Below are positions 1-61,333 of a DNA stretch of 61,333 nt, piece after piece. Source of the stretch: Deltaproteobacteria bacterium (lineage in GTDB: Bacteria > Desulfobacterota > Desulfarculia > Adiutricales > Adiutricaceae). The stretch covers positions 1 to 61,333 of the forward strand of contig JAISEL010000008.1 in assembly GCA_031264185.1 (NCBI GenBank). The letters are read 5' to 3'. The notes beneath the pieces were generated by a model. That model ran no database searches, was not told the DNA's origin, and saw only the letters and a list, made by a program, of their open reading frames with translations. The first letter of the stretch is position 1. The number at the start of each line of letters is the position of its first letter. Both the position numbers and the translations under genes were made by a program.

Positions 1-1117
1 TTTTGCATTATCAATCTTATTAAATTATATAAATAGTTATATGCAATATATATTTATTTTTAAAACCATAATAATTGTATAAAAATAATTATATATTGTT
101 AAAACAAATTTTTTCACTCCTAAAAGAAATAAGAAAAATAAATTATATGATATTTGATCTGACATCATGAAATTTTGAAGAAAATAGACAAGACAGGGGG
201 GGTAACGACCAAAATTGCCAGGTTGCAGGGTTCAGAGTGACGCAGTCAAATATATAGTATATTCGACCTTATTTATATATTTTACCAAATTATTGTATAA
301 ATCATAGAAAAAAATGGATTTTCGACCAGGCATTGGGAGATTATAATCAATACACGGTCGATTTTAGGCTAGGGTTTTTCAAATTTTAGAAGTAAAATCA
401 GGGACTTAAAAGATTTTCAGGGACGACTAAATAGCATTAATATATAAAATATATCTATTTATCAAGAAATTTTAATAATAAAAAATGGTTATTTATGATA
501 TTTTAAGTCTGTTTAAGAATTTCTAAAAAAATCAGAGAGAAATAAATGGAATTCAGGAAAAGTTTTTTGAGTGAAAACGGACGGCGGGCGGACCGACAGC
601 GTGTCAAGTCTGGAAAAATTTGCTGAGAACTACTCTTACTGCAAAAATAAAATTAACCCGGAAAACCGAATGGTCCAGAAAAATGACCAATGACATTGGA
701 CTATAGTTTTTGGAAACAGCGATTCAGACGAGCAATTAATTTATTGGACAACAAACAATTTGGTTAATAAATTCAATATAATAATTATATTGAAAAAAGC
801 AATTTAGATATATTTAACATCATAAAGCTAAAAAATTGGCATAAATTATCCTTACAATTATTATATAAATAGTCATATTTTTTGCATTTTTAATATGTAA
901 TCTCTATTTTATAACAAGTATTTTAGAGCTATAAAACCTTTATTATGTTGAAAATTAATAAAATACTTTAAATTATAGTAAAATATAAATAACACACATT
1001 ATATACAATTGCCAAAAGCAGCACACTGCCGTGGGATTTTCAAGGGAGACTGTGCGTCTGCGGACACACCCATTTGATGCCCTAAACGCGAAAAAAGGAG
1101 CGCGGAAACTTTCAAGT
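1..1117. other. AT-rich gene-free stretch
   Basis: No credible gene. The sequence is very AT-rich with stops in all frames. The only recognisable item is an IS-end remnant at 346-432 (listed separately). The short stretch 1020-1117 becomes GC-richer and leads into the decayed repeat gene that follows. Confidence 0.7.
346..432 (+). repeat. IS630-type element end remnant, copy 1
   Basis: This segment closely matches 56006-56091, which directly follows an IS630-type transposase remnant. Both run from ATCAATACACGGTCG to CAGGGACGACTAA with scattered differences. A third, shorter copy in inverse orientation starts at 58289 (TTAGTCGTCCCTG). I read it as the terminal part of the same insertion sequence left by excision or deletion. 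No transposase reading frame survives here. Confidence 0.7.
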
Positions 1118-1560
1118 ATGACACAGGATATTTCTGAACTCTTAGAAGCTGCATGTCAATGACACATTTCGAAAGATTTTGACCAATGGAATCAAGCTAA
1201 TGATAAAGGCTGGACTGTGGTCCACGAAACAGCGTTTAAAAGGCATCTCCCAGAAGGCTTTATAAGCGGGAGTCAGCCGATAACAACGGCTGGACTGTTG
1301 CCAATACAGCGGCCAGATGCGGACATCTTCCAAATGGATTTAGCCAGTGGGAACTGGCCGATATCAAAGGCTGGACTTTAGCCTTTGCGGAGGCGGGAAG
1401 AGGGCATCTTCCGGCAGGTTTTAATCAATGGGATTTGGCTGACAATATAGGCCGAACTGTCGCCCATGAGACAGCGGAATTAGGAAATCTTCCGGAAGAA
1501 TTTGAGCAGTGGGAACTAGCCAGTAAAAATTGCCAGACAGTAGCGCAGGTGGCAGCGTGA
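1118..1560 (+). pseudogene. Decayed ankyrin-like 27-residue repeat protein
   Basis: Starting at ATG 1118 the frame reads MTQDISELLEAACQ, then a TGA at 1160-1162, then continues in frame with repeats of the form G-H-L-P-x-x-F-x-Q-W-x-L-A-D-x-x-G-W-T-V-A-H. The TGA sits where the repeat expects Gly (GGA to TGA). One repeat is 80 instead of 81 bases long, a single-base deletion that shifts frame near 1260-1290. The last full unit ends at TGA 1558-1560, and a further unit start is visible after it. The repeat resembles a shortened ankyrin helix pair (Trp, Ala-Asp, Gly-Trp-Thr, Ala). Such proteins often bind other proteins; the function here is unknown. Nonsense plus frameshift make it a pseudogene. 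Confidence 0.7.
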
Positions 1561-1590
1561 AACGGTAACTTGCCGGAAACACTCTAGAAA
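1241..1590 (+). repeat. Tandem 81-bp repeats (27 codons)
   Basis: Equivalent bases of the HLP motif fall at 1241, 1321, 1402, 1483 and 1564: spacings 80, 81, 81 and 81. The unit codes for the ankyrin-like repeat described for the host pseudogene. Bases diverge between units while the Trp, Leu-Ala and Thr-Val-Ala positions stay, so this is an old protein-level repeat and not a recent DNA duplication. Confidence 0.8.
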
Positions 1591-1759
1591 AAGGCTCTCC
1601 TTTTTATGCAAGGTGAAGGATTAGAGGTCCGGAACCTAACCAACGAGCCACCGCCAGATAAGTATTGATTTCCTGGCCTTGAATTGGTAAATTCCAAATA
1701 GATGAGGTATGGAACGGCAGATTGCCCGAACGCCGAAGTTCGGTCGGGAGGAACGTAAG

Positions 1760-2062
1760 ATGCCGCACTCGGTGGACGACATCAGAAAAATTGTAGAGCC
1801 TGTTGCCAGGAAACACGGCCTAGAACGCGTCTGGCTTTTCGGATCCCACGCACGCGGTGAAGCGACACCCGAAAGCGACATCGATCTTCGCGTGGACGGA
1901 GGAAAAGTTGAGGACTATTATCAGCTGGTCGGTCTTTATTTCGATCTTGAAGAAGCCTTAAACTCGAAGCTGGACCTTCTTACAACCGGCTCCTTAAGAG
2001 ATGATTTCCTGAAACGGATAGCCAAAGAGGAAGTTTTGATATATGCCAATCCGCACCCGTGA
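1760..2062 (+). CDS. mntA: MntA-type minimal nucleotidyltransferase antitoxin
   Basis: Small nucleotidyltransferase of the MNT fold, about 100 residues. The signature GSHARG followed by a D-I-D-L pair (metal-binding aspartates) is visible in the first half, as in the MntA/HepN antitoxins. In the characterised Shewanella system MntA transfers AMP groups onto a tyrosine of the HepT RNase and silences it. I chose ATG 1760 because GGGAGGAA lies 6-7 bases upstream; an in-frame ATG at 1709 has no such site. The gene overlaps the hepT-like gene by 20 bases, the coupling typical of these pairs. The frame is intact although it is surrounded by decayed DNA, which suggests selection for the pair. Confidence 0.88.
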   Translation: MPHSVDDIRKIVEPVARKHGLERVWLFGSHARGEATPESDIDLRVDGGKVEDYYQLVGLYFDLEEALNSKLDLLTTGSLRDDFLKRIAKEEVLIYANPHP

Positions 2063-2477
2063 CACAGAAATCATCACTCGCATAAGCGTATACTGCGATG
2101 AGATCATGGAAGCTATAGTGCGGTTCGGGAATTCTTTCGAGGTCCTGGAAAAAGACGATGTTTACAGGGACGGCATGGCCATGAGAGTTTACCAGATATC
2201 CGAGCTGGCGCAGCACCTGACAGCCGATTTCACACTTAGTTACGGAAACATGCCGTGGCACTTGATCAAAGGTTTAAGGGTCGTGTTCGCTCACCGTTAC
2301 GGGACATTGGACAAAAAAATTCTGTGGAAGACCATTTCAGAAAGAGTACCGGAACTAAAAAAATTTTGCACAGAAATACTGGCTAAAGCTGCAGTGTCGG
2401 CTCTCTCCCCCAGGGATAAGGCTGATACGCCATCGGACGATTCGCCATCCAGATCTGTCAAGCCGGGCAAACAATGA
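2043..2477 (+). CDS. hepT: HepT-type HEPN ribonuclease toxin
   Basis: HEPN-domain protein (DUF86/HepT-like), 144 residues. The RNase motif R-x4-H-x-Y is present as RVVFAHRY around residues 79-86, with the tyrosine that MntA AMPylates in the known pair. HEPN toxins of this family cleave RNA when freed from the antitoxin. The start lies inside the end of mntA, so translation is probably coupled. The C-terminal 30 residues are Ser/Pro/Lys-rich and run past the usual HepT length, perhaps because a neighbouring mobile element supplied the stop. Likely a stability or anti-phage module; the role in this host is inferred from the family. Confidence 0.88.
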   Translation: MPIRTRDTEIITRISVYCDEIMEAIVRFGNSFEVLEKDDVYRDGMAMRVYQISELAQHLTADFTLSYGNMPWHLIKGLRVVFAHRYGTLDKKILWKTISERVPELKKFCTEILAKAAVSALSPRDKADTPSDDSPSRSVKPGKQ

Positions 2478-2566
2478 CCCCAGGAGGTAATAGCGGAACG
2501 CCTCCAGGCAGATTGGTAACTTGTCTGCAATTGGATTCGTTGGATAGACTGCCTGCCTGAGACAAA

Positions 2567-2632
2567 ACTATTACTTCGGCATTTAATTCTGAGAATGCTG
2601 TAATACCGTTTCTGTTACAGGTTTTGCTGACA
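2567..2632. repeat. ~60-bp repeat shared with 20785-20848
   Basis: The run ACTATTACTTCGGCATTTAA through TTCTGTTACAG reappears at 20785-20848 with only a few changes. At this copy it abuts the broken end of an ISKra4-type transposase frame; at the other it lies in an intergenic IS-rich region. It is probably a fragment of a further mobile element or a common junction. Confidence 0.65.
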
Positions 2633-3415
2633 TATAATAGAAAGAAATCAAGAACTTGAACGTCAGTTCCCGTGGTCAGCCGCGCCCAATTGTGTGCCGC
2701 TCCGCCGTCAATTCCCTGAACTGCAGTATTCGGAAACAGCGATTCAGCTCCGGCCGGTTCCAGTTCAGGGCGTTCCAAAAATGTTTCTTCTCCGTATTCC
2801 GGAGCTTCACCGGCATAAACAGCGCTGCGGCGTCTGCCGTCTTTATCAGTCAAGGAGACGGAACCGGCCATGGCTTCTCTGAAAGTTTGCTTTTTATTCT
2901 TATCCCTGAGCAGCAGAGCTGTTCCGTCCAAACTGACTGAAATAGTTTTAATTTCACCTTTATTTAGATCTTTGGCATCATCATATTTGACAAAAAGCTC
3001 TGAATTTTTGGCTGACTCGCCGACTTTATCTGACAGTTTTGTTAAAATAGTCCCTGCTGACAGACACATCATGTTTATCGAATAAAGCGGTCTGTACGGA
3101 AATTGAACGCATACCGGCCGTCTTTGACGCTGCCGTTTTGTCGGACCGGGGCGTCGAATTCAGGACCATACAGGCCCTGCTCTCCGGGGGGACATATCTT
3201 CTGCCGCCTTCAGCTGACTGACAGGTATACCGCATAATATTAACGCCGCCGTAAGGCGCTTTATAAGTCCGCGGGAACTGGCCGCAGCTGTAACAGGTTG
3301 TCTGCCCGTTCTGAAGCCGGCTGCCGTCAGCGCCGTACAAGGACAGGCAATGTCCGGTCAGAGCGGCGCCAAAGGCATTGACAGCGGCTAAGACAGCCTC
3401 TTCCGTCTTCAACAT
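2632..3415 (-). pseudogene. ISKra4-family transposase remnant
   Basis: Two adjacent minus-strand frames make one transposase. The first (3415 down to about 3030) has the N-terminal region typical of ISKra4 transposases, with a C-Y-S-C-G-pattern, PYGGVNIMRYTCQS and the HSTP-like NSTPRSDK. The second (3072 down to about 2632) has SVSLDGTALLLR, a W/F-REAMAGSVSL block, EYGEETF and DVQVLDFF. They are joined by a frameshift near 3030-3072. After DVQVLDFF the usual C-terminal third is missing and unrelated repeat DNA follows. Inactive; marks an old insertion next to the toxin-antitoxin pair. Confidence 0.75.
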
Positions 3416-3419
3416 ATTC

Positions 3420-4599
3420 CCTATGGAAATAAATTCATGCCCGGAGATATTTCTCCGGACTCAGAAACCGGCATGGGGACAGAATGGCTGGCTGAAAACA
3501 AAGAAGCGGCTTGTTTGTGGGACATAGGGCACCTCATAAAAAACAGAGTATCCTTATCATTGTATTTATATATTTAAAATCTACAGTAAATATTTATTGG
3601 CAAAAAAAAAGGTGAGCTGAATTATTAATGTCCTTCATAACGGTCTGTGCGAAAATTTGATTTAAAAAGCCATAATAAATTAAACAACTTAAATATAAAA
3701 GTATTAGCTTATATTGATCTTACTGCGAAAGGTATTTATAATAATTAGGATTCAGTAATCATTTTTAAAGGGCAGAGTTTTCTGATATTCAATTTTACAT
3801 AAGATGAATAATGATAGCAGATGTTGGTGATGGTAAATTTTCAGCATCATCTAGGTGACACGCCCCAGACAGTTAATGAAGTCATTTCTCACTGAAAATT
3901 ATTAACTCCAAAGTAAAGAACGACCCATCTCCGGACAATTTACTTGCCTACAGACAGCATAACAAAAATTACAAACAAATTTGAAAATAATTGAATAATA
4001 TTTTAATTGAATAAAATTATAATTTTATTTTCCATGTTACTGCCCTAAAAAAGCTGCCTATTCTCGTTAAGTCCAGCTCCAAAGAAAGAAATAGTTCCGG
4101 CCAATCGGACCGGTTAACAACGCAATGGATTTTTTTGGGCGATGTCAGCCAGTCAAGTCCGCCAAAAAGAAAATTTTTATGTTACCCGATGTTACCCTTT
4201 GATAACCCAAATTTTTGTGTTACTATAGAATTATAATTCAATAATTTTTTAATTTTTGTGTTGCAATAATTTTTTAGTTCAATAATTATTTTCATCAAAA
4301 AGCCGGTCCCATCTTTTATTTGGCTATCTGGTAATTTTTAGAGTGTAAAGTATAAATATTCCGTATTTTAAAGCAGGGCTATGCAGAGGCTGAACAGTAA
4401 ACTATTTTTTGATGCATAAAGAAGCTGCCGCAGCCGAACTGTCCTATGATGAAAGTGTCCATGTTGTCCGTAAGGCCGGGGAAGTGTCCTGCCAGGAACA
4501 TGCCCCCTTGGGGGTGACCGTCAAAGATGGGCAAGTTGATCGCACTGCATTAAATGATCGGTGGCTGCGGACAGCGCAGCCGCTGTCCAACCGGATTTA
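3420..4599. other. Gene-free stretch
   Basis: AT-rich, no convincing gene. A small inverted repeat, CCGGAGA-TAT-TTCTCCGG, lies at about 3441-3458 beside the ISKra4 remnant and may belong to its end. A 67-codon frame at 4409-4612 has no recognisable domain and probably is the eroded front of the next pseudogene. Confidence 0.6.
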
Positions 4600-6003
4600 C
4601 TCCCGAAATTAAAAGATATAGCCGAAGATGAAAATCCGGAGCCAATGGCGGGACTCCGGCAGCTTTTTCGGATCACTTATCAGAAACCTTAATAAAAAAC
4701 ATGAGCGGACATCAGCGGTGCTTATTGACGAGTAAGACGCCCCTATTCTGCCAAAACTCACTGAGACTGACCTGGCCGGTAAAATTCGGGAGACTCTGGG
4801 AACTTTCTGCGGTGTCCTGAAATCAGCCGAAGAGCATCGCGGCTTTACCTTCATCACCTGGGTGACCAGGTTTACTGAAGCGTCCGTCTTTTCCGCCCTG
4901 AATAATCTTAAAGGCCTGACCCTGGAACCCGGAGTACGCCTCAGTCTGCGGCTTTACCCCGGAGGAATTCGATTCCCTGTCCGCCGAACGGATGCCCCTG
5001 ACTCCGGCCGGGACCAAATCCATGGATATAATGGATAAAGAGGCTGCAGAGGCGGATTTGAGAGACAGGATTCTGGACTGGCATGACGGCTGTGCCTGGG
5101 ACGGCCGAACCCGGGTCCTGAACCTCTGGCCGGTCCTTAATTTTTTTCCGCTTGCAAATCTCCGTAATGCCGGCATGCTTCCGGCGGCGCCTCTTTTTTG
5201 GCCGGTCTCATTAAAGAACGCCAACTTGATTTGGCCTCCTTCAGCAGCCGCGATTTCCTGACTGGCTGACGGACTGAACGCCGTAGATACCGGGACCGGA
5301 TGCAGCTCAACAGCCTTATTGTTTCAGGACGGCTGTCTGACCGCCGGGCTTCGAATGCGGAAGAGGGAGATGAGTTCCGCCTCGTTCCTCCAGCCTGGAA
5401 AATAAAGCGGCCATGGCCCGTCTCCGGCTGCTCCTGAAAATACCTCTTAAAAACATATTGTTAGTGAAAAGACAGCCTCAGACAACGCCGGAATCGCTAA
5501 TCCAAAGGCAGGCCGATGAATTTCAGACGGCTTTCAGGAGCTTTCTCAGCCGCATCACCTGGGAGGATCAGCTGAAGTGCGGGGCCTGCTGCGGGACGGT
5601 TTTCCATTGGCCATGGCCGTGGCCGTTCAGGAATGCGATTGCCGGCGGCAGCCGGCGGGTTCAGGCAAATCAGATGTTCAAAGGACCAGGAACGGAAGCG
5701 ATTACGTCATTGAGCTGAAATTTGTCCCAGGTTCAGGCTGAGGACAAAGAAGGCAAAGATAAGGCTCGGACGGACGGACAAATCCAGGAGAATACGGAAA
5801 AGGCCGTCCTTGAGGCCATGGACCGGACAGAAGGCAGTAAATACGCCCTGAAGTTTCAGGGCCAGGGCAGTAAAATATATAAAGCCGCTTCAGCCGTATC
5901 CGGCAGGGCCGGCGGCCGGGCCGTCTTTAAGCAGGCGGCCGGTTGGATTTCGGCGAAAGATCCCGGACAGCCTCACTGTTCTGTCAGGAAGGCTTTAGCT
6001 TAA
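4600..6003 (+). pseudogene. Decayed AAA-ATPase / PD-(D/E)XK nuclease gene
   Basis: Fragments in several plus-strand frames line up with the AAA-ATPase-like plus PD-(D/E)XK_9 family. Visible in order are the Walker B-like VLIDE-stop-DAPIL (4718-4755; Tyr codon now TAA), GTFCGVLKSAEEHRGFTFIT, FTEASVFSALNNLKGLT, the hinge block RILDWHDGCAWDGRTRVLN (5070-5125), YVIELKF of the nuclease core (about 5702-5722), and a C-terminal AMDRTEGSKYALKF/KAASAVSGR block (5814-5913). At least three frameshifts and several stops break it. The family is common in Bacteroidetes and host-associated bacteria; its role is not established. It is one of four loci of this family in the window. Confidence 0.75.
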
Positions 6004-6260
6004 GCGCCTTAAGGCTGAGACCTACAAAAATTTAACGCCTTTAATTTAATAATTGGAGCCGGCCTCATAGTTACGCCCAGCGTCAAAAGAGTCCGGGGAA
6101 AATAAAGTCAGCCTCGGAAGCGGCCGCAGCTGTGAAATGTTAATGAGTTTAAAAACATAAATTATATCATTTTTCTTCTATTGCACTATAAATATTTAGT
6201 TATTAGTAACAATCTAGGCTCTTTTTGACTTGAACTGAAAAGGGACGGCTTTCAGGTGAT

Positions 6261-6289
6261 TTGCTAAAAACAGACTCCTTTAATATAAT
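6261..6289 (+). promoter_or_regulatory. Sigma70-type promoter of amino-acid ABC operon
   Basis: TTGCTA at 6261-6266 and a perfect TATAAT at 6284-6289 with a 17-base spacer. It lies about 120 bases before the first ATG of the operon. The leader between contains a short palindrome, CCACCTCAGGTGG (about 6379-6392), and complementary AAACCC/GGGTTT runs near 6317-6350, which may form weak hairpins. Confidence 0.65.
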
Positions 6290-6411
6290 GATGCGGATTT
6301 TCCTAAAACGGATATAAACCCGAGGCCCCAATGCTTTTGTCTTGGGGTTTAAATTTAGATAAAACTACAGGCTTAAGACCACCTCAGGTGGGTATTGAAG
6401 GAAAATTATTG

Positions 6412-7170
6412 ATGAAAAAAATTTTATTTCTGACCCTGCTTATGCTGGCAGCAGTCTCGGCTCCTCTACCGGCTGACGTTACCGGGAAAACTTTCATTAA
6501 CGGCATCGACGCTAACTTTCCGCCCTTTGCTTTTGTCGGCCGCGACGGTCAGGCCTCAGGCTTTGACATTGACGCTGTCAACTGGATTGCCCAGAGGTTC
6601 GGCTTTACCGTTAAGCATCAGCCCATGGAATGGGATTCCATTGTCACCAGCTTAAAGGACAAAAAGATCCATCTCATCGCCTCCGGCCTTTCGGTGACCG
6701 AAGAGAGAGCGGCGCAAATTGCCTTCTCCAAACCTTACTGGTCGGTCGATCAGCTGATCTTAGTCCGCCGCGACTCCCAGCTGACGGCCGAGGAAGTTCT
6801 GACGGGAGGCCTTAAGATCGCGGTTCAGCAGGGCACTTCCGAAGCTAAAGCCATGGAGGACAGTAACGGCAAAGACGGCCGGAATTATGTTCTGTCTTCC
6901 TACAGCTCGCCGGAAGCTGCGGCCAGCGACGTGGTCAACGGCCGGATGGCCGCTGCGGTGATGAATGACGCTCCGGCGGTTGAGGCCATGAAGCACCTGG
7001 CGGTTAAGGCTGTCGGCCAGGCCGGCATACCCTCTGAGCTTTTTGCTTACGGCGTCAACAAAGAAGACGAAGAGCTTCTGGCCGTTTTAAACGAAGGCTT
7101 AGAGCTTTTGATGCAGGATCCCTACTGGAAAACTCTGCAGGAAAAGTACAAACCCGGTGCGGCCCAGTAA
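6412..7170 (+). CDS. Polar amino-acid ABC transporter, periplasmic binding protein
   Basis: Solute-binding protein of family 3 (SBP_bac_3), about 252 residues. A Sec signal peptide (MKKILFLTLLMLAAVSAP) is followed by the family pattern PPFAFVGRDGQASGFDIDA, then VTSLKDKKIHLIASGLSVTEERAAQI and FSKPYW. It would bind an amino acid in the periplasm and deliver it to the two permeases downstream. I chose ATG 6412, with GAAGG about 9 bases upstream and the signal peptide directly after; an upstream in-frame ATG at 6331 would put 27 odd residues before it. It is the first gene of a four-gene operon. The exact amino acid cannot be told from sequence. Confidence 0.92.
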   Translation: MKKILFLTLLMLAAVSAPLPADVTGKTFINGIDANFPPFAFVGRDGQASGFDIDAVNWIAQRFGFTVKHQPMEWDSIVTSLKDKKIHLIASGLSVTEERAAQIAFSKPYWSVDQLILVRRDSQLTAEEVLTGGLKIAVQQGTSEAKAMEDSNGKDGRNYVLSSYSSPEAAASDVVNGRMAAAVMNDAPAVEAMKHLAVKAVGQAGIPSELFAYGVNKEDEELLAVLNEGLELLMQDPYWKTLQEKYKPGAAQ

Positions 7171-7212
7171 TCTTCACAGCTCCTTTTTAAGTCCGTGCGG
7201 CCGGAGGCAGCC

Positions 7213-7980
7213 ATGACGCCTCCGGCCGCCTCTTTGCTCTCCCCTGAAACCCTGGCAAGCCTGTCTGAATTTCTGCAATCAGCCCTGTTTGTTGCCCAGG
7301 GCTGCGGCTATACGGTGGCTTTAATCTTACTGGCCATGTCCATCGGCCTGGCTGTCGGGCTTCCCCTTTCGGCTTTCCAGGTCTACGGGCCGAAATGGAC
7401 TAGACGCTTAGCCGGCTTATATATCTGGTTTTTCCGGGGCATTCCCATTTTAGTCCTGATGTTCATGATCTACTTTGGGTTTTTTAATATCATAGAATCG
7501 GTCTGCCTTAAGTGGTCCGGAAAGCCCCTGACCCTGTCTCCTTTTCTGGCCTCTGTTCTGGCTCTGGGTCTGGCCAGCGGAGCTTATCAGTCCCAGATCT
7601 TCAAAGGCGCCATTCTGTCGCTGCCGTCGGGTCAGTTCCGGGCGGCTCTGGCTATGGGCTTTTCCCGGACTTCGGCCATTGTCAGTATTGTTCTGCCTCA
7701 GGCTATGCGCATCTCCATTCCGGCCTGGTCGAACGAATATTCCATTCTGCTGAAAGACTCGGCTGTGGCTTACGTTCTGGGGACCATGGAGATTATGGCC
7801 AGGACGCGCTTTATGACCTCTTTGACTTTCACCCATACTCCCTACTATCTTCTGGCCGGACTGCTTTACTACCTTCTGACCTGGCTGGGAGTCAAGATGT
7901 TAAACAGGCTGGATAAAATGACCCGCATTCCCGGCTTGGGCCATGACTTGAAAGCCGAAGATCACCTGCAGGCCGACTGA
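7213..7980 (+). CDS. Amino-acid ABC transporter permease (HisM/GlnP type)
   Basis: Inner-membrane permease of the polar amino-acid family, about 255 residues, several membrane segments. The conserved loop that contacts the ATPase is visible as ALGLASGAYQSQIFKGA...G-Q-F-RAALAMGFS, with the family's EAA-like glycine. ATG 7213 is preferred because GGAGG lies 6 bases upstream; a GTG at 7195 is in frame but without a site. It follows the binding protein after 42 bases. With the second permease (8754-9485) it would form a heterodimeric channel. Confidence 0.92.
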   Translation: MTPPAASLLSPETLASLSEFLQSALFVAQGCGYTVALILLAMSIGLAVGLPLSAFQVYGPKWTRRLAGLYIWFFRGIPILVLMFMIYFGFFNIIESVCLKWSGKPLTLSPFLASVLALGLASGAYQSQIFKGAILSLPSGQFRAALAMGFSRTSAIVSIVLPQAMRISIPAWSNEYSILLKDSAVAYVLGTMEIMARTRFMTSLTFTHTPYYLLAGLLYYLLTWLGVKMLNRLDKMTRIPGLGHDLKAEDHLQAD

Positions 7981-7988
7981 TAATAATT

Positions 7989-8747
7989 ATGACTTCGACC
8001 ACGCCTCTTCTGGAGGTCAGCCGCATAAGCCGGATCATTGACGGCAAAACTATCCTGGACGACGTTTCCCTGTCCCTGAACAAAGGTGATCTGAAAGTCG
8101 TCATCGGCCCGTCCGGGGGCGGAAAAAGCACTCTTCTTCAGTGCATAAACTTTTTGCAGGTGCCCAATTCCGGGGACGTCTTTCTGGCCGGCCAGTCGGC
8201 CAGAGCCATGGGCCGCCGTAATATCTGCGGCTTCCGCCAAAAAATCGGCATGATTTTTCAGGACTTTAACCTCTTTGACCACTTAAACGCTTTGGATAAT
8301 GTGGCCGTGGCTCTCAGGAAAGTCAAAGGCGAAAAAAAAGTCCAGGCCCGGAAACGGGCCATGTCTGAACTGGAAAGGGTCGGGCTGGCCGATAAGTTTC
8401 ATCTCTACCCCTCTCAGCTGTCCGGAGGGCAGAAGCAGAGGGTGTCGCTGGCCAGAGCCCTGGCTATGGATCCGATGGTCATGCTTTTAGACGAGCCGAC
8501 GAGCGCTTTGGATCCGGAATTAATCGGCGAAGTCTTAAACGTCATTGCTCAGCTTTCCTTAAGCGGCATGACTATGCTCATGGTAACCCATCAGATAGGC
8601 TTTGCCCGCCACCTGACTACCGAAATTATCTTCATGGAAGAAGGCCGGGTCGTGGAAACCGGCCCCCCTGAGCTTCTGGAAGCCGGACCGGGCGGCGGCC
8701 GGGCGGCTGATTTCTGCGCCAAACTGGCCGAAGTCACCGGACGCTGA
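7989..8747 (+). CDS. Amino-acid ABC transporter ATPase (GlnQ/HisP type)
   Basis: Cytoplasmic ATPase that powers import. Walker A GPSGGGKST (around residues 40-48), Q-loop region MIFQDFNLFDH, signature LSGGQKQR, Walker B MLLDEPTSALDPE and the switch histidine in MVTHQIGFA are all intact. Length (252) is normal for the family. It sits between the two permease genes, 8 and 6 bases from its neighbours, so one transcript is likely. Confidence 0.95.
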   Translation: MTSTTPLLEVSRISRIIDGKTILDDVSLSLNKGDLKVVIGPSGGGKSTLLQCINFLQVPNSGDVFLAGQSARAMGRRNICGFRQKIGMIFQDFNLFDHLNALDNVAVALRKVKGEKKVQARKRAMSELERVGLADKFHLYPSQLSGGQKQRVSLARALAMDPMVMLLDEPTSALDPELIGEVLNVIAQLSLSGMTMLMVTHQIGFARHLTTEIIFMEEGRVVETGPPELLEAGPGGGRAADFCAKLAEVTGR

Positions 8748-8753
8748 AATAAT

Positions 8754-9485
8754 ATGGACACCTGGGAGTTCTACCGCCATATCCTGATTCCGGCGGTCAA
8801 CAAAGGCCTGATCATCTCAATTCAGCTGATTTTGCCTTCGGCTGCTCTGGGAGTTATATTAGGTCTTTTAGTCGGAGCCGGCCGGGCTGTGGGCCCCGGC
8901 TGGCTGGCTAAAATCCTGAATGCCTATGTCTCTGTCTTCCGGGGCACGCCTTTGGTCGTTCAGCTGGTGATGTGGTTTTACGGCCTGCCGGGACTGGCCC
9001 TGAAGCTGGAGGCAGTCTTAAAGCCCTGCGGGTTTCCGCCGGTCTGGGAGTGGCTGCTGCTCTCGCCTTACGCAGCGGCGGTTTTGGGCTTTACCCTCTG
9101 CAGCGCGGCTTACCAGTCCGAATATATACGGGGGGCGGTGCTGTCAATCAAAAAAGGCCAGTTCCTGGCGGCCAGGAGCTTAGGCTTTTCCAATTCCCAG
9201 GCTTTTTGGGCCATTACCGCCCCGGTAGCCGTCAGAAGAGCTCTGCCGGGCTGCGGCAATGAAATCATTTACCTGATAAAATACTCTTCCCTGGCTCTTG
9301 TCGTTACGGTGTCCGAAATCACCGGCCAGGCCAGAAACGTAGCCTCCCTTTACTTCCGTCATCTGGAATGCTACCTGCTGGCCGCTCTGTACTATCTGGC
9401 CATGGTCACGGTGGCCACCTTAATTCTGCACTGGCTGGAAAAAAAGCTGGCCGTTCCCGGTCCCGAAGGTCTGAACCGGGATTAA
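8754..9485 (+). CDS. Amino-acid ABC transporter permease, second subunit
   Basis: Second polar amino-acid permease, 243 residues. The coupling loop GFTLCSAAYQSEYIRGA...KKGQFLAARSLGFS matches the family. Membrane segments start at about residue 20 (LIISIQLILPSAALGVILGL). It lies 6 bases after the ATPase gene and closes the transport operon; an unrelated ABC exporter gene begins 9 bases later, so transcription may continue into it. Confidence 0.92.
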   Translation: MDTWEFYRHILIPAVNKGLIISIQLILPSAALGVILGLLVGAGRAVGPGWLAKILNAYVSVFRGTPLVVQLVMWFYGLPGLALKLEAVLKPCGFPPVWEWLLLSPYAAAVLGFTLCSAAYQSEYIRGAVLSIKKGQFLAARSLGFSNSQAFWAITAPVAVRRALPGCGNEIIYLIKYSSLALVVTVSEITGQARNVASLYFRHLECYLLAALYYLAMVTVATLILHWLEKKLAVPGPEGLNRD

Positions 9486-9494
9486 AGAAAAATC

Positions 9495-10244
9495 ATGTCT
9501 GAACCGTTCATTGAAATAACCGGTCTGGGACGCTCTTTCGGGTCCGCCGCCGCCTTGCGGGACATCAATTTAGTCCTGGCCCAAGGCGAGCGGGTGGCCC
9601 TGCTGGGTCCTAACGGGGCCGGGAAAAGCACGCTTTTAAAAATCATCGGCGGCACCCTCTGCCCGGACAGCGGCCGGATTTCTTTAGGCGGCCTTACGCC
9701 CGCCCAGGCCAGGGTTAAGCCCGGATTTCTGGGCTGGCTGCCGGAAAGAGCGCCTTTAAATCCTGACCTGACTGTTTTGGAACACTTAAAGCTGACCTGC
9801 CGGTTTTTAAATTTAAGCTCCCAAAAGACCAAAGAAGAAATAGATTTTCTGACCGAGGCTTTAAACTTAGGTTCCAAGCTGGGCCGCTTAACCGGACAGC
9901 TGTCCTTAGGCTCCAGACGCCAGGCCGCTCTGGCTGTCTCTTTACTGGGCCGGCCGGAACTTATTTTACTGGATGAGCCGTCCTCCAGCTTAGATCCTGA
10001 CGAAGTCAGAAGACTGCGGGATCTTTTAAAAAACCTGCCCTCCGGAACTACCTGCATCATTTCCAGCCACGTTCTTGAGGAAGTGGCTAAAGTCACGGAA
10101 AAAGCTCTGTTTATCAGCCGGGGGCGGCTTTTGGCTGTAAAAAAATGGTCCCAGCTGGGTCAGGGGGATCTGGCCGAAAGTTACCTGAAAGAAATTGAGC
10201 GGTCCGCAAACGAAGAGGAAAATCAGCCTGGAGAGAAATCATGA
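9495..10244 (+). CDS. ABC exporter ATPase (CcmA/GldA-like)
   Basis: ATPase of the multidrug/ABC-2 exporter class, 249 residues. Walker A GPNGAGKST and Walker B LILLDEPSSSLDPDE are intact, as is the H-loop ISSHVLEEV. The signature motif is LSLGSRRQ in place of the usual LSGGQ-RQ: the first Gly is Leu and Gln is Ser. That may lower or alter coupling. It overlaps the permease gene by 4 bases, so the two are translated together. The pair resembles GldA-GldF, but no GldG or DUF4340 gene follows. Confidence 0.9.
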   Translation: MSEPFIEITGLGRSFGSAAALRDINLVLAQGERVALLGPNGAGKSTLLKIIGGTLCPDSGRISLGGLTPAQARVKPGFLGWLPERAPLNPDLTVLEHLKLTCRFLNLSSQKTKEEIDFLTEALNLGSKLGRLTGQLSLGSRRQAALAVSLLGRPELILLDEPSSSLDPDEVRRLRDLLKNLPSGTTCIISSHVLEEVAKVTEKALFISRGRLLAVKKWSQLGQGDLAESYLKEIERSANEEENQPGEKS

Positions 10245-10999
10245 GGTCCTTTAGCCTGAAAAACGTCTGGCCTCTGGCCAGAGCCGAGTTCCGCTCCTTT
10301 TGGACCAACCCTTCGGGCGGGCTGGCGCTGGCTGTATTTCTGGGGCTCTCGGGAATCCTTTTTTACAATTCCGTGGCTGACTACGCAGCCTCAAATTTAG
10401 GCGTCATGGCCAGGGGGCGGCATTTGAACGCCGATTTGGCCATATTTTCCAACGGTCTGGGCAATTTAGGCCTGGTTATCCTTCTGGTTGCCCCGCTGAC
10501 AACCATGAAAGCCATGGCCCCGTATAATCTGGGCGGACATCTGGACCTGTTAACCGCCTGGCCGCTGAAACCCTCTGAACTGATTTTCGGCCAGTACATA
10601 GCCGCCGTCACGGCGCTGGGGCTTCTGACCCTACTGAGCCTGCTGCCGTTTTTCGTTATCTGGCTCATGGGCGCCGGCTCTTTAACTGTTTTACTGACCT
10701 CGGTTCTGGGCCTTTCACTAATCATCTCGTCCTTTGTCTCCGTCGGGCTGGCTCTGGCCTCCCTGACTTCTTCGCCTCTGGCCTCGGCCTTGACGACTTT
10801 AGGCATTCTGGCTCTTCTGTGGGCTTTAGGCTGGGCGGCCCCTTATCTGCCGGTCTGGGCTTCGGTCCTAGTGCAGGGCCTGGCCGTTGAACCCCGGTTT
10901 TCTCATTTTACTTTAGGGCTGATTGATCTGAACGATGTTCTTTATTTTCTGGTCCTGACGGCTTTGTGCCTTAAAACCGGCCGGCCTTTGGCTGAGTGA
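10241..10999 (+). CDS. ABC-2 type exporter permease (GldF-like)
   Basis: Membrane protein of 252 residues with about six hydrophobic segments. It begins with a short cytoplasmic helix, then the typical F-x-S-P/W-TNPSGGLAL entry, and contains the ABC-2/GldF pattern LLVAPLTTMKAMA...HLDLLTAWPLKPSELIFGQY. It forms the channel for the ATPase encoded just upstream (ATGA overlap). The substrate is unknown; related pairs move lipids, polysaccharide parts or confer drug resistance. Confidence 0.88.
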   Translation: MRSFSLKNVWPLARAEFRSFWTNPSGGLALAVFLGLSGILFYNSVADYAASNLGVMARGRHLNADLAIFSNGLGNLGLVILLVAPLTTMKAMAPYNLGGHLDLLTAWPLKPSELIFGQYIAAVTALGLLTLLSLLPFFVIWLMGAGSLTVLLTSVLGLSLIISSFVSVGLALASLTSSPLASALTTLGILALLWALGWAAPYLPVWASVLVQGLAVEPRFSHFTLGLIDLNDVLYFLVLTALCLKTGRPLAE

Positions 11000-11489
11000 A
11001 GCAGCAGGATATAAGTTTGAAATTTTTAAATTATGACCGCCTGTTTGCGGGATCATTTTCTCATCTTTGGACAAAAAGAACTTATTGACTCTCAATGCAC
11101 CCTGATTTTTAAGCCAAATAAGCCATATTAGCCGGGCCTGGGTTTGTTTGTTCAAAAAATCCGCTTGACACTTTTCGCCTTTTCGGTTAGTCTTTCCGGT
11201 TGAGGCTTAAACTTATAAGTTCTGTCAGGCCTTTAATTTTGACCTTTAACTTTGAGCCCCAATCCAAACCATATTTTACGGAGAGCCTTTGAAAGGTCCC
11301 AGATATTTTGAGCCAGTAAAAATGAGGTCTGCTGACCTCAGCCGACCTTCAAATGTCCGTTTTCGGGGCAGCGGCTCTTTGGTTTCTGCGGCTGTTTTTA
11401 TCCATATTCCGGCCTTTTCCTAGACCTTTTCAGTCCGCCCGGCCCGGCGGATTTGTTGTTTATTTTCCGGCTTTTTCTGAGGTTTATCC
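11000..11489 (+). other. Gene-free thrS leader region
   Basis: No gene. It contains a good promoter (11165-11193, listed separately) about 300 bases before thrS, so the thrS messenger would have a long leader. A short hairpin, GAGGTC-TGCT-GACCTC, lies at 11324-11339. I see no T-box signature and no leader peptide rich in threonine codons that I would defend. Confidence 0.55.
11165..11193 (+). promoter_or_regulatory. Sigma70-type promoter upstream of thrS
   Basis: Perfect TTGACA at 11165-11170, 17-base spacer, TAGTCT at 11188-11193. Direction and distance fit thrS at 11490. Confidence 0.6.
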
Positions 11490-13445
11490 ATGTCCTTATA
11501 CAGGGTTTGCCAGGCTGACAAGATTAAAGAAGTTGAGTGGGCTCAGGACAGTCCCCCTTCCGGCGCGGAACTGTGCCGTTTGGCCGGACTGGCGGCTAAA
11601 GGTCCGGGCCGCCCCCTGGCTTTCCGGCAGAACGGGGAGATTTTTGATCTGTCGGCCCCGGCGGCCGGCCCGGAAATAAGTCCGGTTTCAGCCGCCGACC
11701 CTGAAGGTTTGAATCTTCTCCGCCACAGCGTGGCCCATATTATGGCCGAAGCGGTTATCCGTCTTTTTCCCCGGACTAAAGTGGCCATAGGCCCTTCCAT
11801 TGAGGATGGCTTTTACTACGATTTTGACAAACCCGAACCCTTTACGCCCGAGGATTTAGGCCTCATTGCCAAAGAAATGGAAACTATCTGCGGCCAGGCT
11901 CAGGTCTTTGAAAGAAGGGAGGAGTCCATTGAGTCGGCTCTGGACTTTTTCCGGGAAAAAGAGGAGGTCTACAAGGCAGAACTCATTGAGGATCTGGCCA
12001 AGACCGGCGAAAAAACAGTCAGCTTCTACCGGTGCGGCGATTTCACAGACCTCTGCCGGGGACCTCATATACCGGATACTTCCTCAGCCGGGGCCTTTAA
12101 GCTTTTGTCCGTGGCCGGCGCTTACTGGCGGGGCGACTCCAGCCGGCCCATGCTCCAGAGAATTTACGGGACAGCCTTTTTTACGCCCAAGGAATTAAGG
12201 GTCCATCTGGATCTTTTAGAGGAAGCCAAAAAACGCGACCACCGGAAACTGGGCCGGGAACTGGATCTTTTTTCCCTGCACGAAGAAATAGGCGGCGGCC
12301 TGGTTGTCTGGCATCCCAAAGGGGCTCTGCTCCGGTCCATCCTGGAAAACTTCGAGCGGAACGAACATCTGCGCCGGGGTTACGAGGCGGTCATGGGGCC
12401 TCAGATCCTCCGGGCCGACCTGTGGCAAAAAAGCGGCCATCTGGACTATTACCGGGAAAATATGTATTTTACCGAAGCCGACGGGCAGCCCTATGCCATA
12501 AAGCCCATGAACTGCCTGGCCCATATGTTCATTTACAAAAGCCACTTAAGATCCTTCCGGGATCTGCCGCTCCGGCTGTTTGAACTGGGCACGGTCCAGC
12601 GCCAGGAAAAAAGCGGGGTTCTGCACGGCTTAACCCGGGTCCGCCAGTTCACCCAGGATGATGCCCATATTTTCTGCACTCCGGCTCAGGTTGATTCTGA
12701 GATTAAAGATGTCCTGAAACTGGTCAGCGACATGATGGATGCCTTCGGCTTTGATTTTGAAATGGAACTGTCCACCCGGCCGGAAAAAAGCATCGGCAGC
12801 GACGCTGACTGGGAAATGGCCACCCGCGCCCTGACCGAGGCTCTGGCGTCCACGGGGCGGGCTTATGAGATAAACCACGGCGACGGGGCTTTTTACGGTC
12901 CGAAAATTGATGTCAAACTCAAAGACGCCCTGAACCGGCGCTGGCAGTGCGCGACCATCCAGTGTGACTTTACCCTGCCGGAGAGATTTGATTTAACTTT
13001 CACGGACACCGATAACCAAAAAAAGCGGCCCGTTATGCTCCACCGTACGGTTTTTGGCAGTCTGGAGCGCTTTATCGGGGTTTTGATTGAGCATTTCGCC
13101 GGGGACTTTCCCCTGTGGCTGGCTCCGGTTCAGGCCGTTTTACTGACCGTAACCTCCCGGGCCGATCAGGCGGCCGGCTCTTTCCTCCAAAAGCTTAAAA
13201 AGCTGGGGATAAGGGCCCAAACCGACTTGCGAAACGAAAAGCTAGGCTATAAAATACGGGAAGCTCAATTAGCCAAAATTCCCTACATTCTTGTTTTCGG
13301 GGACAAGGAAGCGGAAAACGGCACCGCAGCGGTCAGACGGCGGGGGCAGGAACTGGGCCCGATGACTATGGAAGGTTTTACCGGCCTGATTGCCCCGGAA
13401 GCCAAGGCCCCTGTCTGGGAGCGGCAGGGAGTCCTTTCATCCTGA
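11490..13445 (+). CDS. thrS: Threonyl-tRNA synthetase
   Basis: Class II synthetase that charges tRNA-Thr, 651 residues, normal length. Order: N-terminal TGS-like domain (1-65), second additional editing domain with [12 protein letters not shown] (H-x3-H) and CRGPHIP, catalytic core with motif 2 [26 protein letters not shown] and motif 3 [18 protein letters not shown], then the anticodon-binding domain from PLWLAPVQ onward. The zinc-binding Cys and His residues are kept, but the usual MNCPGH is MNCLAH here. The start at ATG 11490 gives the expected TGS domain. It is followed by infC, as in many bacteria. Confidence 0.96.
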
Positions 13446-13697
13446 GGGCTGTAAAATTCCGGCCTGAAGGTCCGGGCTGTAAGGAGCCTTCGATCGGAAA
13501 TGAGCCGTAAGTCCGGCCGTTAAAACGTTTCGGCGGCTGGGCAGGCCATAGCTGCTGCCTGTTCAGGATCAGGCGGCAGCCTGGCGGCGGAGCAGGAATC
13601 AGCGAAAGAGACCGAAAACGGCAATGTCGGCTCTTTGAGAATCCCCTGACCACAGACGGGGGAAAATGTCAATCACTTTAATTTGTGAGGTGCAAAC

Positions 13698-14228
13698 ATT
13701 AACGGCAAGAGAAAAGACTCGGACACTAAGCGGGTAAATATCAACGGCATGATACGGGCGCCCAAGGTCAGGGTTATCGCCGACGAAGGCGACCAGTTGG
13801 GTATCATGCCTATCAGCCAGGCTTTGGAGGCCGCCAATGAAGCTGGGTTGGATTTAGTGGAAGTGGCCCCGGATGCGGATCCTCCGGTCTGCCGGATCAT
13901 GGATTTCGGACGGTACAAGTACCAGCTCAGTAAGAAAAACTCTGAATCGAAAAAGAAATCCACGGTCATTGAGATCAAGGAGATCAAGTTCAGGCCCAAA
14001 ACCGATGAACACGACTACCAGTTCAAGCTCCGCAACATCCTCAAGTTTCTGGCGGAAAAGAACAAAATTAAAGTGTCCCTGATGTTCCGGGGCCGGGAAA
14101 TAGCCCACGCCAATCTGGGACGGGACCTGATGGAACGGGTAATCCGGGATGTAGCCGAGTCCGGTCAGCCTGAACAAATACCCAAGCTTGAAGGCAAGTC
14201 GATGATCATGATCTTGTCGCCGAAATGA
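13698..14228 (+). CDS. infC: Translation initiation factor IF-3 (ATT start)
   Basis: IF-3 keeps ribosomal subunits apart and checks start codons. The core begins with VN-x-x-IRAPKVRVI, contains DLVEVAPDADPPVCRIMDFGRYKY and ends in the usual C-terminal domain. The open frame has an ATG at 13749, but that would cut off the conserved VNxxIRAP. Reading back, the true start is ATT at 13698-13700, with GTGAGGTG (13684-13691) as ribosome site. Rare AUU starts are well known for infC, where IF-3 represses its own translation by rejecting them. A perfect terminator follows after 10 bases; rpmI and rplT, usual followers of infC, are absent. Confidence 0.93.
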   Translation: MNGKRKDSDTKRVNINGMIRAPKVRVIADEGDQLGIMPISQALEAANEAGLDLVEVAPDADPPVCRIMDFGRYKYQLSKKNSESKKKSTVIEIKEIKFRPKTDEHDYQFKLRNILKFLAEKNKIKVSLMFRGREIAHANLGRDLMERVIRDVAESGQPEQIPKLEGKSMIMILSPK

Positions 14229-14238
14229 TTACAAAAGA

Positions 14239-14268
14239 AAAAACCCGGGACTTAAGCCCCGGGTTTTT
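14239..14268. terminator. Bidirectional intrinsic terminator
   Basis: An 11-base perfect stem AAAAACCCGGG / CCCGGGTTTTT with an 8-base loop (ACTTAAGC). A- and T-runs on both sides let it work for infC on the plus strand and for the convergent fmdB-type gene on the minus strand. Confidence 0.92.
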
Positions 14269-14288
14269 CATATTACAGGCCAAAGCGG

Positions 14289-14594
14289 TCAGGCTTTAGC
14301 AGGCGATTTGACTTCCTGAGTCTTTTTGGCGTCCGTTCCCGAAGCCGGGGTCTCAGCCGGGCCTTTACTGCCAGCCCCCTCAGCCGGCTTTTTGGCATCC
14401 GGAGCTGCGGGCAGACTTTTAGCGTAGTCAGTGGCATACCAGCCGCCGCCTTTCAGAACAAAACTGTTCATGCTCATCAGTTTGGAGATGGGACCGCCGC
14501 ACTCGGGGCAGACCGTCAGAGGCGGATCAGAAAACTTCTGGATGGTCTCGGTGACGTGATGGCAGTTCTGGCACTCATATTCATAGATAGGCAT
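14289..14594 (-). CDS. FmdB-family zinc-ribbon regulatory protein
   Basis: Small protein of about 101 residues. The FmdB N-terminus MPIYEYECQNCHH, the second C-P-E-C-G-G pair and GGGWYATDY are clear, giving a C4 zinc ribbon. The last 40 residues are Ala/Lys/Pro-rich and disordered. The family is named after a putative regulator of formamidase/amidase genes; its true role in most bacteria is unknown. I chose ATG 14594 because the family starts with MPIYEY and GGGAG lies just upstream; six residues of upstream frame are discarded. Confidence 0.88.
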   Translation of the reverse strand: MPIYEYECQNCHHVTETIQKFSDPPLTVCPECGGPISKLMSMNSFVLKGGGWYATDYAKSLPAAPDAKKPAEGAGSKGPAETPASGTDAKKTQEVKSPAKA

Positions 14595-14612
14595 GGTAAA
14601 ACTCCCTAACAA

Positions 14613-15175
14613 AAACCCTATATCCGGAAACTAAATATTTTATTAATCGGCCCGCCTTCTTAAAACCGCCGGTCAGGCTGGCTGCCGATCAAGCCAAACG
14701 GCCGGGCTCAGTAAGCCTTAAGCTGTCAGGCCGTGTTTGCCAGTCAATAATGTAGGCACCAAAAGCTTATTTGTCAAGAGAGGAGCCAAAATAATTTCTG
14801 TCCTGGCGGTCTCTTTTCCTCCCCTTTCACCCGATTTCAGCCAGCCGGCTGGTTGACGGCCAGTTCGGACAGCCGCCGCCAGGAATCCAGAGACAGGCTC
14901 CAGCCGAAATCGGACTTTCCGAGCCTAAAGGCCGGCTCTCCTCCAGAGGCTGAAACGTAAGGCCAATGCCCGGCCGAAAGTCAGGAACAGCCGGATAAAT
15001 GAGACCTTTTACGGCCTCCCGCCGTTCAAGCTGAAACGTCATACAATGTCTTGATCAGACATGTCAGTCAATTAAAGCAATTCTAATTTTGGCCAGAGAA
15101 CTCTTGTCAGATCCGCTTCAGCCGGGCGTGACACCGCCTCAGCTTTTCCCAAAACCCCTCCCGGCATGACTTTAG
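14613..15175. other. Mostly gene-free stretch
   Basis: Apart from the minus-strand promoter I see no supported gene. A 71-codon minus-strand frame at 14827-15042 has no ribosome site or known domain. On the plus strand the region ends in a terminator (15176-15206) with no coding gene before it, so a small RNA could be made here, but no known RNA family was recognised. Confidence 0.5.
14749..14777 (-). promoter_or_regulatory. Promoter of the fmdB-type gene
   Basis: On the minus strand: perfect TTGACA (complement of 14772-14777), 17-base spacer, TACATT (complement of 14749-14754). It lies about 155 bases before the fmdB-type start. Confidence 0.6.
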
Positions 15176-15206
15176 AGTCTTTTTCTGTCAAGAAAAGACT
15201 TTTTTA
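15176..15206 (+). terminator. Intrinsic terminator without an upstream gene
   Basis: AGTCTTTT pairs with AAAAGACT (9 base pairs with a G-T pair) around a short loop, followed by six T. It has the form of a plus-strand terminator, but no plus-strand coding gene precedes it after infC. Confidence 0.6.
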
Positions 15207-15299
15207 AATTAACAGCATAATTATCTGCTATATAAAGCAAATTTTCAGCTAAATTTTAAATAAATAACTGATTTAGATATTAATTTTTCCTGGTCAGCG

Positions 15300-15890
15300 A
15301 AGGGGCCTTATCAGCGCGGTGTAAGCCTGTCCCGGGGGCCAGTCAGCGGACCCCCCCAGCTAAACAAACTGCGTCACCGGGCAGTGGCAAGGGGAGCAGC
15401 AGGAAGCGGTTAGGCAGGCCGAAGAATGACAAAGCCGATTCGGCCTGACAGCAGTGACAGCAACCATAATTATCGGTGAATCCAGAAGCGGGCGGTCCGC
15501 GAGATAAGCTGGGCCGTTAAAGCGGCAGCCCCCATGGACGTGAGGTGTCTGGATCTGGCGGGCACAGAGGGCTGTTATTGGGTGATTGGGAAGCGGTATG
15601 CCAAGAATGTAGGCCAGGATAAAGCGGGAGGCTCCTTTGAGTAAAGATGTTTGAAAGGGATTCAGAACCCCGCAGTACCGGAAAACCGCCGGAGCGGTTA
15701 AAAACAGGGAAACTCCGGCGGCGGGCAGGACATATGAAGGAATGGATCCTATAGAGCAATCCAGTCCGTCAGTGCGTGAAACGCTGGGCCGGGCAGAGAC
15801 ATCAAAGCTGAAGTTTGGATTCCCCGAATTCTGCCGGAGCATGTTAATGGGGTCAGAGGAGGAAAGCGGCTCAGTGCCGTTGATAAAGTG
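15300..15890. repeat. Degenerate mobile-element block, related to 20735-21030
   Basis: The segment around 15364-15500 (CTGCGTCACCG, then an IS-like stretch, then AATCCAGAA) aligns with 20888-21010 with many changes. A 177-codon minus-strand frame crosses it (15360-15893) but has no recognisable domain and probably is fortuitous. I read the block as an eroded insertion element of unknown family. Confidence 0.5.
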
Positions 15891-16434
15891 CACCGGAAAT
15901 CAACCCTGAGGCCTGTGGGCGCGGTGCGCAGAAATAAGGCTGCATATGGGGCTGATAAGATGGTAATTAAAACCTATAAGGCTTTTTTAGCCAGTAATTT
16001 AGCCAAACTAAGCAAGGGTTTGATGAATAATGAGTACCTGTACTCTCCTGTTAAGCTGTTGGAAATACCCAAAGGGCCGGGAAGTCCGTCTCTCTGCCAG
16101 ATACAATATTTCCCAGAAAACACAAGGGGCAGGTTCTGTAAAACATCAAAGCCTGACATATACGGATTTCATCTTATTATTGGGTATAAATATATTATTA
16201 TAAAAATAATAAGATTAATATATTTAAATAAAATAACCAAATTAGCAATAATTTTCCCGCCAATAATTTTTAAAAATTTTTTAGGCCTGAAGTTTCTGGC
16301 TGAACCGGCATAGGCCAGAAAAATATCAGAGTCAGCACGTTTTCTTGAGTAATTTAAATAATTAATGCAGAAAAATATTATAATACTAATATTTAATAAT
16401 AAAATAAGTTCGGCAAAAAATTTGCCAAAACTGC
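15891..16434. other. Gene-free AT-rich stretch
   Basis: No supported gene; short frames here lack ribosome sites and domains. A palindrome GGCAAA-AAA-TTTGCC lies at 16412-16426, directly upstream of the -35 box of the next promoter, and may be an operator. Confidence 0.55.
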
Positions 16435-16463
16435 TTGACAAGGGGAGAGATGCCCCTTATAAT
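16435..16463 (+). promoter_or_regulatory. Consensus promoter with internal palindrome
   Basis: Perfect TTGACA (16435-16440), exactly 17 bases, perfect TATAAT (16458-16463). The spacer itself is an interrupted palindrome, AGGGG-AGAGATG-CCCCT, so a repressor could cover the promoter. A second palindrome lies at 16412-16426. It drives the DUF4198 gene at 16550. Confidence 0.85.
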
Positions 16464-16501
16464 GCTATTGATTCTGAAATTCATTAACTATAAAATAGTC
16501 A

Positions 16502-16524
16502 AGGGCTGAAAGATTTTCAGCCCT
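16502..16524 (+). promoter_or_regulatory. Leader hairpin before DUF4198 gene
   Basis: A perfect 10-base stem AGGGCTGAAA / TTTCAGCCCT with a GAT loop sits between the promoter and the GGAGG ribosome site (16535-16540). No T-run follows, so it is not a plain terminator; it may stabilise the messenger or affect translation. Confidence 0.7.
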
Positions 16525-16549
16525 AAATAATTTTCGGAGGCTTGTCGTT

Positions 16550-17320
16550 ATGAAGAGAAAGCTGACATTAGTCCTGGTTGGCCTGGCGATTCTTTTTTTG
16601 GGGGGCCTGTTTTTGGGGACCGAAGCCAGGTCTCATTCGTTGTGGCTGGAGACGGAATCGGCCAAAGTCCCGGCCAACCAACCCCTCAAGATTAATGTGG
16701 GATTCAATGAGGGATTTGAGGGTGTGGATATTTTGGAAGAAGGAATCCCGAATATTTCCGCTCCAATAATTTTGGGGCCGGATGGGGAATTCACTGCCAG
16801 GTCGGCGGGGGGAAAAAATTACGAGTACGTAACGGAAAAACCTCTGCGAGCTGGCAGCTATCTGGGTTTTACCGAATATAAGCCCTTTGTCATGGGGCAT
16901 GGCGACACTCCCAAAAACAAATATTTCATGACCAATAAGTTTGTTTTTAATGTTGGCGGGTCGGTTAGCAGCGATTTGGTGACCAAGCCCCAAGCCAGAT
17001 CCGCCTTGGAAATTGTGCCCTTAACCAACCCCGCCACCCTGAAGGCCGGAGGATCCTTAAAGGTTCAAGTGCTTTTTGAGGGCAAACCTCTGCCAAAGGC
17101 CACTGTTTTGGGAGATTTTCGGGGCTTTAATCCGGCTGGAAGCTGGGGGTTGGCCAAGGCTTTCTATTGTAACACTGACAAAAATGGAGAAGTTGACTTC
17201 TTGCCAGTCAGGGATGGATTGTGGATCCTTAAAGTTAGGTACGCTGTTCCCAACCAGGATAAATCAGAGGCCGCTGAGACCGTTTATCTTAGCAATCTGA
17301 CTTTCTTTGTTGGCGGATGA
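16550..17320 (+). CDS. Secreted DUF4198 (NikM-like) protein
   Basis: Exported protein of 256 residues. A strong Sec signal peptide (residues 1-26, VLVGLAILFLGGLFL) is followed by the DUF4198 hallmark HSLWLE right after cleavage, then an all-beta body with a second Ig-like half (LKAGGSLKVQVLFEGKPLPKATV). DUF4198 proteins often lie beside TonB receptors or nickel/cobalt transport genes and are thought to help metal uptake; none has a settled mechanism. A GGAGG site lies 10 bases before the start. The gene has its own near-ideal promoter and stands before the TonB receptor region, so I place it in the uptake island. Confidence 0.85.
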   Translation: MKRKLTLVLVGLAILFLGGLFLGTEARSHSLWLETESAKVPANQPLKINVGFNEGFEGVDILEEGIPNISAPIILGPDGEFTARSAGGKNYEYVTEKPLRAGSYLGFTEYKPFVMGHGDTPKNKYFMTNKFVFNVGGSVSSDLVTKPQARSALEIVPLTNPATLKAGGSLKVQVLFEGKPLPKATVLGDFRGFNPAGSWGLAKAFYCNTDKNGEVDFLPVRDGLWILKVRYAVPNQDKSEAAETVYLSNLTFFVGG

Positions 17321-17599
17321 AAATACAAATCAGCTATTATTTTATAACCTAAATTCCCCCACAAATTAGCGTAGACAAAAATCCAGCGATACGGCAATAT
17401 CTGCAACGGCGTTGAAGTGGGCAAGAATTTCTTTCTATGGTTCGGAAGGCCGAAGAGATGTCGTGAGAAATGGCCGAATTCCTTCTTCGCGGGCAAAGGG
17501 TTGTTCACTTGTGAAGTTGAGAAGGTAAAGACCACAGAACAAGGCCGAAGCCTTTTCGATGCCCTGTAACTCAACCCAGCAGCAGCGGGCAGATCTCAC

Positions 17600-17684
17600 A
17601 GCGAGAAATCTACGGCTGGCGAGCCGGAGCGGGAGAATCGTCTGTCCGGTTCTGAGGGAAGGAGGGGGAGCCTCCTTCCCTCAT
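17600..17684 (+). other. Group II intron 3' end remnant (domains V-VI)
   Basis: At 17621-17654 the sequence GAGCCGG...CCGGTTCT closes on itself with the 34-base domain V pattern, including the AGC-GGGAGAA-TCGTC core, although the upper stem is one or two bases off. It is followed at 17653-17684 by a long hairpin TGAGGGAAGGAGG/CCTCCTTCCCTCA, in the place of domain VI. The 17330-17600 stretch upstream could hold the eroded end of the maturase frame but I cannot confirm it. No reverse transcriptase gene remains. An alternative is a plain inverted repeat. Confidence 0.5.
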
Positions 17685-17817
17685 ATTCAATTAAATTTTA
17701 AATTGAATTAGTCTTGAACAAATAATTGCAAGAAAATAATATATAATTCCGTTGTTTCTATTTAATTTCCGGCCATGAGGCTTATAAAAGAGTTTTCATT
17801 CAGTGAGGAAAAATCTA

Positions 17818-18395
17818 TGATTTTAAGTTTTTTTGGCAACGTCTGGGAAACCATGAAACAGTTGCTTCCAACGATGAGCGGAAACGGGCGTTACGTTGTT
17901 GGCAGACAAGTATCCATCGGCGGCGTTTTTGCGTTCACGTTGCCGCCTCAATGATGGTCTGGTGTTACTGTTCTGGCTCAATGCCAAGATGAGGAAATTA
18001 AAGTCAGTTCCGCCTTGGTCTCAGCAAGCCGAGTGCTACATGGATTATTTACTTTGCCAGTGACAGTTAATGCCGTCGCGGCTGGGAATTTGGCTAGAGA
18101 ACCGTATTAAATAATTCTTGGCGCGCTAAAACAAGTGCCAGGCGTTACTCTTGATGACTCAAGCGCGGCGGTTGCCGGCGCGGGCCGAGTATCAATCAGA
18201 GGCGGAAATACTGGGCGAGCATTGTTTTTAATTAATGGCATAAAAGCCGCTGATAAAGATAATTCCGCCGGAACATTAATGATCACGCCTAGTCAAGTTG
18301 AGCGGATAGAGATTGTAAAAGGACCAGCCTCGGTTTTGTATGGGCCCGAAGCCATAGATGGTCCAAAGAATGGGCAGTGCGTTAGTTTTAAATAT
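17818..18395 (+). pseudogene. TonB-dependent receptor, broken N-terminal fragment
   Basis: From ATG 17818 the frame is interrupted by stops (TGA near 17952, TAA near 18109) and then reads LGALKQVPGVTLDDSS...GAGRVSIRGGNTGRALFLINGIKA...QVERIEIVKGPASVLYGPEAIDG. That is the plug domain of a TonB-dependent receptor, parallel to residues 85-180 of the intact receptor downstream. After this the beta-barrel is missing and AT-rich DNA follows. It is a truncated paralogue, not a displaced piece of the intact gene, because the same plug block is present there. Confidence 0.82.
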
Positions 18396-18553
18396 TATAT
18401 TAATAAGTTATTTTACGTAAACCATATAAAATATTTTATAAATAAATATATATATTTTAAGTTAATAAAATCAATTTTAAATTAATTAATAGTTCCGGTG
18501 TCTTTTAATCATATTTATAGCCAGGAGGTCAACAAGCGCTACAAGGAGAAAAC

Positions 18554-20710
18554 ATGGGATTTCGGAATATTGCCGAATTTTTGGCAGCTAGGGCGAAAGT
18601 TTTCAGAAATTTGACATTAGGGGGTACTCAAACACTGCACTCTCAATCAGTTTTGGTATTATCGGCTTTGCTTTTTACGCTAGCCGGATCAAGCCAGTTG
18701 GTTATGGCTCAAGAGGCCACTGATACGGTCAATGTGCGGCCAATCATGGTCACGTCCACCAGGACTGAAAGGCCGCTGGAAGAAATACCGATGTCGGTAA
18801 GCGTTGTTGGCGAAGAGGAAATGAGACGCTACCCTCAATTGGATATCGCTAGTCAAGTTGCTGATCTTCCAGGCGTAATGATTCATGGCCAAACAGGAGT
18901 CGGAGCGGCTAGACGAGTGATGATCCGGGGAATGAGTGGGGCCAGGACCATGATTTTAGTTAATGGGGTCCGGCAGCCGCAATTGACAGGTCTTGACGGC
19001 AGCTTTTATTATGTAGACCCATCCAATATTGAGAGAATTGAGATTATCAAGGGGCCTGCCTCAGTGTTGTATGGCTCTGAGGCTATCGGAGGAGTGGTTA
19101 ATATTATAACCAAAACTGCTCAAAGCCAGGACAATGACAAGCCGGTCGGAGCTTTTCTTGGTGCTATTTTTGATGGTTCCACGGAAGGTTTTGAGCCGAA
19201 AGCGGCTATTTTTGGGCGATATAAGGGATTTTCCTATCGATTGGCGGGCACTGGCGTAGACGCCAAAGACCGCAGGATTCCTCATGACCGAGTTTGGCAT
19301 TCAGCTTTTACTAACCGCAATTATAACGGAAATGTGGCCTACGACTGGGGTGGCGGAGCCGTAAGTTTTATGTTTGACAATAATAATGCCACTCATGAAA
19401 CAATACTGGTCAAAACAGTTGATGGCATGATGTACCCTGCCAAACCTTGGGAAGTTACTACATCGACCGTGGGAGTTACGCCCAAGCAAGATAGGAGCAG
19501 CTATACTGGGCAGCTGAGCTTAAGAGATTTGAGCAGTTTTCTTAAAAAGATAACGGTGACCGGTTTTTTTCAAAAAACCGAACGCGTAAACGGCAATGAC
19601 GCCACGATCAATAGCACAACACATAACCCTGGCAGTAAAGTATCGCGAACCCACGCCGAACACGAGTCAGTAGGAGGAACCATTCAAAGTGAATGGACTT
19701 TTGGACCAAATAATTTAATTGTCGGCATTGATTACGATAAGGCGGAAATGAAATCTCAGGCCTATAGTTTTAATAGGGCTGGACTTAGAACTCCAGGAGC
19801 CAGGCAGGGTGGATTCCAAAAAACGGCCGCGATTTTCGCGCAAGATGAGTTAAAAATTGGCGATTTTACTTTTACAATGGGCTTAAGAGAGAACTGGTTT
19901 GAGCTGGAACTAACTGAATTCAGCGCCAACCCGCGGATGCTGGATAGTAGCAAGGAAACAAAGCTGGTTGGAAATTTTGGGGTGGTTTGGAATGGAATTG
20001 AAAATCTTTATTTGAGGGCTTTATATTCTCAAGGTTATAGAAATCCCAATTTGACCGCGAAATTTATGGGTTCAGGGGTATTGCTGGCTAATCCTTCTTT
20101 GAAACCAGAACAATCAGAAAATTATGAGATTGGGGCCAGGTATGACGACGGTTCGCTTAAAATCGACTTAGCCTTGTTTTATAATGATTTAACTGATGGG
20201 TTGTCAATGCAGCAAGTTGGAAATACTGGAAATTATCAATACATAAATTACAGTAAGGTAAAAAATAGCGGCCTTGAATTAGCTATTGATTATAAATTCC
20301 ACGATATTGGCCTGACTCCATATGGGTCACTAACGCTATTAAATTATCGAACGATTGATGACCGCACTGGTTTTAAGACTAACCATAACGCTCAACCGAG
20401 CCACTGGGGAAAAGTCGGTTTAAAATGGGAAGGCAAAGTGGCTGAATCAACTTTAATGTTCGCGGATCTAAACGCGGTGATGTCAGGTGGAGGCCATACA
20501 GAGAATTCAGATGGAACCGCGTCGAACTGGAGAAGACCTTATCAAACGGCTAATCTGACCTTTGGTTTTGAGGGATCAGCCGCTGATATAAAATACAATA
20601 CTTCAATCAGCTTAAGAAATATTTTCAATCAATACTATAGTCCTATTACGGCCACGCCTATGCCTGATCCAGGGTTCCATGTCGTTGTGGGAGTTGGATT
20701 TGAGTATTAA
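18554..20710 (+). CDS. TonB-dependent outer-membrane receptor
   Basis: Outer-membrane active transporter, 718 residues. An N-terminal extension leads to a hydrophobic signal segment (about 30-50, ending VMAQE). The plug domain follows: VTSTRTERPLEEIPMSVSVV, RVMIRGMSGARTMILVNGV, IERIEIIKGPASVLYGSEAIGGVVNIITK. The 22-strand barrel ends with an aromatic residue (GVGFEY), as outer-membrane proteins do. The ribosome site AAGGAG lies 7 bases upstream. The substrate is not evident; family members import ferric chelates, heme, cobalamin or nickel. TonB is encoded on the opposite strand 1.2 kb away. The N-terminal 25 residues before the signal segment are unusual. Confidence 0.93.
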   Translation: MGFRNIAEFLAARAKVFRNLTLGGTQTLHSQSVLVLSALLFTLAGSSQLVMAQEATDTVNVRPIMVTSTRTERPLEEIPMSVSVVGEEEMRRYPQLDIASQVADLPGVMIHGQTGVGAARRVMIRGMSGARTMILVNGVRQPQLTGLDGSFYYVDPSNIERIEIIKGPASVLYGSEAIGGVVNIITKTAQSQDNDKPVGAFLGAIFDGSTEGFEPKAAIFGRYKGFSYRLAGTGVDAKDRRIPHDRVWHSAFTNRNYNGNVAYDWGGGAVSFMFDNNNATHETILVKTVDGMMYPAKPWEVTTSTVGVTPKQDRSSYTGQLSLRDLSSFLKKITVTGFFQKTERVNGNDATINSTTHNPGSKVSRTHAEHESVGGTIQSEWTFGPNNLIVGIDYDKAEMKSQAYSFNRAGLRTPGARQGGFQKTAAIFAQDELKIGDFTFTMGLRENWFELELTEFSANPRMLDSSKETKLVGNFGVVWNGIENLYLRALYSQGYRNPNLTAKFMGSGVLLANPSLKPEQSENYEIGARYDDGSLKIDLALFYNDLTDGLSMQQVGNTGNYQYINYSKVKNSGLELAIDYKFHDIGLTPYGSLTLLNYRTIDDRTGFKTNHNAQPSHWGKVGLKWEGKVAESTLMFADLNAVMSGGGHTENSDGTASNWRRPYQTANLTFGFEGSAADIKYNTSISLRNIFNQYYSPITATPMPDPGFHVVVGVGFEY

Positions 20711-20734
20711 TATGTGCGCCAATAAAGGCGCCTT

Positions 20735-21080
20735 GTCAAGGCGGCGGCGGGAGTCCGCCTAAGGGTCAAGTCAGTGGACCCTGTAACTATTACCTCGGCA
20801 TTTAATTCTGAGAATGCTGTAATACCGTTTCTATTACAGATTTTGAACTAATCCTCTCAGAGTTTCGTGCCGTGGTAATAATAGTAACTGCGTCACCGTG
20901 AGGTGGAGTGGAGAGCAACAGGAGATGAATAGGCAGACCGCAGGATGACGAATCCGGTTCGGTCTGATAACGGGGAGAGCATACATAGATATTGCGAATC
21001 CAGAAATGGCAGAAATTCTCTGAAGCCGGCACTAACTGAAACTGTGACGCAAGGCGGAAATACGGCCAAAGGATGCTCTG
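20735..21080. repeat. Mosaic of IS fragments
   Basis: Contains the ~60-bp repeat shared with 2567-2632 (at 20785-20848) and a segment from about 20888 to 21010 related to 15364-15500. No intact gene. The block separates the receptor from the convergent TonB operon. Confidence 0.6.
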
Positions 21081-21084
21081 GAAG

Positions 21085-21800
21085 CCGAAGTAACTGCTGA
21101 CACCAGAGTTCAGGAAAAATATACGAATTTCCCAGCGGACTTCAGACTGCGGTTCGGTGTTTGGAATTTGTGCCTGCGTATCGCTGCATTTTATAAAATT
21201 AAATTGCGCCGTACTTATGCAAAAGACTTAAGGTATTTAAAAAAAGAGAGAAATTTCAGCAAGGGCAGAAAGGCAAAAAAATTAAAAAAAGCTGCTCTCA
21301 AAAAGCTAAGAAGTTTGTCAATAAAGTTCTTAAAAGCCTTACAAACAAGATACAGAAAACTAGTCCTGAAGTGCTTGAACATCCCGACATAATGGAATTT
21401 TTTGAGAATGCCAATAAGGCTGTCGTTCAGCAGAAAAACGACAAAAATAAAATTATACAGTATTTTGAACCTCAAATCCGCTGCATTCTAAGAGTAAGAC
21501 TGGTACCCTTTATAGGGAAAATAAAGGTCGTAATCCTTGGCGCTCCTGGTTTTGAGAAAAATCTTTACGACGGCGATACGCCGGCCCCGGCTCTTTCTCA
21601 GTTGGAAGAACTTTATGACGGCTACAGACCTAAGGCAGCAATTGTCGACCTGGGCTATCGTAATAAAGCTGCAGACGGAACCGAAATTGTTCACCCTATT
21701 GCTATGAATAACAACGAAGGATTGGACGGGAAAGAAAAAGACCGCCTAAGAGCAGGATGCCGCCGCCGAAGTTCTGGTAAGCCTATTAATAGATGTTAAT
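21085..21800 (+). pseudogene. IS5/IS1182-like transposase remnant, copy 1
   Basis: Pieces in two frames match a DDE transposase: AEVTADTRVQEKYTNF, WNLCLRIAAFYKIKL, FSKGRKAKKLKKAALK, then after a frameshift EHPDIMEFFENANKAV, QQKNDKNKI, and the catalytic region with LYDGDTPAPALSQLEELYDGYRPKAAIVDLGY. The N-terminus is missing and the end is frameshifted. A second, shorter copy lies on the minus strand at 58664-59164. Confidence 0.78.
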
Positions 21801-21944
21801 TTTCTACGCAGCAAACTTGGCGATCTCACAAATCCTATGCTGACTGCAATGGGGTTTAGCTTGAAAAAGAAAGTATACTTACGCGTTGTAACTTTGAAAA
21901 AATTATTCCGGCTGCGTCTGATACCAAGTCAACATTATTTACAT

Positions 21945-22802
21945 TTATCTTCTGGAAAATTGGACCGGCACAGTCAAATTCAGACTAGTTCGGTTTATCT
22001 CCGCTGGTATTGGGGGCAGTGGAGAAACTCTTCTGACCAAGGCCATCACCTCATCGTCCAGTGAGCTGTGCCCAGATCCTTGAACGATTCTTGGTCTAGT
22101 GACTTGGCCGTCCTGTGAGATTGTAAAATTGATTTCCACTATGCCTTTAAGATTTCTGGCTGCAGCCTCAGATGGATATTTTTTTTTGCGGTCCAGCCTT
22201 AGGCGGACTTTGGAAACATATGCGTCCAGAACTTTTGGGCTGCCTCGCCCAGTCCCTCCTCCATAACCGCCCTGGCCGTCACCAGGCCCTCCGCCAGCTC
22301 CTCCGCCAGGCCCCCCGCCAACAGCTGTTGGTCCCGTTTGTCCAACAGTTTCCGTTCTGGGCTCATTGACAGTTTTTTGGGGCTGCTGAACCTTGGGTTT
22401 CGGTTTGGGTTTTGGTTTTTCCACCAATTCCGGCGGGGGCGGCGGAGTTACTGGTATGGCCTCCTCGCTGGTACTTTCGAGAAAAGAGGGAAAAATGTCA
22501 TCAGGCACTGATACTGATACTGGCTCAGGCTCAAATAATTCTGGAGGCAATGGCCGTGATTCTGATTCGGACGCCGGTTGATCAACAGGGCCCTCTTCCG
22601 GAGTGCCCTGTCCCAATCCGCCAGGATTGCCGCCCAGAGGGTCATAGTAGGCTAGATCCATGACTGCCAATGGTTTAAATTGGTGTTCAGCATTCGCCAC
22701 TCCCAGCAGAACAATTATGGAAACCGCTCCCAGGTGGAGAAAAAAGCTGCCCGCTACTGCCCTGTAGTTATATAAATGATGTTTTTCCAGGTCGAAGTAC
22801 AT
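21945..22802 (-). CDS. tonB: Energy transducer TonB
   Basis: TonB spans from inner membrane to outer-membrane receptors and passes on proton-motive energy, 285 residues. A cytoplasmic N-terminus and one membrane helix (about 16-37, AVAGSFFLHLGAVSIIVLLG) are followed by a Pro/Glu-rich linker (PPPPPELVEKPKPKPKPK), a Gly-rich stretch, and the TonB C-terminal domain (YPSEAAARNLKGIVEINFTI...ELVSPLPPIP type). It is the last gene of a minus-strand operon behind the activase, 20 bases apart. No ExbB/ExbD genes are in the window. Confidence 0.92.
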   Translation of the reverse strand: MYFDLEKHHLYNYRAVAGSFFLHLGAVSIIVLLGVANAEHQFKPLAVMDLAYYDPLGGNPGGLGQGTPEEGPVDQPASESESRPLPPELFEPEPVSVSVPDDIFPSFLESTSEEAIPVTPPPPPELVEKPKPKPKPKVQQPQKTVNEPRTETVGQTGPTAVGGGPGGGAGGGPGDGQGGYGGGTGRGSPKVLDAYVSKVRLRLDRKKKYPSEAAARNLKGIVEINFTISQDGQVTRPRIVQGSGHSSLDDEVMALVRRVSPLPPIPAEINRTSLNLTVPVQFSRR

Positions 22803-22822
22803 GCTTTTGACCTCTCAATCAG

Positions 22823-23596
22823 TTAATTTGCGCTTAATGTCGCTCCAAAAGCCACCGTAAACTGCGGATTTGGCAAAACTTTGACTTCCATCAGCAGCTC
22901 ATCTTCCAGAGCTTCCAGCAAGCCAGGATTCTGGGACGGACCGCCATCCAGATAGATATCTCCACCTTTGGGAGTGTTTCGGCTCCCCAAAAGATGAGTG
23001 ATCCGTCTGGCTACGGAATGATGAAGGCCTTTGATGATCCTCTCCTTAGGGACGCCCTTGGCCAGCAAAGAAACGATCTCGCTTTCGGCGAAAACTACGC
23101 AAGTGCTGTTAAGCTCCAGCGGCTCATCGGCGAGCTTGCTCATTTCCCCGAACTTTTCCAAAGGCGTGTCCAGGATCCGGGCGGCCTGCTCAAAAAAGCG
23201 GCCGGTGCCAGCGGCGCACTTGTCGTTCATTTTAAAGTCCGCGATGAGGCCTTTTTCATTGAGGTTTATGACCTTGAGATCCTGTCCGCCAATATTGATG
23301 ATAGTCCGGCAGCGGCCCTCGCTTAACCAGTGGAGGCCCTGGGCGTTGGCCGAGATCTCATCAACGGTGTGTCCGGCCGAGGACATGAGTTTTTTGCCAT
23401 AACCAGTGGCGGCGATATGGTCAATGTCAACTTCCGAAAGCCCGCACTCATTAACCGCGCCCTTGACCAGTTCCATGGCCAAAGCCTCCTGGCCAGGGGC
23501 GGTGGGAACTTTTCGGCTCCAGGTGATCTCGTTGTTTTTGACTAGCACCATCTTGATGGCCGTGCTTCCCAGATCCAGTCCTATCTTGTAGCCCAT
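22823..23596 (-). CDS. 2-hydroxyacyl-CoA dehydratase activase-type ATPase
   Basis: ASKHA-fold ATPase of the BadF/BadG/BcrA/HgdC family, 257 residues. Visible are LGLDLGSTAIK-like phosphate loop, INIGGQDLKV, and the two cysteines that hold the shared [4Fe-4S] cluster of the homodimer in NDKCAAGTGRF and NSTCVVFAESEI. Such activases use ATP to fire low-potential electrons into a partner protein with a [4Fe-4S] or double-cubane cluster. The partner gene lies just upstream (50 bases). The same family also serves double-cubane reductases with no CoA substrate, which I favour here given the TonB context. Confidence 0.92.
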   Translation of the reverse strand: MGYKIGLDLGSTAIKMVLVKNNEITWSRKVPTAPGQEALAMELVKGAVNECGLSEVDIDHIAATGYGKKLMSSAGHTVDEISANAQGLHWLSEGRCRTIINIGGQDLKVINLNEKGLIADFKMNDKCAAGTGRFFEQAARILDTPLEKFGEMSKLADEPLELNSTCVVFAESEIVSLLAKGVPKERIIKGLHHSVARRITHLLGSRNTPKGGDIYLDGGPSQNPGLLEALEDELLMEVKVLPNPQFTVAFGATLSAN

Positions 23597-23645
23597 ATCC
23601 GTTCTCCGTATGTGTCAGCAATTTGGTTTGTCGTAAAATGGCCCC

Positions 23646-24899
23646 TTAATTGGCCAGGGTGTTCCGGTAGGCTTCCAGACGGGTCAGAAGAGTCTGGCTG
23701 TCTTCGGAGGTGTAATCGGTTTCCAGTTTGATGAATTTGAGGCCCATGTCTTTAAGCCGGCATTCCAGGGTAAGGCTTTCCAGATCAAATGGATGGCAGC
23801 CCTTTAAAACGTGAAAGACCACGCCCTTGTATAAATCTTTGTGGGCTGGGGCTATAATGTTGTTTATACGTCGATCGTTGTCGGAGAAGGTTGGGCACAA
23901 GCAGCCCTGGTGATAGCGCTGGGCCAGTGCCTTTAACAGCCCGTGCTCTGAGAAATCGTCAAAGTACACGGCCCCGGGAAAGATCCTCTCAGAAGAGCAA
24001 AGATCATCCATCACCACGTTTAAGCCGGCCTCTTCCAAAAGATGGAGCATCTTAAGGTTTGGAAAAAAAATAGGAGAGCCGGCCAGGAAAATATCGGGCA
24101 GAGCTTTTTCCCGTTTATTAAAGACTGGGAGAGCTTTTTTGACAGACTCGGTCCATTTCTCCGCGTCATCGAAAAAAAACGAATTGGAAATGACCATGAA
24201 CCAGATTTCCGGGACACGGCCGGTTCTCTTGAGATCAATAAGATTTGAGAAAACATGCCAGGACTTCTGATAGATATTCATGGATCTGGCCAGATCTTGA
24301 CGCCTAATCTTCTTTTTGCCAGTGATCTGGCTTAAAAAGCCCCGCAGTAAATAAACTTCTTCCAGCCATCGATCCTGACTCTCCGTCCGGTCTTTTAAAT
24401 GCGGCAACTCTAACCGATGAAAAGGCGGTTTTTCCGTAATGCCGCAGACTTCCATCATGTCCTGAATTTTGACCACCCAGTCGCAAGTGGTCGGAGTCAC
24501 CCAGGCCAGAAATTTCTGACCTTTGCTTCCTGCCAAATCCAGATGGAGTTCGCCAAGAGCCGAACGGAGCATGGGGCACATGATGGCAGGCAGTTGAGGT
24601 GCTGACAGTCTTTGAGCCACCATGGTGCCGCCAAAAATTTTAAACGGCTGGAGGCCGTAGACATGGAAAAGCTCCAAGGGTGCCTGTAAGCACATCAAGG
24701 CCACCACCGGCCTCCCGGTTCGCGCGGAAATTGTCGCCGGATCCCGGCCGCCTGCCAGCAGATCCACGAAATATTCCAGTTCCGGGCGGAAGTCCGGCCT
24801 GGACTTCAGGATTTTTATCTCCTGAGATGTTTCGTCATCGAAACGGTCCAGGATTTTCTTTTTAAGTCGTCCTTCCCGATCGTCCTGATTGTTACTCAT
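23646..24899 (-). CDS. 2-hydroxyacyl-CoA dehydratase D-like / double-cubane cluster protein
   Basis: About 417 residues, the HgdB/DCCP fold. The family start RPVVALMCLQAPLELFHVYGLQPFKIFGG is clear. Candidate cluster cysteines are in MCPMLRSALGEL, TTCDW, LCSSE, GCLCP and LKGCHPFDLESL. In dehydratases the substrate is a 2-hydroxyacyl-CoA and two different subunits are needed; here there is a single subunit gene, as in the double-cubane proteins that reduce small molecules. ATG 24899 is chosen; a TTG at 24911 overlapping the upstream stop codon is possible. It lies between the polyferredoxin and activase genes. Reaction unknown. Confidence 0.82.
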   Translation of the reverse strand: MSNNQDDREGRLKKKILDRFDDETSQEIKILKSRPDFRPELEYFVDLLAGGRDPATISARTGRPVVALMCLQAPLELFHVYGLQPFKIFGGTMVAQRLSAPQLPAIMCPMLRSALGELHLDLAGSKGQKFLAWVTPTTCDWVVKIQDMMEVCGITEKPPFHRLELPHLKDRTESQDRWLEEVYLLRGFLSQITGKKKIRRQDLARSMNIYQKSWHVFSNLIDLKRTGRVPEIWFMVISNSFFFDDAEKWTESVKKALPVFNKREKALPDIFLAGSPIFFPNLKMLHLLEEAGLNVVMDDLCSSERIFPGAVYFDDFSEHGLLKALAQRYHQGCLCPTFSDNDRRINNIIAPAHKDLYKGVVFHVLKGCHPFDLESLTLECRLKDMGLKFIKLETDYTSEDSQTLLTRLEAYRNTLAN

Positions 24900-24907
24900 A
24901 GCCTGTC

Positions 24908-25903
24908 TCAAATTCGAGCCGCGTAGCGCCGTGAGGAAGAAAAGACCTTAAAGGGCCCGAGTTTGACCAAAAGGGACTTGTCGGCGGCGCACCCTTCGAC
25001 ACATTTGAAACATCCCATGCAGTCAGCATCGTAAACATTGCTTTTTACCCGCTCCCGATAAACGGTTTCATTGTCCAGAGAACAGGTTCGGCGGCAATTG
25101 CCGCAGCCATGGCAGGCCATGGGCTCTTTGGCCAGCTTTAGCAGATAAAGCCTTTTATAGAAGTTCATTAAGGCCAGCATCGGGCAAAAGAGACAGAAAA
25201 ATCTGTCTTTAAAGAACATCCCAATAAGCATCGCTGCCGTAACAATCAGTAAGGCCAAGGAAAAGCCCAAAGCCACTCTGGTGCTGAAATCCATGGCTAT
25301 GTACTGGACATCCCCGGCGAATAACGGCATAAGAGCCTTGGCCGGGCAGATGTTACAGAAAGCTAAGATAAAATCTACCGGCAACACCCCTGACCCCGCC
25401 AAGACTGGCATGATGAATAAGTAACCCAGAAGGATATATTTGATGACCGAAAGTTTTTCTTTTTGGCGGACTAAAATTTCTGATTCCCGGATCCCCAGCT
25501 TTCGCCGCAATCTGGTGATCCAGTCTTGAACCAATCCGAAAGGACAGAGCCAGCCGCACCAGCTTTTCCCCAGAACTATGACCAGAACGGAAAAAATGCC
25601 CAGTCCAAACAGAAGGCTAAGAAAATTATCTGCAATATTCGACCATGGGTCAGCTCCCGAAAATGCCCTGTTCAAGGGCAGAAACAATACACCCAAGGCC
25701 CTTTGGAGCATCATGAGGTAGCAAAATCCAGTGCAGCTGTATACAAAAGGGCAGGAAAGGCATGGGATAGACTGCCCTAGATTGATCTGTAAAAATCCCC
25801 CATACGTGAAAACTAAAAAACCGATGTGCTGGGTAATATACCTTAATTTCGCGAGGGTCATAAAAGAAAGTCCACTAACGCTTCCTTCCTTACCTGAAGG
25901 CAT
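24908..25903 (-). CDS. NapH-like membrane polyferredoxin
   Basis: Membrane protein of about 331 residues with four to five hydrophobic segments and several iron-sulfur motifs: SCPFVYSCTGFC, CGWLCPFGLVQDW, CNICPAKALMP, CLFCPMLA, CHGCGNCRRTC and CMGCFKCVEGC. The C-terminal pair forms two [4Fe-4S] clusters. Proteins of the NapH/YccM/CcoG class move electrons between quinols and soluble acceptors. As first gene of the operon it may supply electrons to the activase and its partner. The start is not certain: ATG 25903 has no good ribosome site; an in-frame ATG at 25861 (MTLAKLRYI) fits family length as well. Confidence 0.85.
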   Translation of the reverse strand: MPSGKEGSVSGLSFMTLAKLRYITQHIGFLVFTYGGFLQINLGQSIPCLSCPFVYSCTGFCYLMMLQRALGVLFLPLNRAFSGADPWSNIADNFLSLLFGLGIFSVLVIVLGKSWCGWLCPFGLVQDWITRLRRKLGIRESEILVRQKEKLSVIKYILLGYLFIMPVLAGSGVLPVDFILAFCNICPAKALMPLFAGDVQYIAMDFSTRVALGFSLALLIVTAAMLIGMFFKDRFFCLFCPMLALMNFYKRLYLLKLAKEPMACHGCGNCRRTCSLDNETVYRERVKSNVYDADCMGCFKCVEGCAADKSLLVKLGPFKVFSSSRRYAARI

Positions 25904-25969
25904 AAAAAAGGATTAAGAGTAAAAAAATTAGTATTATTTAAGATATAAATATATGTAATTTTATTTAAT

Positions 25970-25990
25970 TAGAATTGTTAACTAATTCTA
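25970..25990. promoter_or_regulatory. Palindrome upstream of the TonB operon
   Basis: TAGAATT-GTTAACT-AATTCTA, arms of 7 bases, in the AT-rich gap 67-87 bases before the polyferredoxin start. It could be an operator; no matching regulator gene is in the window. Confidence 0.5.
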
Positions 25991-26148
25991 TATATCATTT
26001 TATGGCTATTAATTCAGCGTTTTTTGGATAATTAAATTAGAACATCCATGTACTGACAGATCAGCCTCTGGACTTCCTCTAAAGGCTGGAATAAAAACCG
26101 GTTTAAACTGGATGTTTAAAGTAACTAAAATTATTTAAGAAATTGATT

Positions 26149-27351
26149 CTATTTTTCAGCCTCTTCCTGCTGGTTAAATTTGTTGAACTTAAATTTTTTT
26201 CTTCTTTTACTAACGGCGACAGTTGCTGTCATTCCTGAGACCGCCACCAAACCCAATCCCCACGGCAGTTTGCGGTAACTCCACCGGGACAGGGAGACAT
26301 TGAGACTAAAGGTCATAACCTCGTTTGAACCATTAACCGGTAACACGGCCACGGACAGTTTGGCTGCACTTGAGCCGCCCATGGGGCCGCTAACCACCAC
26401 CAAGGAAGGGTCATCGACCGGGCTTAAAGTATATTTTTTATTATTTGGGTTAAAAGTTATGGGCGCGGGCTCAATGCCGCCTGGTTTGGAATCAACCAGG
26501 TACCCCCCAGCTGGAGCTGCTTGTTGGCCTAAATTGGCCACGGAAAAATCTACTGTCTGACCAGTTTGTAACCCCCGGAAGGGCATGCCGTTGTAGCTGC
26601 CTTCGGGAAAGACCAATTTTGGCCAATCGGTTGGCATGGGGGATTCCGGGACCGGAGCGAGACCTTTGGTATCATTATCAGTCAAGAAGTGAAGAAAGTT
26701 GTATTGGCTGAAGACAGTTGTTCCGTCTAGACTGTACCGGGAAAAAACCTCTGTGGTGGAAAAAGTTGTCGCCTTAATATCCGCCCGCCAAACCCCTTTG
26801 TCCATGGTCACCTCTGCTTTGTGGGTGGTCTTTCCCAAAGGAACTCCTCCATGCCGAGCCAAAGTTCTGGCCGTGACCACATAATAGACTTCCGGGGCCT
26901 CAGTCGGTTGGGCTGCCCCCTGAACGTGAAGATAAATTTTATGGACGGGGCTTCGGTTCATGGCACGCGAATGACTGACAGTAACCGCCGCACTGGCTGG
27001 ATTCTTGTCGTCCTTTTTGGATTCCGAGGCTGCGGCGGACTCAGCGGAGCCGTGAGGGGCAGACACTGGCCTGGTCATTCCCGCTTGGGCTCCCTCGCTG
27101 AGCCGGCCGTCGGACACGGAGTGCCCGGCGGCCGCAGAACCCTGGTGCCCTGGGCGCCCATTGGCGGAGGCAGCCTCCTCTGAGGGCTTGGGGAAGGCGC
27201 TTTCAGCGGCCATCCCGTGGCTGCCCGTCCTGGCCGCTGTAGCCGGAGCCCACCAGCCGTAAGGTTTCAGATGAGTCGGATCGTCCGCCAAAAGCGGGCT
27301 GGTTCCCATTAAAAAAGCGACAAAAATAATAATTAAAGATAAATGTTTCAT
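26149..27351 (-). CDS. Secreted membrane-anchored protein of the uptake island
   Basis: 400 residues, not a family I recognise. It begins with a Sec signal peptide (LSLIIIFVAFLMGTSPLLAD), then a low-complexity Ala/Ser/Glu-rich segment (about 38-120), a beta-rich body with VHKIYLHVQGAAQ and SYNGMPFRGLQTGQTVDFSV, and close to the end a membrane helix (LPWGLGLVAVSGMTATVAV) with a Lys-rich tail SKRRKKFKF. So it should be periplasmic and anchored in the inner membrane. Its own promoter carries a Fur-box-like palindrome at the start site. Position beside the polyferredoxin-TonB operon suggests a role in substrate handling. Confidence 0.8.
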   Translation of the reverse strand: MKHLSLIIIFVAFLMGTSPLLADDPTHLKPYGWWAPATAARTGSHGMAAESAFPKPSEEAASANGRPGHQGSAAAGHSVSDGRLSEGAQAGMTRPVSAPHGSAESAAASESKKDDKNPASAAVTVSHSRAMNRSPVHKIYLHVQGAAQPTEAPEVYYVVTARTLARHGGVPLGKTTHKAEVTMDKGVWRADIKATTFSTTEVFSRYSLDGTTVFSQYNFLHFLTDNDTKGLAPVPESPMPTDWPKLVFPEGSYNGMPFRGLQTGQTVDFSVANLGQQAAPAGGYLVDSKPGGIEPAPITFNPNNKKYTLSPVDDPSLVVVSGPMGGSSAAKLSVAVLPVNGSNEVMTFSLNVSLSRWSYRKLPWGLGLVAVSGMTATVAVSKRRKKFKFNKFNQQEEAEK

Positions 27352-27500
27352 TTTATCAACCTAATACATATGAAATACCAGTAAATATATAGAAAAAGAC
27401 ACTAATAAACAATAAAAGCATTAATTCGTGCGGCGATAATTTGTGGGCTTAACCTTACAAAAAGCAGCCTGGGACTTAAGGAAATTGTCAAATAATTGAA

Positions 27501-27519
27501 ATTGAAAATCAGTTTCAAT
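27501..27519 (-). promoter_or_regulatory. Fur-box-like operator
   Basis: ATTGAAAATCAGTTTCAAT has perfect 7-base arms (ATTGAAA/TTTCAAT). Its inner part fits the 7-1-7 Fur pattern TGATAAT-N-ATTATCA at 12 of 14 or nearly so, with T/A changes only in the middle of each arm plus one G. It begins 3 bases downstream of the -10 box, where a repressor would block RNA polymerase. Confidence 0.6.
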
Positions 27520-27522
27520 CTC

Positions 27523-27550
27523 AGTATAGCATTTTTTAGATACGTGTCAA
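27523..27550 (-). promoter_or_regulatory. Promoter of the anchored secreted protein
   Basis: Minus strand: perfect TTGACA (complement of 27545-27550), 16-base spacer, TATACT (complement of 27523-27528). It lies about 170 bases before the start codon at 27351. Confidence 0.75.
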
Positions 27551-27559
27551 GAAACTTTT

Positions 27560-28732
27560 ATGAGATCTCTGGCTTCACCTCCGGGTCATGAAACATGCTT
27601 ACTGTTGAAATAATATAATTATTATATAATAATAAATACCTAATTCATATTGATTTTTATCTTTTCAGCCATACTATTGATGACGGGGAGAAGGACGTAA
27701 TTTTTTTGGAAGAGGTCATCCAACCCAGATAAGAAACTGTTCATAGAGTTCCAGCATTTCAACTTTGGCTTTTAGGTGTCTGTGCGGCTTTTCCGGCCGG
27801 CTTCCACTTGAGCCTGAGCTTTCTGAAGAAACTTCCAAAACTTTTTTCCCGTCCTAAAATCCACTATTTTTTTAAAAGAATTATATCTGAATTATGTTTA
27901 AATTATCTATATACATAATATTTACTATATTTATATATATTTAAAAATTTTAATTACTAAATTAAATAAATATATTAATTTAAACTATTTTATCCATGTT
28001 ATCTCGAATAAAATACCTGTAATTCAAATTTTCTATATACTAATAATTCAATAAATTATTGATATTATAAAATAATTATCAATGACTATTACTAATAAAA
28101 TAACATAAAAAAAATATATAATACTAAATTATTAATTTTATTTTATCTATTTTTACATTATTTACTTTGTAATATATTTTATAATTTAAATTTCAATGAA
28201 TAATTGATAATAAAGAACAATAGATAATAAAATTAGGATTTCTAATTTCCAATCATTATTTGGCTGCAATAAAATTCCTGCCGATAATCAGACTGAAAAA
28301 AATGCTTGATGATGTTTATTATACAATTTATACTTATATATATTATAAATTAATTTATATTTTTAAAATAAATAAAATTTTTAATCATTTACTGTTCTCA
28401 AAGACAGACATTTGACTGCTGTTGATGTGGCCGGCAGGTATAATTCAAAACCTGGCTATTTATATGACGGGAGTAAGAGGTCTGAGGTTGTATTGAAAAG
28501 ATTTCAGAAAAATTTTAAGCGCCGGTCTTAGCTGTAAACGGGCCCTCTGCAGCGGTTCATCGGCCAAAACTAGAACTGCTCTGAACTGCTTTGAAAATGT
28601 TTCAGGAACCGGCCTGCTGTGGTATAATTAATTATTTGATGGCAGGCGAAACCGGACATTATCTGCTGCCCCAGCACCGCAGAAAAAGCGTTTTTCCGCC
28701 TGCTTCCGCCGGGGGAAGGTCTTTGCGTAAAA
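27560..28732. other. Long AT-rich gene-free stretch
   Basis: No gene or known RNA seen. 27880-28400 is extremely AT-rich with no open frames. 28400-28730 is mixed composition and may be eroded coding DNA, but nothing is recognisable. Confidence 0.65.
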
Positions 28733-29506
28733 ATGATGAACCTTAGTTTTTTCACACCAAGATTTCCTGGTCCGCGTTTTGAAAGTAATTTTCTGCCTGC
28801 GGAGACGACGTATGAGCTGGCCGCCTATGAAACTTTACTGATTGAGCTGGCCAAGCGATTGTACCTTCGGGATAATCCAGGCAGGCGGCGTTTACCGAAA
28901 GGCTTTTCCGGCTCCAGACTGGTCATTGAAAGAATTGACCCCGGAAGCGCCTGTCCGGTTATGGGCTTGGTCGCTGGCGAAAGTTCTTCCGTTCAGCCAT
29001 CGCTTTTTCCCCGTGATTTTACTGCTTATTTCATCAATTCCCGCGATTTGACTGCCGAATGCGCCGCCTCGCCTGCTGATAAGCTGCCTGAAGATTTTCC
29101 TGAAGATCTTCTGCCTCATTTCAACAAATTCGGGCGTTCCCTTAAGGAAAAAGAGTCTTTGGAGCCGGCCCGCTCTGAAAACCCGGAACCGGCTGTGTTA
29201 ACGCAGCAAAAACGCCGGAAATTGGCATCAGCTGTCAGTTCAGACTATGAAATCAGTGTGGAATTGCTGGGCTCCGTCGTCAGGGCTGATTGGACAAAAT
29301 CTACTTTTAATCTGCTTATGGCAGACGGCTGTCAAGTTACTATTCCTTGCCCGGAGAATTTTCGTAACAAAGCCGGCCGGTTCGGCGGCCGAGCCAGAGA
29401 TATGGTTTATGTCTCCGGAACAGGTTCCTGCGATTCATCGGATAACTTAAAAAAGTACTTTCGGTTGATTCAGCCGAAGGCATCAAAAACTATGAACTCA
29501 CGGTGA
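28733..29506 (+). CDS. Conserved hypothetical protein, first of an overlapping pair
   Basis: 257 residues; I cannot name a family. The N-terminal third carries a recognisable-looking block, YETLLIELAKRLYLRDNPGR followed by RRLPKGF and IERIDPGSACPVM, which suggests a conserved domain. A polar Pro/Glu/Lys-rich middle (about 118-165) leads to a beta-rich C-terminus (YEISVELLGSVVRADW, NLLMADGCQVTIPCP). No signal peptide or membrane helix. The stop overlaps the next start by 4 bases (GTGA), so the two are coupled. Such tight pairs in accessory DNA are often toxin-antitoxin or defence modules, but no catalytic motif shows this. Confidence 0.75.
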   Translation: MMNLSFFTPRFPGPRFESNFLPAETTYELAAYETLLIELAKRLYLRDNPGRRRLPKGFSGSRLVIERIDPGSACPVMGLVAGESSSVQPSLFPRDFTAYFINSRDLTAECAASPADKLPEDFPEDLLPHFNKFGRSLKEKESLEPARSENPEPAVLTQQKRRKLASAVSSDYEISVELLGSVVRADWTKSTFNLLMADGCQVTIPCPENFRNKAGRFGGRARDMVYVSGTGSCDSSDNLKKYFRLIQPKASKTMNSR

Positions 29507-29730
29507 CTTTTGATGATTTGGCCCAACTTCAGGAAGGCTGGTACGACGGAGAAGGACTGCCCCCGGTTCGCCGGGGCCTGGAAATTGTAGCTAGAGCCCT
29601 TATAGAGTTCTGTCCTGACTGGGTGCCTTTGCCGGAAATCGTTCCAACGCCGGAAGGCAATTTACTTATTGAATGGGGTGAGGCGGAGGGTTGCCCGCCA
29701 TTTGATATTGACCTAATGATATTGACCTAA
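29503..29730 (+). CDS. Small acidic hypothetical protein, second of the pair
   Basis: 75 residues, strongly acidic, starting at a GTG inside the last codons of the gene before. The pattern LQEGWYDGEGLPP...ALIEFCPDWVPLPEIVPTPEGNLLIEWGE is characteristic: W-x-DGEG, then an alpha helix, then P-x-P-x-x-x-PT-x-EG-x-x-x-EW. I have seen this type of small protein described only as hypothetical. Charge and size would suit an antitoxin or inhibitor of the first protein. No ribosome site is needed if translation is coupled. Confidence 0.72.
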   Translation: MTFDDLAQLQEGWYDGEGLPPVRRGLEIVARALIEFCPDWVPLPEIVPTPEGNLLIEWGEAEGCPPFDIDLMILT

Positions 29731-30427
29731 AAAATATGACCGCCAGTTTTCATTCATTCGGGAAAAAAGGTGAAGATGACTTAGTGCAGGAGTTTGATTT
29801 GAATTTTAATGATAATTTTAAAGTTTTTTTTGATTTTTTGTCAAACAATATTCGATAGATATTTATATGGAACCGAATTTACTGCTTTTAAGGCAAATTA
29901 CCCATTTTTTCTTAAAAAGGTAACCCAACAAGTCAAGCGTTTATACCTTTTCCTAAAGATAAGTCAAAATTATCTGTTTACGATGGAACTATTATTGGAT
30001 ATATTGAATCGTACAATTTATACATATAATCTAAAATCAGCTGGTGTCTGGGGCGCAAGCAGCAATGAAGTCAGGGAAATCGGTCTGACAAGCCGGTCTG
30101 ACCCTTCGGCTGACTCATCCGCCCACTGCCTTATTGATTTTTCTTCCGCCGCCTCGCCTGGCGGGCCGCGAAAATTCGCCAGGAGCTTAAAAATGCAGAC
30201 CGTCGCCCGCGGCTGTTTATATAAACCGCCTGATTCACTCCCCTGACTCAGGACCTGCAGACTGCAGCGAAGGGAAATCTTAAATAAGCATCTGACCATG
30301 CCTCAAGGCGACAGCCAGAGCCTTACTGCATTCCGCCCGGATTAGTCAAACCTCTGACTATAAGGATACTGCAATTATACCTGTAAATCTATTTTACTTA
30401 AATCACTGCTGTTTATTATAATTATTT
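29731..30427. other. Gene-free stretch
   Basis: Nothing supported. A 145-codon plus-strand frame (29809-30246) crosses AT-rich and GC-rich halves of different composition and has no domain, so it is taken as chance. TATAAT lies only 8 bases before the waaC ATG, so that messenger could be leaderless. Confidence 0.55.
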
Positions 30428-31501
30428 ATGACATCTGCTCCCCAGACCTCAATCCGCTCCGTAACCCTGGCGGAAAATCCCAAAATCCTGATCATCAAAA
30501 TGAGTTCTCTGGGCGATGTCATACACGCCCTGCCGTCCCTTTACGCCTTAAGGACCCTCTATCCCCGGGGGATTATCCACTGGGTTGTGGAAGAAGCCCA
30601 GGCCCCGCTTTTACCCGGGCCGCCCTATATTGACAGGATCTATTGTTTTCCCAAAAAAGACCTGAAAACTCTGTCCCCCTGTAAAATTTGGCGAACTTTA
30701 AAAAAATTCCGCTCTGAACTGGCGGTCAATAAGTATGATCTGGTCATCGATCTCCAGGGTCTGGCCAAAAGCGCCTTAGTGGCCTTGTTAAGCGGCGGGA
30801 AAGTCAAACTGGGCTACTGGGAGATGAGGGAAGGCAGCTTTTTGATCTCCAGAGGCATTAAGGGGGAACATGCGCTGTCTCACGTAATTGAGCGGTATCT
30901 GGACGTTATCCGTTTTTTGGGCCCCGTGCCCGGTGAAATTGTATACCCCCTGCCCGACTATACTCCCCAAACAGGGCGCCTGGAAAAAAAACTGAAAGAC
31001 CTGGGCTGCCGAAGGGGCCGGCTGATTGTGTTTTTTCCCGGCGCCAGCTGGCCCACCAAACTCTGGCCTGCCGGTCACTATGCCAGGTTAGCCCAAAAGC
31101 TGACCGAAGACGGCTGGGAAATCATCTTAGGCGGAGGGCCAGGGGAAAGAGATTTGGCCGAGACAATCAAAAGCCTGAGCCCGTCCGTCCGGTACTGTGA
31201 TTTAGTCGGTCAGACGGATTTAAGGGACCTGATGGCCCTGGCCGGTCTGGCTGAAGCGGCGGTAGGCTCCGACTCCGGCCCTCTCCATCTGGCCACGGCC
31301 GTCGGCGTACCGACCGTAACTTTGTTCGGACCCAACAGCAGCCAAAGAACCGGCACCTACGGCCCCAAAGTCACCAACCTCATGTCCCCGGCTCCCTGTG
31401 CGCCGTGCTTCAAAAAGACCTGCCCCGGAGAATTTATCTGCCTGAAAGAAATCAGCCCCCAGGAGGTATATGAGGCTGTCAGAAAGGCTATTTCAAAATA
31501 G
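30428..31501 (+). CDS. waaC: LPS heptosyltransferase I
   Basis: Glycosyltransferase family 9, 357 residues; adds the first L-glycero-D-manno-heptose to Kdo of lipid A at the inner membrane. The family start ILIIKMSSLGDVIHALPSL is preceded by about 20 extra residues. Also seen are DLVIDLQGLAKSA, the core FFPGASWPTKLWPAGHYARLA, and the ADP-heptose site VGSDSGPLHLATAVGVPTVTLFGP. The final CAPCFKKTCP is typical. No clear ribosome site stands before ATG 30428. It overlaps the convergent Sel1 gene by 14 bases. Confidence 0.93.
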   Translation: MTSAPQTSIRSVTLAENPKILIIKMSSLGDVIHALPSLYALRTLYPRGIIHWVVEEAQAPLLPGPPYIDRIYCFPKKDLKTLSPCKIWRTLKKFRSELAVNKYDLVIDLQGLAKSALVALLSGGKVKLGYWEMREGSFLISRGIKGEHALSHVIERYLDVIRFLGPVPGEIVYPLPDYTPQTGRLEKKLKDLGCRRGRLIVFFPGASWPTKLWPAGHYARLAQKLTEDGWEIILGGGPGERDLAETIKSLSPSVRYCDLVGQTDLRDLMALAGLAEAAVGSDSGPLHLATAVGVPTVTLFGPNSSQRTGTYGPKVTNLMSPAPCAPCFKKTCPGEFICLKEISPQEVYEAVRKAISK

Positions 31502-33524
31502 GCAGTTCCAGAATGTCACTTTCGGAGGAAGTTCCGGCAGGGGAAGCCTCCCGGTCTTTTGGACTCATCCGGGGAGCCGGTTCCGGGAGGCTCGGGGGAA
31601 CCGGCGCAAGTTCCGGAACAGAAGAAGCGCTCCGGGCCGGGGCGGCCGAAGGTGCGGACCGGACTTCGGGCTCTTCCCCTGTCAGTTCAGCCGGAATTGA
31701 GGCCTTCCGGGATTCTTCAGCCGGGGCAGCCGGAGGCCGGACCGCAGGTGCATTTGCGGTTCCTCCGGTCTCCAAAGCCGTCTGACGGCCGGGCGGCTCT
31801 TCCGGGGCCGGCTGACCGGCCCGGGGCGGACCAGGAGGATCATTTTCAGCCGGCTCGGCCAAAGGCAGCGCCGTCAGGATTTCCCCTTCAGCCGGAGAAA
31901 CCGGCGGACGGACAGACAGAGCTGTCTCTCCGGAGGCGGGCTCTTCGGTGTTCGGTTGTCCGGCCGAAGTCCGGCCTAATGGTTCGGCCTCAGACCTCCC
32001 GGCCGGCAGCGGCTCCGCACCGGCCCGGATTGTTTCTTCAGCCGGGGGCGCCGGAGGTTTCACGGCCTGAGAGGCTGCCGCCCGGGCCGGTGCGGCCGGA
32101 GATGACTTTGGGGAGGCAGCCGACGGGTTCTCTTCAGGCGGCTGCGGTTCAAGGGACGGAGTTGGCAGAACAGTGCCTTCAATATCGGGCTCTTCGGTGA
32201 GTCTTAAGCTCAGAGACAGCTTTTCCCGGAGATTTTCCAGTCTCTCCCGGGCCTCCGGCAGCCCTTGGCGGGCGGCTTTCAGGTACCAGGCAGCGGCCTG
32301 GGAGTAATCAAGAGGGACATCCCCCAGCCCGCCGGCCTCATAGTAAGCTCCCAAAAAGAACTGGGCCTGGGGAAAGCCTTCTTCGGCGGCTTTCCTGAAC
32401 CATTCGGCCGCCAGAATATAATTCTGAGGCAGACCCTGACCGTTGGCGTAGGCTAAACCAAGATTAAACCGGGCCTCAACATTGCCGGCCGCGGCGGCTT
32501 TAAAAAACCATTCGGCGGCTTGCCGGTCATCCTGCTCCACTGCCCGGCCGGTGGAGTAGTAGACGCCTAAATTATTCTGAGCCGGCGCATCGCCTTTGTC
32601 GGCCGCCTGCCGGAACCAGTAGGCCGCCTTTTCAAAATCCGCCCTGATAAAATAGCCGGATTCGCAGTAAATGCCGAGCCCCCTTTGAGCCGGGGGGTAA
32701 CCGGCGTTGGCCGCCCTGTCCATCCAGAAATGAGCCAAACGGGGATCTTCTTCAACGCCCTGCCCTTTTTCATACAATAAAGCCAGACTGTACTGGGCTT
32801 CGGGACTTTCCAAGCCGGCCGCCTTAGCCCAGTAAGCCGCGCCGGCGGCCGTATCTTTTTCCACGCCCCGGCCTTCCGTATAAAGGGAGCCCAAAAGGTA
32901 AAGCGCCTCTCTTTCGCCTCCGGCCCCGGCCAGCTCAAAACTGCGGCGGGCCAGATCCAAATCCTGATCCAGTCCCAGACCGTCCAGATAAAATTTGCCC
33001 AACAGCAGCACGGCCCCGGAAACATTCTGCCGGGCGGCTTTCTCCAGCCAGAAAGCAGCTTTCTTAAAATCCGGCCTGCTCCGGCAGGCCAGAAGCTGAG
33101 CCAGCCGGTACTGGCCCTGAGGGTGTCCGGACAAAGCGGCCAGACTGTACCAGTGGAAGGCTAAAAGGGGGCTGCCGGGGGCCTCCGGCCCGGATTCGAA
33201 AATTCTCCCCAGTTCATATCTTGAGTCCGGGTGGCCTAAAACGGCCGCCCTTTGAAACCAGTAGGCCGCATCCCGCGCATCCTGCCTGTCAGAAGAATTC
33301 AAAGCTCTCCGGCCCAGATGCCATAAGGCCTCAGGCTGTCTTTTCAAAGCCGCTTTCCGGTAATACTCCAAAGCTTTCAGCTCATTATTCCGCTGACTGC
33401 ACTCCAGAGCTTTCTGCAGGCAGTAAGGTCCGTCAGCCCGGTTTAAACAATAAAAGACAAAGCCCAGAAGCCCCAGGCCGAAGCAAAGAAAGGTCCCTGT
33501 ATAGATTAAAACGGTTCTGTTCAT
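31488..33524 (-). CDS. Membrane-anchored Sel1-repeat protein
   Basis: About 678 residues. One N-terminal membrane helix (TVLIYTGTFLCFGLGLLGFVFYC) is followed by ten or more Sel1-like repeats of 36 residues (forms such as A-x-x-W-F-x-x-AA-x-x-G-x-x-x-A-x-x-x-LG-x-x-Y). The last third (about 465-678) is disordered, rich in Pro, Ala and Glu. Sel1 repeats make protein-binding solenoids, often in the periplasm. ATG 33524 gives a proper anchor; a TTG at 33551 would extend it by nine residues. It follows the waaF gene after about 70 bases on the same strand. Confidence 0.88.
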   Translation of the reverse strand: MNRTVLIYTGTFLCFGLGLLGFVFYCLNRADGPYCLQKALECSQRNNELKALEYYRKAALKRQPEALWHLGRRALNSSDRQDARDAAYWFQRAAVLGHPDSRYELGRIFESGPEAPGSPLLAFHWYSLAALSGHPQGQYRLAQLLACRSRPDFKKAAFWLEKAARQNVSGAVLLLGKFYLDGLGLDQDLDLARRSFELAGAGGEREALYLLGSLYTEGRGVEKDTAAGAAYWAKAAGLESPEAQYSLALLYEKGQGVEEDPRLAHFWMDRAANAGYPPAQRGLGIYCESGYFIRADFEKAAYWFRQAADKGDAPAQNNLGVYYSTGRAVEQDDRQAAEWFFKAAAAGNVEARFNLGLAYANGQGLPQNYILAAEWFRKAAEEGFPQAQFFLGAYYEAGGLGDVPLDYSQAAAWYLKAARQGLPEARERLENLREKLSLSLRLTEEPDIEGTVLPTPSLEPQPPEENPSAASPKSSPAAPARAAASQAVKPPAPPAEETIRAGAEPLPAGRSEAEPLGRTSAGQPNTEEPASGETALSVRPPVSPAEGEILTALPLAEPAENDPPGPPRAGQPAPEEPPGRQTALETGGTANAPAVRPPAAPAEESRKASIPAELTGEEPEVRSAPSAAPARSASSVPELAPVPPSLPEPAPRMSPKDREASPAGTSSESDILELPILK

Positions 33525-33591
33525 AACCAGTACTGAAATGTCCGCGTTCAAACAAGCCCGGCCGGAAAGACCCGCGCCCGCTTAAAATAAA

Positions 33592-34920
33592 TTAAAAATC
33601 CCCCTGGCTTAATATCCATTCCAGGCCCCAGCCCGCTTCCGGCACAACCAAATCGGGCCTTAGATCATTTAAAGCCCCGGGCAGCAGCTTCCGGCCGGCC
33701 TCGGTCAGGACTAAAACCGTCCGCCCGCCGGATTTCCGGCCCCAGGACAAAAGATCGTCCCGGTCGCCCATAAAAAAAGAGCCGGTCAGATCCGGCCGCC
33801 CCTCCGGACGGTTCAGGGAGCTTAAAGCCGCCTCAGGACTGCCTTTAAACTCTACGGCCTGAATATCCTTTGATTCGGGCGGCTGTCCGGACCAGAAGAG
33901 ATATCTTTCAGCCGGCTCTGCCCTGGCCGTTAAAAACTCCAGGGTTTTCTGAGCCACTTCTGAAGGGGGCAGACCCAGAAAACATATTTGTCTGTCTTTG
34001 GGGCAAACCCGGTTTTTACAGGGAGCGCAGGGGACCGGATCTCTTAAGACCAGCTGTCTTTTGGCCAAAGGTCCGGTAGCCAGAGGATTGGTCGGTCCGA
34101 AGACCGCCACGACCGGGACATTCAGCGCCCCGGCCACGTGCATTAAGCCCGAGTCATTGGTCAAAAGGACCTGGCACTGGGCCAGGACCGCCATCGCCTC
34201 GGCCAGAGAGGTCTGACCGGCCAGATTCAGGATATTTTCCAATGGCAGATTAAGGCCGGCCGCTACTTCCCCGGCCGCCTCAATCTCCCCGGGACCGCCT
34301 AAAATAACCGCCGAGCCGGGCTTTTGGTCTAAAACCGCCCGGGCCGCCTGAGCGAAATCGGCTGCCGGATAGCGTTTAGCCGGACCGTAAGCCGCCCCCG
34401 GGGCCAGAGCCAGACGAAAGGTCCGGGGGAGCTTAAAGCGCCCGGCCTTTAAAGCCTGCGGAGCGGCCGTAAGTTTTGGCGGAGCGTAGGCGGCCCGGAA
34501 ACCTAATTCCCTGATTAAGCCCAGATAATAAAAGACTTCATGGCCCAGACGGATGTGCCGGGCTACGGGCACAGCCTGGGTCAGAAGAAAGCTGCGGCCG
34601 TCCCGGGCATAACCCCGGATATTTTTAAGCCCGGCCAGCCGGGCCAGGGCGGCCGCCCGGAAAGCGTTCTGAAAAAGAATAGTCTGGCCGGGATTTAATT
34701 TTCTCAGTTCTTTCAGAAGGCCGAAACATTCAAAAAACTGCCGGCGATCCACCAGAACCTGACTGACGCCCTGACAGGCCTGATAGATGCCGTAAGCGGC
34801 GGGGCCGCATAAGACGGCCAGCCGGCTTTCCGGCTCGCTTCCGGCCAGAGCGGCCAGAGCCGGCAGACTCATAACCGCGTCGCCCAGCCAGTTGAGTCCT
34901 CTGATCAGTTTCAGGCTCAA
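33592..34920 (-). CDS. waaF: LPS heptosyltransferase II fused to a partial HAD phosphatase
   Basis: Residues 1-335 are a GT9 heptosyltransferase: LIRGLNWLGDAVMSLPAL, LALAPGAAYGPAKRYP, LLTNDSGLMHVAGALNVPVVAVFGPTNP and CAPCKNRVC are all as in WaaF, which adds the second heptose. The last 100 residues are extra. There FFMGDRDDLLSWGRKSGGRTVLVLTEAGR and PDLVVPEAGWGLEWIL match the second half of a GmhB-type HAD phosphatase (motif IV and end). The nucleophile motif DxDGT is absent, so the fused part should not be catalytic. It overlaps lpxK by 4 bases. Confidence 0.9.
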   Translation of the reverse strand: MSLKLIRGLNWLGDAVMSLPALAALAGSEPESRLAVLCGPAAYGIYQACQGVSQVLVDRRQFFECFGLLKELRKLNPGQTILFQNAFRAAALARLAGLKNIRGYARDGRSFLLTQAVPVARHIRLGHEVFYYLGLIRELGFRAAYAPPKLTAAPQALKAGRFKLPRTFRLALAPGAAYGPAKRYPAADFAQAARAVLDQKPGSAVILGGPGEIEAAGEVAAGLNLPLENILNLAGQTSLAEAMAVLAQCQVLLTNDSGLMHVAGALNVPVVAVFGPTNPLATGPLAKRQLVLRDPVPCAPCKNRVCPKDRQICFLGLPPSEVAQKTLEFLTARAEPAERYLFWSGQPPESKDIQAVEFKGSPEAALSSLNRPEGRPDLTGSFFMGDRDDLLSWGRKSGGRTVLVLTEAGRKLLPGALNDLRPDLVVPEAGWGLEWILSQGDF

Positions 34921-35954
34921 AACTTATACCCCTGGTCTTTTAAGCGGCCCAGGACCGCCCCCAGCAGCTTATCCGGCTCCTCCGGCTCCAGTTCGGTCTC
35001 CAAAACCAGAGTCGGCCAGGATAAGCCGCTCAGTTTAACCGCATCTTTGGCTGTCGTCAGCAAGTAGTCGGCCCGGGAGTTTAAGTACAGCTCGGTCAGA
35101 CCTTTCAGGATCGTCCGGTCATAGGCGGTATGATCGGGCCAGGACTGAAAGACGACCGGATTCAGGCCCCAGGAGAGGAGAGTATTTTTAAAGTCGCCCG
35201 GCCGGGCCAAACCGGAAAAAGCGGCCATACGCCGGGATTTAACGGCCTCAACGGGCAGCCGGGATTCAGAATGCAGAAATTTTAATCCCCTGAGCTTCAG
35301 ACTTGCTTTGAACACCGGCAGTGACCAGGGATTGACGGAGCCGGAATTCCGGTCGGCCACCAGCAGATGGGCCCTGCAGCCGGCCGAAAGATTCTCCCGC
35401 AAAGGTCCGGCCGGCAGGACCCGTCCGTTGCCCAGAGGAAACCGGCCGGCCAGCATTAAAATATTGACGTCCCGGTGGAGGGCCAGATGCTGAAAGCCGT
35501 CATCTAAAATTAAGATGTCCGCTCCCAGTCTTTGGGCCTCCAAAGCGGCCCGGACCCTACGGGAACAGACCAGAACCATACTCCCGGTCAGACCGGCCAG
35601 AAGATACGGCTCGTCGCCGGAGACCTCAGGCTGAACCAAAGGTCCGGAGCCGGCTGAAACTAAAACGGGCTCCTTTAAAAAGAAATTTTTCTTCCGGCCG
35701 TAGCCGCGGCTCAGGATGGCTGTCTTCAGCCCCAAATCGTTTAAGGCATTGGCCAGCCAGGCGCACATGGGCGTTTTACGGCTGCCTCCGACCGAAAGAT
35801 TGCCGACCGAAACAACCGGCCTTTCCACTTTAACTGTTTTGAAAAATCCGCCGGCGTAAAGCCCGGCCCGGAAAGCCGTCACCGCTCCCCAGGCCGCCCC
35901 GACAGGTCTTAAAAATCCCGCCGGTCCCCGGGCGGAAAAAAGGCGGTCTCTCAC
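34917..35954 (-). CDS. lpxK: Tetraacyldisaccharide 4'-kinase
   Basis: Adds the 4'-phosphate of lipid A at the inner membrane, 345 residues. Family motifs: VSVGNLSVGG, ILSRGYGRK, VSGDEPYLLA, LDDGFQHLALHRDV, LPAGPLREN, AFSGLARPGDF, HTAYD and TTAKDAVKL. The P-loop reads GGSRKTP where the family has GG(T/S)GKTP, so Arg replaces a conserved Gly next to the catalytic Lys. The gene overlaps waaF and waaA by 4 bases on either side, a tight operon. Whether the substitution reduces activity cannot be told from sequence. Confidence 0.93.
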   Translation of the reverse strand: MRDRLFSARGPAGFLRPVGAAWGAVTAFRAGLYAGGFFKTVKVERPVVSVGNLSVGGSRKTPMCAWLANALNDLGLKTAILSRGYGRKKNFFLKEPVLVSAGSGPLVQPEVSGDEPYLLAGLTGSMVLVCSRRVRAALEAQRLGADILILDDGFQHLALHRDVNILMLAGRFPLGNGRVLPAGPLRENLSAGCRAHLLVADRNSGSVNPWSLPVFKASLKLRGLKFLHSESRLPVEAVKSRRMAAFSGLARPGDFKNTLLSWGLNPVVFQSWPDHTAYDRTILKGLTELYLNSRADYLLTTAKDAVKLSGLSWPTLVLETELEPEEPDKLLGAVLGRLKDQGYKF

Positions 35955-37228
35955 CGGCCCTGATCCGACATAACCAGATCCAGGGTCTGACGGACCGCGC
36001 CCCGGTGCTGACGGACGAACTCCTGGCCTCTGTAGCCCATCCGGTCCAGAGACTCGGGGTATTTTAAAAGCTCGCTTATCCGGCCGTACAGCTCTTTCTT
36101 TTCCACGATCACCGCTCCGCCGGCCGCTTCAAGGGCTTTATAAATCCATTTAAAATTATGGACTCTGGGGCCGGACAGAACCGGTTTGGCCCTGACCGAG
36201 GCTTCCAGGGGATTGTGGCCCCCGCCTTCGTGGTGTCCGGGCCAGCTTTTGCCGATTAAAGCCAGTTCGGCCAAAGCATAAAAATTTTCCAGCTCCCCCA
36301 AGGTGTCTAAAATAAAAACCTGGCAGAGCCTGTCGGCAGGCCGGGGCTGGGAGCGGCGGGCGGTCTGATCCGGGAAAATCTCCTGAGCCTGTTTATAGGT
36401 CATGGAGAACTTATGGCGGTCTCTGGGGGCCAGAACCAGTTTCAGGTCCGGAAATTCCTGAAGCAGATTTTTGAAGACTGACAGGATCATTGCGTCTTCC
36501 CCGGCATGGAAGCTGCCGGCCACTAAATAACGGCCTTCCGGCCAGCCGGTCTGCTCCAGAAGATCGGCCTTGACGGCCGCCCGGGCCGGCGGGCTTTGAT
36601 CGAACTTTAAATTGCCGCCGACCGAAAGGGACGACGGTCTGGCCCCCAATTCCAGAAATTTCTGGCTGTCTTCGGGAGTCTGGGTGATAATCCGGTCAAA
36701 AAGCCTCAGGACCCGGCCCCAGAAAAACCGGATGCGGCGGTAATTACTAAAGGAGCGGGGAGACAGGCGGGCGGAGACGAGGCTGGCCGGCAGGGAGCGT
36801 TTTTTCATTTCCAGGAGAATGCCAGGCCAGAGGTCAGTTTCCACCAGAATGAGCCGGTCCGGCAGGGTCAAATCCAGAAAGCGGCGGCAGGAAAGGGGGA
36901 AATCCAGCGGGGAAGGCAAAATCAGACGGGTCGGCCAGCTGGCCCTGGCCATGGCTAAACCGGCTGAAGTGGTGGCCGTAATAATGACCTCCGAACCGTC
37001 CTTTTCCAGTTCATTGACCAGTTCCCTGGCTGACAGCACCTCCCCCAGACTCATGGCCCAGACCCAGACCCGGGGCCTTGAGTCAAGTCTGGGCAGAATC
37101 CGGCCCGGACCGATAAATCTTTTATGGAGGGTCTTTAGGTACTGAGGGTTGAAAAGCCCCCTGACAAGCCAGTAGGGAGAGGCCAAAATGAAGCCTAAGG
37201 TATAAACAACAGCGTATATTGTGCGCAT
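35951..37228 (-). CDS. waaA: Kdo transferase
   Basis: Transfers 3-deoxy-D-manno-octulosonic acid from CMP-Kdo to lipid IVA, 425 residues. An N-terminal membrane helix (YAVVYTLGFILASPYWLVRGL) precedes the GT30 domain: AMSLGEVLSARELV (catalytic Glu), ITATTSAGLAMA, LVETDLWPGILLEM, GSFHAGEDAMIL, and the CMP-Kdo site GKSWPGHHEGGGHNPLEAS. APRDRHKF stands where most members have APRHPER. First gene of waaA-lpxK-waaF, with a promoter about 85 bases upstream. Confidence 0.94.
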   Translation of the reverse strand: MRTIYAVVYTLGFILASPYWLVRGLFNPQYLKTLHKRFIGPGRILPRLDSRPRVWVWAMSLGEVLSARELVNELEKDGSEVIITATTSAGLAMARASWPTRLILPSPLDFPLSCRRFLDLTLPDRLILVETDLWPGILLEMKKRSLPASLVSARLSPRSFSNYRRIRFFWGRVLRLFDRIITQTPEDSQKFLELGARPSSLSVGGNLKFDQSPPARAAVKADLLEQTGWPEGRYLVAGSFHAGEDAMILSVFKNLLQEFPDLKLVLAPRDRHKFSMTYKQAQEIFPDQTARRSQPRPADRLCQVFILDTLGELENFYALAELALIGKSWPGHHEGGGHNPLEASVRAKPVLSGPRVHNFKWIYKALEAAGGAVIVEKKELYGRISELLKYPESLDRMGYRGQEFVRQHRGAVRQTLDLVMSDQGR

Positions 37229-37311
37229 CTGCCTGCCCGGAAAAGTATCCTAAAACCGGAGTGTTGTACTTTATCCAAAAACTCCGGATTTTAAGAAAAA
37301 ATAGATACCTC

Positions 37312-37340
37312 ATTATAACTTTCAGGGCCTCCTGAGGCAA
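37312..37340 (-). promoter_or_regulatory. Promoter of waaA-lpxK-waaF operon
   Basis: Minus strand: TTGCCT (complement of 37335-37340), 17-base spacer, perfect TATAAT (complement of 37312-37317), some 85 bases before waaA. Confidence 0.6.
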
Positions 37341-37449
37341 TATTACTTTAATCCAGGCCGCAGCAGCTTAAAATCAACCGCCAGATCCGGGCGCCGTTCC
37401 CGGCCTTTCCCGGCTCCAGGTCCAAATCGCCGGTGCATACTTTTCAGAA

Positions 37450-39005
37450 CCTGGCTTATCTGCCGGGAATGGGCGTCTTAGGGAGACTTTTGGCCGTAAA
37501 AAACAAAGGATCGGACTTTTTCTTTCCAGCCTGATCCTCTTTCTTCAGGGTCCCGTGATTTTCATCCGATGCTTCAGCCGGCGGCTTCGTGAGCCGGAAC
37601 AAGTCCTGGCTGCCCAGCCCGGAGGTCAGCCCGTTCTTCTCTGAAACAGAGGGTCCGAAGTTACGCTTCTCCAACTCCACTGCCAAAAAAATGAAGACAG
37701 GCTTTTTGGCGGCGCCTCCGCAGCTGCTGGCCGGAATCTGGGGCAGCCCGGGCTGGACCGGCTTGAAAGCCGCCGGATTTTCTTCATTGATTATCTTCCC
37801 AGTAATGTCAGCCAAACCTTATATTTACCTCCAAAATCGGCCTGGCCCCGGCAAGCCGGTTTTTAGGGAGGAGGTCTGGCAGACATCCTCCAAAGATATT
37901 GTTAAGGCGGCTGCGCACCGGTTATCTCTTAATGAGGCCTCAGACTGTTCAGCACTGACTTCCAGGCCGGAACTCTTTGGCCGTACGGCACTGAATCTTT
38001 GTCAGCGGACTGCAGCCGGCCGGAACCGGCAAAGCTGTGGGATTATCAGAGCCAACATCAGCGGTGTTCAGTCTGTCCTGGAGGTAAAGGCGGTTTTCAG
38101 GGCAGTCAGTCAAGTCCGAGCTCTTCAATGCGGTCAACAAAAAAAGAGGAGACTAATGCTTCAGTTCAATGACATCATCGTCCCAGGCCGAAGCCCTGAA
38201 ATGGAGGTCATACCGGCCGCCGCTGGCCGAACCTTCGGAATCGTAAATCTGGCCGGCCAGATCCAGGACTAATTGGAGGACTGTCTGATGGAAGGCCTCA
38301 TAAGGCAGATGCAGATGATAATTAATGTCCCCCAGAATGCTTTCAAAAGCGGCCTGAAATTTTAAGGCGTCTCCCTGGAGCAGAAAATTCAAGGCGGCCT
38401 TGGCCTGACGCCGTTTGAGTAAAGTCCCCTCAAAGGGCTTATTCAGGTTGAAGAAAATTTTAGCTGCGGCCGCTTCCGCTTCCAGATTGGGACAGCCCAG
38501 ATAAAACTCTTTTGGTTCCGCCTTTTCATTGACCTTTTTTACGGTCAGATAACCGGCCTGGAACAGCAGGTCTTCGTCCCGAACTGTCCGATATCCACAG
38601 CGTTCACTGAGTCCGTGAGGCAGGGGACGTTTTTCATTGAAGAAAAATTCATCCGGCTATCTCCGGCCAGAGCATCCATATCCATAAAGGAAGGAGGGCC
38701 GGAAGTCAGCCAGTAATCGCTTAACCTCGCATTGGGAAAAAATTCGAGAGTTGACCAGGGATTAAGGATCCTGGTTTTTCCGTCCCAGGAACAGCCGTCA
38801 TACCATTCCAAAATCCTGGCTCTCAGGTCGTCTGAAGAGGCCTCTAGGGGCATGGAACCGCTGGCTTGAAATCCGGCCGGAATTTTCGGCCCGGACATTT
38901 CGAGCAAGGCGCCGAATTCCTTAAGGGTAAAACGCAGATACCGGCGTAGTTCCCGTTAAGAGTTAAATCTTCCAGGTCATTGAGGGAGGAAAAGACGGAG
39001 GGGAT
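37450..39005 (-). pseudogene. Decayed AAA-ATPase / PD-(D/E)XK nuclease gene, second locus
   Basis: Minus-strand pieces in order: a front block ending DLRARILEWYDGCSWDGKTRILNPWSTLEFFPN (38840-38735), then QAGYLTVKK and FYLGCPNLEAEAAAAKIFFNLNKPF (about 38560-38440), ILGDINYHLHLPYEAFHQTVLQLVLDL (38340-38260), and the C-terminal FIFLAVELEKRNFGPSVSEKNG, D-L-F-R-LTKP near 37730-37590. Parts between 37820 and 38150 and the whole ATPase front are missing. Frameshifts occur near 38560 and 38150. Same family as 43107-44897. Confidence 0.72.
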
Positions 39006-39012
39006 TATACTG

Positions 39013-39607
39013 TCAGGGAGTGTGTTCGTCCGTATCTTTATCCTCAATCCACCATAAGCGGCCGTCTGGATGAATCTTTCTGGCGTATGCTCGAATATAT
39101 TTCATCTTTTCCCGCATAGGTAATTTCCGAAAATCGTTATACCGAATCCCCATACCCTCAAAAAGAGATTCCTTGATTGTCGCTTTCTCACTCGGCAACT
39201 CCACCTCAAAACGCGGAACATGAGAAGTGCGGACGTGAATAACGCTTTACTCATAATCAGCCCAACGCACTTCCGGAACGCCACCCATTTTACCGAAAAT
39301 TATGTAGATATGTTTCACGCTCTAAATTCGTTGCGTTTCCAAAACACTATTGGCAACGCTGCGCCAAGTATCGCTCAAAATGAACTTAACCTAAACTCCA
39401 AACTCGCCCATCGCAATATCGGGAAATGCTTGCGGGTGAGGCGCAAAATCAATCTCAAAAGAAACTATCCTCTTTTGTTAATTCGCTTAAAACTTCACGA
39501 ACTCTGTTTTCAAATTGCGGAGATGTTTTGAAACCCGCTGTGCGGGCTTCACCTGTTATCTTTTCACAGCAGCGGTCTAAAAGTTGCTCGAATTCAGTTT
39601 TCGTCAC
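39013..39607 (-). pseudogene. Dead type II restriction endonuclease (PD-(D/E)XK)
   Basis: From GTG 39607 the minus strand reads MTKTEFEQLLDRCC..., FKTSPQFENRVREVL..., then AFPDIAMGEFGV-stop-VKF, WRSVANSVLETQRI-stop-SVKHIYIIFGK, VRWADYE-stop-SVIHVR and on to IHPDGRLWWIEDKD before the real end. PD...(E)VK is the nuclease motif, and the first TAG replaces its Glu. All three stops look like single changes of Glu codons, and one extra T near 39448 shifts frame. It starts 3 bases after the methyltransferase end, in R-M operon order M then R. The recognition site is unknown. Confidence 0.75.
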
Positions 39608-39609
39608 GA

Positions 39610-40356
39610 TTATTTCTCCTTGATAGTTTTTTTAACTGCTTCGGCAACATGACAAGCTAATACTGGCGGGACAGCATTCCCTATTTGCCGCTCTGTTTCC
39701 CGAAGTTTGCACGGGAACAAAAATGTATCAGGAAATGACTGTATTCGAGCCGCCTCACGCATGGAAATTCTGCGCGGCAATGAGTAATGGAACTGGATAT
39801 TACCGTGACATTCGGCGCGGATTGTGTACCCTGGACGGTCAGCTATTAGCCGTCTATTGCCTTGCTCACTGCTAGCATTAGCAAGGCTCCAGATATGTGA
39901 AAACGCCTCGTCGCGTCCTCGTTCCTCTAAAATCGCCAATCGCTTCTTTAGCCGTCACAGGTTTTGTGTGTGTGGGCATCGGCGGTGTAAATTTTGGCAA
40001 GCCTTTCTGTGTTCCGACAATAAAAATTCTATCACGGGTTTGAGGAACTCCATAATCGGCAGCGTTATATAATTTCGGTTCACTTATGTCATATCTGAGA
40101 GAATTGAAATCCTCAAGAATTTTCTTTAACGAATACTCATTTTGCTTGAGCAGTAAGCCGCCCACATTTTCCGCGACAAAGACTTTCGGCTTTACCTTTT
40201 CTACAGCTTTTACGATATAAGTATAGAGGCTGCTTCTCTTGCCTTTAATTCCGAGCATTTTGCCATTGATAGAAATATCCTGGCAAGGAAAACCGCCTAT
40301 TATAACATCAGCGGTTTCGGGAAGTTGGTCAATTACATCGTTGATATCAGCAGTAA
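39610..40356 (-). pseudogene. C5-cytosine DNA methyltransferase, truncated and frameshifted
   Basis: Motif IV GGFPCQDIS (about 40300), motif VI AENVGGLL, motif VIII QTRDRIFIVG, then after a frameshift near 39930 the motif IX-X region RRISMREAARIQSFPDTF and RQIGNAVPPVLACHVAEAV. The N-terminal SAM-binding motif I is missing: the frame breaks off at 40357, exactly where a short inverted-repeat element begins. The catalytic Pro-Cys and the DNA-recognition region are present but the enzyme cannot work. It is the M half of the dead restriction-modification pair. Confidence 0.82.
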
Positions 40357-40449
40357 TATTACCCCGGCGGATAATTTTGATACAAACAAATCATCATAAG
40401 GTAAAATCAATGAAGAAATAGATTATCATAATAATCCGCCGAGGTAATA
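40357..40449. mobile_element. Short inverted-repeat element (MITE), copy 1, 93 bp
   Basis: Left end TATTACCCCGGCGGATAATT, right end (read inward) TATTACCTCGGCGGATTATT, about 25 bases of near-perfect inverted repeat. No gene inside. TA at both outer ends fits Tc1/IS630-type target duplication. It interrupts the methyltransferase gene and touches the end of an IS630-type transposase. Confidence 0.8.
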
Positions 40450-41433
40450 ACCCTTTTTTAACTTGAACAATTGCATCGTCTAAAGAATTAAATATTTTAT
40501 TAGCAAAATATTGTCCTCTCAACAGTCTCCAGATCTGTTCGGCCGGGTTAAGTTCCGGACTATATGGCGGAAGTTGAATCAATCCAATATTTTTAGGGAT
40601 GATCAAGTCTTTGCTTCTATGTGAAGATGCTCCATCCACTATTATGACGTTAAAAGAATATTTAAACCGTTTTGAAACCTGAGATAAATGGATGTTCATA
40701 TTTTCGGTATTCATCTTTTCAGTTATTGAATAACTTAACCTTCCATCCCAAGGGCTAACAGTCGCGCAGATGTATCTAAATTCCCGAACTAAAGCGACCG
40801 CAACCATAGGTCTTGCAGGGTAAGGAGCCCAGCAGGATTTTGGCTGAGACATTCGTCCAAATCCAGCCTCATCTTGAAACATTAATCTGAATGGCAGATT
40901 ATTTATGTTTTCCTTAAGGGTGGTATCCACCATGCCTTTGAGTTTTTTTTAAACTCTTCTTGAATTGACGGATCACTTTTGAGATGCTTGGTGTCTGGCT
41001 TTACTTTTCTCCAACCATGACGTCTGAGCAATCTATTTGTTGTTGAAACAGCTACTGCTTGGCCTGCAGCTTCCATGTGAGCGATATGAATTTCATTAAG
41101 GCTTACCAACGCACCTGAGAGTGAAATCTTTTCCTATGGCGCCAAAAACGAAAGCTCCTCCGCCTCAGACATAAGTACGTTTCGGCGCCCTCCTCTGCTA
41201 TTTTTTGAATGGATCAATATCCACTTGGCTGCAGCTTCCATTTCAGCTCGATTTCGATAAACAGACCTCCTGCTAATTTGTACGACATCGGCAGTGGAAT
41301 CAACGTCCAACCCGGCTACAGCGCCCAAAAGGACGCAGAGACTTTTTTTACTTGAGCAACTGATTCATTTTCACTACAGACTAAGCGGGAAAATGATATA
41401 ATATCCTCATCAACGATGTACACTCCAGCCATA
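40430..41433 (-). pseudogene. IS630-family transposase remnant
   Basis: Begins at ATG near 41433 (MAGVYIVDEDIISFSRLVCS) and continues in three frames: GLDVDSTADVVQISRRSVYRN, then VSTTNRLLRRHGWRKVKPD, and finally the DDE domain with FQDEAGFGRM (first Asp), VIIVDGASSHRSK (second Asp) and QLPPYSPELNPAEQIW (Glu). At least two frameshifts (about 41330 and 40920) and a stop at about 41130 kill it. The very end runs into the short inverted-repeat element. Confidence 0.82.
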
Positions 41434-41449
41434 ATTTATCTTCCTGGCT

Positions 41450-41729
41450 GGAATTATATATTTTTAACGGCATTAAGTCAAGTGAAATATCAAAATTTAA
41501 ATGACCTTCCAAATTCCGTCTATTTTAAAACTAATTAATTTTGAACAGAAATTGATTGAAACTGCTTAAAAAAATATTTTTATATAGAATACTTTTTTAA
41601 GCAAAAATTTTTATAAAAATATAGACAGACCATGTTCAATGATTTTAGATTTAAAAATTATTCGATTGATTACAAAAGTTAAAAATTTTTGTGCCAGTTT
41701 GAAGGCTCATTGGAATAAAAATAGTCAAC
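41450..41729. other. AT-rich spacer
   Basis: No gene. Between two transposase remnants; nothing recognisable. Confidence 0.5.
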
Positions 41730-42226
41730 GAAACTTTAAACAGTGTCCGAAGACAGGTCTTTGCAGATGCCACGAAAAATGACAAACGCATCCTGGCCGG
41801 AACGAAATATTTGCTCCTCAAAAATGAAGAAGACTTGGATGATGATAATAAAAAGCGCCTCGCGGAACTGCTCGCTTTAAACACGCCTCTGTCCATAGCT
41901 TATATCCTTAAGGAAGACCTAAGGCAGATCTGGGAACAGAAAAACAAAAGGATGGCAAAAACTGCCCTTGAGAACTGGGTTTTAAGAGCCGGAAGCTCGG
42001 GAAATGAACACCTGAACAAACTGGCAAATACCATAGAAAATCATGCTGAAGGCATACTTAACTGGTATGATTTCCCTATTAATTCCGGCTGAATTGAAGG
42101 TATTAATAACAAAATTAAAGTTATGAAACGAAGAGCTTATGGTTACACTGACCTGGACTTTTTCAAGATCCTCATAATGGCCATCCTGAGTAGCCGGGAC
42201 AGGCTCATTTTCAGGCTCAAAACGTA
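41730..42226 (+). pseudogene. ISL3-family transposase C-terminal fragment
   Basis: The frame reads KRILAGTKYLLLKNEEDLDDDNKKRL, LSIAYILKEDLRQIWEQKNK, ENHAEGILNWYDFPINSG, a TGA at 42090-42092, and then IEGINNKIKVMKRRAYGYTDLDFFKILIM. That is the C-terminal third of ISL3 transposases with the last DDE residue in the (L/I)EGINNK block. The front is missing and the stop lies one codon before that Glu. Confidence 0.82.
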
Positions 42227-42406
42227 GTGAAAGTTTAGGCAGCCAGCAGTCAAAAATTTATTTTTCAGCTGCCCATTTTTTTTCCCCGTACATCTATTTT
42301 TGGTCACCTATAAAACCCGTAAACAGTAAGGACTTCAGGATCTACACCAAAAAGAAAATCTTTTTTAACCCTTGATATTCATGGATTATAATTGATGATC
42401 GCAAAT

Positions 42407-43000
42407 CTAAGGAGACCCATTTGTAAATTTGGTCACCCCGGTGATGAAGGTAAAACCGCGATACTTTTCAGCGGCTTTCAGGACACCGTAGAATTTTCCC
42501 ATGGCGTCCAGAACCTTAATGGCCAGGTCAGTCTCAGTGAGTGCAGACAGGAGCGTCATACTCGCCGGTAAGCACCGCCACTTTCCGGCCGTATTTGTCA
42601 TGAAGGGATTCGGACAGCGATTCGGAAAATTCGGCTGGAGTTTCGCCATTGGACTCCAGCTTTTCTCTTTTGGCAATATTTTTCAATTGCGTGAACAAAG
42701 CGGACTGTACCATGGCCGCGCTGTCCGTGGCAGCCGAGTTCAGACTCAGATCAATGACCGGGCTGGGCATCCAGTCATAATCTGAGCGGGTACCCAATCC
42801 AAAGTCCTTCGAATAGTTCCCGCCGGCCTGTTAAGACAGCTTACAGGGTACTCACCAGGAGGGATTTGCCGAACCGGCGGAGCCGGGAAAGAAAACAGGG
42901 CTGTGCCGGAAAAAGGGAAGGCTTTTCTGGGAGCATAAGCGTCAGGCTGGAGTTTTAAGGCAGCGGCGGCTTTCAGCCGCCGCATAATTATCAGGCCCAA
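42407..43000 (-). pseudogene. AAA-ATPase-like fragment, third locus
   Basis: Two minus-strand frames: YDWMPSPVIDLSLNSAAT...ALFTQLKNIAKREKLE...KYGRKVAVLTGEYDAPV and, after a frameshift, LSALTETDLAIKVLDAMGKFYGVLKAAEKYRGFTFITGVTKF. They parallel the front half of the gene at 43107-44831 and end abruptly at 42407. Walker B Asp-Glu is Gly-Glu here. It lies directly behind that gene on the same strand. Confidence 0.72.
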
Positions 43001-43106
43001 AACGGCAAGCCGGATCTTTTAATCCGGAAGGCTGAAAAAAGACGGCCGGCCTCTGCCCGGAGGGATGCGCAGCTGAGACAAGCGGTCCCATGCGCTGCTT
43101 TTCCTT

Positions 43107-44831
43107 TCAAGAATCCTGAATCTGATCTGATTCCGTCTCTCCCGGATGGGTGAGCCGGAACACTTCCTGGCTGTCAAGGACTGCGGTCTGTCCGTTTTTC
43201 TTAAAGACGCAGGCCTCAATGTTGCTCTTCTCAAGGTTCACCGCCAAAGAGATGAGTATAGAATTTTCGCCGGCCCCGCCGTATCCGCGGGTCTGGATCT
43301 GGGTCATGCCGTCCCGGGCGGCTTTCATGGCCTTACCGCTGCCCCGGGCGGTTTTCAGCTCAATGATGTAAACCAGGCCCTTATACTTGACCTCCAAATC
43401 GGCCCGGCCCCCGCTCAGATGCTTTTCAGCGCTGACCTCAGCCTCTGCGCCGCACAGAAAAGCGTATAAGACGCTCCGATAGAAGCTTTCGCCCAGCTGC
43501 TGGCGCATAGTTTCCATGTAACTCTGGTTCGGATTCCGGCCAGTCCCGTCCGGCGGCTTTTCCGCCTCCGCCCGGGCCATACCGGCCGGAACGTCCGCGC
43601 TCATCTTTACGGCAATTGCGTCTTTATGGTCCTGATAGGTCAGGCCGGCGTACATGCGCCAAAAAAGAACGACCATCTTCAGGACATCGCCTGCGGCCAG
43701 GCAGTCGCCCAAATTCAGCCTGGCCTCCATCGCTTGAGTCTCTGAGGCGAAACAGTTATCCAGGAACAGAGCCGACAGGGCGGCCCGGACTTCAAAGTTG
43801 GGATAGTCCAGAGAATAGGAGCCCTGGTCATCCTTGCGCAGGGTCAGATAACCGGCCTGATAAAGAAACCCTGCCGGAGGCGTGGAGCCGATTTCTCCGG
43901 GAGAATCGGCGAAATCGCTGCTGATCCGAAGGCCGGAAAACTCTTCCACCGTGAGTTTTTTGTCCCTGAGAAATTTTTTGATGAAGGTGCTGGAGCCGGA
44001 CCACGACCAGTATTTTTTAAATGCTCCTTTACTGAAGAAGAGAAGAGCGGAAAAGGGATTGTAGACTCGGGTCGCCCCGTCAAAGGAAAAACCGTCGTAG
44101 TAGTCCCGGATATGGGTCAGAAGCTCCTTTTCGCCCATCCGCATTTTTTGGGCGGTCGCCTTGATGTGCGGGGCGAAATTCTCCTCCAGTTCTTCCTGAG
44201 TCAGGCCCATGAAGGCGGCGAATTCAGGATCAGTGGAGATATCCACCAGGTTATTAAGAGGGGAAAAGACGCCCATGCCGGAAAACTTGGAGATGCCGGT
44301 GATAAAGACGAAGTCCAGGATCCCATCATTGGTTTTGATCATGGAATAGAAACTTCGTACGGCCTCCCGAATGTCATCAACCAGCCGCTCGTCATAGGTC
44401 AGTTCACTCCTCTGAATAAGGCTCAAAACAGGCGAGTCGTATTCATCAATCAGCAGGATGATATTTTGAGAGACGGCCTGGCTGACATCCTTCAGCAAAT
44501 TGGAAAAGGCGCTGGCCGCATCGTCCCATTGTAAGGCGACCTTGTACTGTTTAGCGATGCCCGTCAGGTATTTTCTTATTTTCCCTTCCAGAACCTCCAG
44601 GCTTTTGCTGTTATTGAATTCGTTCATGTCCAGACGAATGACCGGTTTTGGGGTGAATTCGGGTGAATTCATGAATTTTTCGGCGGCCAAGCCTTTAAAA
44701 AGTTCCCGCCTCCCGGAATAGAAGGCCTCCAGGGCAGAGACTGTAAGGGATTTGCCGAAGCGCCTGGGCCGGGCGCAAAAGACGACAGCTCCCTTCTTCG
44801 GCAGCATGGGAAAATATTTCGTCTTATCCAC
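43107..44831 (-). CDS. AAA-ATPase / PD-(D/E)XK nuclease protein, near intact
   Basis: 574 residues: Walker A region ARPRRFGKSL, DMNEFNNS, Walker B ILLIDEYDSPVLSL, VFITGISKFSGMGVFSPLNNL, hinge HIRDYYDGFSFDGATRVYNP and, near the C-terminus, a PD-(D/E)XK core GRADLEVKYKGLVYIIELKTA. Family: AAA-ATPase_like with PDDEXK_9, no settled role. The true start should be ATG 44897 behind a perfect GAAGGAG, but its fourth codon is TAG (44886-44888; MEQ-stop-LPAGIQDF). The listed start is the first GTG after it. Either it is freshly broken, restarts inside, or the amber is suppressed. Confidence 0.75.
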   Translation of the reverse strand: MDKTKYFPMLPKKGAVVFCARPRRFGKSLTVSALEAFYSGRRELFKGLAAEKFMNSPEFTPKPVIRLDMNEFNNSKSLEVLEGKIRKYLTGIAKQYKVALQWDDAASAFSNLLKDVSQAVSQNIILLIDEYDSPVLSLIQRSELTYDERLVDDIREAVRSFYSMIKTNDGILDFVFITGISKFSGMGVFSPLNNLVDISTDPEFAAFMGLTQEELEENFAPHIKATAQKMRMGEKELLTHIRDYYDGFSFDGATRVYNPFSALLFFSKGAFKKYWSWSGSSTFIKKFLRDKKLTVEEFSGLRISSDFADSPGEIGSTPPAGFLYQAGYLTLRKDDQGSYSLDYPNFEVRAALSALFLDNCFASETQAMEARLNLGDCLAAGDVLKMVVLFWRMYAGLTYQDHKDAIAVKMSADVPAGMARAEAEKPPDGTGRNPNQSYMETMRQQLGESFYRSVLYAFLCGAEAEVSAEKHLSGGRADLEVKYKGLVYIIELKTARGSGKAMKAARDGMTQIQTRGYGGAGENSILISLAVNLEKSNIEACVFKKNGQTAVLDSQEVFRLTHPGETESDQIQDS

Positions 44832-44983
44832 ATATACGCCGCTTTTAGCCAGCAGCTTATCAAAGTCTTGTATCCCGGCGGGCAGCTACTGTTCCATAAA
44901 ATTCTCCTTCCGGCTTTAAGTCCGCGATATGATGACCGCAAAATAATATACCACTAGTGGCGTTACTCTGCCAAATATCCTGT

Positions 44984-45087
44984 TATTATCCCGGCGGATA
45001 ATTATGAGAATCTATTTATTCTTCGGTCTCACCTTGACTCTCGCGTATTTAATTTTATCATGGTCAAAATTATCCGCCGGAGTAATA
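44984..45087. mobile_element. Short inverted-repeat element (MITE), copy 2, 104 bp
   Basis: Left end TATTATCCCGGCGGATAATT, right end inward TATTACTCCGGCGGATAATT. No gene inside. It cuts a tyrosine recombinase fragment whose frame stops at the element edge. Confidence 0.85.
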
Positions 45088-45380
45088 AGTACTCTTTCAG
45101 GGCTTTATGGACGACCGGATTGATGGGCACGGTGCAGGTCCTGCTGGTTCTTCCTCTTTGTGGGTAATACGGGCTTTAATTTGGCCGTCGGAGTCCAGGA
45201 CATCGGCCAGGGTAAGATTAAGGACACCGCCAATCCTCAGAGCGGCATTGATGTTTAAAACAAAATAGCAGGCGTTCCGGATTCCGCCGGGACCGGACTT
45301 CAAAAGCTGGACTGTTCGAGCTACTTTTCCGGTCCCGGATACAGGGGACTTCTTTCATGGAGCCGCTTCCTTCTTTTTTT
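45088..45380 (-). pseudogene. Tyrosine recombinase (phage-type integrase) fragment
   Basis: The minus strand gives NACYFVLNINAALRIGGVLNLTLADVLDSDGQIKARITHKEE and, in the next frame, RTVPINPVVHKALKEYLL. This is the first part of the catalytic domain of a XerC/D-type integrase, with the first catalytic Arg in A-L-R-I-G. The following His-x-x-Arg and Tyr blocks are absent; the element at 44984-45087 sits where they should begin. Confidence 0.72.
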
Positions 45381-45391
45381 TCCTAAGTCAA

Positions 45392-45841
45392 TTAGGGAGG
45401 TGACAATTGCTTCCCTCCGAGAAAATAATCAATCATTCTTTGAGCATCTGCAAACCCCTGTTCAGCAGCCTGACAAAACAGCTTTAGCGCCTCGGTTTTG
45501 CTTTGGGCTGCTCCATCACCGCTAAAAAGATAGAAAGCCGGATTATACCGAGCATTCGGATAACCTTGTTCAGCGGCCAGGCGAAACAATTTAACGGCTT
45601 CAGTTTTGTTGGGGGCTGGTCCCAATACTGTTCGGTTAATGCACTTACCATTTTTTCTCATTTTTTCCTCCGGCTGAAGTTTTATTAATATATCCGGGGC
45701 AATGTCTCTTTTCCGGTTTAAACTCTCCCTTCTTTTTCTGATTTTGAAATTACTCATTTTTCTTTTAACCCCTCTTGGGTTTGCCTTCCCGCAGCTGCTT
45801 GTACACAGAGTCTCAGAAATTTCCGGCATCATTTTATCCAT
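45392..45841 (-). CDS. Small Sel1-repeat protein
   Basis: 149 residues. Two Sel1 repeats are clear in the second half: KTEAVKLFRLAAEQGYPNARYNPAFYLFSGDG and KTEALKLFCQAAEQGFADAQRMI. The first 70 residues are basic and unlike the family, and the first repeat lost its usual start, so the gene may be a shortened remnant of a longer Sel1 protein. No signal peptide. Confidence 0.6.
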   Translation of the reverse strand: MDKMMPEISETLCTSSCGKANPRGVKRKMSNFKIRKRRESLNRKRDIAPDILIKLQPEEKMRKNGKCINRTVLGPAPNKTEAVKLFRLAAEQGYPNARYNPAFYLFSGDGAAQSKTEALKLFCQAAEQGFADAQRMIDYFLGGKQLSPP

Positions 45842-46204
45842 ACCAAATATTCACCATTTTCCGGTTCATTTTTGCTACTGGGGGAAAAAGCCGCAGTCTG
45901 CGGCACTTTGCGGCGAAGAATATAAACCGTTCCTTTAAAACTTAATATGGCCGGGGCCACGTTAGTATCCCATGCCGCTTGGCTCATAAGCTGCCTCAAA
46001 GCAAAGGGCTGACAGAAGCAAGCCGGAACAGGGCTGATTGGTTTGGGAATAAACAATCAGGCTTCGGCGATTTGATTGCCTGCGGCCGGATATTACTCGT
46101 GAACTCCTGCCTGATATTAAAGATTTATTTGTCTGTTTTTTACAAAACCAGCATGATAATATCAAAAAACAGGCGCATTCTTACTGATGCAGGACTCAGT
46201 CAGC

Positions 46205-46975
46205 CTATTTGTTCTGCCAGAGGATCATCTGAATTTTGTAATCAGTGACTTCCAGATACTGTCCGTCCGGCTGCCGGAATTTCTCCAGATAAGAGTTCAA
46301 ATGGTCCAAATCCGGGACCGCTCCGTAATCGTCCAAATTGGTCACCGCACTGTCTAAAAGCTCCGCTTTGGAATAAGTCACCCGCCACTGGCCTTCAATG
46401 GGCAGAGCGGCGTATTTTAAGCCCCGGGCATCCAGATGCTCCCGGGTGGCTTGGGCGCCCTGAAAACTTTTGGGCGTAACTTTATAATGCTCATAGAGTT
46501 CTTCGGACACATAAGAGCGCAGAAGGCCGTTCCAGCCCAGATAGACGACCTGAGAACCCCGGAGGCCCAAAAGCTTATCCAAAGCCCCCGGCCGGCTCAT
46601 GGCCGGGCACATGGAACAGAAGACCACCTCAAAATGGCCGGAAGGTTCAAAAGACAGCCAGTCTGAATTTATTACCAGCAGATTGGAAAGGCCCTGAGCT
46701 TCGGCGTCCTCACGCAGGATACCCAGCATCTCAGGGGACAGATCGACAGCCACCACCTCTCGGCCTTCCTTAGCCAGTCTGATGGTATAAAGACCGGTGC
46801 CGCAGCCCACATCCAAAATCCTGGCCCCCTTAAACACCGCCCCGTTATCTCTGGCCAGGGCCAGCACCCGGGCTTCGTAATTGTCCTCCCCCGGAGAATA
46901 CCTGGGAAAAGTCCTGGATTTTCTGTCCCAGAAATTCTTTAAGTCCTGAGCGCTGCCTTGAGCTTTGGAAGCCAT
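46205..46975 (-). CDS. Class I SAM-dependent methyltransferase
   Basis: 256 residues. The SAM-binding motif I ILDVGCGTGLYTIRLA and acidic motif II VVAVDLSPEML are textbook, followed by FEVVFCSMCPAM. The N-terminus (KNFWDRKSRTFPRY) is typical of small-molecule methyltransferases near transport or cofactor genes. The substrate is unknown. The gene is divergent from the two binding-protein genes (200 bases apart), so joint control is possible. Confidence 0.88.
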   Translation of the reverse strand: MASKAQGSAQDLKNFWDRKSRTFPRYSPGEDNYEARVLALARDNGAVFKGARILDVGCGTGLYTIRLAKEGREVVAVDLSPEMLGILREDAEAQGLSNLLVINSDWLSFEPSGHFEVVFCSMCPAMSRPGALDKLLGLRGSQVVYLGWNGLLRSYVSEELYEHYKVTPKSFQGAQATREHLDARGLKYAALPIEGQWRVTYSKAELLDSAVTNLDDYGAVPDLDHLNSYLEKFRQPDGQYLEVTDYKIQMILWQNK

Positions 46976-47174
46976 AATACGTCCTTATTAAAAAATGCCG
47001 GTTCGCCTGAGTGAAGCCTGAACCTGAACGGGCTTTCAAAAAACCGTCCCGGAGTCTATAATGGGTCACTGGATCTTACTCCTGCGCTCTGACCGGCCAG
47101 AAACATCTTTTTTATTCAGCCACCAAGCCATTTCCGGCTGACCGCCGGCCCGTCTTTAAAGGCCAGGGATATCC

Positions 47175-48248
47175 ATGCGCGGAAATCTTCTGATATTTAA
47201 CATATTTTTTCTCATTTGGGTGATATTTTTTGATCAGGCCGGCCTCATGGCCGAGCCTATTTTTACAATTACCCCGCCCGTAGAGAGCAGCGGTTTTATG
47301 ACTGTCACCGATGCTCTGGGCCGCCGGCTTACCTTAGTTCCCCGAGACCAAACCCCGCCGGCCGGACTTTTACCCAGCCAGATTATCTTCACTCCGGTCC
47401 GGAGAACAGCCGGGCTGTCCGGCAATTATGATCTGGGAATAATGAAGGCTTTAGGCGTCCTGGACACTCTGGTGGGCGTAGTGGATTCGGATGACGATTC
47501 GGTCAGCCGGGAAATTCTGACCGCTCTTCCTCCTGAAGCCGAAAAACCGGTTTTCCTTGGACATTGGGACGCTCCTGATTATGAAAAGGTCAAAACCTTA
47601 AAGCCGGACCTGATCTTAGGCGGCACTTTAAGAGGCCTGGATATCTTTGAGGCCATGGAGTGCCCGGCCGTTTTCACCTACAGCCATGAAGCCAACGGTC
47701 TGGAAGACCGCCTGAGGTTTATTGAGTTTCTGGCTGTCTTATATGACCGGCGGCCCAAAGCCAAATCCATAGCCTTAAATATCCGCCGGGTGCTGGCCGA
47801 ACTTAAGGCCAGTCTGCCCGCAGGTCCAGGGCCCAAAGTTTTATACGGCGATTTCTGGGCAGACAAACCCATGGTCCATCCGGCCAATCACTGGACCGCC
47901 CAGATTCTAAGCGCGGTCGGCGGCCGGCTCGTCTTTCCCGAAGTTACCGGCAGCCGGGATTTTTCCGTCTCTTTGGAGGAATTCTATCTCCGGGGCCAGG
48001 AGGCCGATATTTTCCTGCCCACTTTAAGCGTCATATACGGTTTTACGACCAAACAAGAGCTTCTTCTGGCCCATCCACTTCTGAATCGGTTTAAATCAAT
48101 GAAGCCGGGCGGCCGGGTCTATATGACTTTGCAAAAAATGTACGTTGAAACCGGAGAGATAGCCGCTCTGGCCAGGGATCTGGCCTACATCGTAAATCCG
48201 GACCTCCACCCTGGACACAGGCTGACTTACCTTAAGTTCATGCCGTAA
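47175..48248 (+). CDS. Periplasmic binding protein, FepB/TroA-like, first of tandem pair
   Basis: 357 residues. Sec signal peptide (LLIFNIFFLIWVIFF...LMA) and a type III binding-protein fold of the iron-siderophore/cobalamin/heme class: VTDALGRRLTLVPR, LGIMKALGVLDTLVGVV, APDYEKVKTLKPDLILGG, FLAVLYDRRPKAKSIA and VHPANHWTAQILSAVGG. It would capture a metal chelate. No permease or ATPase genes are nearby. It is about half identical by eye to the next gene, which starts 101 bases later. Confidence 0.85.
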   Translation: MRGNLLIFNIFFLIWVIFFDQAGLMAEPIFTITPPVESSGFMTVTDALGRRLTLVPRDQTPPAGLLPSQIIFTPVRRTAGLSGNYDLGIMKALGVLDTLVGVVDSDDDSVSREILTALPPEAEKPVFLGHWDAPDYEKVKTLKPDLILGGTLRGLDIFEAMECPAVFTYSHEANGLEDRLRFIEFLAVLYDRRPKAKSIALNIRRVLAELKASLPAGPGPKVLYGDFWADKPMVHPANHWTAQILSAVGGRLVFPEVTGSRDFSVSLEEFYLRGQEADIFLPTLSVIYGFTTKQELLLAHPLLNRFKSMKPGGRVYMTLQKMYVETGEIAALARDLAYIVNPDLHPGHRLTYLKFMP

Positions 48249-48349
48249 AGGAGCACAATAGCTTCCCTGAATGTTGATCATCAAACTCCGGAAAGCTGAA
48301 TGATCAGGCCTCACGCGAAAAGTCAAGCCAATAGGAGCTTCCAATAAAA

Positions 48350-49513
48350 ATGAAAAAACCGCTCCCCGAAAGCCATGAGGCCAGGGACAAAAATTACCGT
48401 CTGAACCGGATTTGGCCTTACCGGCCAACAGATGTTCCAGATCGGTTTAGCCGGCAGAAACATTTTGCGGCCATCATTCTGGGCCTATTTTTAGGTCATC
48501 TCCTGGCGGCTCAACTCCTTTCGGCTGAGGATACGCCTGTCTTTACAGTCAAATCCATCGGGCCGTATAAGGAAGCCACCGACGCTTTAGGCCGGACTTT
48601 ACTTTTAATTCCCCGTGGGCAGAAACCGCCTGAAGGCTTAAAGCCCCATCAGTTCGTGGAAGTTCCGGTCCAGAGGACGGCCTCGCTGTCCGGAACTTAT
48701 GACCTGGGCATCATGAAGGCGCTGGGCCTCCTGGATACTTTAATCGGTCTGGCCAATCCGGAAAATCAGAGCACCCTGCCTGAACTCATTCAGGACCACG
48801 AAAACGGCCGTCTGCCCTATTTAGGTCTCTGGAACGCTCCGGATTATGAAACGGTCAAAACATTGAAGCCGGACCTGATCTTAAACGGGGATTTCCGGAG
48901 CCTGGATATCTTTGAGGCCATGGGCTGTCCGGCTATATTCACTTTTACCCGGGCCGCCAATACTTTAGAGGATCGGCTCAGGTTCATTAAATTTCTGGCC
49001 GCCTTTTACGGTCAGGACCAACTGGCTGACAGTCTTGTCCTTGAGGTCCGGGAAACTTTAAAGGAACTGGCCGAAAAATCCCAAGACCTAAAAAAACCTA
49101 AAGTCCTGTACGCCGATTTCTGGCAGGAAAAAATCCAGATCCTGCCCTCGGACTTCTGGAGTTCCCAGATTATCACTCTGGCAGGCGGCGACCTATTGTT
49201 TCCGGAAGTCACCGGTCATTTGGATGTCAGTATAGATCCGGAAGCTTTCTATCTCCGGGGCCGGGCTGCTGACATCTATATTCCCTACCGCAGTTCCATG
49301 TACGGCTATCTGACTAAATCCGATCTTTTAAAGGCCCATCCCCTGCTTAACCGTTTTAAAGTGATGGAACCAAACGGCCGGGTTTTCAGACCCGAAAACA
49401 TAATGTACTCTGATACCGGCAAGATCTCAGAAATGGCCAGAGACCTTGCCGCCGTCATAGCCCCTGAACTCTACCCCATCCGCCAGCTTAAATATTTCGC
49501 TTATGTTCCCTAA
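48350..49513 (+). CDS. Periplasmic binding protein, second of tandem pair
   Basis: 387 residues, a paralogue of the protein before: ATDALGRTLLLIPRGQ, YDLGIMKALGLLDTLIGLA, APDYETVKTLKPDLILNG and SDFWSSQIITLAGGDLLFPEVTG. The signal segment (HFAAIILGLFLGHLLAAQLLSAE) is preceded by 38 charged residues, so either the start is later or the signal is unusually placed; no better in-frame ATG is near. Tandem duplication with divergence suggests two related ligands. It lacks transporter partners here. Confidence 0.85.
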   Translation: MKKPLPESHEARDKNYRLNRIWPYRPTDVPDRFSRQKHFAAIILGLFLGHLLAAQLLSAEDTPVFTVKSIGPYKEATDALGRTLLLIPRGQKPPEGLKPHQFVEVPVQRTASLSGTYDLGIMKALGLLDTLIGLANPENQSTLPELIQDHENGRLPYLGLWNAPDYETVKTLKPDLILNGDFRSLDIFEAMGCPAIFTFTRAANTLEDRLRFIKFLAAFYGQDQLADSLVLEVRETLKELAEKSQDLKKPKVLYADFWQEKIQILPSDFWSSQIITLAGGDLLFPEVTGHLDVSIDPEAFYLRGRAADIYIPYRSSMYGYLTKSDLLKAHPLLNRFKVMEPNGRVFRPENIMYSDTGKISEMARDLAAVIAPELYPIRQLKYFAYVP

Positions 49514-49819
49514 GGAGAGCCCAACATTTTTGGCCCTGATCCGCCGGGTTTTAAAGCCGGCGCCAGATTCAGGTCTCAGGTCCGGATACGGCCAGCAGAC
49601 GTTTTTTGCGCCTTAATTTTACCGGCGGCCATTAGGGTTCAAACCGGCCCTGGACCTTAAAGACCGGTATTCGGCCTATTTCCTCTGTAGAACTGACATG
49701 ATTCCTCCAGATACCGGCCTTTAAGCTGACAAAGACTTACGACTGGTGTATAAGGAAAATTTGGAATAAAATCCCTTTTAACTTTTTACAGCGTGCTGAA
49801 CGTCGGAGATAATTTTCGG

Positions 49820-52800
49820 ATGAATCTGCTGATAGTCGAATCCAGCGGCAAAGTGACAAAAATACAGTCAATTCTGGGCGGAGACTGGAAAGTGGCGGCC
49901 AGTATCGGTCATGTTCGTGATCTGCCCAGGGACAGAACCGGGGTTTATCCCCCTGACTTTGAACCCCGCTACGAGGCCACCGAAAGGGGCCTGAAAGTCA
50001 TAGCTGACCTGAAAAGACTGGCGGCCGGCGCCGATTCCGTTTACCTGGCCACCGACCCTGACCGGGAAGGCGAAGCCATCGCCTGGCACTTGAAAGAAGT
50101 CCTGGACCTGAAAAATCCCCACCGGGTGACTTATACTGAAATTACCGAATCGGCCATCAAAAAAGCCGTTGCCCAGCCGCGGCCGATAGATGACAATTTA
50201 GTCCGGGCTCAGGTCGGACGCCGGGTATTGGACCGCCTCGTCGGTTACCGGGTCTCGCCGGCCGTAACTCAGATCGCTGGCAAAAATCTCTCGGCCGGAC
50301 GGGTTCAGACTCCGGCTCTGCGCCTGGTGGTGGAACGGGAAGAAGCTATCCGGCTGTTTAAGTCCACGACCCATTACGGGGTGGAACTTAATTTCGGCCA
50401 GACAGGAACCCCGGAGTGGAAAGCTGTCTGGAACAATAAAAACTGGCTGCCCCCCGGTCAGGAATACTTTCTGGACCGGGACACAGCTGACAGGCTGGCA
50501 GCCCTGAAAACCATTAAGGTGACCGCCTACGAGGAAGGGGAAAGCCGCCAGGGACCTCCGCCGCCATTCACCACCTCAACTCTTCAGCAGGCGGCCAGCA
50601 ACTCCTTAAAACTCGACCCCAAGGAGACCATGGAGATTGCCCAGAAACTCTACGAAGCAGGCCGCATTACCTACATGAGGACCGACAGTCCCAATATAGC
50701 CAAGGAGGCGATCGACGGGATCCGGGCCCTGGCCGGCCGGAAAAACTGGCCCCTGCCGGAAAAACCCAAGTTCTTTAAAGCCAAAAAAGGGGCTCAGGAA
50801 GCCCACGAAGCCATCCGGCCGACCGATATAGAGGACGAAGAGGCAGGCGACGACGAAAATCAAAGAGCCCTTTATAAACTCATCTGGAACCGGACCGTAG
50901 CCAGTCAGCTGGCTGAAGCTGTCTATGCCACAGTCAGGGGAACTCTTAAAGCCCAGCTGGACGGGAAAGAGGCTATTTTTGAAGCCAAAGGCCGAAGACT
51001 AATTTCCGGCGGCTGGAAGACCGTCTTAGCCGAGGATCAGGCCGACGAGTCCGGGAAGGATAAAGACAAAGACGAACTCAACAACCAGGTGCCCAAGCTG
51101 ACTGCAGGTTCAGACGTCAATCCCAGTTTTGGGGAAGTCAAAACGAAAAAGACCTCCTCCCCGCCCAGATACACTCAGGCGGCCTTAATCCGGGAACTGG
51201 AAAAAAGAGGCATCGGACGGCCCTCGACTTATGCGGCTATTATGGATAATATAACAACCAGACAGTATGTTCAGGCCAATAGAAAAAGGCAGCTTGAGTC
51301 CACTGGGCTGGGCGATGAATTAATCGCGTATCTTAAAGCCCGATTCGGGTTTGTTGATTACGATTACACTAAAAATCTGGAGGAAAAGCTCGACGAAATA
51401 GCCGAAGGTACGTCCGATTACCTGTCGGTTATTCGCGGAGCCAACGACATTTTGGAAAAGGAACTGACATCTTTTGAGGAAAGTACCGGAGAAACCTGTC
51501 CGGCCTGCGGAAAAGCGCTCAGGCACATGGTCAGAACCGGCGATGCCGGTTTTAACTTCTGGGGCTGCTCTGACCGGGAAAACTGCGGAGCAACTTTTCA
51601 AGACTCCGGCGGTAAGCCGGGCCGGCGGAATTATAAAGCTTCTGACACCGAATTCGCCTGTCCCGACTGCGGGGCTCCGATAAAGCGGATAGCCCAGACC
51701 GGCCTGAACGGCGACAGCTTCTTTGCCTGCCAGGACCGGGATAACTGCGGGGCCAGGTTCAAAAATGACGAAGGAACGCCCGGAGAGAAATTAAATAAAG
51801 GCCAGATGTCCGACGAGACTTGTCCGGACTGCGGTCAGGCGCTGCGGCACCTTTTTCGAGAAGGTCCGGACGGCTTCAACTACTGGGTCTGCTCGGACCG
51901 GGAAAAATGCGGAGCCAGATTTTCTGACAGTAACGGAAAGCCAGGCCGAAAAACCGGCAAAATCGAATATTCACAGGAAGCCTGTCCGGACTGCGGCCGG
52001 CAATTAAGTCATATTCAGAAAGAAGGCCCAGGGGGCTACAATTTCTGGGCCTGCCCTGACCGGGAGAACTGCGGGGCCAGTTTTAAAGACGAGGCCGGCC
52101 GGCCGGGCCAGAGATCTTACAGACCCGAACCCACGGACTTTACCTGCCCGGACTGCGGGAACCAATTAAAACGGTTAGTCCTGACCGGGAAATCAGATAA
52201 AAGCTTATTTGTCTGCAGCAACCGGGACCAGTGCGGGGCCAGATTCATGGACGAAGACGGAAAGCCCGGGCCCAGGCACAGCCAAATCCAACAGTCGTCT
52301 CTCCCCTGTCCCGAGTGCGGTCAGCCCTTAACCCACATCAGAAAAGACGGCCCAGGGGGCTATAATTTCTGGGCCTGTCCTGACCGGTTCAATTGCGGAG
52401 CTTCCTTTCAGGATGATAACGGCCAGCCCGGCCAGAAGTCCGGCAAATCTGAAGTCACCGACCACCCCTGTCCCAGCTGCGGCCAGCCTTTAAAGCACCT
52501 CCAAAAAGACGGCCCGGGCGGCTATAATTTCTGGGCCTGCTCCGACCGGGACAACTGCGGAACCACCTTTAGAGACGACAATGGAGCTCCTGGCCAAAGG
52601 AACGCCAAAATTGAACTTACCGGCCAAAATTGCCCGAACTGCGGTCAGCCTTTAAGGCACATCAGAAAAGACGGCCCGGACGGCTACAATTTCTGGGCCT
52701 GCTCTGACCGGGACAATTGCGGAGCCAAATTCAGAGACAATGACGGTCAGCCCGGGGAGAAGAATACCAGTTCCCCCCTTTCCGACCATGTTTGCCCGGA

Positions 52801-53185
52801 TTGCGGTCAGCGCCTGCGACATCTCGTTAAAGACGGACCCGACGGCTACAACTTCTGGGCCTGTTCCAGCCGGGAATGCGGGACTACTTTCCGAGACCGA
52901 GACGGCAGCCCTGGCGAAAAAAATGCCAAAAAAGAAAAAACTCCGTTCTCTGAGTTCAAATGCCCCACCTGCCAAAGCCCTCTGTATCACCGAAAGGGGC
53001 ACAGCCCGAAAACTGATCAGGACTATGACTTTTTTGCCTGCTCCAGCCGGGCCTGCAATCTGACCTTCCGGTCCAGTGAGGATAAGCCTGTTTTTATAAC
53101 TGCGGTGACGTTGCCAGCCGCCAGCCCTGTTTCGGCTAAGGGGCCGCCGGATGACGATTCACCACCTGTGCCGGAAGAGTATTAA
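49820..53185 (+). CDS. topA: DNA topoisomerase I with ten zinc-ribbon-like repeats
   Basis: Relaxes negative supercoils. 1121 residues against roughly 700-900 usual. TOPRIM start NLLIVESSGKVTKI (family: ESPAKAKT), ATDPDREGEAIAWHL, LSAGRVQTPALRL, catalytic Tyr in YMRTDSPNIA and RPSTYAAIM are intact. From about residue 555 the C-terminus is ten tandem units of about 54 residues. Each has a CPxCG, a second part W/F-x-C-x-(D/S)R-(D/E)xCG, and a PG linker; the usual enzymes have three or four such units. ATG 49820 is chosen (GGAG 11 bases upstream), 27 bases inside the longest frame. Confidence 0.95.
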   Translation: MNLLIVESSGKVTKIQSILGGDWKVAASIGHVRDLPRDRTGVYPPDFEPRYEATERGLKVIADLKRLAAGADSVYLATDPDREGEAIAWHLKEVLDLKNPHRVTYTEITESAIKKAVAQPRPIDDNLVRAQVGRRVLDRLVGYRVSPAVTQIAGKNLSAGRVQTPALRLVVEREEAIRLFKSTTHYGVELNFGQTGTPEWKAVWNNKNWLPPGQEYFLDRDTADRLAALKTIKVTAYEEGESRQGPPPPFTTSTLQQAASNSLKLDPKETMEIAQKLYEAGRITYMRTDSPNIAKEAIDGIRALAGRKNWPLPEKPKFFKAKKGAQEAHEAIRPTDIEDEEAGDDENQRALYKLIWNRTVASQLAEAVYATVRGTLKAQLDGKEAIFEAKGRRLISGGWKTVLAEDQADESGKDKDKDELNNQVPKLTAGSDVNPSFGEVKTKKTSSPPRYTQAALIRELEKRGIGRPSTYAAIMDNITTRQYVQANRKRQLESTGLGDELIAYLKARFGFVDYDYTKNLEEKLDEIAEGTSDYLSVIRGANDILEKELTSFEESTGETCPACGKALRHMVRTGDAGFNFWGCSDRENCGATFQDSGGKPGRRNYKASDTEFACPDCGAPIKRIAQTGLNGDSFFACQDRDNCGARFKNDEGTPGEKLNKGQMSDETCPDCGQALRHLFREGPDGFNYWVCSDREKCGARFSDSNGKPGRKTGKIEYSQEACPDCGRQLSHIQKEGPGGYNFWACPDRENCGASFKDEAGRPGQRSYRPEPTDFTCPDCGNQLKRLVLTGKSDKSLFVCSNRDQCGARFMDEDGKPGPRHSQIQQSSLPCPECGQPLTHIRKDGPGGYNFWACPDRFNCGASFQDDNGQPGQKSGKSEVTDHPCPSCGQPLKHLQKDGPGGYNFWACSDRDNCGTTFRDDNGAPGQRNAKIELTGQNCPNCGQPLRHIRKDGPDGYNFWACSDRDNCGAKFRDNDGQPGEKNTSSPLSDHVCPDCGQRLRHLVKDGPDGYNFWACSSRECGTTFRDRDGSPGEKNAKKEKTPFSEFKCPTCQSPLYHRKGHSPKTDQDYDFFACSSRACNLTFRSSEDKPVFITAVTLPAASPVSAKGPPDDDSPPVPEEY
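51490..53110 (+). repeat. Ten tandem ~162-bp zinc-ribbon repeats in topA
   Basis: Units begin at the CP-x-CG codons near 51495, 51658, 51820, 51982, 52144, 52306, 52468, 52630, 52792 and 52960. Units 6-9 are most alike (phrases such as KDGPGGYNFWAC recur), so they arose by more recent duplication; units 2, 5 and 10 are most divergent. Confidence 0.88.
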
Positions 53186-53264
53186 GCCGGTCAGCCGGGC
53201 CTTTTCGAACCATTAGCAGAACTTTAGTTTTCCGATGCCGTCAAGGCATTTGTGCAAGGACTCT

Positions 53265-53729
53265 ATGCTCCTCAAAAAACTGGTCATTTTAGGGATTATC
53301 GCGGCTTTGGCCCAGAGTGTCAGCTCCCTGGCCGAAGAATTTGACTATGAGTCCATCACTGCAGAGCAGCTGAACAGGGAAGCTCCTTTAACTCAGGAAG
53401 ACGTGGACATCCTGGTTAAGTTCTACCATTTGACCGTAGTGGCCGTAAATACGGTCAGGAGAAATCCGGCCACCACAGTCAAAGAACTGGACGATCTGGT
53501 GGCTGAATTTGTCGAAGCCAACAAAATCACCCCGATCAGGCTAAGATATATCGCGATCAAGATTCAGGCCGTCATGGTAGGTTTGGATGATTCAAACCAA
53601 ATGCCCAAAGAAGGCCTGAATCCTCCTTTCATGGTCCCCGGCAGCTCTGAGCTAAATTTAATTAAGCAAAACCGGACCAAATTAGCGGCAGCGCTGGCCC
53701 TGGCCAAGGCCCTGAACGAAGACTCTTAA
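53265..53729 (+). CDS. Small secreted protein, first of tandem paralogues
   Basis: About 154 residues with a Sec signal peptide (LVILGIIAALAQSVSSLAEE). The mature part is alpha-helical: APLTQEDVDILVKFYHLTVVAV, VAEFVEANKITPIRLRYIAIKIQAVMVG. No family name known to me. ATG 53265 is preferred (GGA 6 bases upstream); ten more residues are open before it. Shares the order E-x-PLTQ-(E/K)-DVD-x-L, then F-(V/L)-x-(A/D)-N-x, then R-L-x-Y-x-x-(I/A)-K with the next gene. Confidence 0.78.
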   Translation: MLLKKLVILGIIAALAQSVSSLAEEFDYESITAEQLNREAPLTQEDVDILVKFYHLTVVAVNTVRRNPATTVKELDDLVAEFVEANKITPIRLRYIAIKIQAVMVGLDDSNQMPKEGLNPPFMVPGSSELNLIKQNRTKLAAALALAKALNEDS

Positions 53730-53817
53730 TTTTTGTCCCAACAGGGGTCTTTTTATAAAAAACGTCTGAGCCGACGGTCCGGTTTAAATTTTTCAAGAGT
53801 TCAACAAAGGTACTTTC

Positions 53818-54282
53818 ATGATCATAAAAAAACTGTGCTTTCTGGGTCTCGTCATGGCAGCGTTTTTCGCCCTGAGCCGGAACGCGGAGGCCCAATTTCT
53901 GGATTACAAATTAATTGATCCCAAGATTTTGGCCAGAGAAGGACCTTTAACCCAGAAAGATGTCGACCTCTTGATTTTGTTCCTGAACAAAACCGTTGAA
54001 GCCCATAAAGCCGCAGACCAAAGCCTGGGCTTAAGCCAGGATGATCGCCGCAAGCTGGCTACCCAATTTTTAAAAGACAACGACTTCACCTACGTCCGGC
54101 TGAATTATGTCATAGCCAAGGTCCTGCACATCGTCTCCGGTTTCGATATGGCCGGGACCGGATCCGAAGCCGGTCCCGAGCCTGATTATCTGGTCCCGAG
54201 TCAGACCGAAACAGCACTGATCAAATCCAATATTGACAAGTTATCCGCGGCTTTCAGCCTGGTAAATTCTGCATTTAAATAA
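53818..54282 (+). CDS. Small secreted protein, second paralogue
   Basis: 154 residues, signal peptide (KLCFLGLVMAAFFALSRNAEA) and the same helical layout: EGPLTQKDVDLLILFLNKTVEA, QFLKDNDFTYVRLNYVIAKVLHIVSG. Only 88 bases separate it from its paralogue. Both should be periplasmic. The role is unknown. Confidence 0.78.
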   Translation: MIIKKLCFLGLVMAAFFALSRNAEAQFLDYKLIDPKILAREGPLTQKDVDLLILFLNKTVEAHKAADQSLGLSQDDRRKLATQFLKDNDFTYVRLNYVIAKVLHIVSGFDMAGTGSEAGPEPDYLVPSQTETALIKSNIDKLSAAFSLVNSAFK

Positions 54283-54749
54283 TAGCTCCTCTTTGGAGAC
54301 CAGATACCACCTTCTCCCGTTCCTTATTCCAAGTCGCTTCTGAAGGCGCAGCAGTTAAAGACAATAATGCCGTCGCTAAATTCCTGAACACCGGAGCGGT
54401 TATCCCTGAAAGCGCTGTCACAGCTAACTTAATTTGACGCAAAAGTGAGTATTCTGTCCATGAAGTGCCTACATTGCTGATATTAAACATTACTGCGGTC
54501 TTAAAACAATTTAGAATTATGAACCTATTCCCCTAAAAGACGCCGCCCCTAACTCTCAGGTTACAAAAGAGGCTGTAAAAAAAGCCTGGCATTTTCGCCC
54601 TTTGAGTCTGAGCGGAGCAGCCTTGAAAACGGGGGCTTGATGGGGTACGAATTCAACGGATAAAAAACCCGGCCGGACGTACTCAACCCGGAGGATAGAG
54701 TTTGCCGAAAAGGCCCCAATGGCATTTTTCTTATTTTGAGGCAGTAAAT
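54283..54749. other. Gene-free, with a block duplicated at 59166-59439
   Basis: No gene. From about 54476 (GCTGATATTAAACATTACTG) the sequence matches 59166 onwards almost base for base, up to and through the coding part that follows, so this is the downstream flank of a duplicated gene. Confidence 0.7.
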
Positions 54750-55365
54750 CTAGGCCACTGTATCGGCTAAATTGCCGAACGGAGAATTGAGTCTGCCGCC
54801 GCCCTGGCTACCGGCGGCATTTTTGTACGCATCATACAGCTCGTTTAAATCCACAGCGGTTCCGCAGACGGCGCCGTTTTTGTCAAAAGAGTTTATGCTT
54901 AAACCCTGATGCCCCTTCATCTTCAAAAGGTCGCCGGCCTCTCCTGGGCTGATACCGAAAGACTAAACGTCCGGTCTCTCCCCTCTCCCCGCCGGAACTT
55001 CCAAATCAGGGTTAGCGTAATCGCGGCCTAAATGCCAGCCCTGTATTCGGACATTGCCGTCAGCGGACTCCGCCTCAGATGCCACATTATTCTGATTTAA
55101 GTAAGATATAAGGCTTCTGGCCGCTTCCCGGCCGTTTTCCTGAGCTACTGCGGACACAACGGCTTGCACAGCCCCCAGAAAATCGGCGGTCTCGTTTTCC
55201 GGCAAGTAGTCGGCGGCCTCATTGTTTCCGATACTGTCCCGCAGAAATGAAGCCATCTCACTGAGCAGCCCGCCTTCCGGGATGAAGCCGCTCTGACTTC
55301 AGGAGAGCCAGAATAAATTTTGAAAAACCCGCTCCCGTAATAGTCTTTTCCGGCGGCCTCAACCA
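54750..55365 (-). pseudogene. Truncated copy of the 59440-60714 gene
   Basis: It is colinear with the last ~200 residues of the intact gene: MASFLRDSIGNNEAADYL, SLISYLNQNNVASEAESADG, WHLGRDYANPDLEVPAGRGERP. Then a TAG at 54964-54966 replaces a Ser codon, and the frame continues SFGISPGEAGDLLKMKG to LNSPFGNLADTVA. Upstream it breaks off at 55365 where an IS630-type remnant begins, and a frameshift lies near 55290. Not functional. Confidence 0.85.
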
Positions 55366-56091
55366 TATGAACTTGCTGGGGCGAGGAAGGGCTGGCGGCA
55401 AAAAAACGCGGCAGGACTGTCGGGACTGGAAGGAAACTCTCGCCTGGACAGGAAGAAGACATTAAAAAATGTCTTCTTAACAGCGAACCAAGTGAATTCA
55501 AACTAAACCATTCAGGCTGGTCAGGAAAGGCAGTTTCAGAGCTTATTAAGCAGCATTTTAATATAGATGCTGCTGTCAGAACTGTCGGGGATTATTTGAA
55601 TCAATGGGATTTTACACCGCAGCGCCCTGTAAAAATGGCATCTGAGCAAGACCCTGAAAAGGTGAAGCAATGGTATGAAGACTTTGAGGACATTAAAAGA
55701 CGCGCAAAGGCAAATGGCTATCAAATATATTTTGGTGATGAAGCTGGCATACGCACAGGAGATCAAAAATTCAGATCATATGCGCTGAAAGGGCAGACAC
55801 CTGTAATTAAAAGCAGCGGAAAGAGATTAAAATTAAATATTATTTCTGCAATCTCCGCTAACGGTTTAATGAAATATATGACATATTTAGAGTCTGTGAC
55901 AGCTAAATTGTTCATCAAATTCATGGACAACATTCCCCGCAGGGCTTCAGAAACTCAGAGGCCGCAGCCTGAAGAGTCAAATTATATTTACCATGAAAAT
56001 CCACGATCAATACACGGTCGGTTTTAGGCCAGGATTTTCCAGATTTTTGAAGTAAAATCAGGGACTTAAAAGATTCTCAGGGACGACTAAA
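55366..56091 (+). pseudogene. IS630-type transposase remnant (second type)
   Basis: The frame reads GEEGLAAKKRGRTVGTGRKLSP, GWSGKAVSELIKQHFNIDAAVRTVGDYLNQWDFTPQRP, IKRRAKANGYQIYFGDEAGIRTG (first Asp), and KGQTPVIKSSGKRLKLNIISAI. After TAKLFIKFMD a deletion removes the second Asp and Glu blocks and joins to IS-end DNA that matches 346-432. The 5' end is cut at the junction with the duplicated gene. Different from the IS630 type at 40430-41433. Confidence 0.82.
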
Positions 56092-56459
56092 CCGCCCGTG
56101 TATCCTGTACACTCAAAAAATTATCATCAATAATCGAACCTTAACAGGGAAGGAGTCAGCGGTCTAATTTGACCAAAAAACAGCCTGACCTCACAGGACA
56201 AATGGCAAATGGGGCTTCTATAACTGAACCATGGCTTTACCGCAAAACTCGCACCAGGAAGGACAAAGGGATGGAGCAGAAAAGACAGGATTTTCACAGC
56301 ACCGCATAAAGCACCTTGCTGTTTATATTTATTTATATATTTTTAGTATTATTTTGACTATTAAATTAAATCTGAATAATTTTAAACACTTAACAACATT
56401 AAATAGATAAAAAGCAACACAAGATTGTTTCAATTTAGGTTAAAGTCGTCTTATCGTCG
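56092..56459. other. Gene-free stretch
   Basis: No gene recognised; AT-rich towards the protease end. Confidence 0.5.
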
Positions 56460-57437
56460 TCAATCAGCCAACTCGTAATGATAGCCTTTGTCTCTGAGAA
56501 AAGCGATGATGTCGCTTGATTTCAGGGCGCTATACATGAATCCGGATAAGTCCTTGTTTCGATAGATTAATCCTCGCGTGTTTATGCCTAGAACGCCGCC
56601 GTGCTCATTAATCAAGGGCCCGCCGCTATTGCCGCCAAACAAAGGCGAGTCGTGGAGCAAATCTATGGGATAGCGGCGATCATCAGTAACCTTAATCTCG
56701 CCGGTGCTGTAGGCTACTTCGGGCGACTGGTGGCTGGTAATGTCGAATTTTTGGAGCGATATGAACCGCATGGGGTAACCCCAGGCGCTAACCTTGCCGC
56801 CAATTTGCGGTTTTGTACTGAATTTTAGCGGTCTTATCGGTTGACTGTGGCTCCCTATTGCCAGCACGGCGTAATCGCGGCCATTTTGGTTGGTGCTGGC
56901 TCTTAACGTAACCTCAGCCGCGAAATTCAAGGTCTTGTTGATAACATAAATGACGCCATGGTTTTTCTCTGTTACGTGATTATTGGTTAAAATATAACCC
57001 GCATTAAAGAAGAAGCCTGAGCCGCAGAAAACGGCCTCCCTGGAGTCAGCAAATGAGGGCATGGCTATGACATACACTAGGTTCTGCTCCATCAGCGAGA
57101 TAACGTTTTGGCTTGGTCGGCTGGCCAGAGGATTGTCCCGCTGATTGGGCCTAAAAATCTGGACAGCCGCCAACAAGCGCTCGACCTTGGGGTCGCGCTG
57201 AGGGGTTGGCGTAAGCGGGAAGAAGACGGCAGGCCGAGTCGGACCACCGGAGGCGCCCAGATGGTCTGGGGCGCCGGACCCGAAATAAAGACCTCCAGAA
57301 AGGGCGGGATAGAGTAGCAGCGTGAGGGTCAGAATGACAGCCGCCGAGGTCAATATCCACAGGGCCGTGGCTTTATGACCAGAATTAATTCGGTAAGGGC
57401 GGTCTGAGGCCGCAGTTGAGAGCGGTATTCTAGACAT
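56460..57437 (-). CDS. Membrane-anchored trypsin-like serine protease
   Basis: 325 residues. An N-terminal membrane helix (about 25-50, ALWILTSAAVILTLTLLLYPA) is followed by a chymotrypsin-fold domain with all three catalytic residues: His in LTNNHV, Asp in GRDYAVLAIG and Ser in FGGNSGGPLI. No PDZ domain follows, unlike DegP or DegS, so it is a bare S1-type domain facing the periplasm. The body resembles HtrA-like proteins. It stands alone between IS remnants, with its own start at 57437. Substrate unknown. Confidence 0.88.
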   Translation of the reverse strand: MSRIPLSTAASDRPYRINSGHKATALWILTSAAVILTLTLLLYPALSGGLYFGSGAPDHLGASGGPTRPAVFFPLTPTPQRDPKVERLLAAVQIFRPNQRDNPLASRPSQNVISLMEQNLVYVIAMPSFADSREAVFCGSGFFFNAGYILTNNHVTEKNHGVIYVINKTLNFAAEVTLRASTNQNGRDYAVLAIGSHSQPIRPLKFSTKPQIGGKVSAWGYPMRFISLQKFDITSHQSPEVAYSTGEIKVTDDRRYPIDLLHDSPLFGGNSGGPLINEHGGVLGINTRGLIYRNKDLSGFMYSALKSSDIIAFLRDKGYHYELAD

Positions 57438-57777
57438 AGCAATTCCTCATGGCGTTGTTTGGTAAAACCTTTCAGACGAGGTTAGACATTAAGCCATATT
57501 TCGCACTGGAAAGGAAGAATTATTATTTACAACGCTTTTTAGGAGAAAATCAAGCCTTTTTTAGCTGTCTCAGAGAGTTTTTTCGATCTTCGGCTGGATC
57601 CGGCCAATTAAAAATTCTCAGCTTTTGTCACAAAGCCAAAAAATTTGTGACAGCTAAAAAAAATGCTCAACCTGAAGTACGCTAAAATGCTGGACTTCAA
57701 AAGTTTGCAATCAGTTAATTTTCAGGATCAAAATCAGTTTAAATTGAAAGGAGGGAAAATATCGGGTAATGGGTAAG
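57438..57777. other. Gene-free stretch
   Basis: A 78-codon frame at 57449-57685 has no domain or ribosome site. Nothing else seen. Confidence 0.5.
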
Positions 57778-58288
57778 TTAAGTTGACTGGACAAAAACTT
57801 TTAAAAGATCCGATTTTGTCCAGGGTCGATCCGCAATTCCAGCGGCCATTGCTGGTGTCCTCTTCTGAACGGTCTCACCGGACAAAACCTTCAGGGAACT
57901 ATGGACTCTGACAAAATTATACCAGTATACACAGATCGATAATTTGGCCTCCAACCGCTTACGGGCTTTCGCAAAGGTCACCGGCCTGCGGGTGTCAAAT
58001 GGTAATCCCAGAGGTGCCAGTCGAAGTTACTACGCTCAACTTTGACGATCTGACCTTTCTTTCTGGTCTTCTTAACAGTTGCGTACTTAATTCAGGCCAT
58101 AATCAATCACCTTTTTGGGTTGAGCTGGACGACCACGCTTGCCTGTTCTCGGGATTGGTTCCTCGCGGGAAAACTCTTCCTCAAGCACAGAAGCGTAGTG
58201 TTGAAGTTCGTCACTTACGAAAAGTGGTTTGTCTCCGGTTAAGGACATGATGAGTTCTTTAATCATCTCACGGGCATCCTCCAGATAA
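57778..58288 (-). pseudogene. IS1-like transposase C-terminal fragment
   Basis: The minus strand reads EMIKELIMSLTGDKPLFVSDELQHYASVLEEEF, GKRGRPAQPKKVIDYGL, then after frame breaks TFAKARKRLEAKLSICVYWYNFVRVHSSLKV and RTPAMAAGIADRPWT. That is the end of an IS1-like transposase (the YNF-x-RVH...TPAMAAGI-x-D-x-x-W block). The front is lost at 58289, where the IS630-type end begins. Confidence 0.72.
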
Positions 58289-58316
58289 TTAGTCGTCCCT
58301 GAAAAACTTTTTTAGC
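58289..58316 (-). repeat. IS630-type element end remnant, copy 3
   Basis: TTAGTCGTCCCTGAAAAAC is the reverse complement of the element end at 432 and 56091. It marks the break in the IS1-like gene. Confidence 0.6.
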
Positions 58317-58663
58317 TCAGTCAAAAATTTACATCAGCGCAATATAATTTAGTTATTTTTTAGATTTAAATACAAATAAAATTTGTTTTTGATATTTTAT
58401 AATTCTTTTTTATCTGACTTTAAAATTATATTTATAGTAATTTAATTATTTTTTAGTAAAACAAATTTAAATAAAAATTAATTAAAATATAATTTCGTCT
58501 AATTATATTTTTTAAAATCTGAAGCTTCAACTATATTATGAATTTTGAGGTATTTTGACAAAATTTAGACAGAGGCTCCCCTTGGCAGCCTGTTGCTGCG
58601 CGAAAACCTCAAATTCGGATGGAGGTGAAAAATTAAGTGCTTGCGGAACAGCCTCCATAACAT
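58317..58663. other. AT-rich gene-free stretch
   Basis: No gene; probably IS-internal or spacer DNA. Confidence 0.5.
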
Positions 58664-59164
58664 TCAGCTGCCCGGCGGAAAGGAGTGCCGTGCAGTCTTC
58701 TTTTTTCCTTCGTTTTTTCCGCCTTTTTTGAGAGATTCAAAAATGCTGTATATTTTATTTTTGTCGTTTTTCTGCTGAGTGACAGCCTTATTGGCATTCT
58801 CAAAAAATTCCGCTATGCCGGGATGTTCAAACGCTTCATGACTGTTCTTCCGTATCTTGTTTTTAAGGTCCTTAAGAACTTTGTTGACATAGCTTCTCAG
58901 ATTTCTGAGAGCAGCATTTTTAAATTTTTTTGTCTTTCTGCCTTTGCTGAAATTTATTTCTTTTTTTAATTGCTTTAAAGCTTTTGCATAAGTACGGCAC
59001 AATTTAATTTTATAAAATGCAGCTATACGCAGGCACAAATTCCAAACATCGTACCTCGTACCACAGTCTGAAGTCAGCCAGGAATTCGTATATTTTTCCT
59101 GAACTGTGGTGTCGGCAATTACCTCGGCTTCCAGAGCATCCTTGCCAAACAGCCTTACCGGCAT
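58664..59164 (-). pseudogene. IS5/IS1182-like transposase fragment, copy 2
   Basis: RLFGKDALEAEVIADTTVQEK, WNLCLRIAAFYKIKLCRTYAK, FSKGRKTKKFKNAALRNLRS, EHPGIAEFFENANKAV and QQKNDKNKIYSIFE are colinear with the copy at 21085-21800. Both ends are missing: the N-terminal domain and, after IFE, the catalytic region. The open frame is 166 codons but cannot be a working transposase. Confidence 0.82.
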
Positions 59165-59165
59165 T

Positions 59166-59439
59166 GCTGATATTAAACATTACTGCGGTCTTGAAAACAA
59201 TTTAGAATTATGAACCTATTCCCCAAAAGCCGCAGCCCCTAACTCTCAGGTTGCAAAAGAGGCGGTAAAGAAAGCCTGGCTTTTCCGCCCTTTGAGTCTG
59301 ACCGAAGCAGCCTTGAAAACGTGGGCTTGATGGAGTATGAATTCAACGGATAAAAAACCTGGCCGGACGTACTCAACCCGGAGGATAGAGTTTGCCGAAA
59401 AGGCCGCAATAGCATTTTTCTTATTTAGAGGCAGCAGAA
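59166..59439. repeat. Downstream flank duplicated from 54476-54749
   Basis: Nearly the same bases as 54476-54749, including ATGAACCTATTCCCC and CTCAACCCGGAGGATAGAG. No gene. Shows that the gene and its flank were duplicated as one unit of at least 0.9 kb. Confidence 0.85.
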
Positions 59440-60714
59440 CTAGGCCACTGTATTGACTAAATGGCCGAACGGAGAATTGAGGTTGCCGCCGCCATGGCTA
59501 ATGACGGCGTTTTTATACGCATCATACAGTTCGTTTAAATCCACAGCGGTTCCGCAGACGACGCCGTTTTTGTCAACAGAGTTTATGCTTAAACCCTGAT
59601 GCCCCTTCAGCTTCAAAAGATCTTCTGCCTCTCCGGAGCTGATACCGAACGACGAAATGTCCGGTCTCTCCCCTCTCTCCGCCGGAACTTCCAGGTCAGG
59701 GTTAGCGTAATCGCGGCCTAAATGCCAACCTCGTATCCTGACATTGCCGTCAGCTGACTTAGCTTCAGGGGCCACATTCTGATTTAGGTAAGAAATCAGG
59801 CTTTTAGCCGCTTCCCGGCCGTTTTCCTTAGCCACTACGGACACAACGGTCGACACAGACCCCAAAAAATCAGCGATCCCGTTTTCCTGTAAGTAGTCGG
59901 CGGCCTCACTGTTTCCTATACTGTCCCGCAGAAATGAGGCCATTTCACTGAGCAGCCCGCCTTCCGGGGTGAAGCCCCTCTGACTTAAATAGCGGAAAGA
60001 ATAAATTTTGAAAAACCCGCTCCCGTAAGAGTCTTCTCCGGCGGCCTCAACCTTCAGGGCAACCCGTTCAAAGTTAGCGTTAAAGCCATAGGTTTCCGCG
60101 CTATTTTTATCTTCGGACAGAGTCGCAGGGGTGTTGAAGTACTTATTCAGGCTGTAGCTCAGTTGCGGCTTGTCTCCGAGCTTAAGTCTGGACTCCAACT
60201 GACTTTCATCCAAAGCCAAATCCAGGCCTTGGTTGAGAAAGTCCTTCATTTTCTCAAGCTGGCCAAAAAGTTCAGGGCTGCTGACGGCCATGGCTTTAAT
60301 TTGGCCGAAAAAACTGCTGACAGCCACGATCAAGGCCTGTTCGCTTACGCTGCCATCGGTGGCCTTTAATATACGGACCATGAACTCATTGGCTTTATCC
60401 TGACCAAACTTGCTGCTGACCTCCAAAGCCGCTGAAGACAAACTGTCGGCCAGCAAAATCGCCGGGGCTGAGTCCTCCGTCAGGTCGGCCAGAAGCCGGG
60501 AAAGAATTTCGGTCTCGAAGTTTTTTCTGGCTGATCCAGAAGCTGATCCGTAAGTAATGGTACTGAAACTGACCGAAACCTGAGATTCGGAAGCCGGGTT
60601 GGAGTCGGCTGAAGCGTTAGTCAGCTGGCCGTCTATTCTCAGGCCGGTCATGAGTCTTTCGGCTGCCTGGCCGAATCCATTGGATATGGCCGTAGATTGG
60701 CCTTGTATCAGCAT
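59440..60714 (-). CDS. Hypothetical protein, intact member of a duplicated pair
   Basis: 424 residues; not a family I recognise. It starts MLIQGQSTAISNGFGQAAERL, has no signal peptide or membrane helix, is rich in Ser, Ala and Asn, and mostly helical with the blocks ADLTEDSAPAILLADSLSSAALEVSSKFG, DKANEFMVRILKATDG, GSGFFKIYSFRYLSQRGF, MASFLRDSIGNSEAADYLQENG and WHLGRDYANPDLEV. The C-terminus SGEAEDLLKLKG...AVDLNELYDAYKN looks like a compact domain. A secreted effector or surface protein exported without a cleaved signal is possible but unproven. Confidence 0.78.
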   Translation of the reverse strand: MLIQGQSTAISNGFGQAAERLMTGLRIDGQLTNASADSNPASESQVSVSFSTITYGSASGSARKNFETEILSRLLADLTEDSAPAILLADSLSSAALEVSSKFGQDKANEFMVRILKATDGSVSEQALIVAVSSFFGQIKAMAVSSPELFGQLEKMKDFLNQGLDLALDESQLESRLKLGDKPQLSYSLNKYFNTPATLSEDKNSAETYGFNANFERVALKVEAAGEDSYGSGFFKIYSFRYLSQRGFTPEGGLLSEMASFLRDSIGNSEAADYLQENGIADFLGSVSTVVSVVAKENGREAAKSLISYLNQNVAPEAKSADGNVRIRGWHLGRDYANPDLEVPAERGERPDISSFGISSGEAEDLLKLKGHQGLSINSVDKNGVVCGTAVDLNELYDAYKNAVISHGGGNLNSPFGHLVNTVA

Positions 60715-61151
60715 TTTATTGGAAATAAGTCCTGTATAAAGGTTGTCATTATCTCACCTTTTTCCCGGCTATAGGCGGATCTCAGATGAAACTTCGTCTT
60801 TCATGTCTGCGTTTCGAAACGCCAGTATCCGTTATTTCCTTATCGGCATTCATAATTAATTCATAAAAACCCAGGCCCCTATTTGTAAGACAGCCTTAAT
60901 TGTTATGAAAATCCAGATCGTTCTTTATCCGTCTGAAGCCGTTCCGGGTCAGAAGGCAAATCTTTCCATAGCTGCGCTTTAGAAATATCTCAGTCAACAA
61001 AAGTCCCCCAAAAACCCGACCTCAAGAGGGATGGTTTTTTGGGGGCCAGGGAGGAAGCAAAAAAACACCGAACGGATGAAAAATTGAGCCTAATTATTTC
61101 GTGTTCGGGATGTTTTATTATCAAACTTAAAATTATGTATTGCTGCGCTCT
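60715..61151. other. Gene-free stretch with one strong hairpin
   Basis: Upstream region of the hypothetical gene; no ribosome site stands out and no gene is seen on the plus strand. The hairpin at 61005-61045 is listed separately. Confidence 0.5.
61005..61045. terminator. Strong hairpin, terminator-like
   Basis: CCCCCAAAAACC pairs with GGTTTTTTGGGGG (one extra T) around a 15-base loop. No T-run follows on the plus strand, so it may end a transcript inefficiently or be an element end. Confidence 0.5.
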
Positions 61152-61333
61152 TATTAACCCGGCGGATAATTATGATAGATCAAATATTCCTTATTATTTA
61201 TAGATGATCACGGTATAATAATTCTTTAGCCATACTACAAATAGACTATATAAATTGCATAATTTTTGAGTATGCTAAAGACTGAATAAACAAAGGATAA
61301 ACTCTTTTATCATAATTATCCGCCTGGGTAATA
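61152..61333. mobile_element. Short inverted-repeat element (MITE), copy 3, 182 bp
   Basis: Left end TATTAACCCGGCGGATAATT, right end inward TATTACCCAGGCGGATAATT at the very end of the window. The AT-rich middle is longer than in copies 1 and 2 and shares no clear sequence with them, so only the ends are conserved. Confidence 0.82.

Follow-up and report, generated by a model that had tools for sequence, protein, structure and literature searches.

A TonB-linked gene block with a DCCP-like reductase and its activase recurs across bacterial phyla and points to a role in metal uptake

Double-cubane proteins have been described as archetypes of the benzoyl-CoA reductase/dehydratase family, and the biological function of the double-cubane protein DCCP is given in the literature as unknown (PMC11971306). 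DCCP and its activase DCCP-R from Carboxydothermus hydrogenoformans (6eno, 7yyl) share with the locus described here a single-subunit HGD-D fold, six aligned cysteines and a paired activase; unlike DCCP, to which it is about 25% identical, the reductase of our locus is tied to a NapH-like protein, an anchored periplasmic protein and TonB uptake. The systems acting on CoA esters also combine HGD-D proteins with an activase but use two different HGD-D subunits, whereas our locus has a single subunit and no CoA genes. Among uptake systems, that of Pseudomonas pyoverdine (FpvGHJKCDEF with PvdRT-OpmQ) combines, like our block, a TonB receptor, an inner-membrane reductase and periplasmic binding proteins: the FpvG reductase system sets the iron free in the periplasm, and PvdRT-OpmQ recycles the emptied ligand (PMC6954188). 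MacB-type efflux genes accompany the block in some of its relatives; no sequence relation to the pyoverdine system is expected. To our knowledge, FpvG is not an ATP-driven FeS reductase. Systems of the NapH, NosR, PceC and flavinylated types share a PF12801 membrane FeS protein that sends electrons towards the periplasm (PMC8238504), whereas the protein of our locus has six extra invariant cysteines and an ATP-driven cytosolic partner; no FMN-binding domain was found. Finally, BtuB/BtuF uptake with CbiZ remodelling resembles sister loci that combine a cobalamin riboswitch, a BtuB-like receptor and a CbiZ-BtuF fusion, but the window copy has neither riboswitch nor CbiZ. We know of no ATP-driven reductase in the described B12 uptake systems. 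A search of a library of papers found no description of an assembly joining a double-cubane/activase pair with TonB uptake or a cobalamin riboswitch; in our locus, familiar parts are newly combined and serve a role not suspected before.

The window, i.e. the whole stretch of 61,333 nucleotides that was analysed, belongs to an Adiutricaceae genome of the termite-gut Deltaproteobacteria, whose near relatives are named Candidatus Adiutrix; the isolates are of termite origin. Domain and profile matches confirmed every gene that the preliminary description had named in its island: DUF4198, TonB receptor, TonB, activase, HGD-D/DCCP-like protein, NapH-like protein and anchored protein.

16550-17320, plus strand: secreted DUF4198 protein, 256 aa (PF10670 97.9 bits, cut-off 34)
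18135-18485, plus strand: broken remnant (plug fragment, PF07715) of a second TonB receptor, between DUF4198 and the intact receptor
18554-20710, plus strand: intact TonB-dependent receptor, plug and barrel
21371-21799, plus strand: IS5-type transposase remnant (NF033578 41.9 bits, below cut-off)
21945-22802, minus strand: TonB (PF03544 (TonB_C), TIGR01352)
22823-23596, minus strand: activase ATPase of BadF/HgdC type (TIGR00241 225 bits, cut-off 125)
23646-24911, minus strand: single-subunit DCCP-like (HGD-D) reductase (PF06050 202 bits)
24908-25903, minus strand: NapH-like membrane FeS protein (PF12801, Fer4)
26149-27351, minus strand: anchored DUF4198-like protein, 400 aa, with signal peptide and C-terminal membrane anchor

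The five minus-strand genes (anchored protein, NapH, reductase, activase, TonB) form one apparent operon, in which the gap before NapH measures 245 bases (287 with the NapH start placed as in relatives) and all others at most 50 bases. The IS5 remnant sits between the two transcription units of the island. Neither ExbB/ExbD nor CobN or CbiZ was found within the island, and no Rfam family was detected there at gathering scores; a candidate group II intron at 17619-17684 (27.2 of 40 bits at a lax threshold) was not believed. CoA-type activase sets also occur in the same genome (C122).

The reductase comprises 421 codons from a TTG and 417 from the first ATG, and its nearest sequence is DCCP (E 4e-31). 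Its AlphaFold (AF2) model (pLDDT 89.8) superposed on DCCP (6eno) with a Z of 45.1 and an rmsd of 2.2 over 390 residues, ahead of BzdN (Z 40.2) and 2-hydroxyisocaproyl-CoA dehydratase (39.7); in the model the whole chain has a DCCP-like fold, in line with the resemblance first suspected for the 417-residue protein. Residues C74, C112, C143, C305, C339 and C372 align with cysteines of 7yyl and are invariant in 26 sequences, the cluster ligands being presumably among them. Six cysteines for two cubanes are thereby present in one chain, and a double-cubane [8Fe-9S] cluster is predicted. Against the NCBIfam model for double-cubane-cluster anaerobic reductases (NF040772) the protein scored 186 bits, below the curated cut-off of 350, so it resembles DCCP without being filed in that equivalog model. 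The activase carries both cluster cysteines (in NDKCAAGTGR and STCVVFAES), as expected for its TIGR00241 assignment, and was aligned with PDB 4eht, 1hux and 7yyl (DCCP-R).

The membrane protein scored 71 bits against the NapH/MauN model TIGR02163 (cut-off 213) and is therefore termed NapH-like only. Besides the usual cluster motifs it carries PCxxCPF...CxxxC after membrane segment 1 and FCNIC after segment 3, and these six extra cysteines, at positions 48, 51, 57, 61, 183 and 186, are invariant in 18/18 aligned sequences. The positive-inside rule puts both loops outside (they have 2 and 1 Lys/Arg, the inner segments 9 and 18), so the six cysteines are predicted to lie on the periplasmic side. 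NapH-type proteins are thought to carry electrons over the membrane to periplasmic partners (PMC8238504). The predicted outer position of the extra cysteines is the main structural reason why we favour an outward flow; the sequence does not fix the direction, which we infer to be towards the periplasm.

The anchored protein of the window matches no Pfam family. Its model (pLDDT 69 overall, >90 in the core) matched a single solved fold well, that of the metal-binding protein Zcp (9mhn), at Z 10.9 compared with 5.9 for the next unrelated row, and weak but repeated PF10670 scores were obtained for the equivalent anchored proteins of other lineages. The anchored secreted protein of the preliminary description is therefore no arbitrary neighbour but a DUF4198-like member of the core block. 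The soluble DUF4198 protein has a histidine at its likely mature N terminus (...EARS-HSLWLE), and DUF4198 proteins have been reported to be secreted, nickel-binding and encoded near TonB receptors and NikR regulators (PMC12537917).

Conservation was analysed in 40 related stretches, drawn from the genus, family and class of the window's genome, together with 80 loci from named genomes. The core block is made of the anchored DUF4198-like protein, the NapH-like protein, the double-cubane-type reductase and the activase, usually joined by a TonB receptor and TonB. It was seen in dozens of genomes, its gene order being conserved across Adiutricaceae and about ten phyla; among accessory genes, a TonB receptor, TonB or ExbB is very often present and DUF4198 sometimes. 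Among 86 sequences, the reductase cluster was counted 81 times, NapH 58, activase 57, anchored protein 48 and receptor 38, all lower bounds owing to contig ends and automatic reading frames; ORF clusters c6 and c10, mostly frames antisense to core genes, were rejected as genes. The island had been regarded as a single unusual case, and turns out instead to belong to a widespread family with corrinoid-linked and iron-linked forms. Since the same gene order is found in relatives, it is not a chance assembly. It had been allowed that the link might be fortuitous if the pair sat beside CoA genes in relatives; the annotated recurrent neighbour clusters included no CoA-transferase or acyl-CoA gene, and the TonB neighbourhood is not confined to the window.

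When 395 genomes of the phylum were scanned, this family stood apart from ordinary DCCP-like pairs. Outside the class, reductase matches of at least 267 bits were those of G042, G049, G090, G228, G271 and G329, and all six loci adjoin an anchored-type protein and NapH (masked in G271 by an antisense frame), with a receptor or TonB in 5/6. Matches below 220 bits consisted of reductase and activase alone, where the pair was recognisable, and canonical DCCP-like loci outside the block family had neither NapH nor receptor. From these neighbourhoods we regard the block as a distinct branch. In three window-type relatives (L084, L085, L131) a MacB-type transporter and HlyD directly follow TonB, joined in L084 by an outer-membrane efflux gene, an arrangement that fits a pyoverdine-like release-and-recycle scheme.

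The same genome carries a sister block (on contig C166) preceded by about 80 bases by a cobalamin riboswitch (RF00174, 84.8 bits). Riboswitch-led sister blocks were also found in Synergistota, Spirochaetota, Planctomycetota, Acidobacteriota, Pseudomonadota (Accumulibacter-type) and other Thermodesulfobacteriota, and a sequence-only HMM run over all loci agreed on these riboswitches and added weaker matches, including a Lentisphaerota locus. Among loci with at least 2.5 kb upstream, the riboswitch was present in 26/41 outside the window clade versus 0/16 inside it (Fisher p 9e-6, related rows not being independent), and none was detected in the window even at a lax threshold. In a reductase tree of 83 rows the riboswitch was scattered across the family and absent from the window's clade. 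Receptors of the sister loci are often BtuB-like (up to 417 bits), and their neighbours include CbiZ fused to a BtuF-like periplasmic binding domain, CobN, DUF2162 and ExbB/MotA. Most of the CbiZ and CobN proteins begin with apparent signal peptides, which places their processing step in the periplasm. Riboswitches, BtuB-like receptors, CbiZ and CobN together indicate corrinoid uptake as the wider role of the family; the corrinoid form is the wider one, and the window clade appears to have been recruited for iron.

The iron link comes from the two promoters of the island. With a generic Fur box (TGAWAATNATTWTCA, allowing one mismatch) 19 palindromic sites were found in the genome, where the reversed control had 6. 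No clear regulon emerged from them, and we therefore adopted a matrix built only from the feoAB promoters of seven genomes. The motif AAACTGATTTTCARTTT was not borne out as a genome-wide regulon.

16462-16482, plus strand: putative feo-like (Fur-type) operator ATGCTATTGATTCTGAAATTC, immediately downstream of the -10 box in the DUF4198 promoter, second-best site
27498-27518, minus strand: putative feo-like (Fur-type) operator TTGAAACTGATTTTCAATTTC, immediately downstream of the -10 box in the promoter of the reductase operon, best site

The two best of the 122,626 window sites fell at these two promoters, behind the -10 box as in feoAB. Both remained on top when the window's own genome was left out of the matrix and ranked first and third when the most divergent genome was removed as well; among column-permuted matrices, 1/1000 put its two best sites at both promoters. 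The genome has two Fur-family genes. As the island's promoters are the two best feoAB-matrix sites, the window copy is probably iron- (Fur-) controlled through putative operators shared with feoAB promoters. A clear operator was seen only in the window and its close congeners L076 and L077, in the latter two at the reductase operon; it was not found in L078, L080, L081 or L085 and is missing from most other genera of the clade, so iron control is indicated for the window's genus alone.

The receptor is closest to the haem-receptor model TIGR01785, at 219.8 bits (cut-off 316.85), and scored 97.4 bits against BtuB (TIGR01779, cut-off 599.7). It has no histidine between its FRAP-like and NPNL-like boxes, and on this ground together with the score a haem-receptor assignment was rejected. 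The probable substrate of the window version is a ferric chelate or haem. Given the nickel binding of DUF4198 proteins, F430 and a nickel chelate were also weighed as candidates, but the feo-like operators point to iron. The reported binding of nickel, not iron, by DUF4198 proteins (PMC12537917) in turn counts against an iron reading.

The preliminary description had joined TonB uptake to the activase/double-cubane pair, and this link is well supported by gene order kept across phyla, riboswitches of the sister blocks, feo-like operators and the lack of a recurrent CoA gene. Its further suggestion, reduction of a chelate or cofactor imported via TonB, is compatible with these data. We slightly favour a module that takes up a metal nutrient and brings along an ATP-driven reductase, whose electrons would pass via NapH to the periplasm. 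A metal complex would enter across the outer membrane through the TonB receptor, driven by TonB from the island and by ExbB/ExbD presumably encoded elsewhere in the genome. In the cytosol, ATP hydrolysis by the activase would load the double cubane of the DCCP-like protein with electrons of very low potential, and the NapH-like protein would conduct them across the membrane to clusters or thiols at the periplasmic face. There the anchored DUF4198-like protein would hold the complex while its metal is reduced and the ligand loosened, and the soluble DUF4198 protein may bind the freed metal; the riboswitch-led sister version of the same genome would act on corrinoids and the window version on a ferric chelate or haem. 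Gene content, conservation, the two kinds of regulatory sequence, the conserved cysteines and, by prediction, the reductase fold are established, whereas electron direction, substrates and the role of DUF4198 are inferred. Release of metal from an imported complex by reduction is the simplest way to account for all data, and the reductant would here be the ATP-driven enzyme. Against it counts that soluble activase pairs elsewhere are cytosolic and act on CoA esters. More tentatively, and rather short of probable, the block may form a transmembrane ATP-driven electron pump, in which the nitrogenase-like activase and the double cubane export electrons below about -600 mV via the NapH-like protein, stripping the metal from imported corrinoids, haems or ferric chelates that are beyond the reach of ordinary periplasmic reductases.

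The alternative that survives best, though we consider it unlikely, is that the imported corrinoid or haem is reduced inside the cell by the DCCP-like protein, for instance from Co(II) to Co(I) before adenosylation, with NapH as mere anchor or electron feed and the anchored DUF4198-like protein serving for binding or docking. The activase/HgdB-type pairs characterised so far are all cytosolic, the base-on Co(II)/Co(I) couple lies near -600 mV, within reach of ATP-driven systems, and the core block does contain reductase, activase and NapH; but the core also includes an exported anchored protein, CbiZ and CobN of the sister loci look exported, the extra invariant NapH cysteines are predicted on the outer side, and quinol would be a poor electron donor for an activase. 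It is improbable that metal removal or ligand remodelling is itself the goal, the electrons aiding exported CbiZ/CobN in stripping lower ligand or metal, DUF4198 collecting what is released and the window version doing likewise on an iron tetrapyrrole. CbiZ-BtuF fusions, CobN, DUF2162 and ExbB/MotA beside sister blocks would suit this scheme, as would metal binding by DUF4198 (PMC12537917), yet CbiZ and CobN are absent from the window-type loci seen and from the island itself. Cobalamin riboswitches also govern B12-independent isozymes such as MetE, and the DCCP-like enzyme could by analogy be a B12- or iron-sparing substitute for a cofactor-dependent metabolic enzyme, merely co-regulated with uptake genes; we deem this very improbable, as it leaves unexplained the fixed core of NapH and anchored protein, the operon shared with receptors and the change to feo-like operators in the window's genus. 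A chance neighbourhood of a receptor and an ordinary CoA-type activase pair, of which this genome has examples, is hardly credible for a block conserved in dozens of genomes with no recurrent CoA neighbour, when canonical DCCP-like loci come without NapH and receptor.

Operon structure and two independent regulatory signals tie a large branch of double-cubane proteins to the uptake of metals and corrinoids, and this tie opens the role of the branch to direct tests. If electrons do flow outward, cytosolic ATP would be spent on bringing extremely reducing electrons to the far side of the inner membrane, which would account for the ability of strict anaerobes to obtain metal from very stable complexes.

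Rearrangement has hit the receptor part of the island, since two remnants were found there:

18135-18485, a second TonB receptor, of which a plug fragment is left
21371-21799, remnant of an IS5 transposase

In the same genome (C122), a CoA-type set serves as a contrast to the island. Elsewhere in the window, one further protein was noted:

31488-33551, protein of 687 aa with heptosyltransferase-like genes on either side

This protein looks like a Sel1-type repeat protein, anchored N-terminally and carrying a long Pro/Ala-rich tail.

In Desulfobacteraceae-like relatives (loci L147, L148, L151, L215 and L218), the activase gene is directly followed by that of a DsbD/CcdA-type membrane protein (PF13386), which again hints that electrons are passed to the periplasm. 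At five other related loci (L095, L097, L121, L136 and L154), the reductase block adjoins CobN together with DUF2162, MotA/ExbB-like proteins and exported CbiZ-BtuF fusions, and corrinoid processing at these loci is apparently periplasmic. In the block of a Desulfobulbus-named termite-gut genome (L088, also L213), an in-frame TGA cuts the reductase gene into two pieces.

Genome-wide, 17 cobalamin riboswitches were counted in the 4.4 Mb of genome G000, five of them on contig C97 alone. Such a number in a single genome of this size seems to indicate an unusual weight of corrinoid handling in G000.

What the first reader, a model, noticed from the sequence alone, without database searches (positions are those of the whole stretch)
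28733..29730. Overlapping two-gene unit of unknown function
A 257-residue protein and a 75-residue very acidic partner overlap by GTGA and sit alone in accessory DNA next to AT-rich gaps. The small protein has a distinct W-x-DGEG ... PT-x-EG ... EW pattern. Size, charge and coupling suggest a toxin-inhibitor or defence pair.
Basis: inference. Interest (0 to 1): 0.6.

Follow-up and report, generated by a model that had tools for sequence, protein, structure and literature searches.

The report
Broken copy of a candidate phage-defence pair
The two 'genes' are pieces of one broken gene, followed by the wreck of a second; intact versions in many bacteria form a candidate phage-defence pair that looks like a toxin and its antidote.

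Summary
The two open reading frames exist as described, but they are not two genes. Both match one ~373-residue protein: the 257-residue frame matches PADLOC model PDC-M32A positions 2-243, the 75-residue frame positions 262-330 of the same model. A third piece follows in the third frame. Directly downstream lie three out-of-frame pieces of the normal partner gene, PDC-M32B. The locus is therefore a decayed copy of a two-gene 'phage defence candidate' whose function is untested. Intact pairs occur in many phyla: 40 of 40 M32B loci found in named genomes have an M32A-type frame directly upstream, and 15 of 40 have type I restriction-modification genes within 6 kb. The predicted fold of M32B best matches ADP-ribosyltransferase-fold proteins (top 19 rows, Z 4.0-7.6), with no support at sequence level. 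In five loci M32B is broken while M32A is whole; the reverse was never seen. Best reading: M32B is a toxin and M32A its antitoxin, with the C domain as the neutralising part. This copy is dead.

The parts
28733..29461 (+).
   Evidence: PDC-M32A model 2-243, E 9e-55; profile A8 2-243, 178 bits
29446..29688 (+).
   Evidence: PDC-M32A model 262-330, E 6e-16; profile A8 241-321, 60 bits
29703..29730 (+). 14-bp tandem direct repeat at the point where the M32A frame changes again; the 75-aa ORF's stop lies in the second copy
   Evidence: read from the sequence
29718..29831 (+). M32A remnant, piece 3, third frame: C-terminal end
   Evidence: profile A8 327-364, E 8e-4, 9.3 bits; weak alone, collinear
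29864..29917 (+). M32B remnant, piece 1 (start of the partner gene)
   Evidence: profile A7 5-22, E 0.015; weak alone, collinear
29919..30026 (+). M32B remnant, piece 2, other frame
   Evidence: profile A7 24-59, E 2e-13
30022..30228 (+). M32B remnant, piece 3, third frame (inside ORF 29809-30246)
   Evidence: PDC-M32B model 56-121, E 2e-11; profile A7 61-127, E 6e-14

Best explanation
The locus is a decayed copy of the two-gene unit that PADLOC calls PDC-M32. Inferred for the intact unit: M32B (about 125 aa) is a toxin with an ADP-ribosyltransferase-type fold. M32A (about 373 aa) is its antitoxin. The N domain and OB-fold domain would sense, bind nucleic acid or regulate, and can be exchanged. 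Where the unit sits inside type I R-M operons it would act as a second line that fires when the first line or the antitoxin is disturbed. In this genome the copy no longer works.
For: Broken single gene. Broken partner. Coupling: 40 of 40 genome loci found by M32B have an M32A-type frame directly upstream, in L072 as fragments; the same four plasmids carry both genes with 4-11 bp overlap. C domain tracks M32B: 15 of 16 N+C places are followed by M32B, whole or broken, against 0 of 8 strong N places without the C domain, which have PIN (7) or an XRE/ImmA-type protein (1). Four of the 40 loci keep the C domain before M32B without the N domain, two of them with an AF2212-like antitoxin N-terminus. 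Fold: M32B model pLDDT 95.9; VIA-align rows 1-19 are all Tpt1/KptA, Tse2, DarT, TreTu or NarE, Z 4.0-7.6, next row Z 3.5. Asymmetric decay: M32B broken with M32A whole in 5 loci (C29, L066, L068, L070, L122), reverse 0. Context: type I R-M genes within 6 kb in 15 of 40.
Against: No sequence-level link between M32B and any ART family: Pfam none, PDB profile search only chance matches, hhalign to KptA 0.1%; Foldseek alone gave no E <= 0.001, and Z under 8 can be a common arrangement. No toxicity, neutralisation or anti-phage data; the related candidate PDC-M63 showed no defence in the one published test seen (PMC12409345, passages). The R-M association has no background rate. The window copy shows no R-M neighbour among the proteins scanned. 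G012 and L113 have M32A but no detectable M32B.
Confidence: 0.68

Rival explanations
1. M32 is a defence pair but not toxin-antitoxin: M32A is the sensor or effector (OB fold binding nucleic acid) and M32B an accessory enzyme or signal part needed for activity.
For: M32A is three times larger and has an OB-fold domain (Z 8.5 to Rim1); PADLOC lists the pair only as a candidate; the N domain also occurs with other enzymes.
Against: One-sided decay and the swap of N-terminus with an AF2212-like antitoxin part fit an antitoxin better.
Confidence: 0.22
2. The genes are whole in the organism and the breaks are sequencing or assembly errors.
For: The genome is a 166-contig draft and some breaks lie in A- or T-rich runs.
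Against: Four frame changes within about 0.8 kb while the neighbouring genes are long and open; one break lies at a 14-bp tandem repeat, not a homopolymer; the second copy in the genome has a whole M32A but a broken M32B.
Confidence: 0.08
3. The gene is active by programmed frameshifting: the first M32A break lies at an A AAA AAG heptamer (dnaX-type slippery site, recalled).
For: The heptamer is in frame at the end of the first piece.
Against: The paralogue and the other relatives are continuous; three further frame changes follow.
Confidence: 0.03
4. The reader's two ORFs are a genuine two-gene pair of a 257-aa protein and a 75-aa inhibitor.
For: GTGA overlap and the acidic small ORF. C domains do occur without the N domain elsewhere.
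Against: Both match one continuous protein in collinear order; none of the 40 genome loci shows this split.
Confidence: 0.02

Closest known systems
PDC-M32 (PADLOC-DB phage defence candidate, genes M32A and M32B)
   Same: Same two protein families in the same order and adjacency.
   Different: Here both genes are broken across frames; the class itself is a prediction without a known mechanism.
PDC-M63 (PADLOC-DB candidate, M63A and M63B)
   Same: M63B shares a weak N-domain similarity with M32A (E about 1e-4).
   Different: Different partner (nucleotidyltransferase-like by recalled motif), gene order reversed; no C domain found.
Type II toxin-antitoxin modules with modular antitoxins (AF2212-like, VapBC-like)
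   Same: Small gene plus overlapping partner; two relatives carry an AF2212-like N-terminus; N-domain relatives pair with PIN genes.
   Different: The usual M32A is much larger and comes first; toxicity and neutralisation are untested.
Tpt1/KptA, NAD+ lobe
   Same: Best structural match of M32B (8tfi, Z 7.6, rmsd 2.9 A, 88 residues).
   Different: M32B lacks the RNA lobe (aligned range covers only Tpt1 90-177); no sequence similarity.
Tse2 and DarT, ADP-ribosyltransferase-fold toxins with immunity partners
   Same: Structural matches over most of M32B (Z 7.3 over 103 residues, Z 5.2 over 105) and a partner protein.
   Different: No sequence link; M32A is not a macrodomain antitoxin like DarG (recalled).

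Membership tests
PDC-M32 | M32A homologue present | tested here: met
   both ORFs hit the same PDC-M32A models
PDC-M32 | M32B homologue directly downstream | tested here: met
   PDC-M32B 56-121, E 2e-11, plus two further pieces
PDC-M32 | both genes as whole reading frames (working system) | tested here: not met
   three frames each: filed as a decayed copy
Type II toxin-antitoxin | two small adjacent genes, coupled | tested here: met
   intact relatives: 40 of 40 adjacency, CDS overlap 4-11 bp
Type II toxin-antitoxin | toxin harms the cell, antitoxin neutralises it | not testable with these tools
   needs expression tests; only indirect support
ADP-ribosyltransferase fold (M32B) | ART fold | tested here: inconclusive
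   predicted model only; rows 1-19 ART-type, Z 4.0-7.6; Foldseek E > 0.1
ADP-ribosyltransferase fold (M32B) | catalytic residues and NAD+ use | not tested
   invariant R9, S23, S37, H90 are candidates; no coordinates were available to check geometry
Tpt1/KptA (PF01885) | RNA lobe plus NAD+ lobe, Arg-His-Arg-Arg tetrad | tested here: not met
   only the NAD+ lobe aligns; three tetrad residues lie in the RNA lobe (PMC6333775 passages); no Pfam match

The most novel reading that the evidence does not exclude
M32A-type proteins are a shared immune platform: one N domain plus OB fold, on which different C-terminal parts and partner effectors are exchanged (ART-fold M32B with the acidic C domain; PIN nuclease; XRE/ImmA-type protease; in distant form the nucleotidyltransferase-like M63A), several of them lodged in type I R-M operons as back-up modules. 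M32B would be a new ADP-ribosyltransferase-fold toxin family neutralised by a new acidic antitoxin domain.
Probability: 0.4. Interest if true: 0.66.

Novelty: new member of a known kind. Interest (0 to 1): 0.4.

Why it matters
It corrects a tempting misreading (two fragments taken for a toxin-inhibitor pair). It also gives an untested candidate defence system its first concrete hypothesis here: which gene is the toxin, which domain is the antidote, and what kind of enzyme to assay. The N-domain with PIN arrangement gave no PADLOC match for its PIN gene in the three PIN genes scanned, so related systems may be missed by current scans.

Tried and rejected
Pfam and NCBIfam on the window ORFs: no match. 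Pfam on 33 M32B members: only chance-level single hits. PDB sequence search with M32B: only weak chance-like matches, best E 0.29; with M32A: none. hhalign of M32B against KptA from nine sequences: probability 0.1%, same as unrelated controls. Foldseek against PDB and viral models: nothing at E <= 0.001. A conserved programmed frameshift at the M32B break: considered because both copies in this genome break near the same A-rich spot, rejected because the two frame changes go in different directions (read). Background rate of R-M neighbours: not measured. Neighbour scan: 136 of 139 chosen neighbour proteins were scanned; three very long ones were dropped to meet the size limit. Structure alignments: A7 used 33 of 38 and A8 35 of 36 of the full-length proteins listed (near-duplicates, extended or divergent ones left out).

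The sign test on decay (0.25 to the 5th = 0.001) assumes breaks fall by gene length and ignores ascertainment: loci were found by M32B, those by M32A. Left out of that count: L061 and L071 (M32B at a contig end), L031 (odd M32B tail), L072 and the window (both genes broken), G012 and L113 (M32B absent).

Full report
What is there. Pfam and NCBIfam have no name for either. The same genome, however, holds a second copy on another contig as one continuous 382-aa frame. The two closest full-length relatives in other genomes are 373 and 385 aa.

One gene, not two. The intact 373-aa relative L003 matches the window first with residues 7-246 (28745-29461), then with residues 241-332 in another frame (29443-29721). 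PADLOC gives the same answer: the 257-aa ORF covers PDC-M32A positions 2-243 and the 75-aa ORF positions 262-330 of the same model. A three-frame scan adds a third, weak but collinear piece at 29718-29831. The second frame change sits at a 14-bp tandem repeat, 29703-29730.

The true partner lies downstream. In L003 the next gene encodes 125 aa. It matches the window in two frames at 29901-30026 and 30007-30228; the three-frame scan resolves three pieces, 29864-29917, 29919-30026 and 30022-30228. PADLOC names this family PDC-M32B. So both genes are present and both are broken. The second copy of the genome has a whole M32A but a frame change and a stop in M32B.

The intact unit is real and widespread. 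A search for M32B in genome contigs returned 40 loci; the record titles name Proteobacteria of several classes, Planctomycetota, Acidobacteria, Actinomycetota (Dietzia), Chloroflexi, Bacteroidales, Spirochaetaceae and others. All 40 have an M32A-type frame directly upstream, in L072 only as fragments; in L061 the partner frame itself was not called because it runs to a contig end. In plasmids, M32A and M32B each hit the same four records, side by side; the annotated CDS overlap by 4-11 bp. One plasmid copy stands among RelE/ParE and VapBC genes, another near R-M-type genes. Type I R-M genes (HsdM or HsdS) lie within 6 kb in 15 of the 40 loci, one of them by a 73-aa fragment only (Pfam check of one operon; 8 HsdM and 10 HsdS among 136 scanned neighbours). 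No background rate was measured. In about 400 genomes per phylum the N domain was found in 8 of 398 and 10 of 392, seed genomes included; in the window's own phylum an M32A profile hit 11 of 395 genomes. It is therefore uncommon.

Domain logic. The M32A model (pLDDT 89.3) shows an N part (1-170), an OB fold (175-255; Rim1 Z 8.5) and a C domain (257-372) with median charge -14 over 35 sequences. Over there are 16 places with N and C domains (window, second copy and three seed genomes included): 15 are followed by M32B, whole or broken, and one (L113) is not. Eight further places have a strong N domain but no C domain, and none has M32B: seven have a PIN-type gene and one an XRE/ImmA-type protein. 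Weak N relatives L081, L115 and L116 are PDC-M63B next to PDC-M63A. Weak C-domain-only hits (L080, L082, L083, L085) and one weak N hit (L125) were not classified. Conversely, four of the 40 loci keep the C domain before M32B without the N domain (L045, L047, L052, L058), two of them with an AF2212-like N-terminus above Pfam's cut-off; viral contig L031 shows the same with an unassigned N-terminus. A domain that follows one partner while the rest is swapped is what a neutralising antitoxin domain looks like; this step is inference.

M32B. The model is very confident (pLDDT 95.9). Foldseek alone found nothing significant, but realignment of its top 1000 put 19 rows of Tpt1/KptA, Tse2, DarT, TreTu and NarE first (Z 7.6 to 4.0); the next row is a KH domain at Z 3.5. 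That Tse2, TreTu and NarE share the ART fold is recalled; that DarT is an ADP-ribosyltransferase toxin is in the start of an abstract seen in a listing (PMC8501950). The alignment covers only the NAD+ lobe of Tpt1 (lobe limits: PMC6333775, passages), so M32B is not a Tpt1. There is no sequence-level support. I treat the ART fold as likely but unproven.

Decay pattern. With M32A whole, M32B is broken in five loci: the second copy here, L066, L068, L070, L122. M32B is absent in two more (G012, L113). M32A broken with M32B whole was not seen. If breaks fell by length, five of five in the shorter gene has a chance of about 0.001. The count is small and has the ascertainment limits given under Tried and rejected. 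Loss of a toxin with its antitoxin kept is the direction expected of a toxin-antitoxin pair.

The site. The genes to the right (heptosyltransferase, Sel1 protein, second heptosyltransferase, and in two of three also LpxK and WaaA within the stretch taken) are found in the three same-genus genomes examined, without M32; the window's left-hand genes were not found there. The remnant thus lies at the border of a variable region.

What is known. 'PDC-M32' appears in one paper of the library: PMC12429752, passages seen, lists it as a component of a hypothetical defence system in a Sinorhizobium prophage. PDCs come from a guilt-by-embedding study (Payne et al. 2024 preprint, seen only as a reference and as described in PMC12988326 passages); I have not read the preprint, which may already assign domains. 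The related PDC-M63 pair was deleted in one native host without a defence effect (PMC12409345, passages). Two further searches for ART toxins with type I R-M or with Tpt1/Tse2 listed no paper whose title or abstract start names this family.

Verdict. The locus is a dead copy of a catalogued candidate system. The family-level hypothesis (ART-fold toxin M32B, modular antitoxin M32A) is new as far as I could check, and directly testable in laboratory strains.

Noticed in passing
L019 6446-6505 (own genome, contig C29): The second PDC-M32 copy has a 30-bp tandem repeat at the M32A/M32B junction and a broken M32B, while its M32A is whole.
   Followed up: partly
L076, L077, L078, L079, L119, L124, L126 (also L005, L006): M32A-type N domain plus OB fold without the C domain, directly followed by a PIN-domain gene; the four PIN genes checked, in L005, L006, L076 and L078, match Pfam PIN (L006 just below the curated cut-off), and the others match a profile built from these. 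An apparent PIN toxin-antitoxin pair with a large antitoxin; in L076 it lies between type I R-M-like genes (judged by eye).
   Followed up: partly
L123: N-domain protein followed by an XRE/ImmA-type protein (RmrA-like in PADLOC) instead of PIN or M32B.
   Followed up: partly
L029 4941-5390 (Gordonia phage MagicMan gp32): An M32B relative without a detectable M32A, near a BrnT-like toxin gene, the integrase and the immunity repressor.
   Followed up: no
L022 5597-5959 (G017): The acidic C domain alone as a 120-aa ORF; no M32B found in that genome: possibly an orphan antitoxin.
   Followed up: no
window 26149-27351 (minus strand): A 400-aa ORF with no Pfam or NCBIfam match, next to the AT-rich gap; origin and function unknown.
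   Followed up: no
L042 3903-4883: An Abi_2 (abortive infection family) gene directly upstream of an M32 unit inside a type I R-M operon.
   Followed up: no
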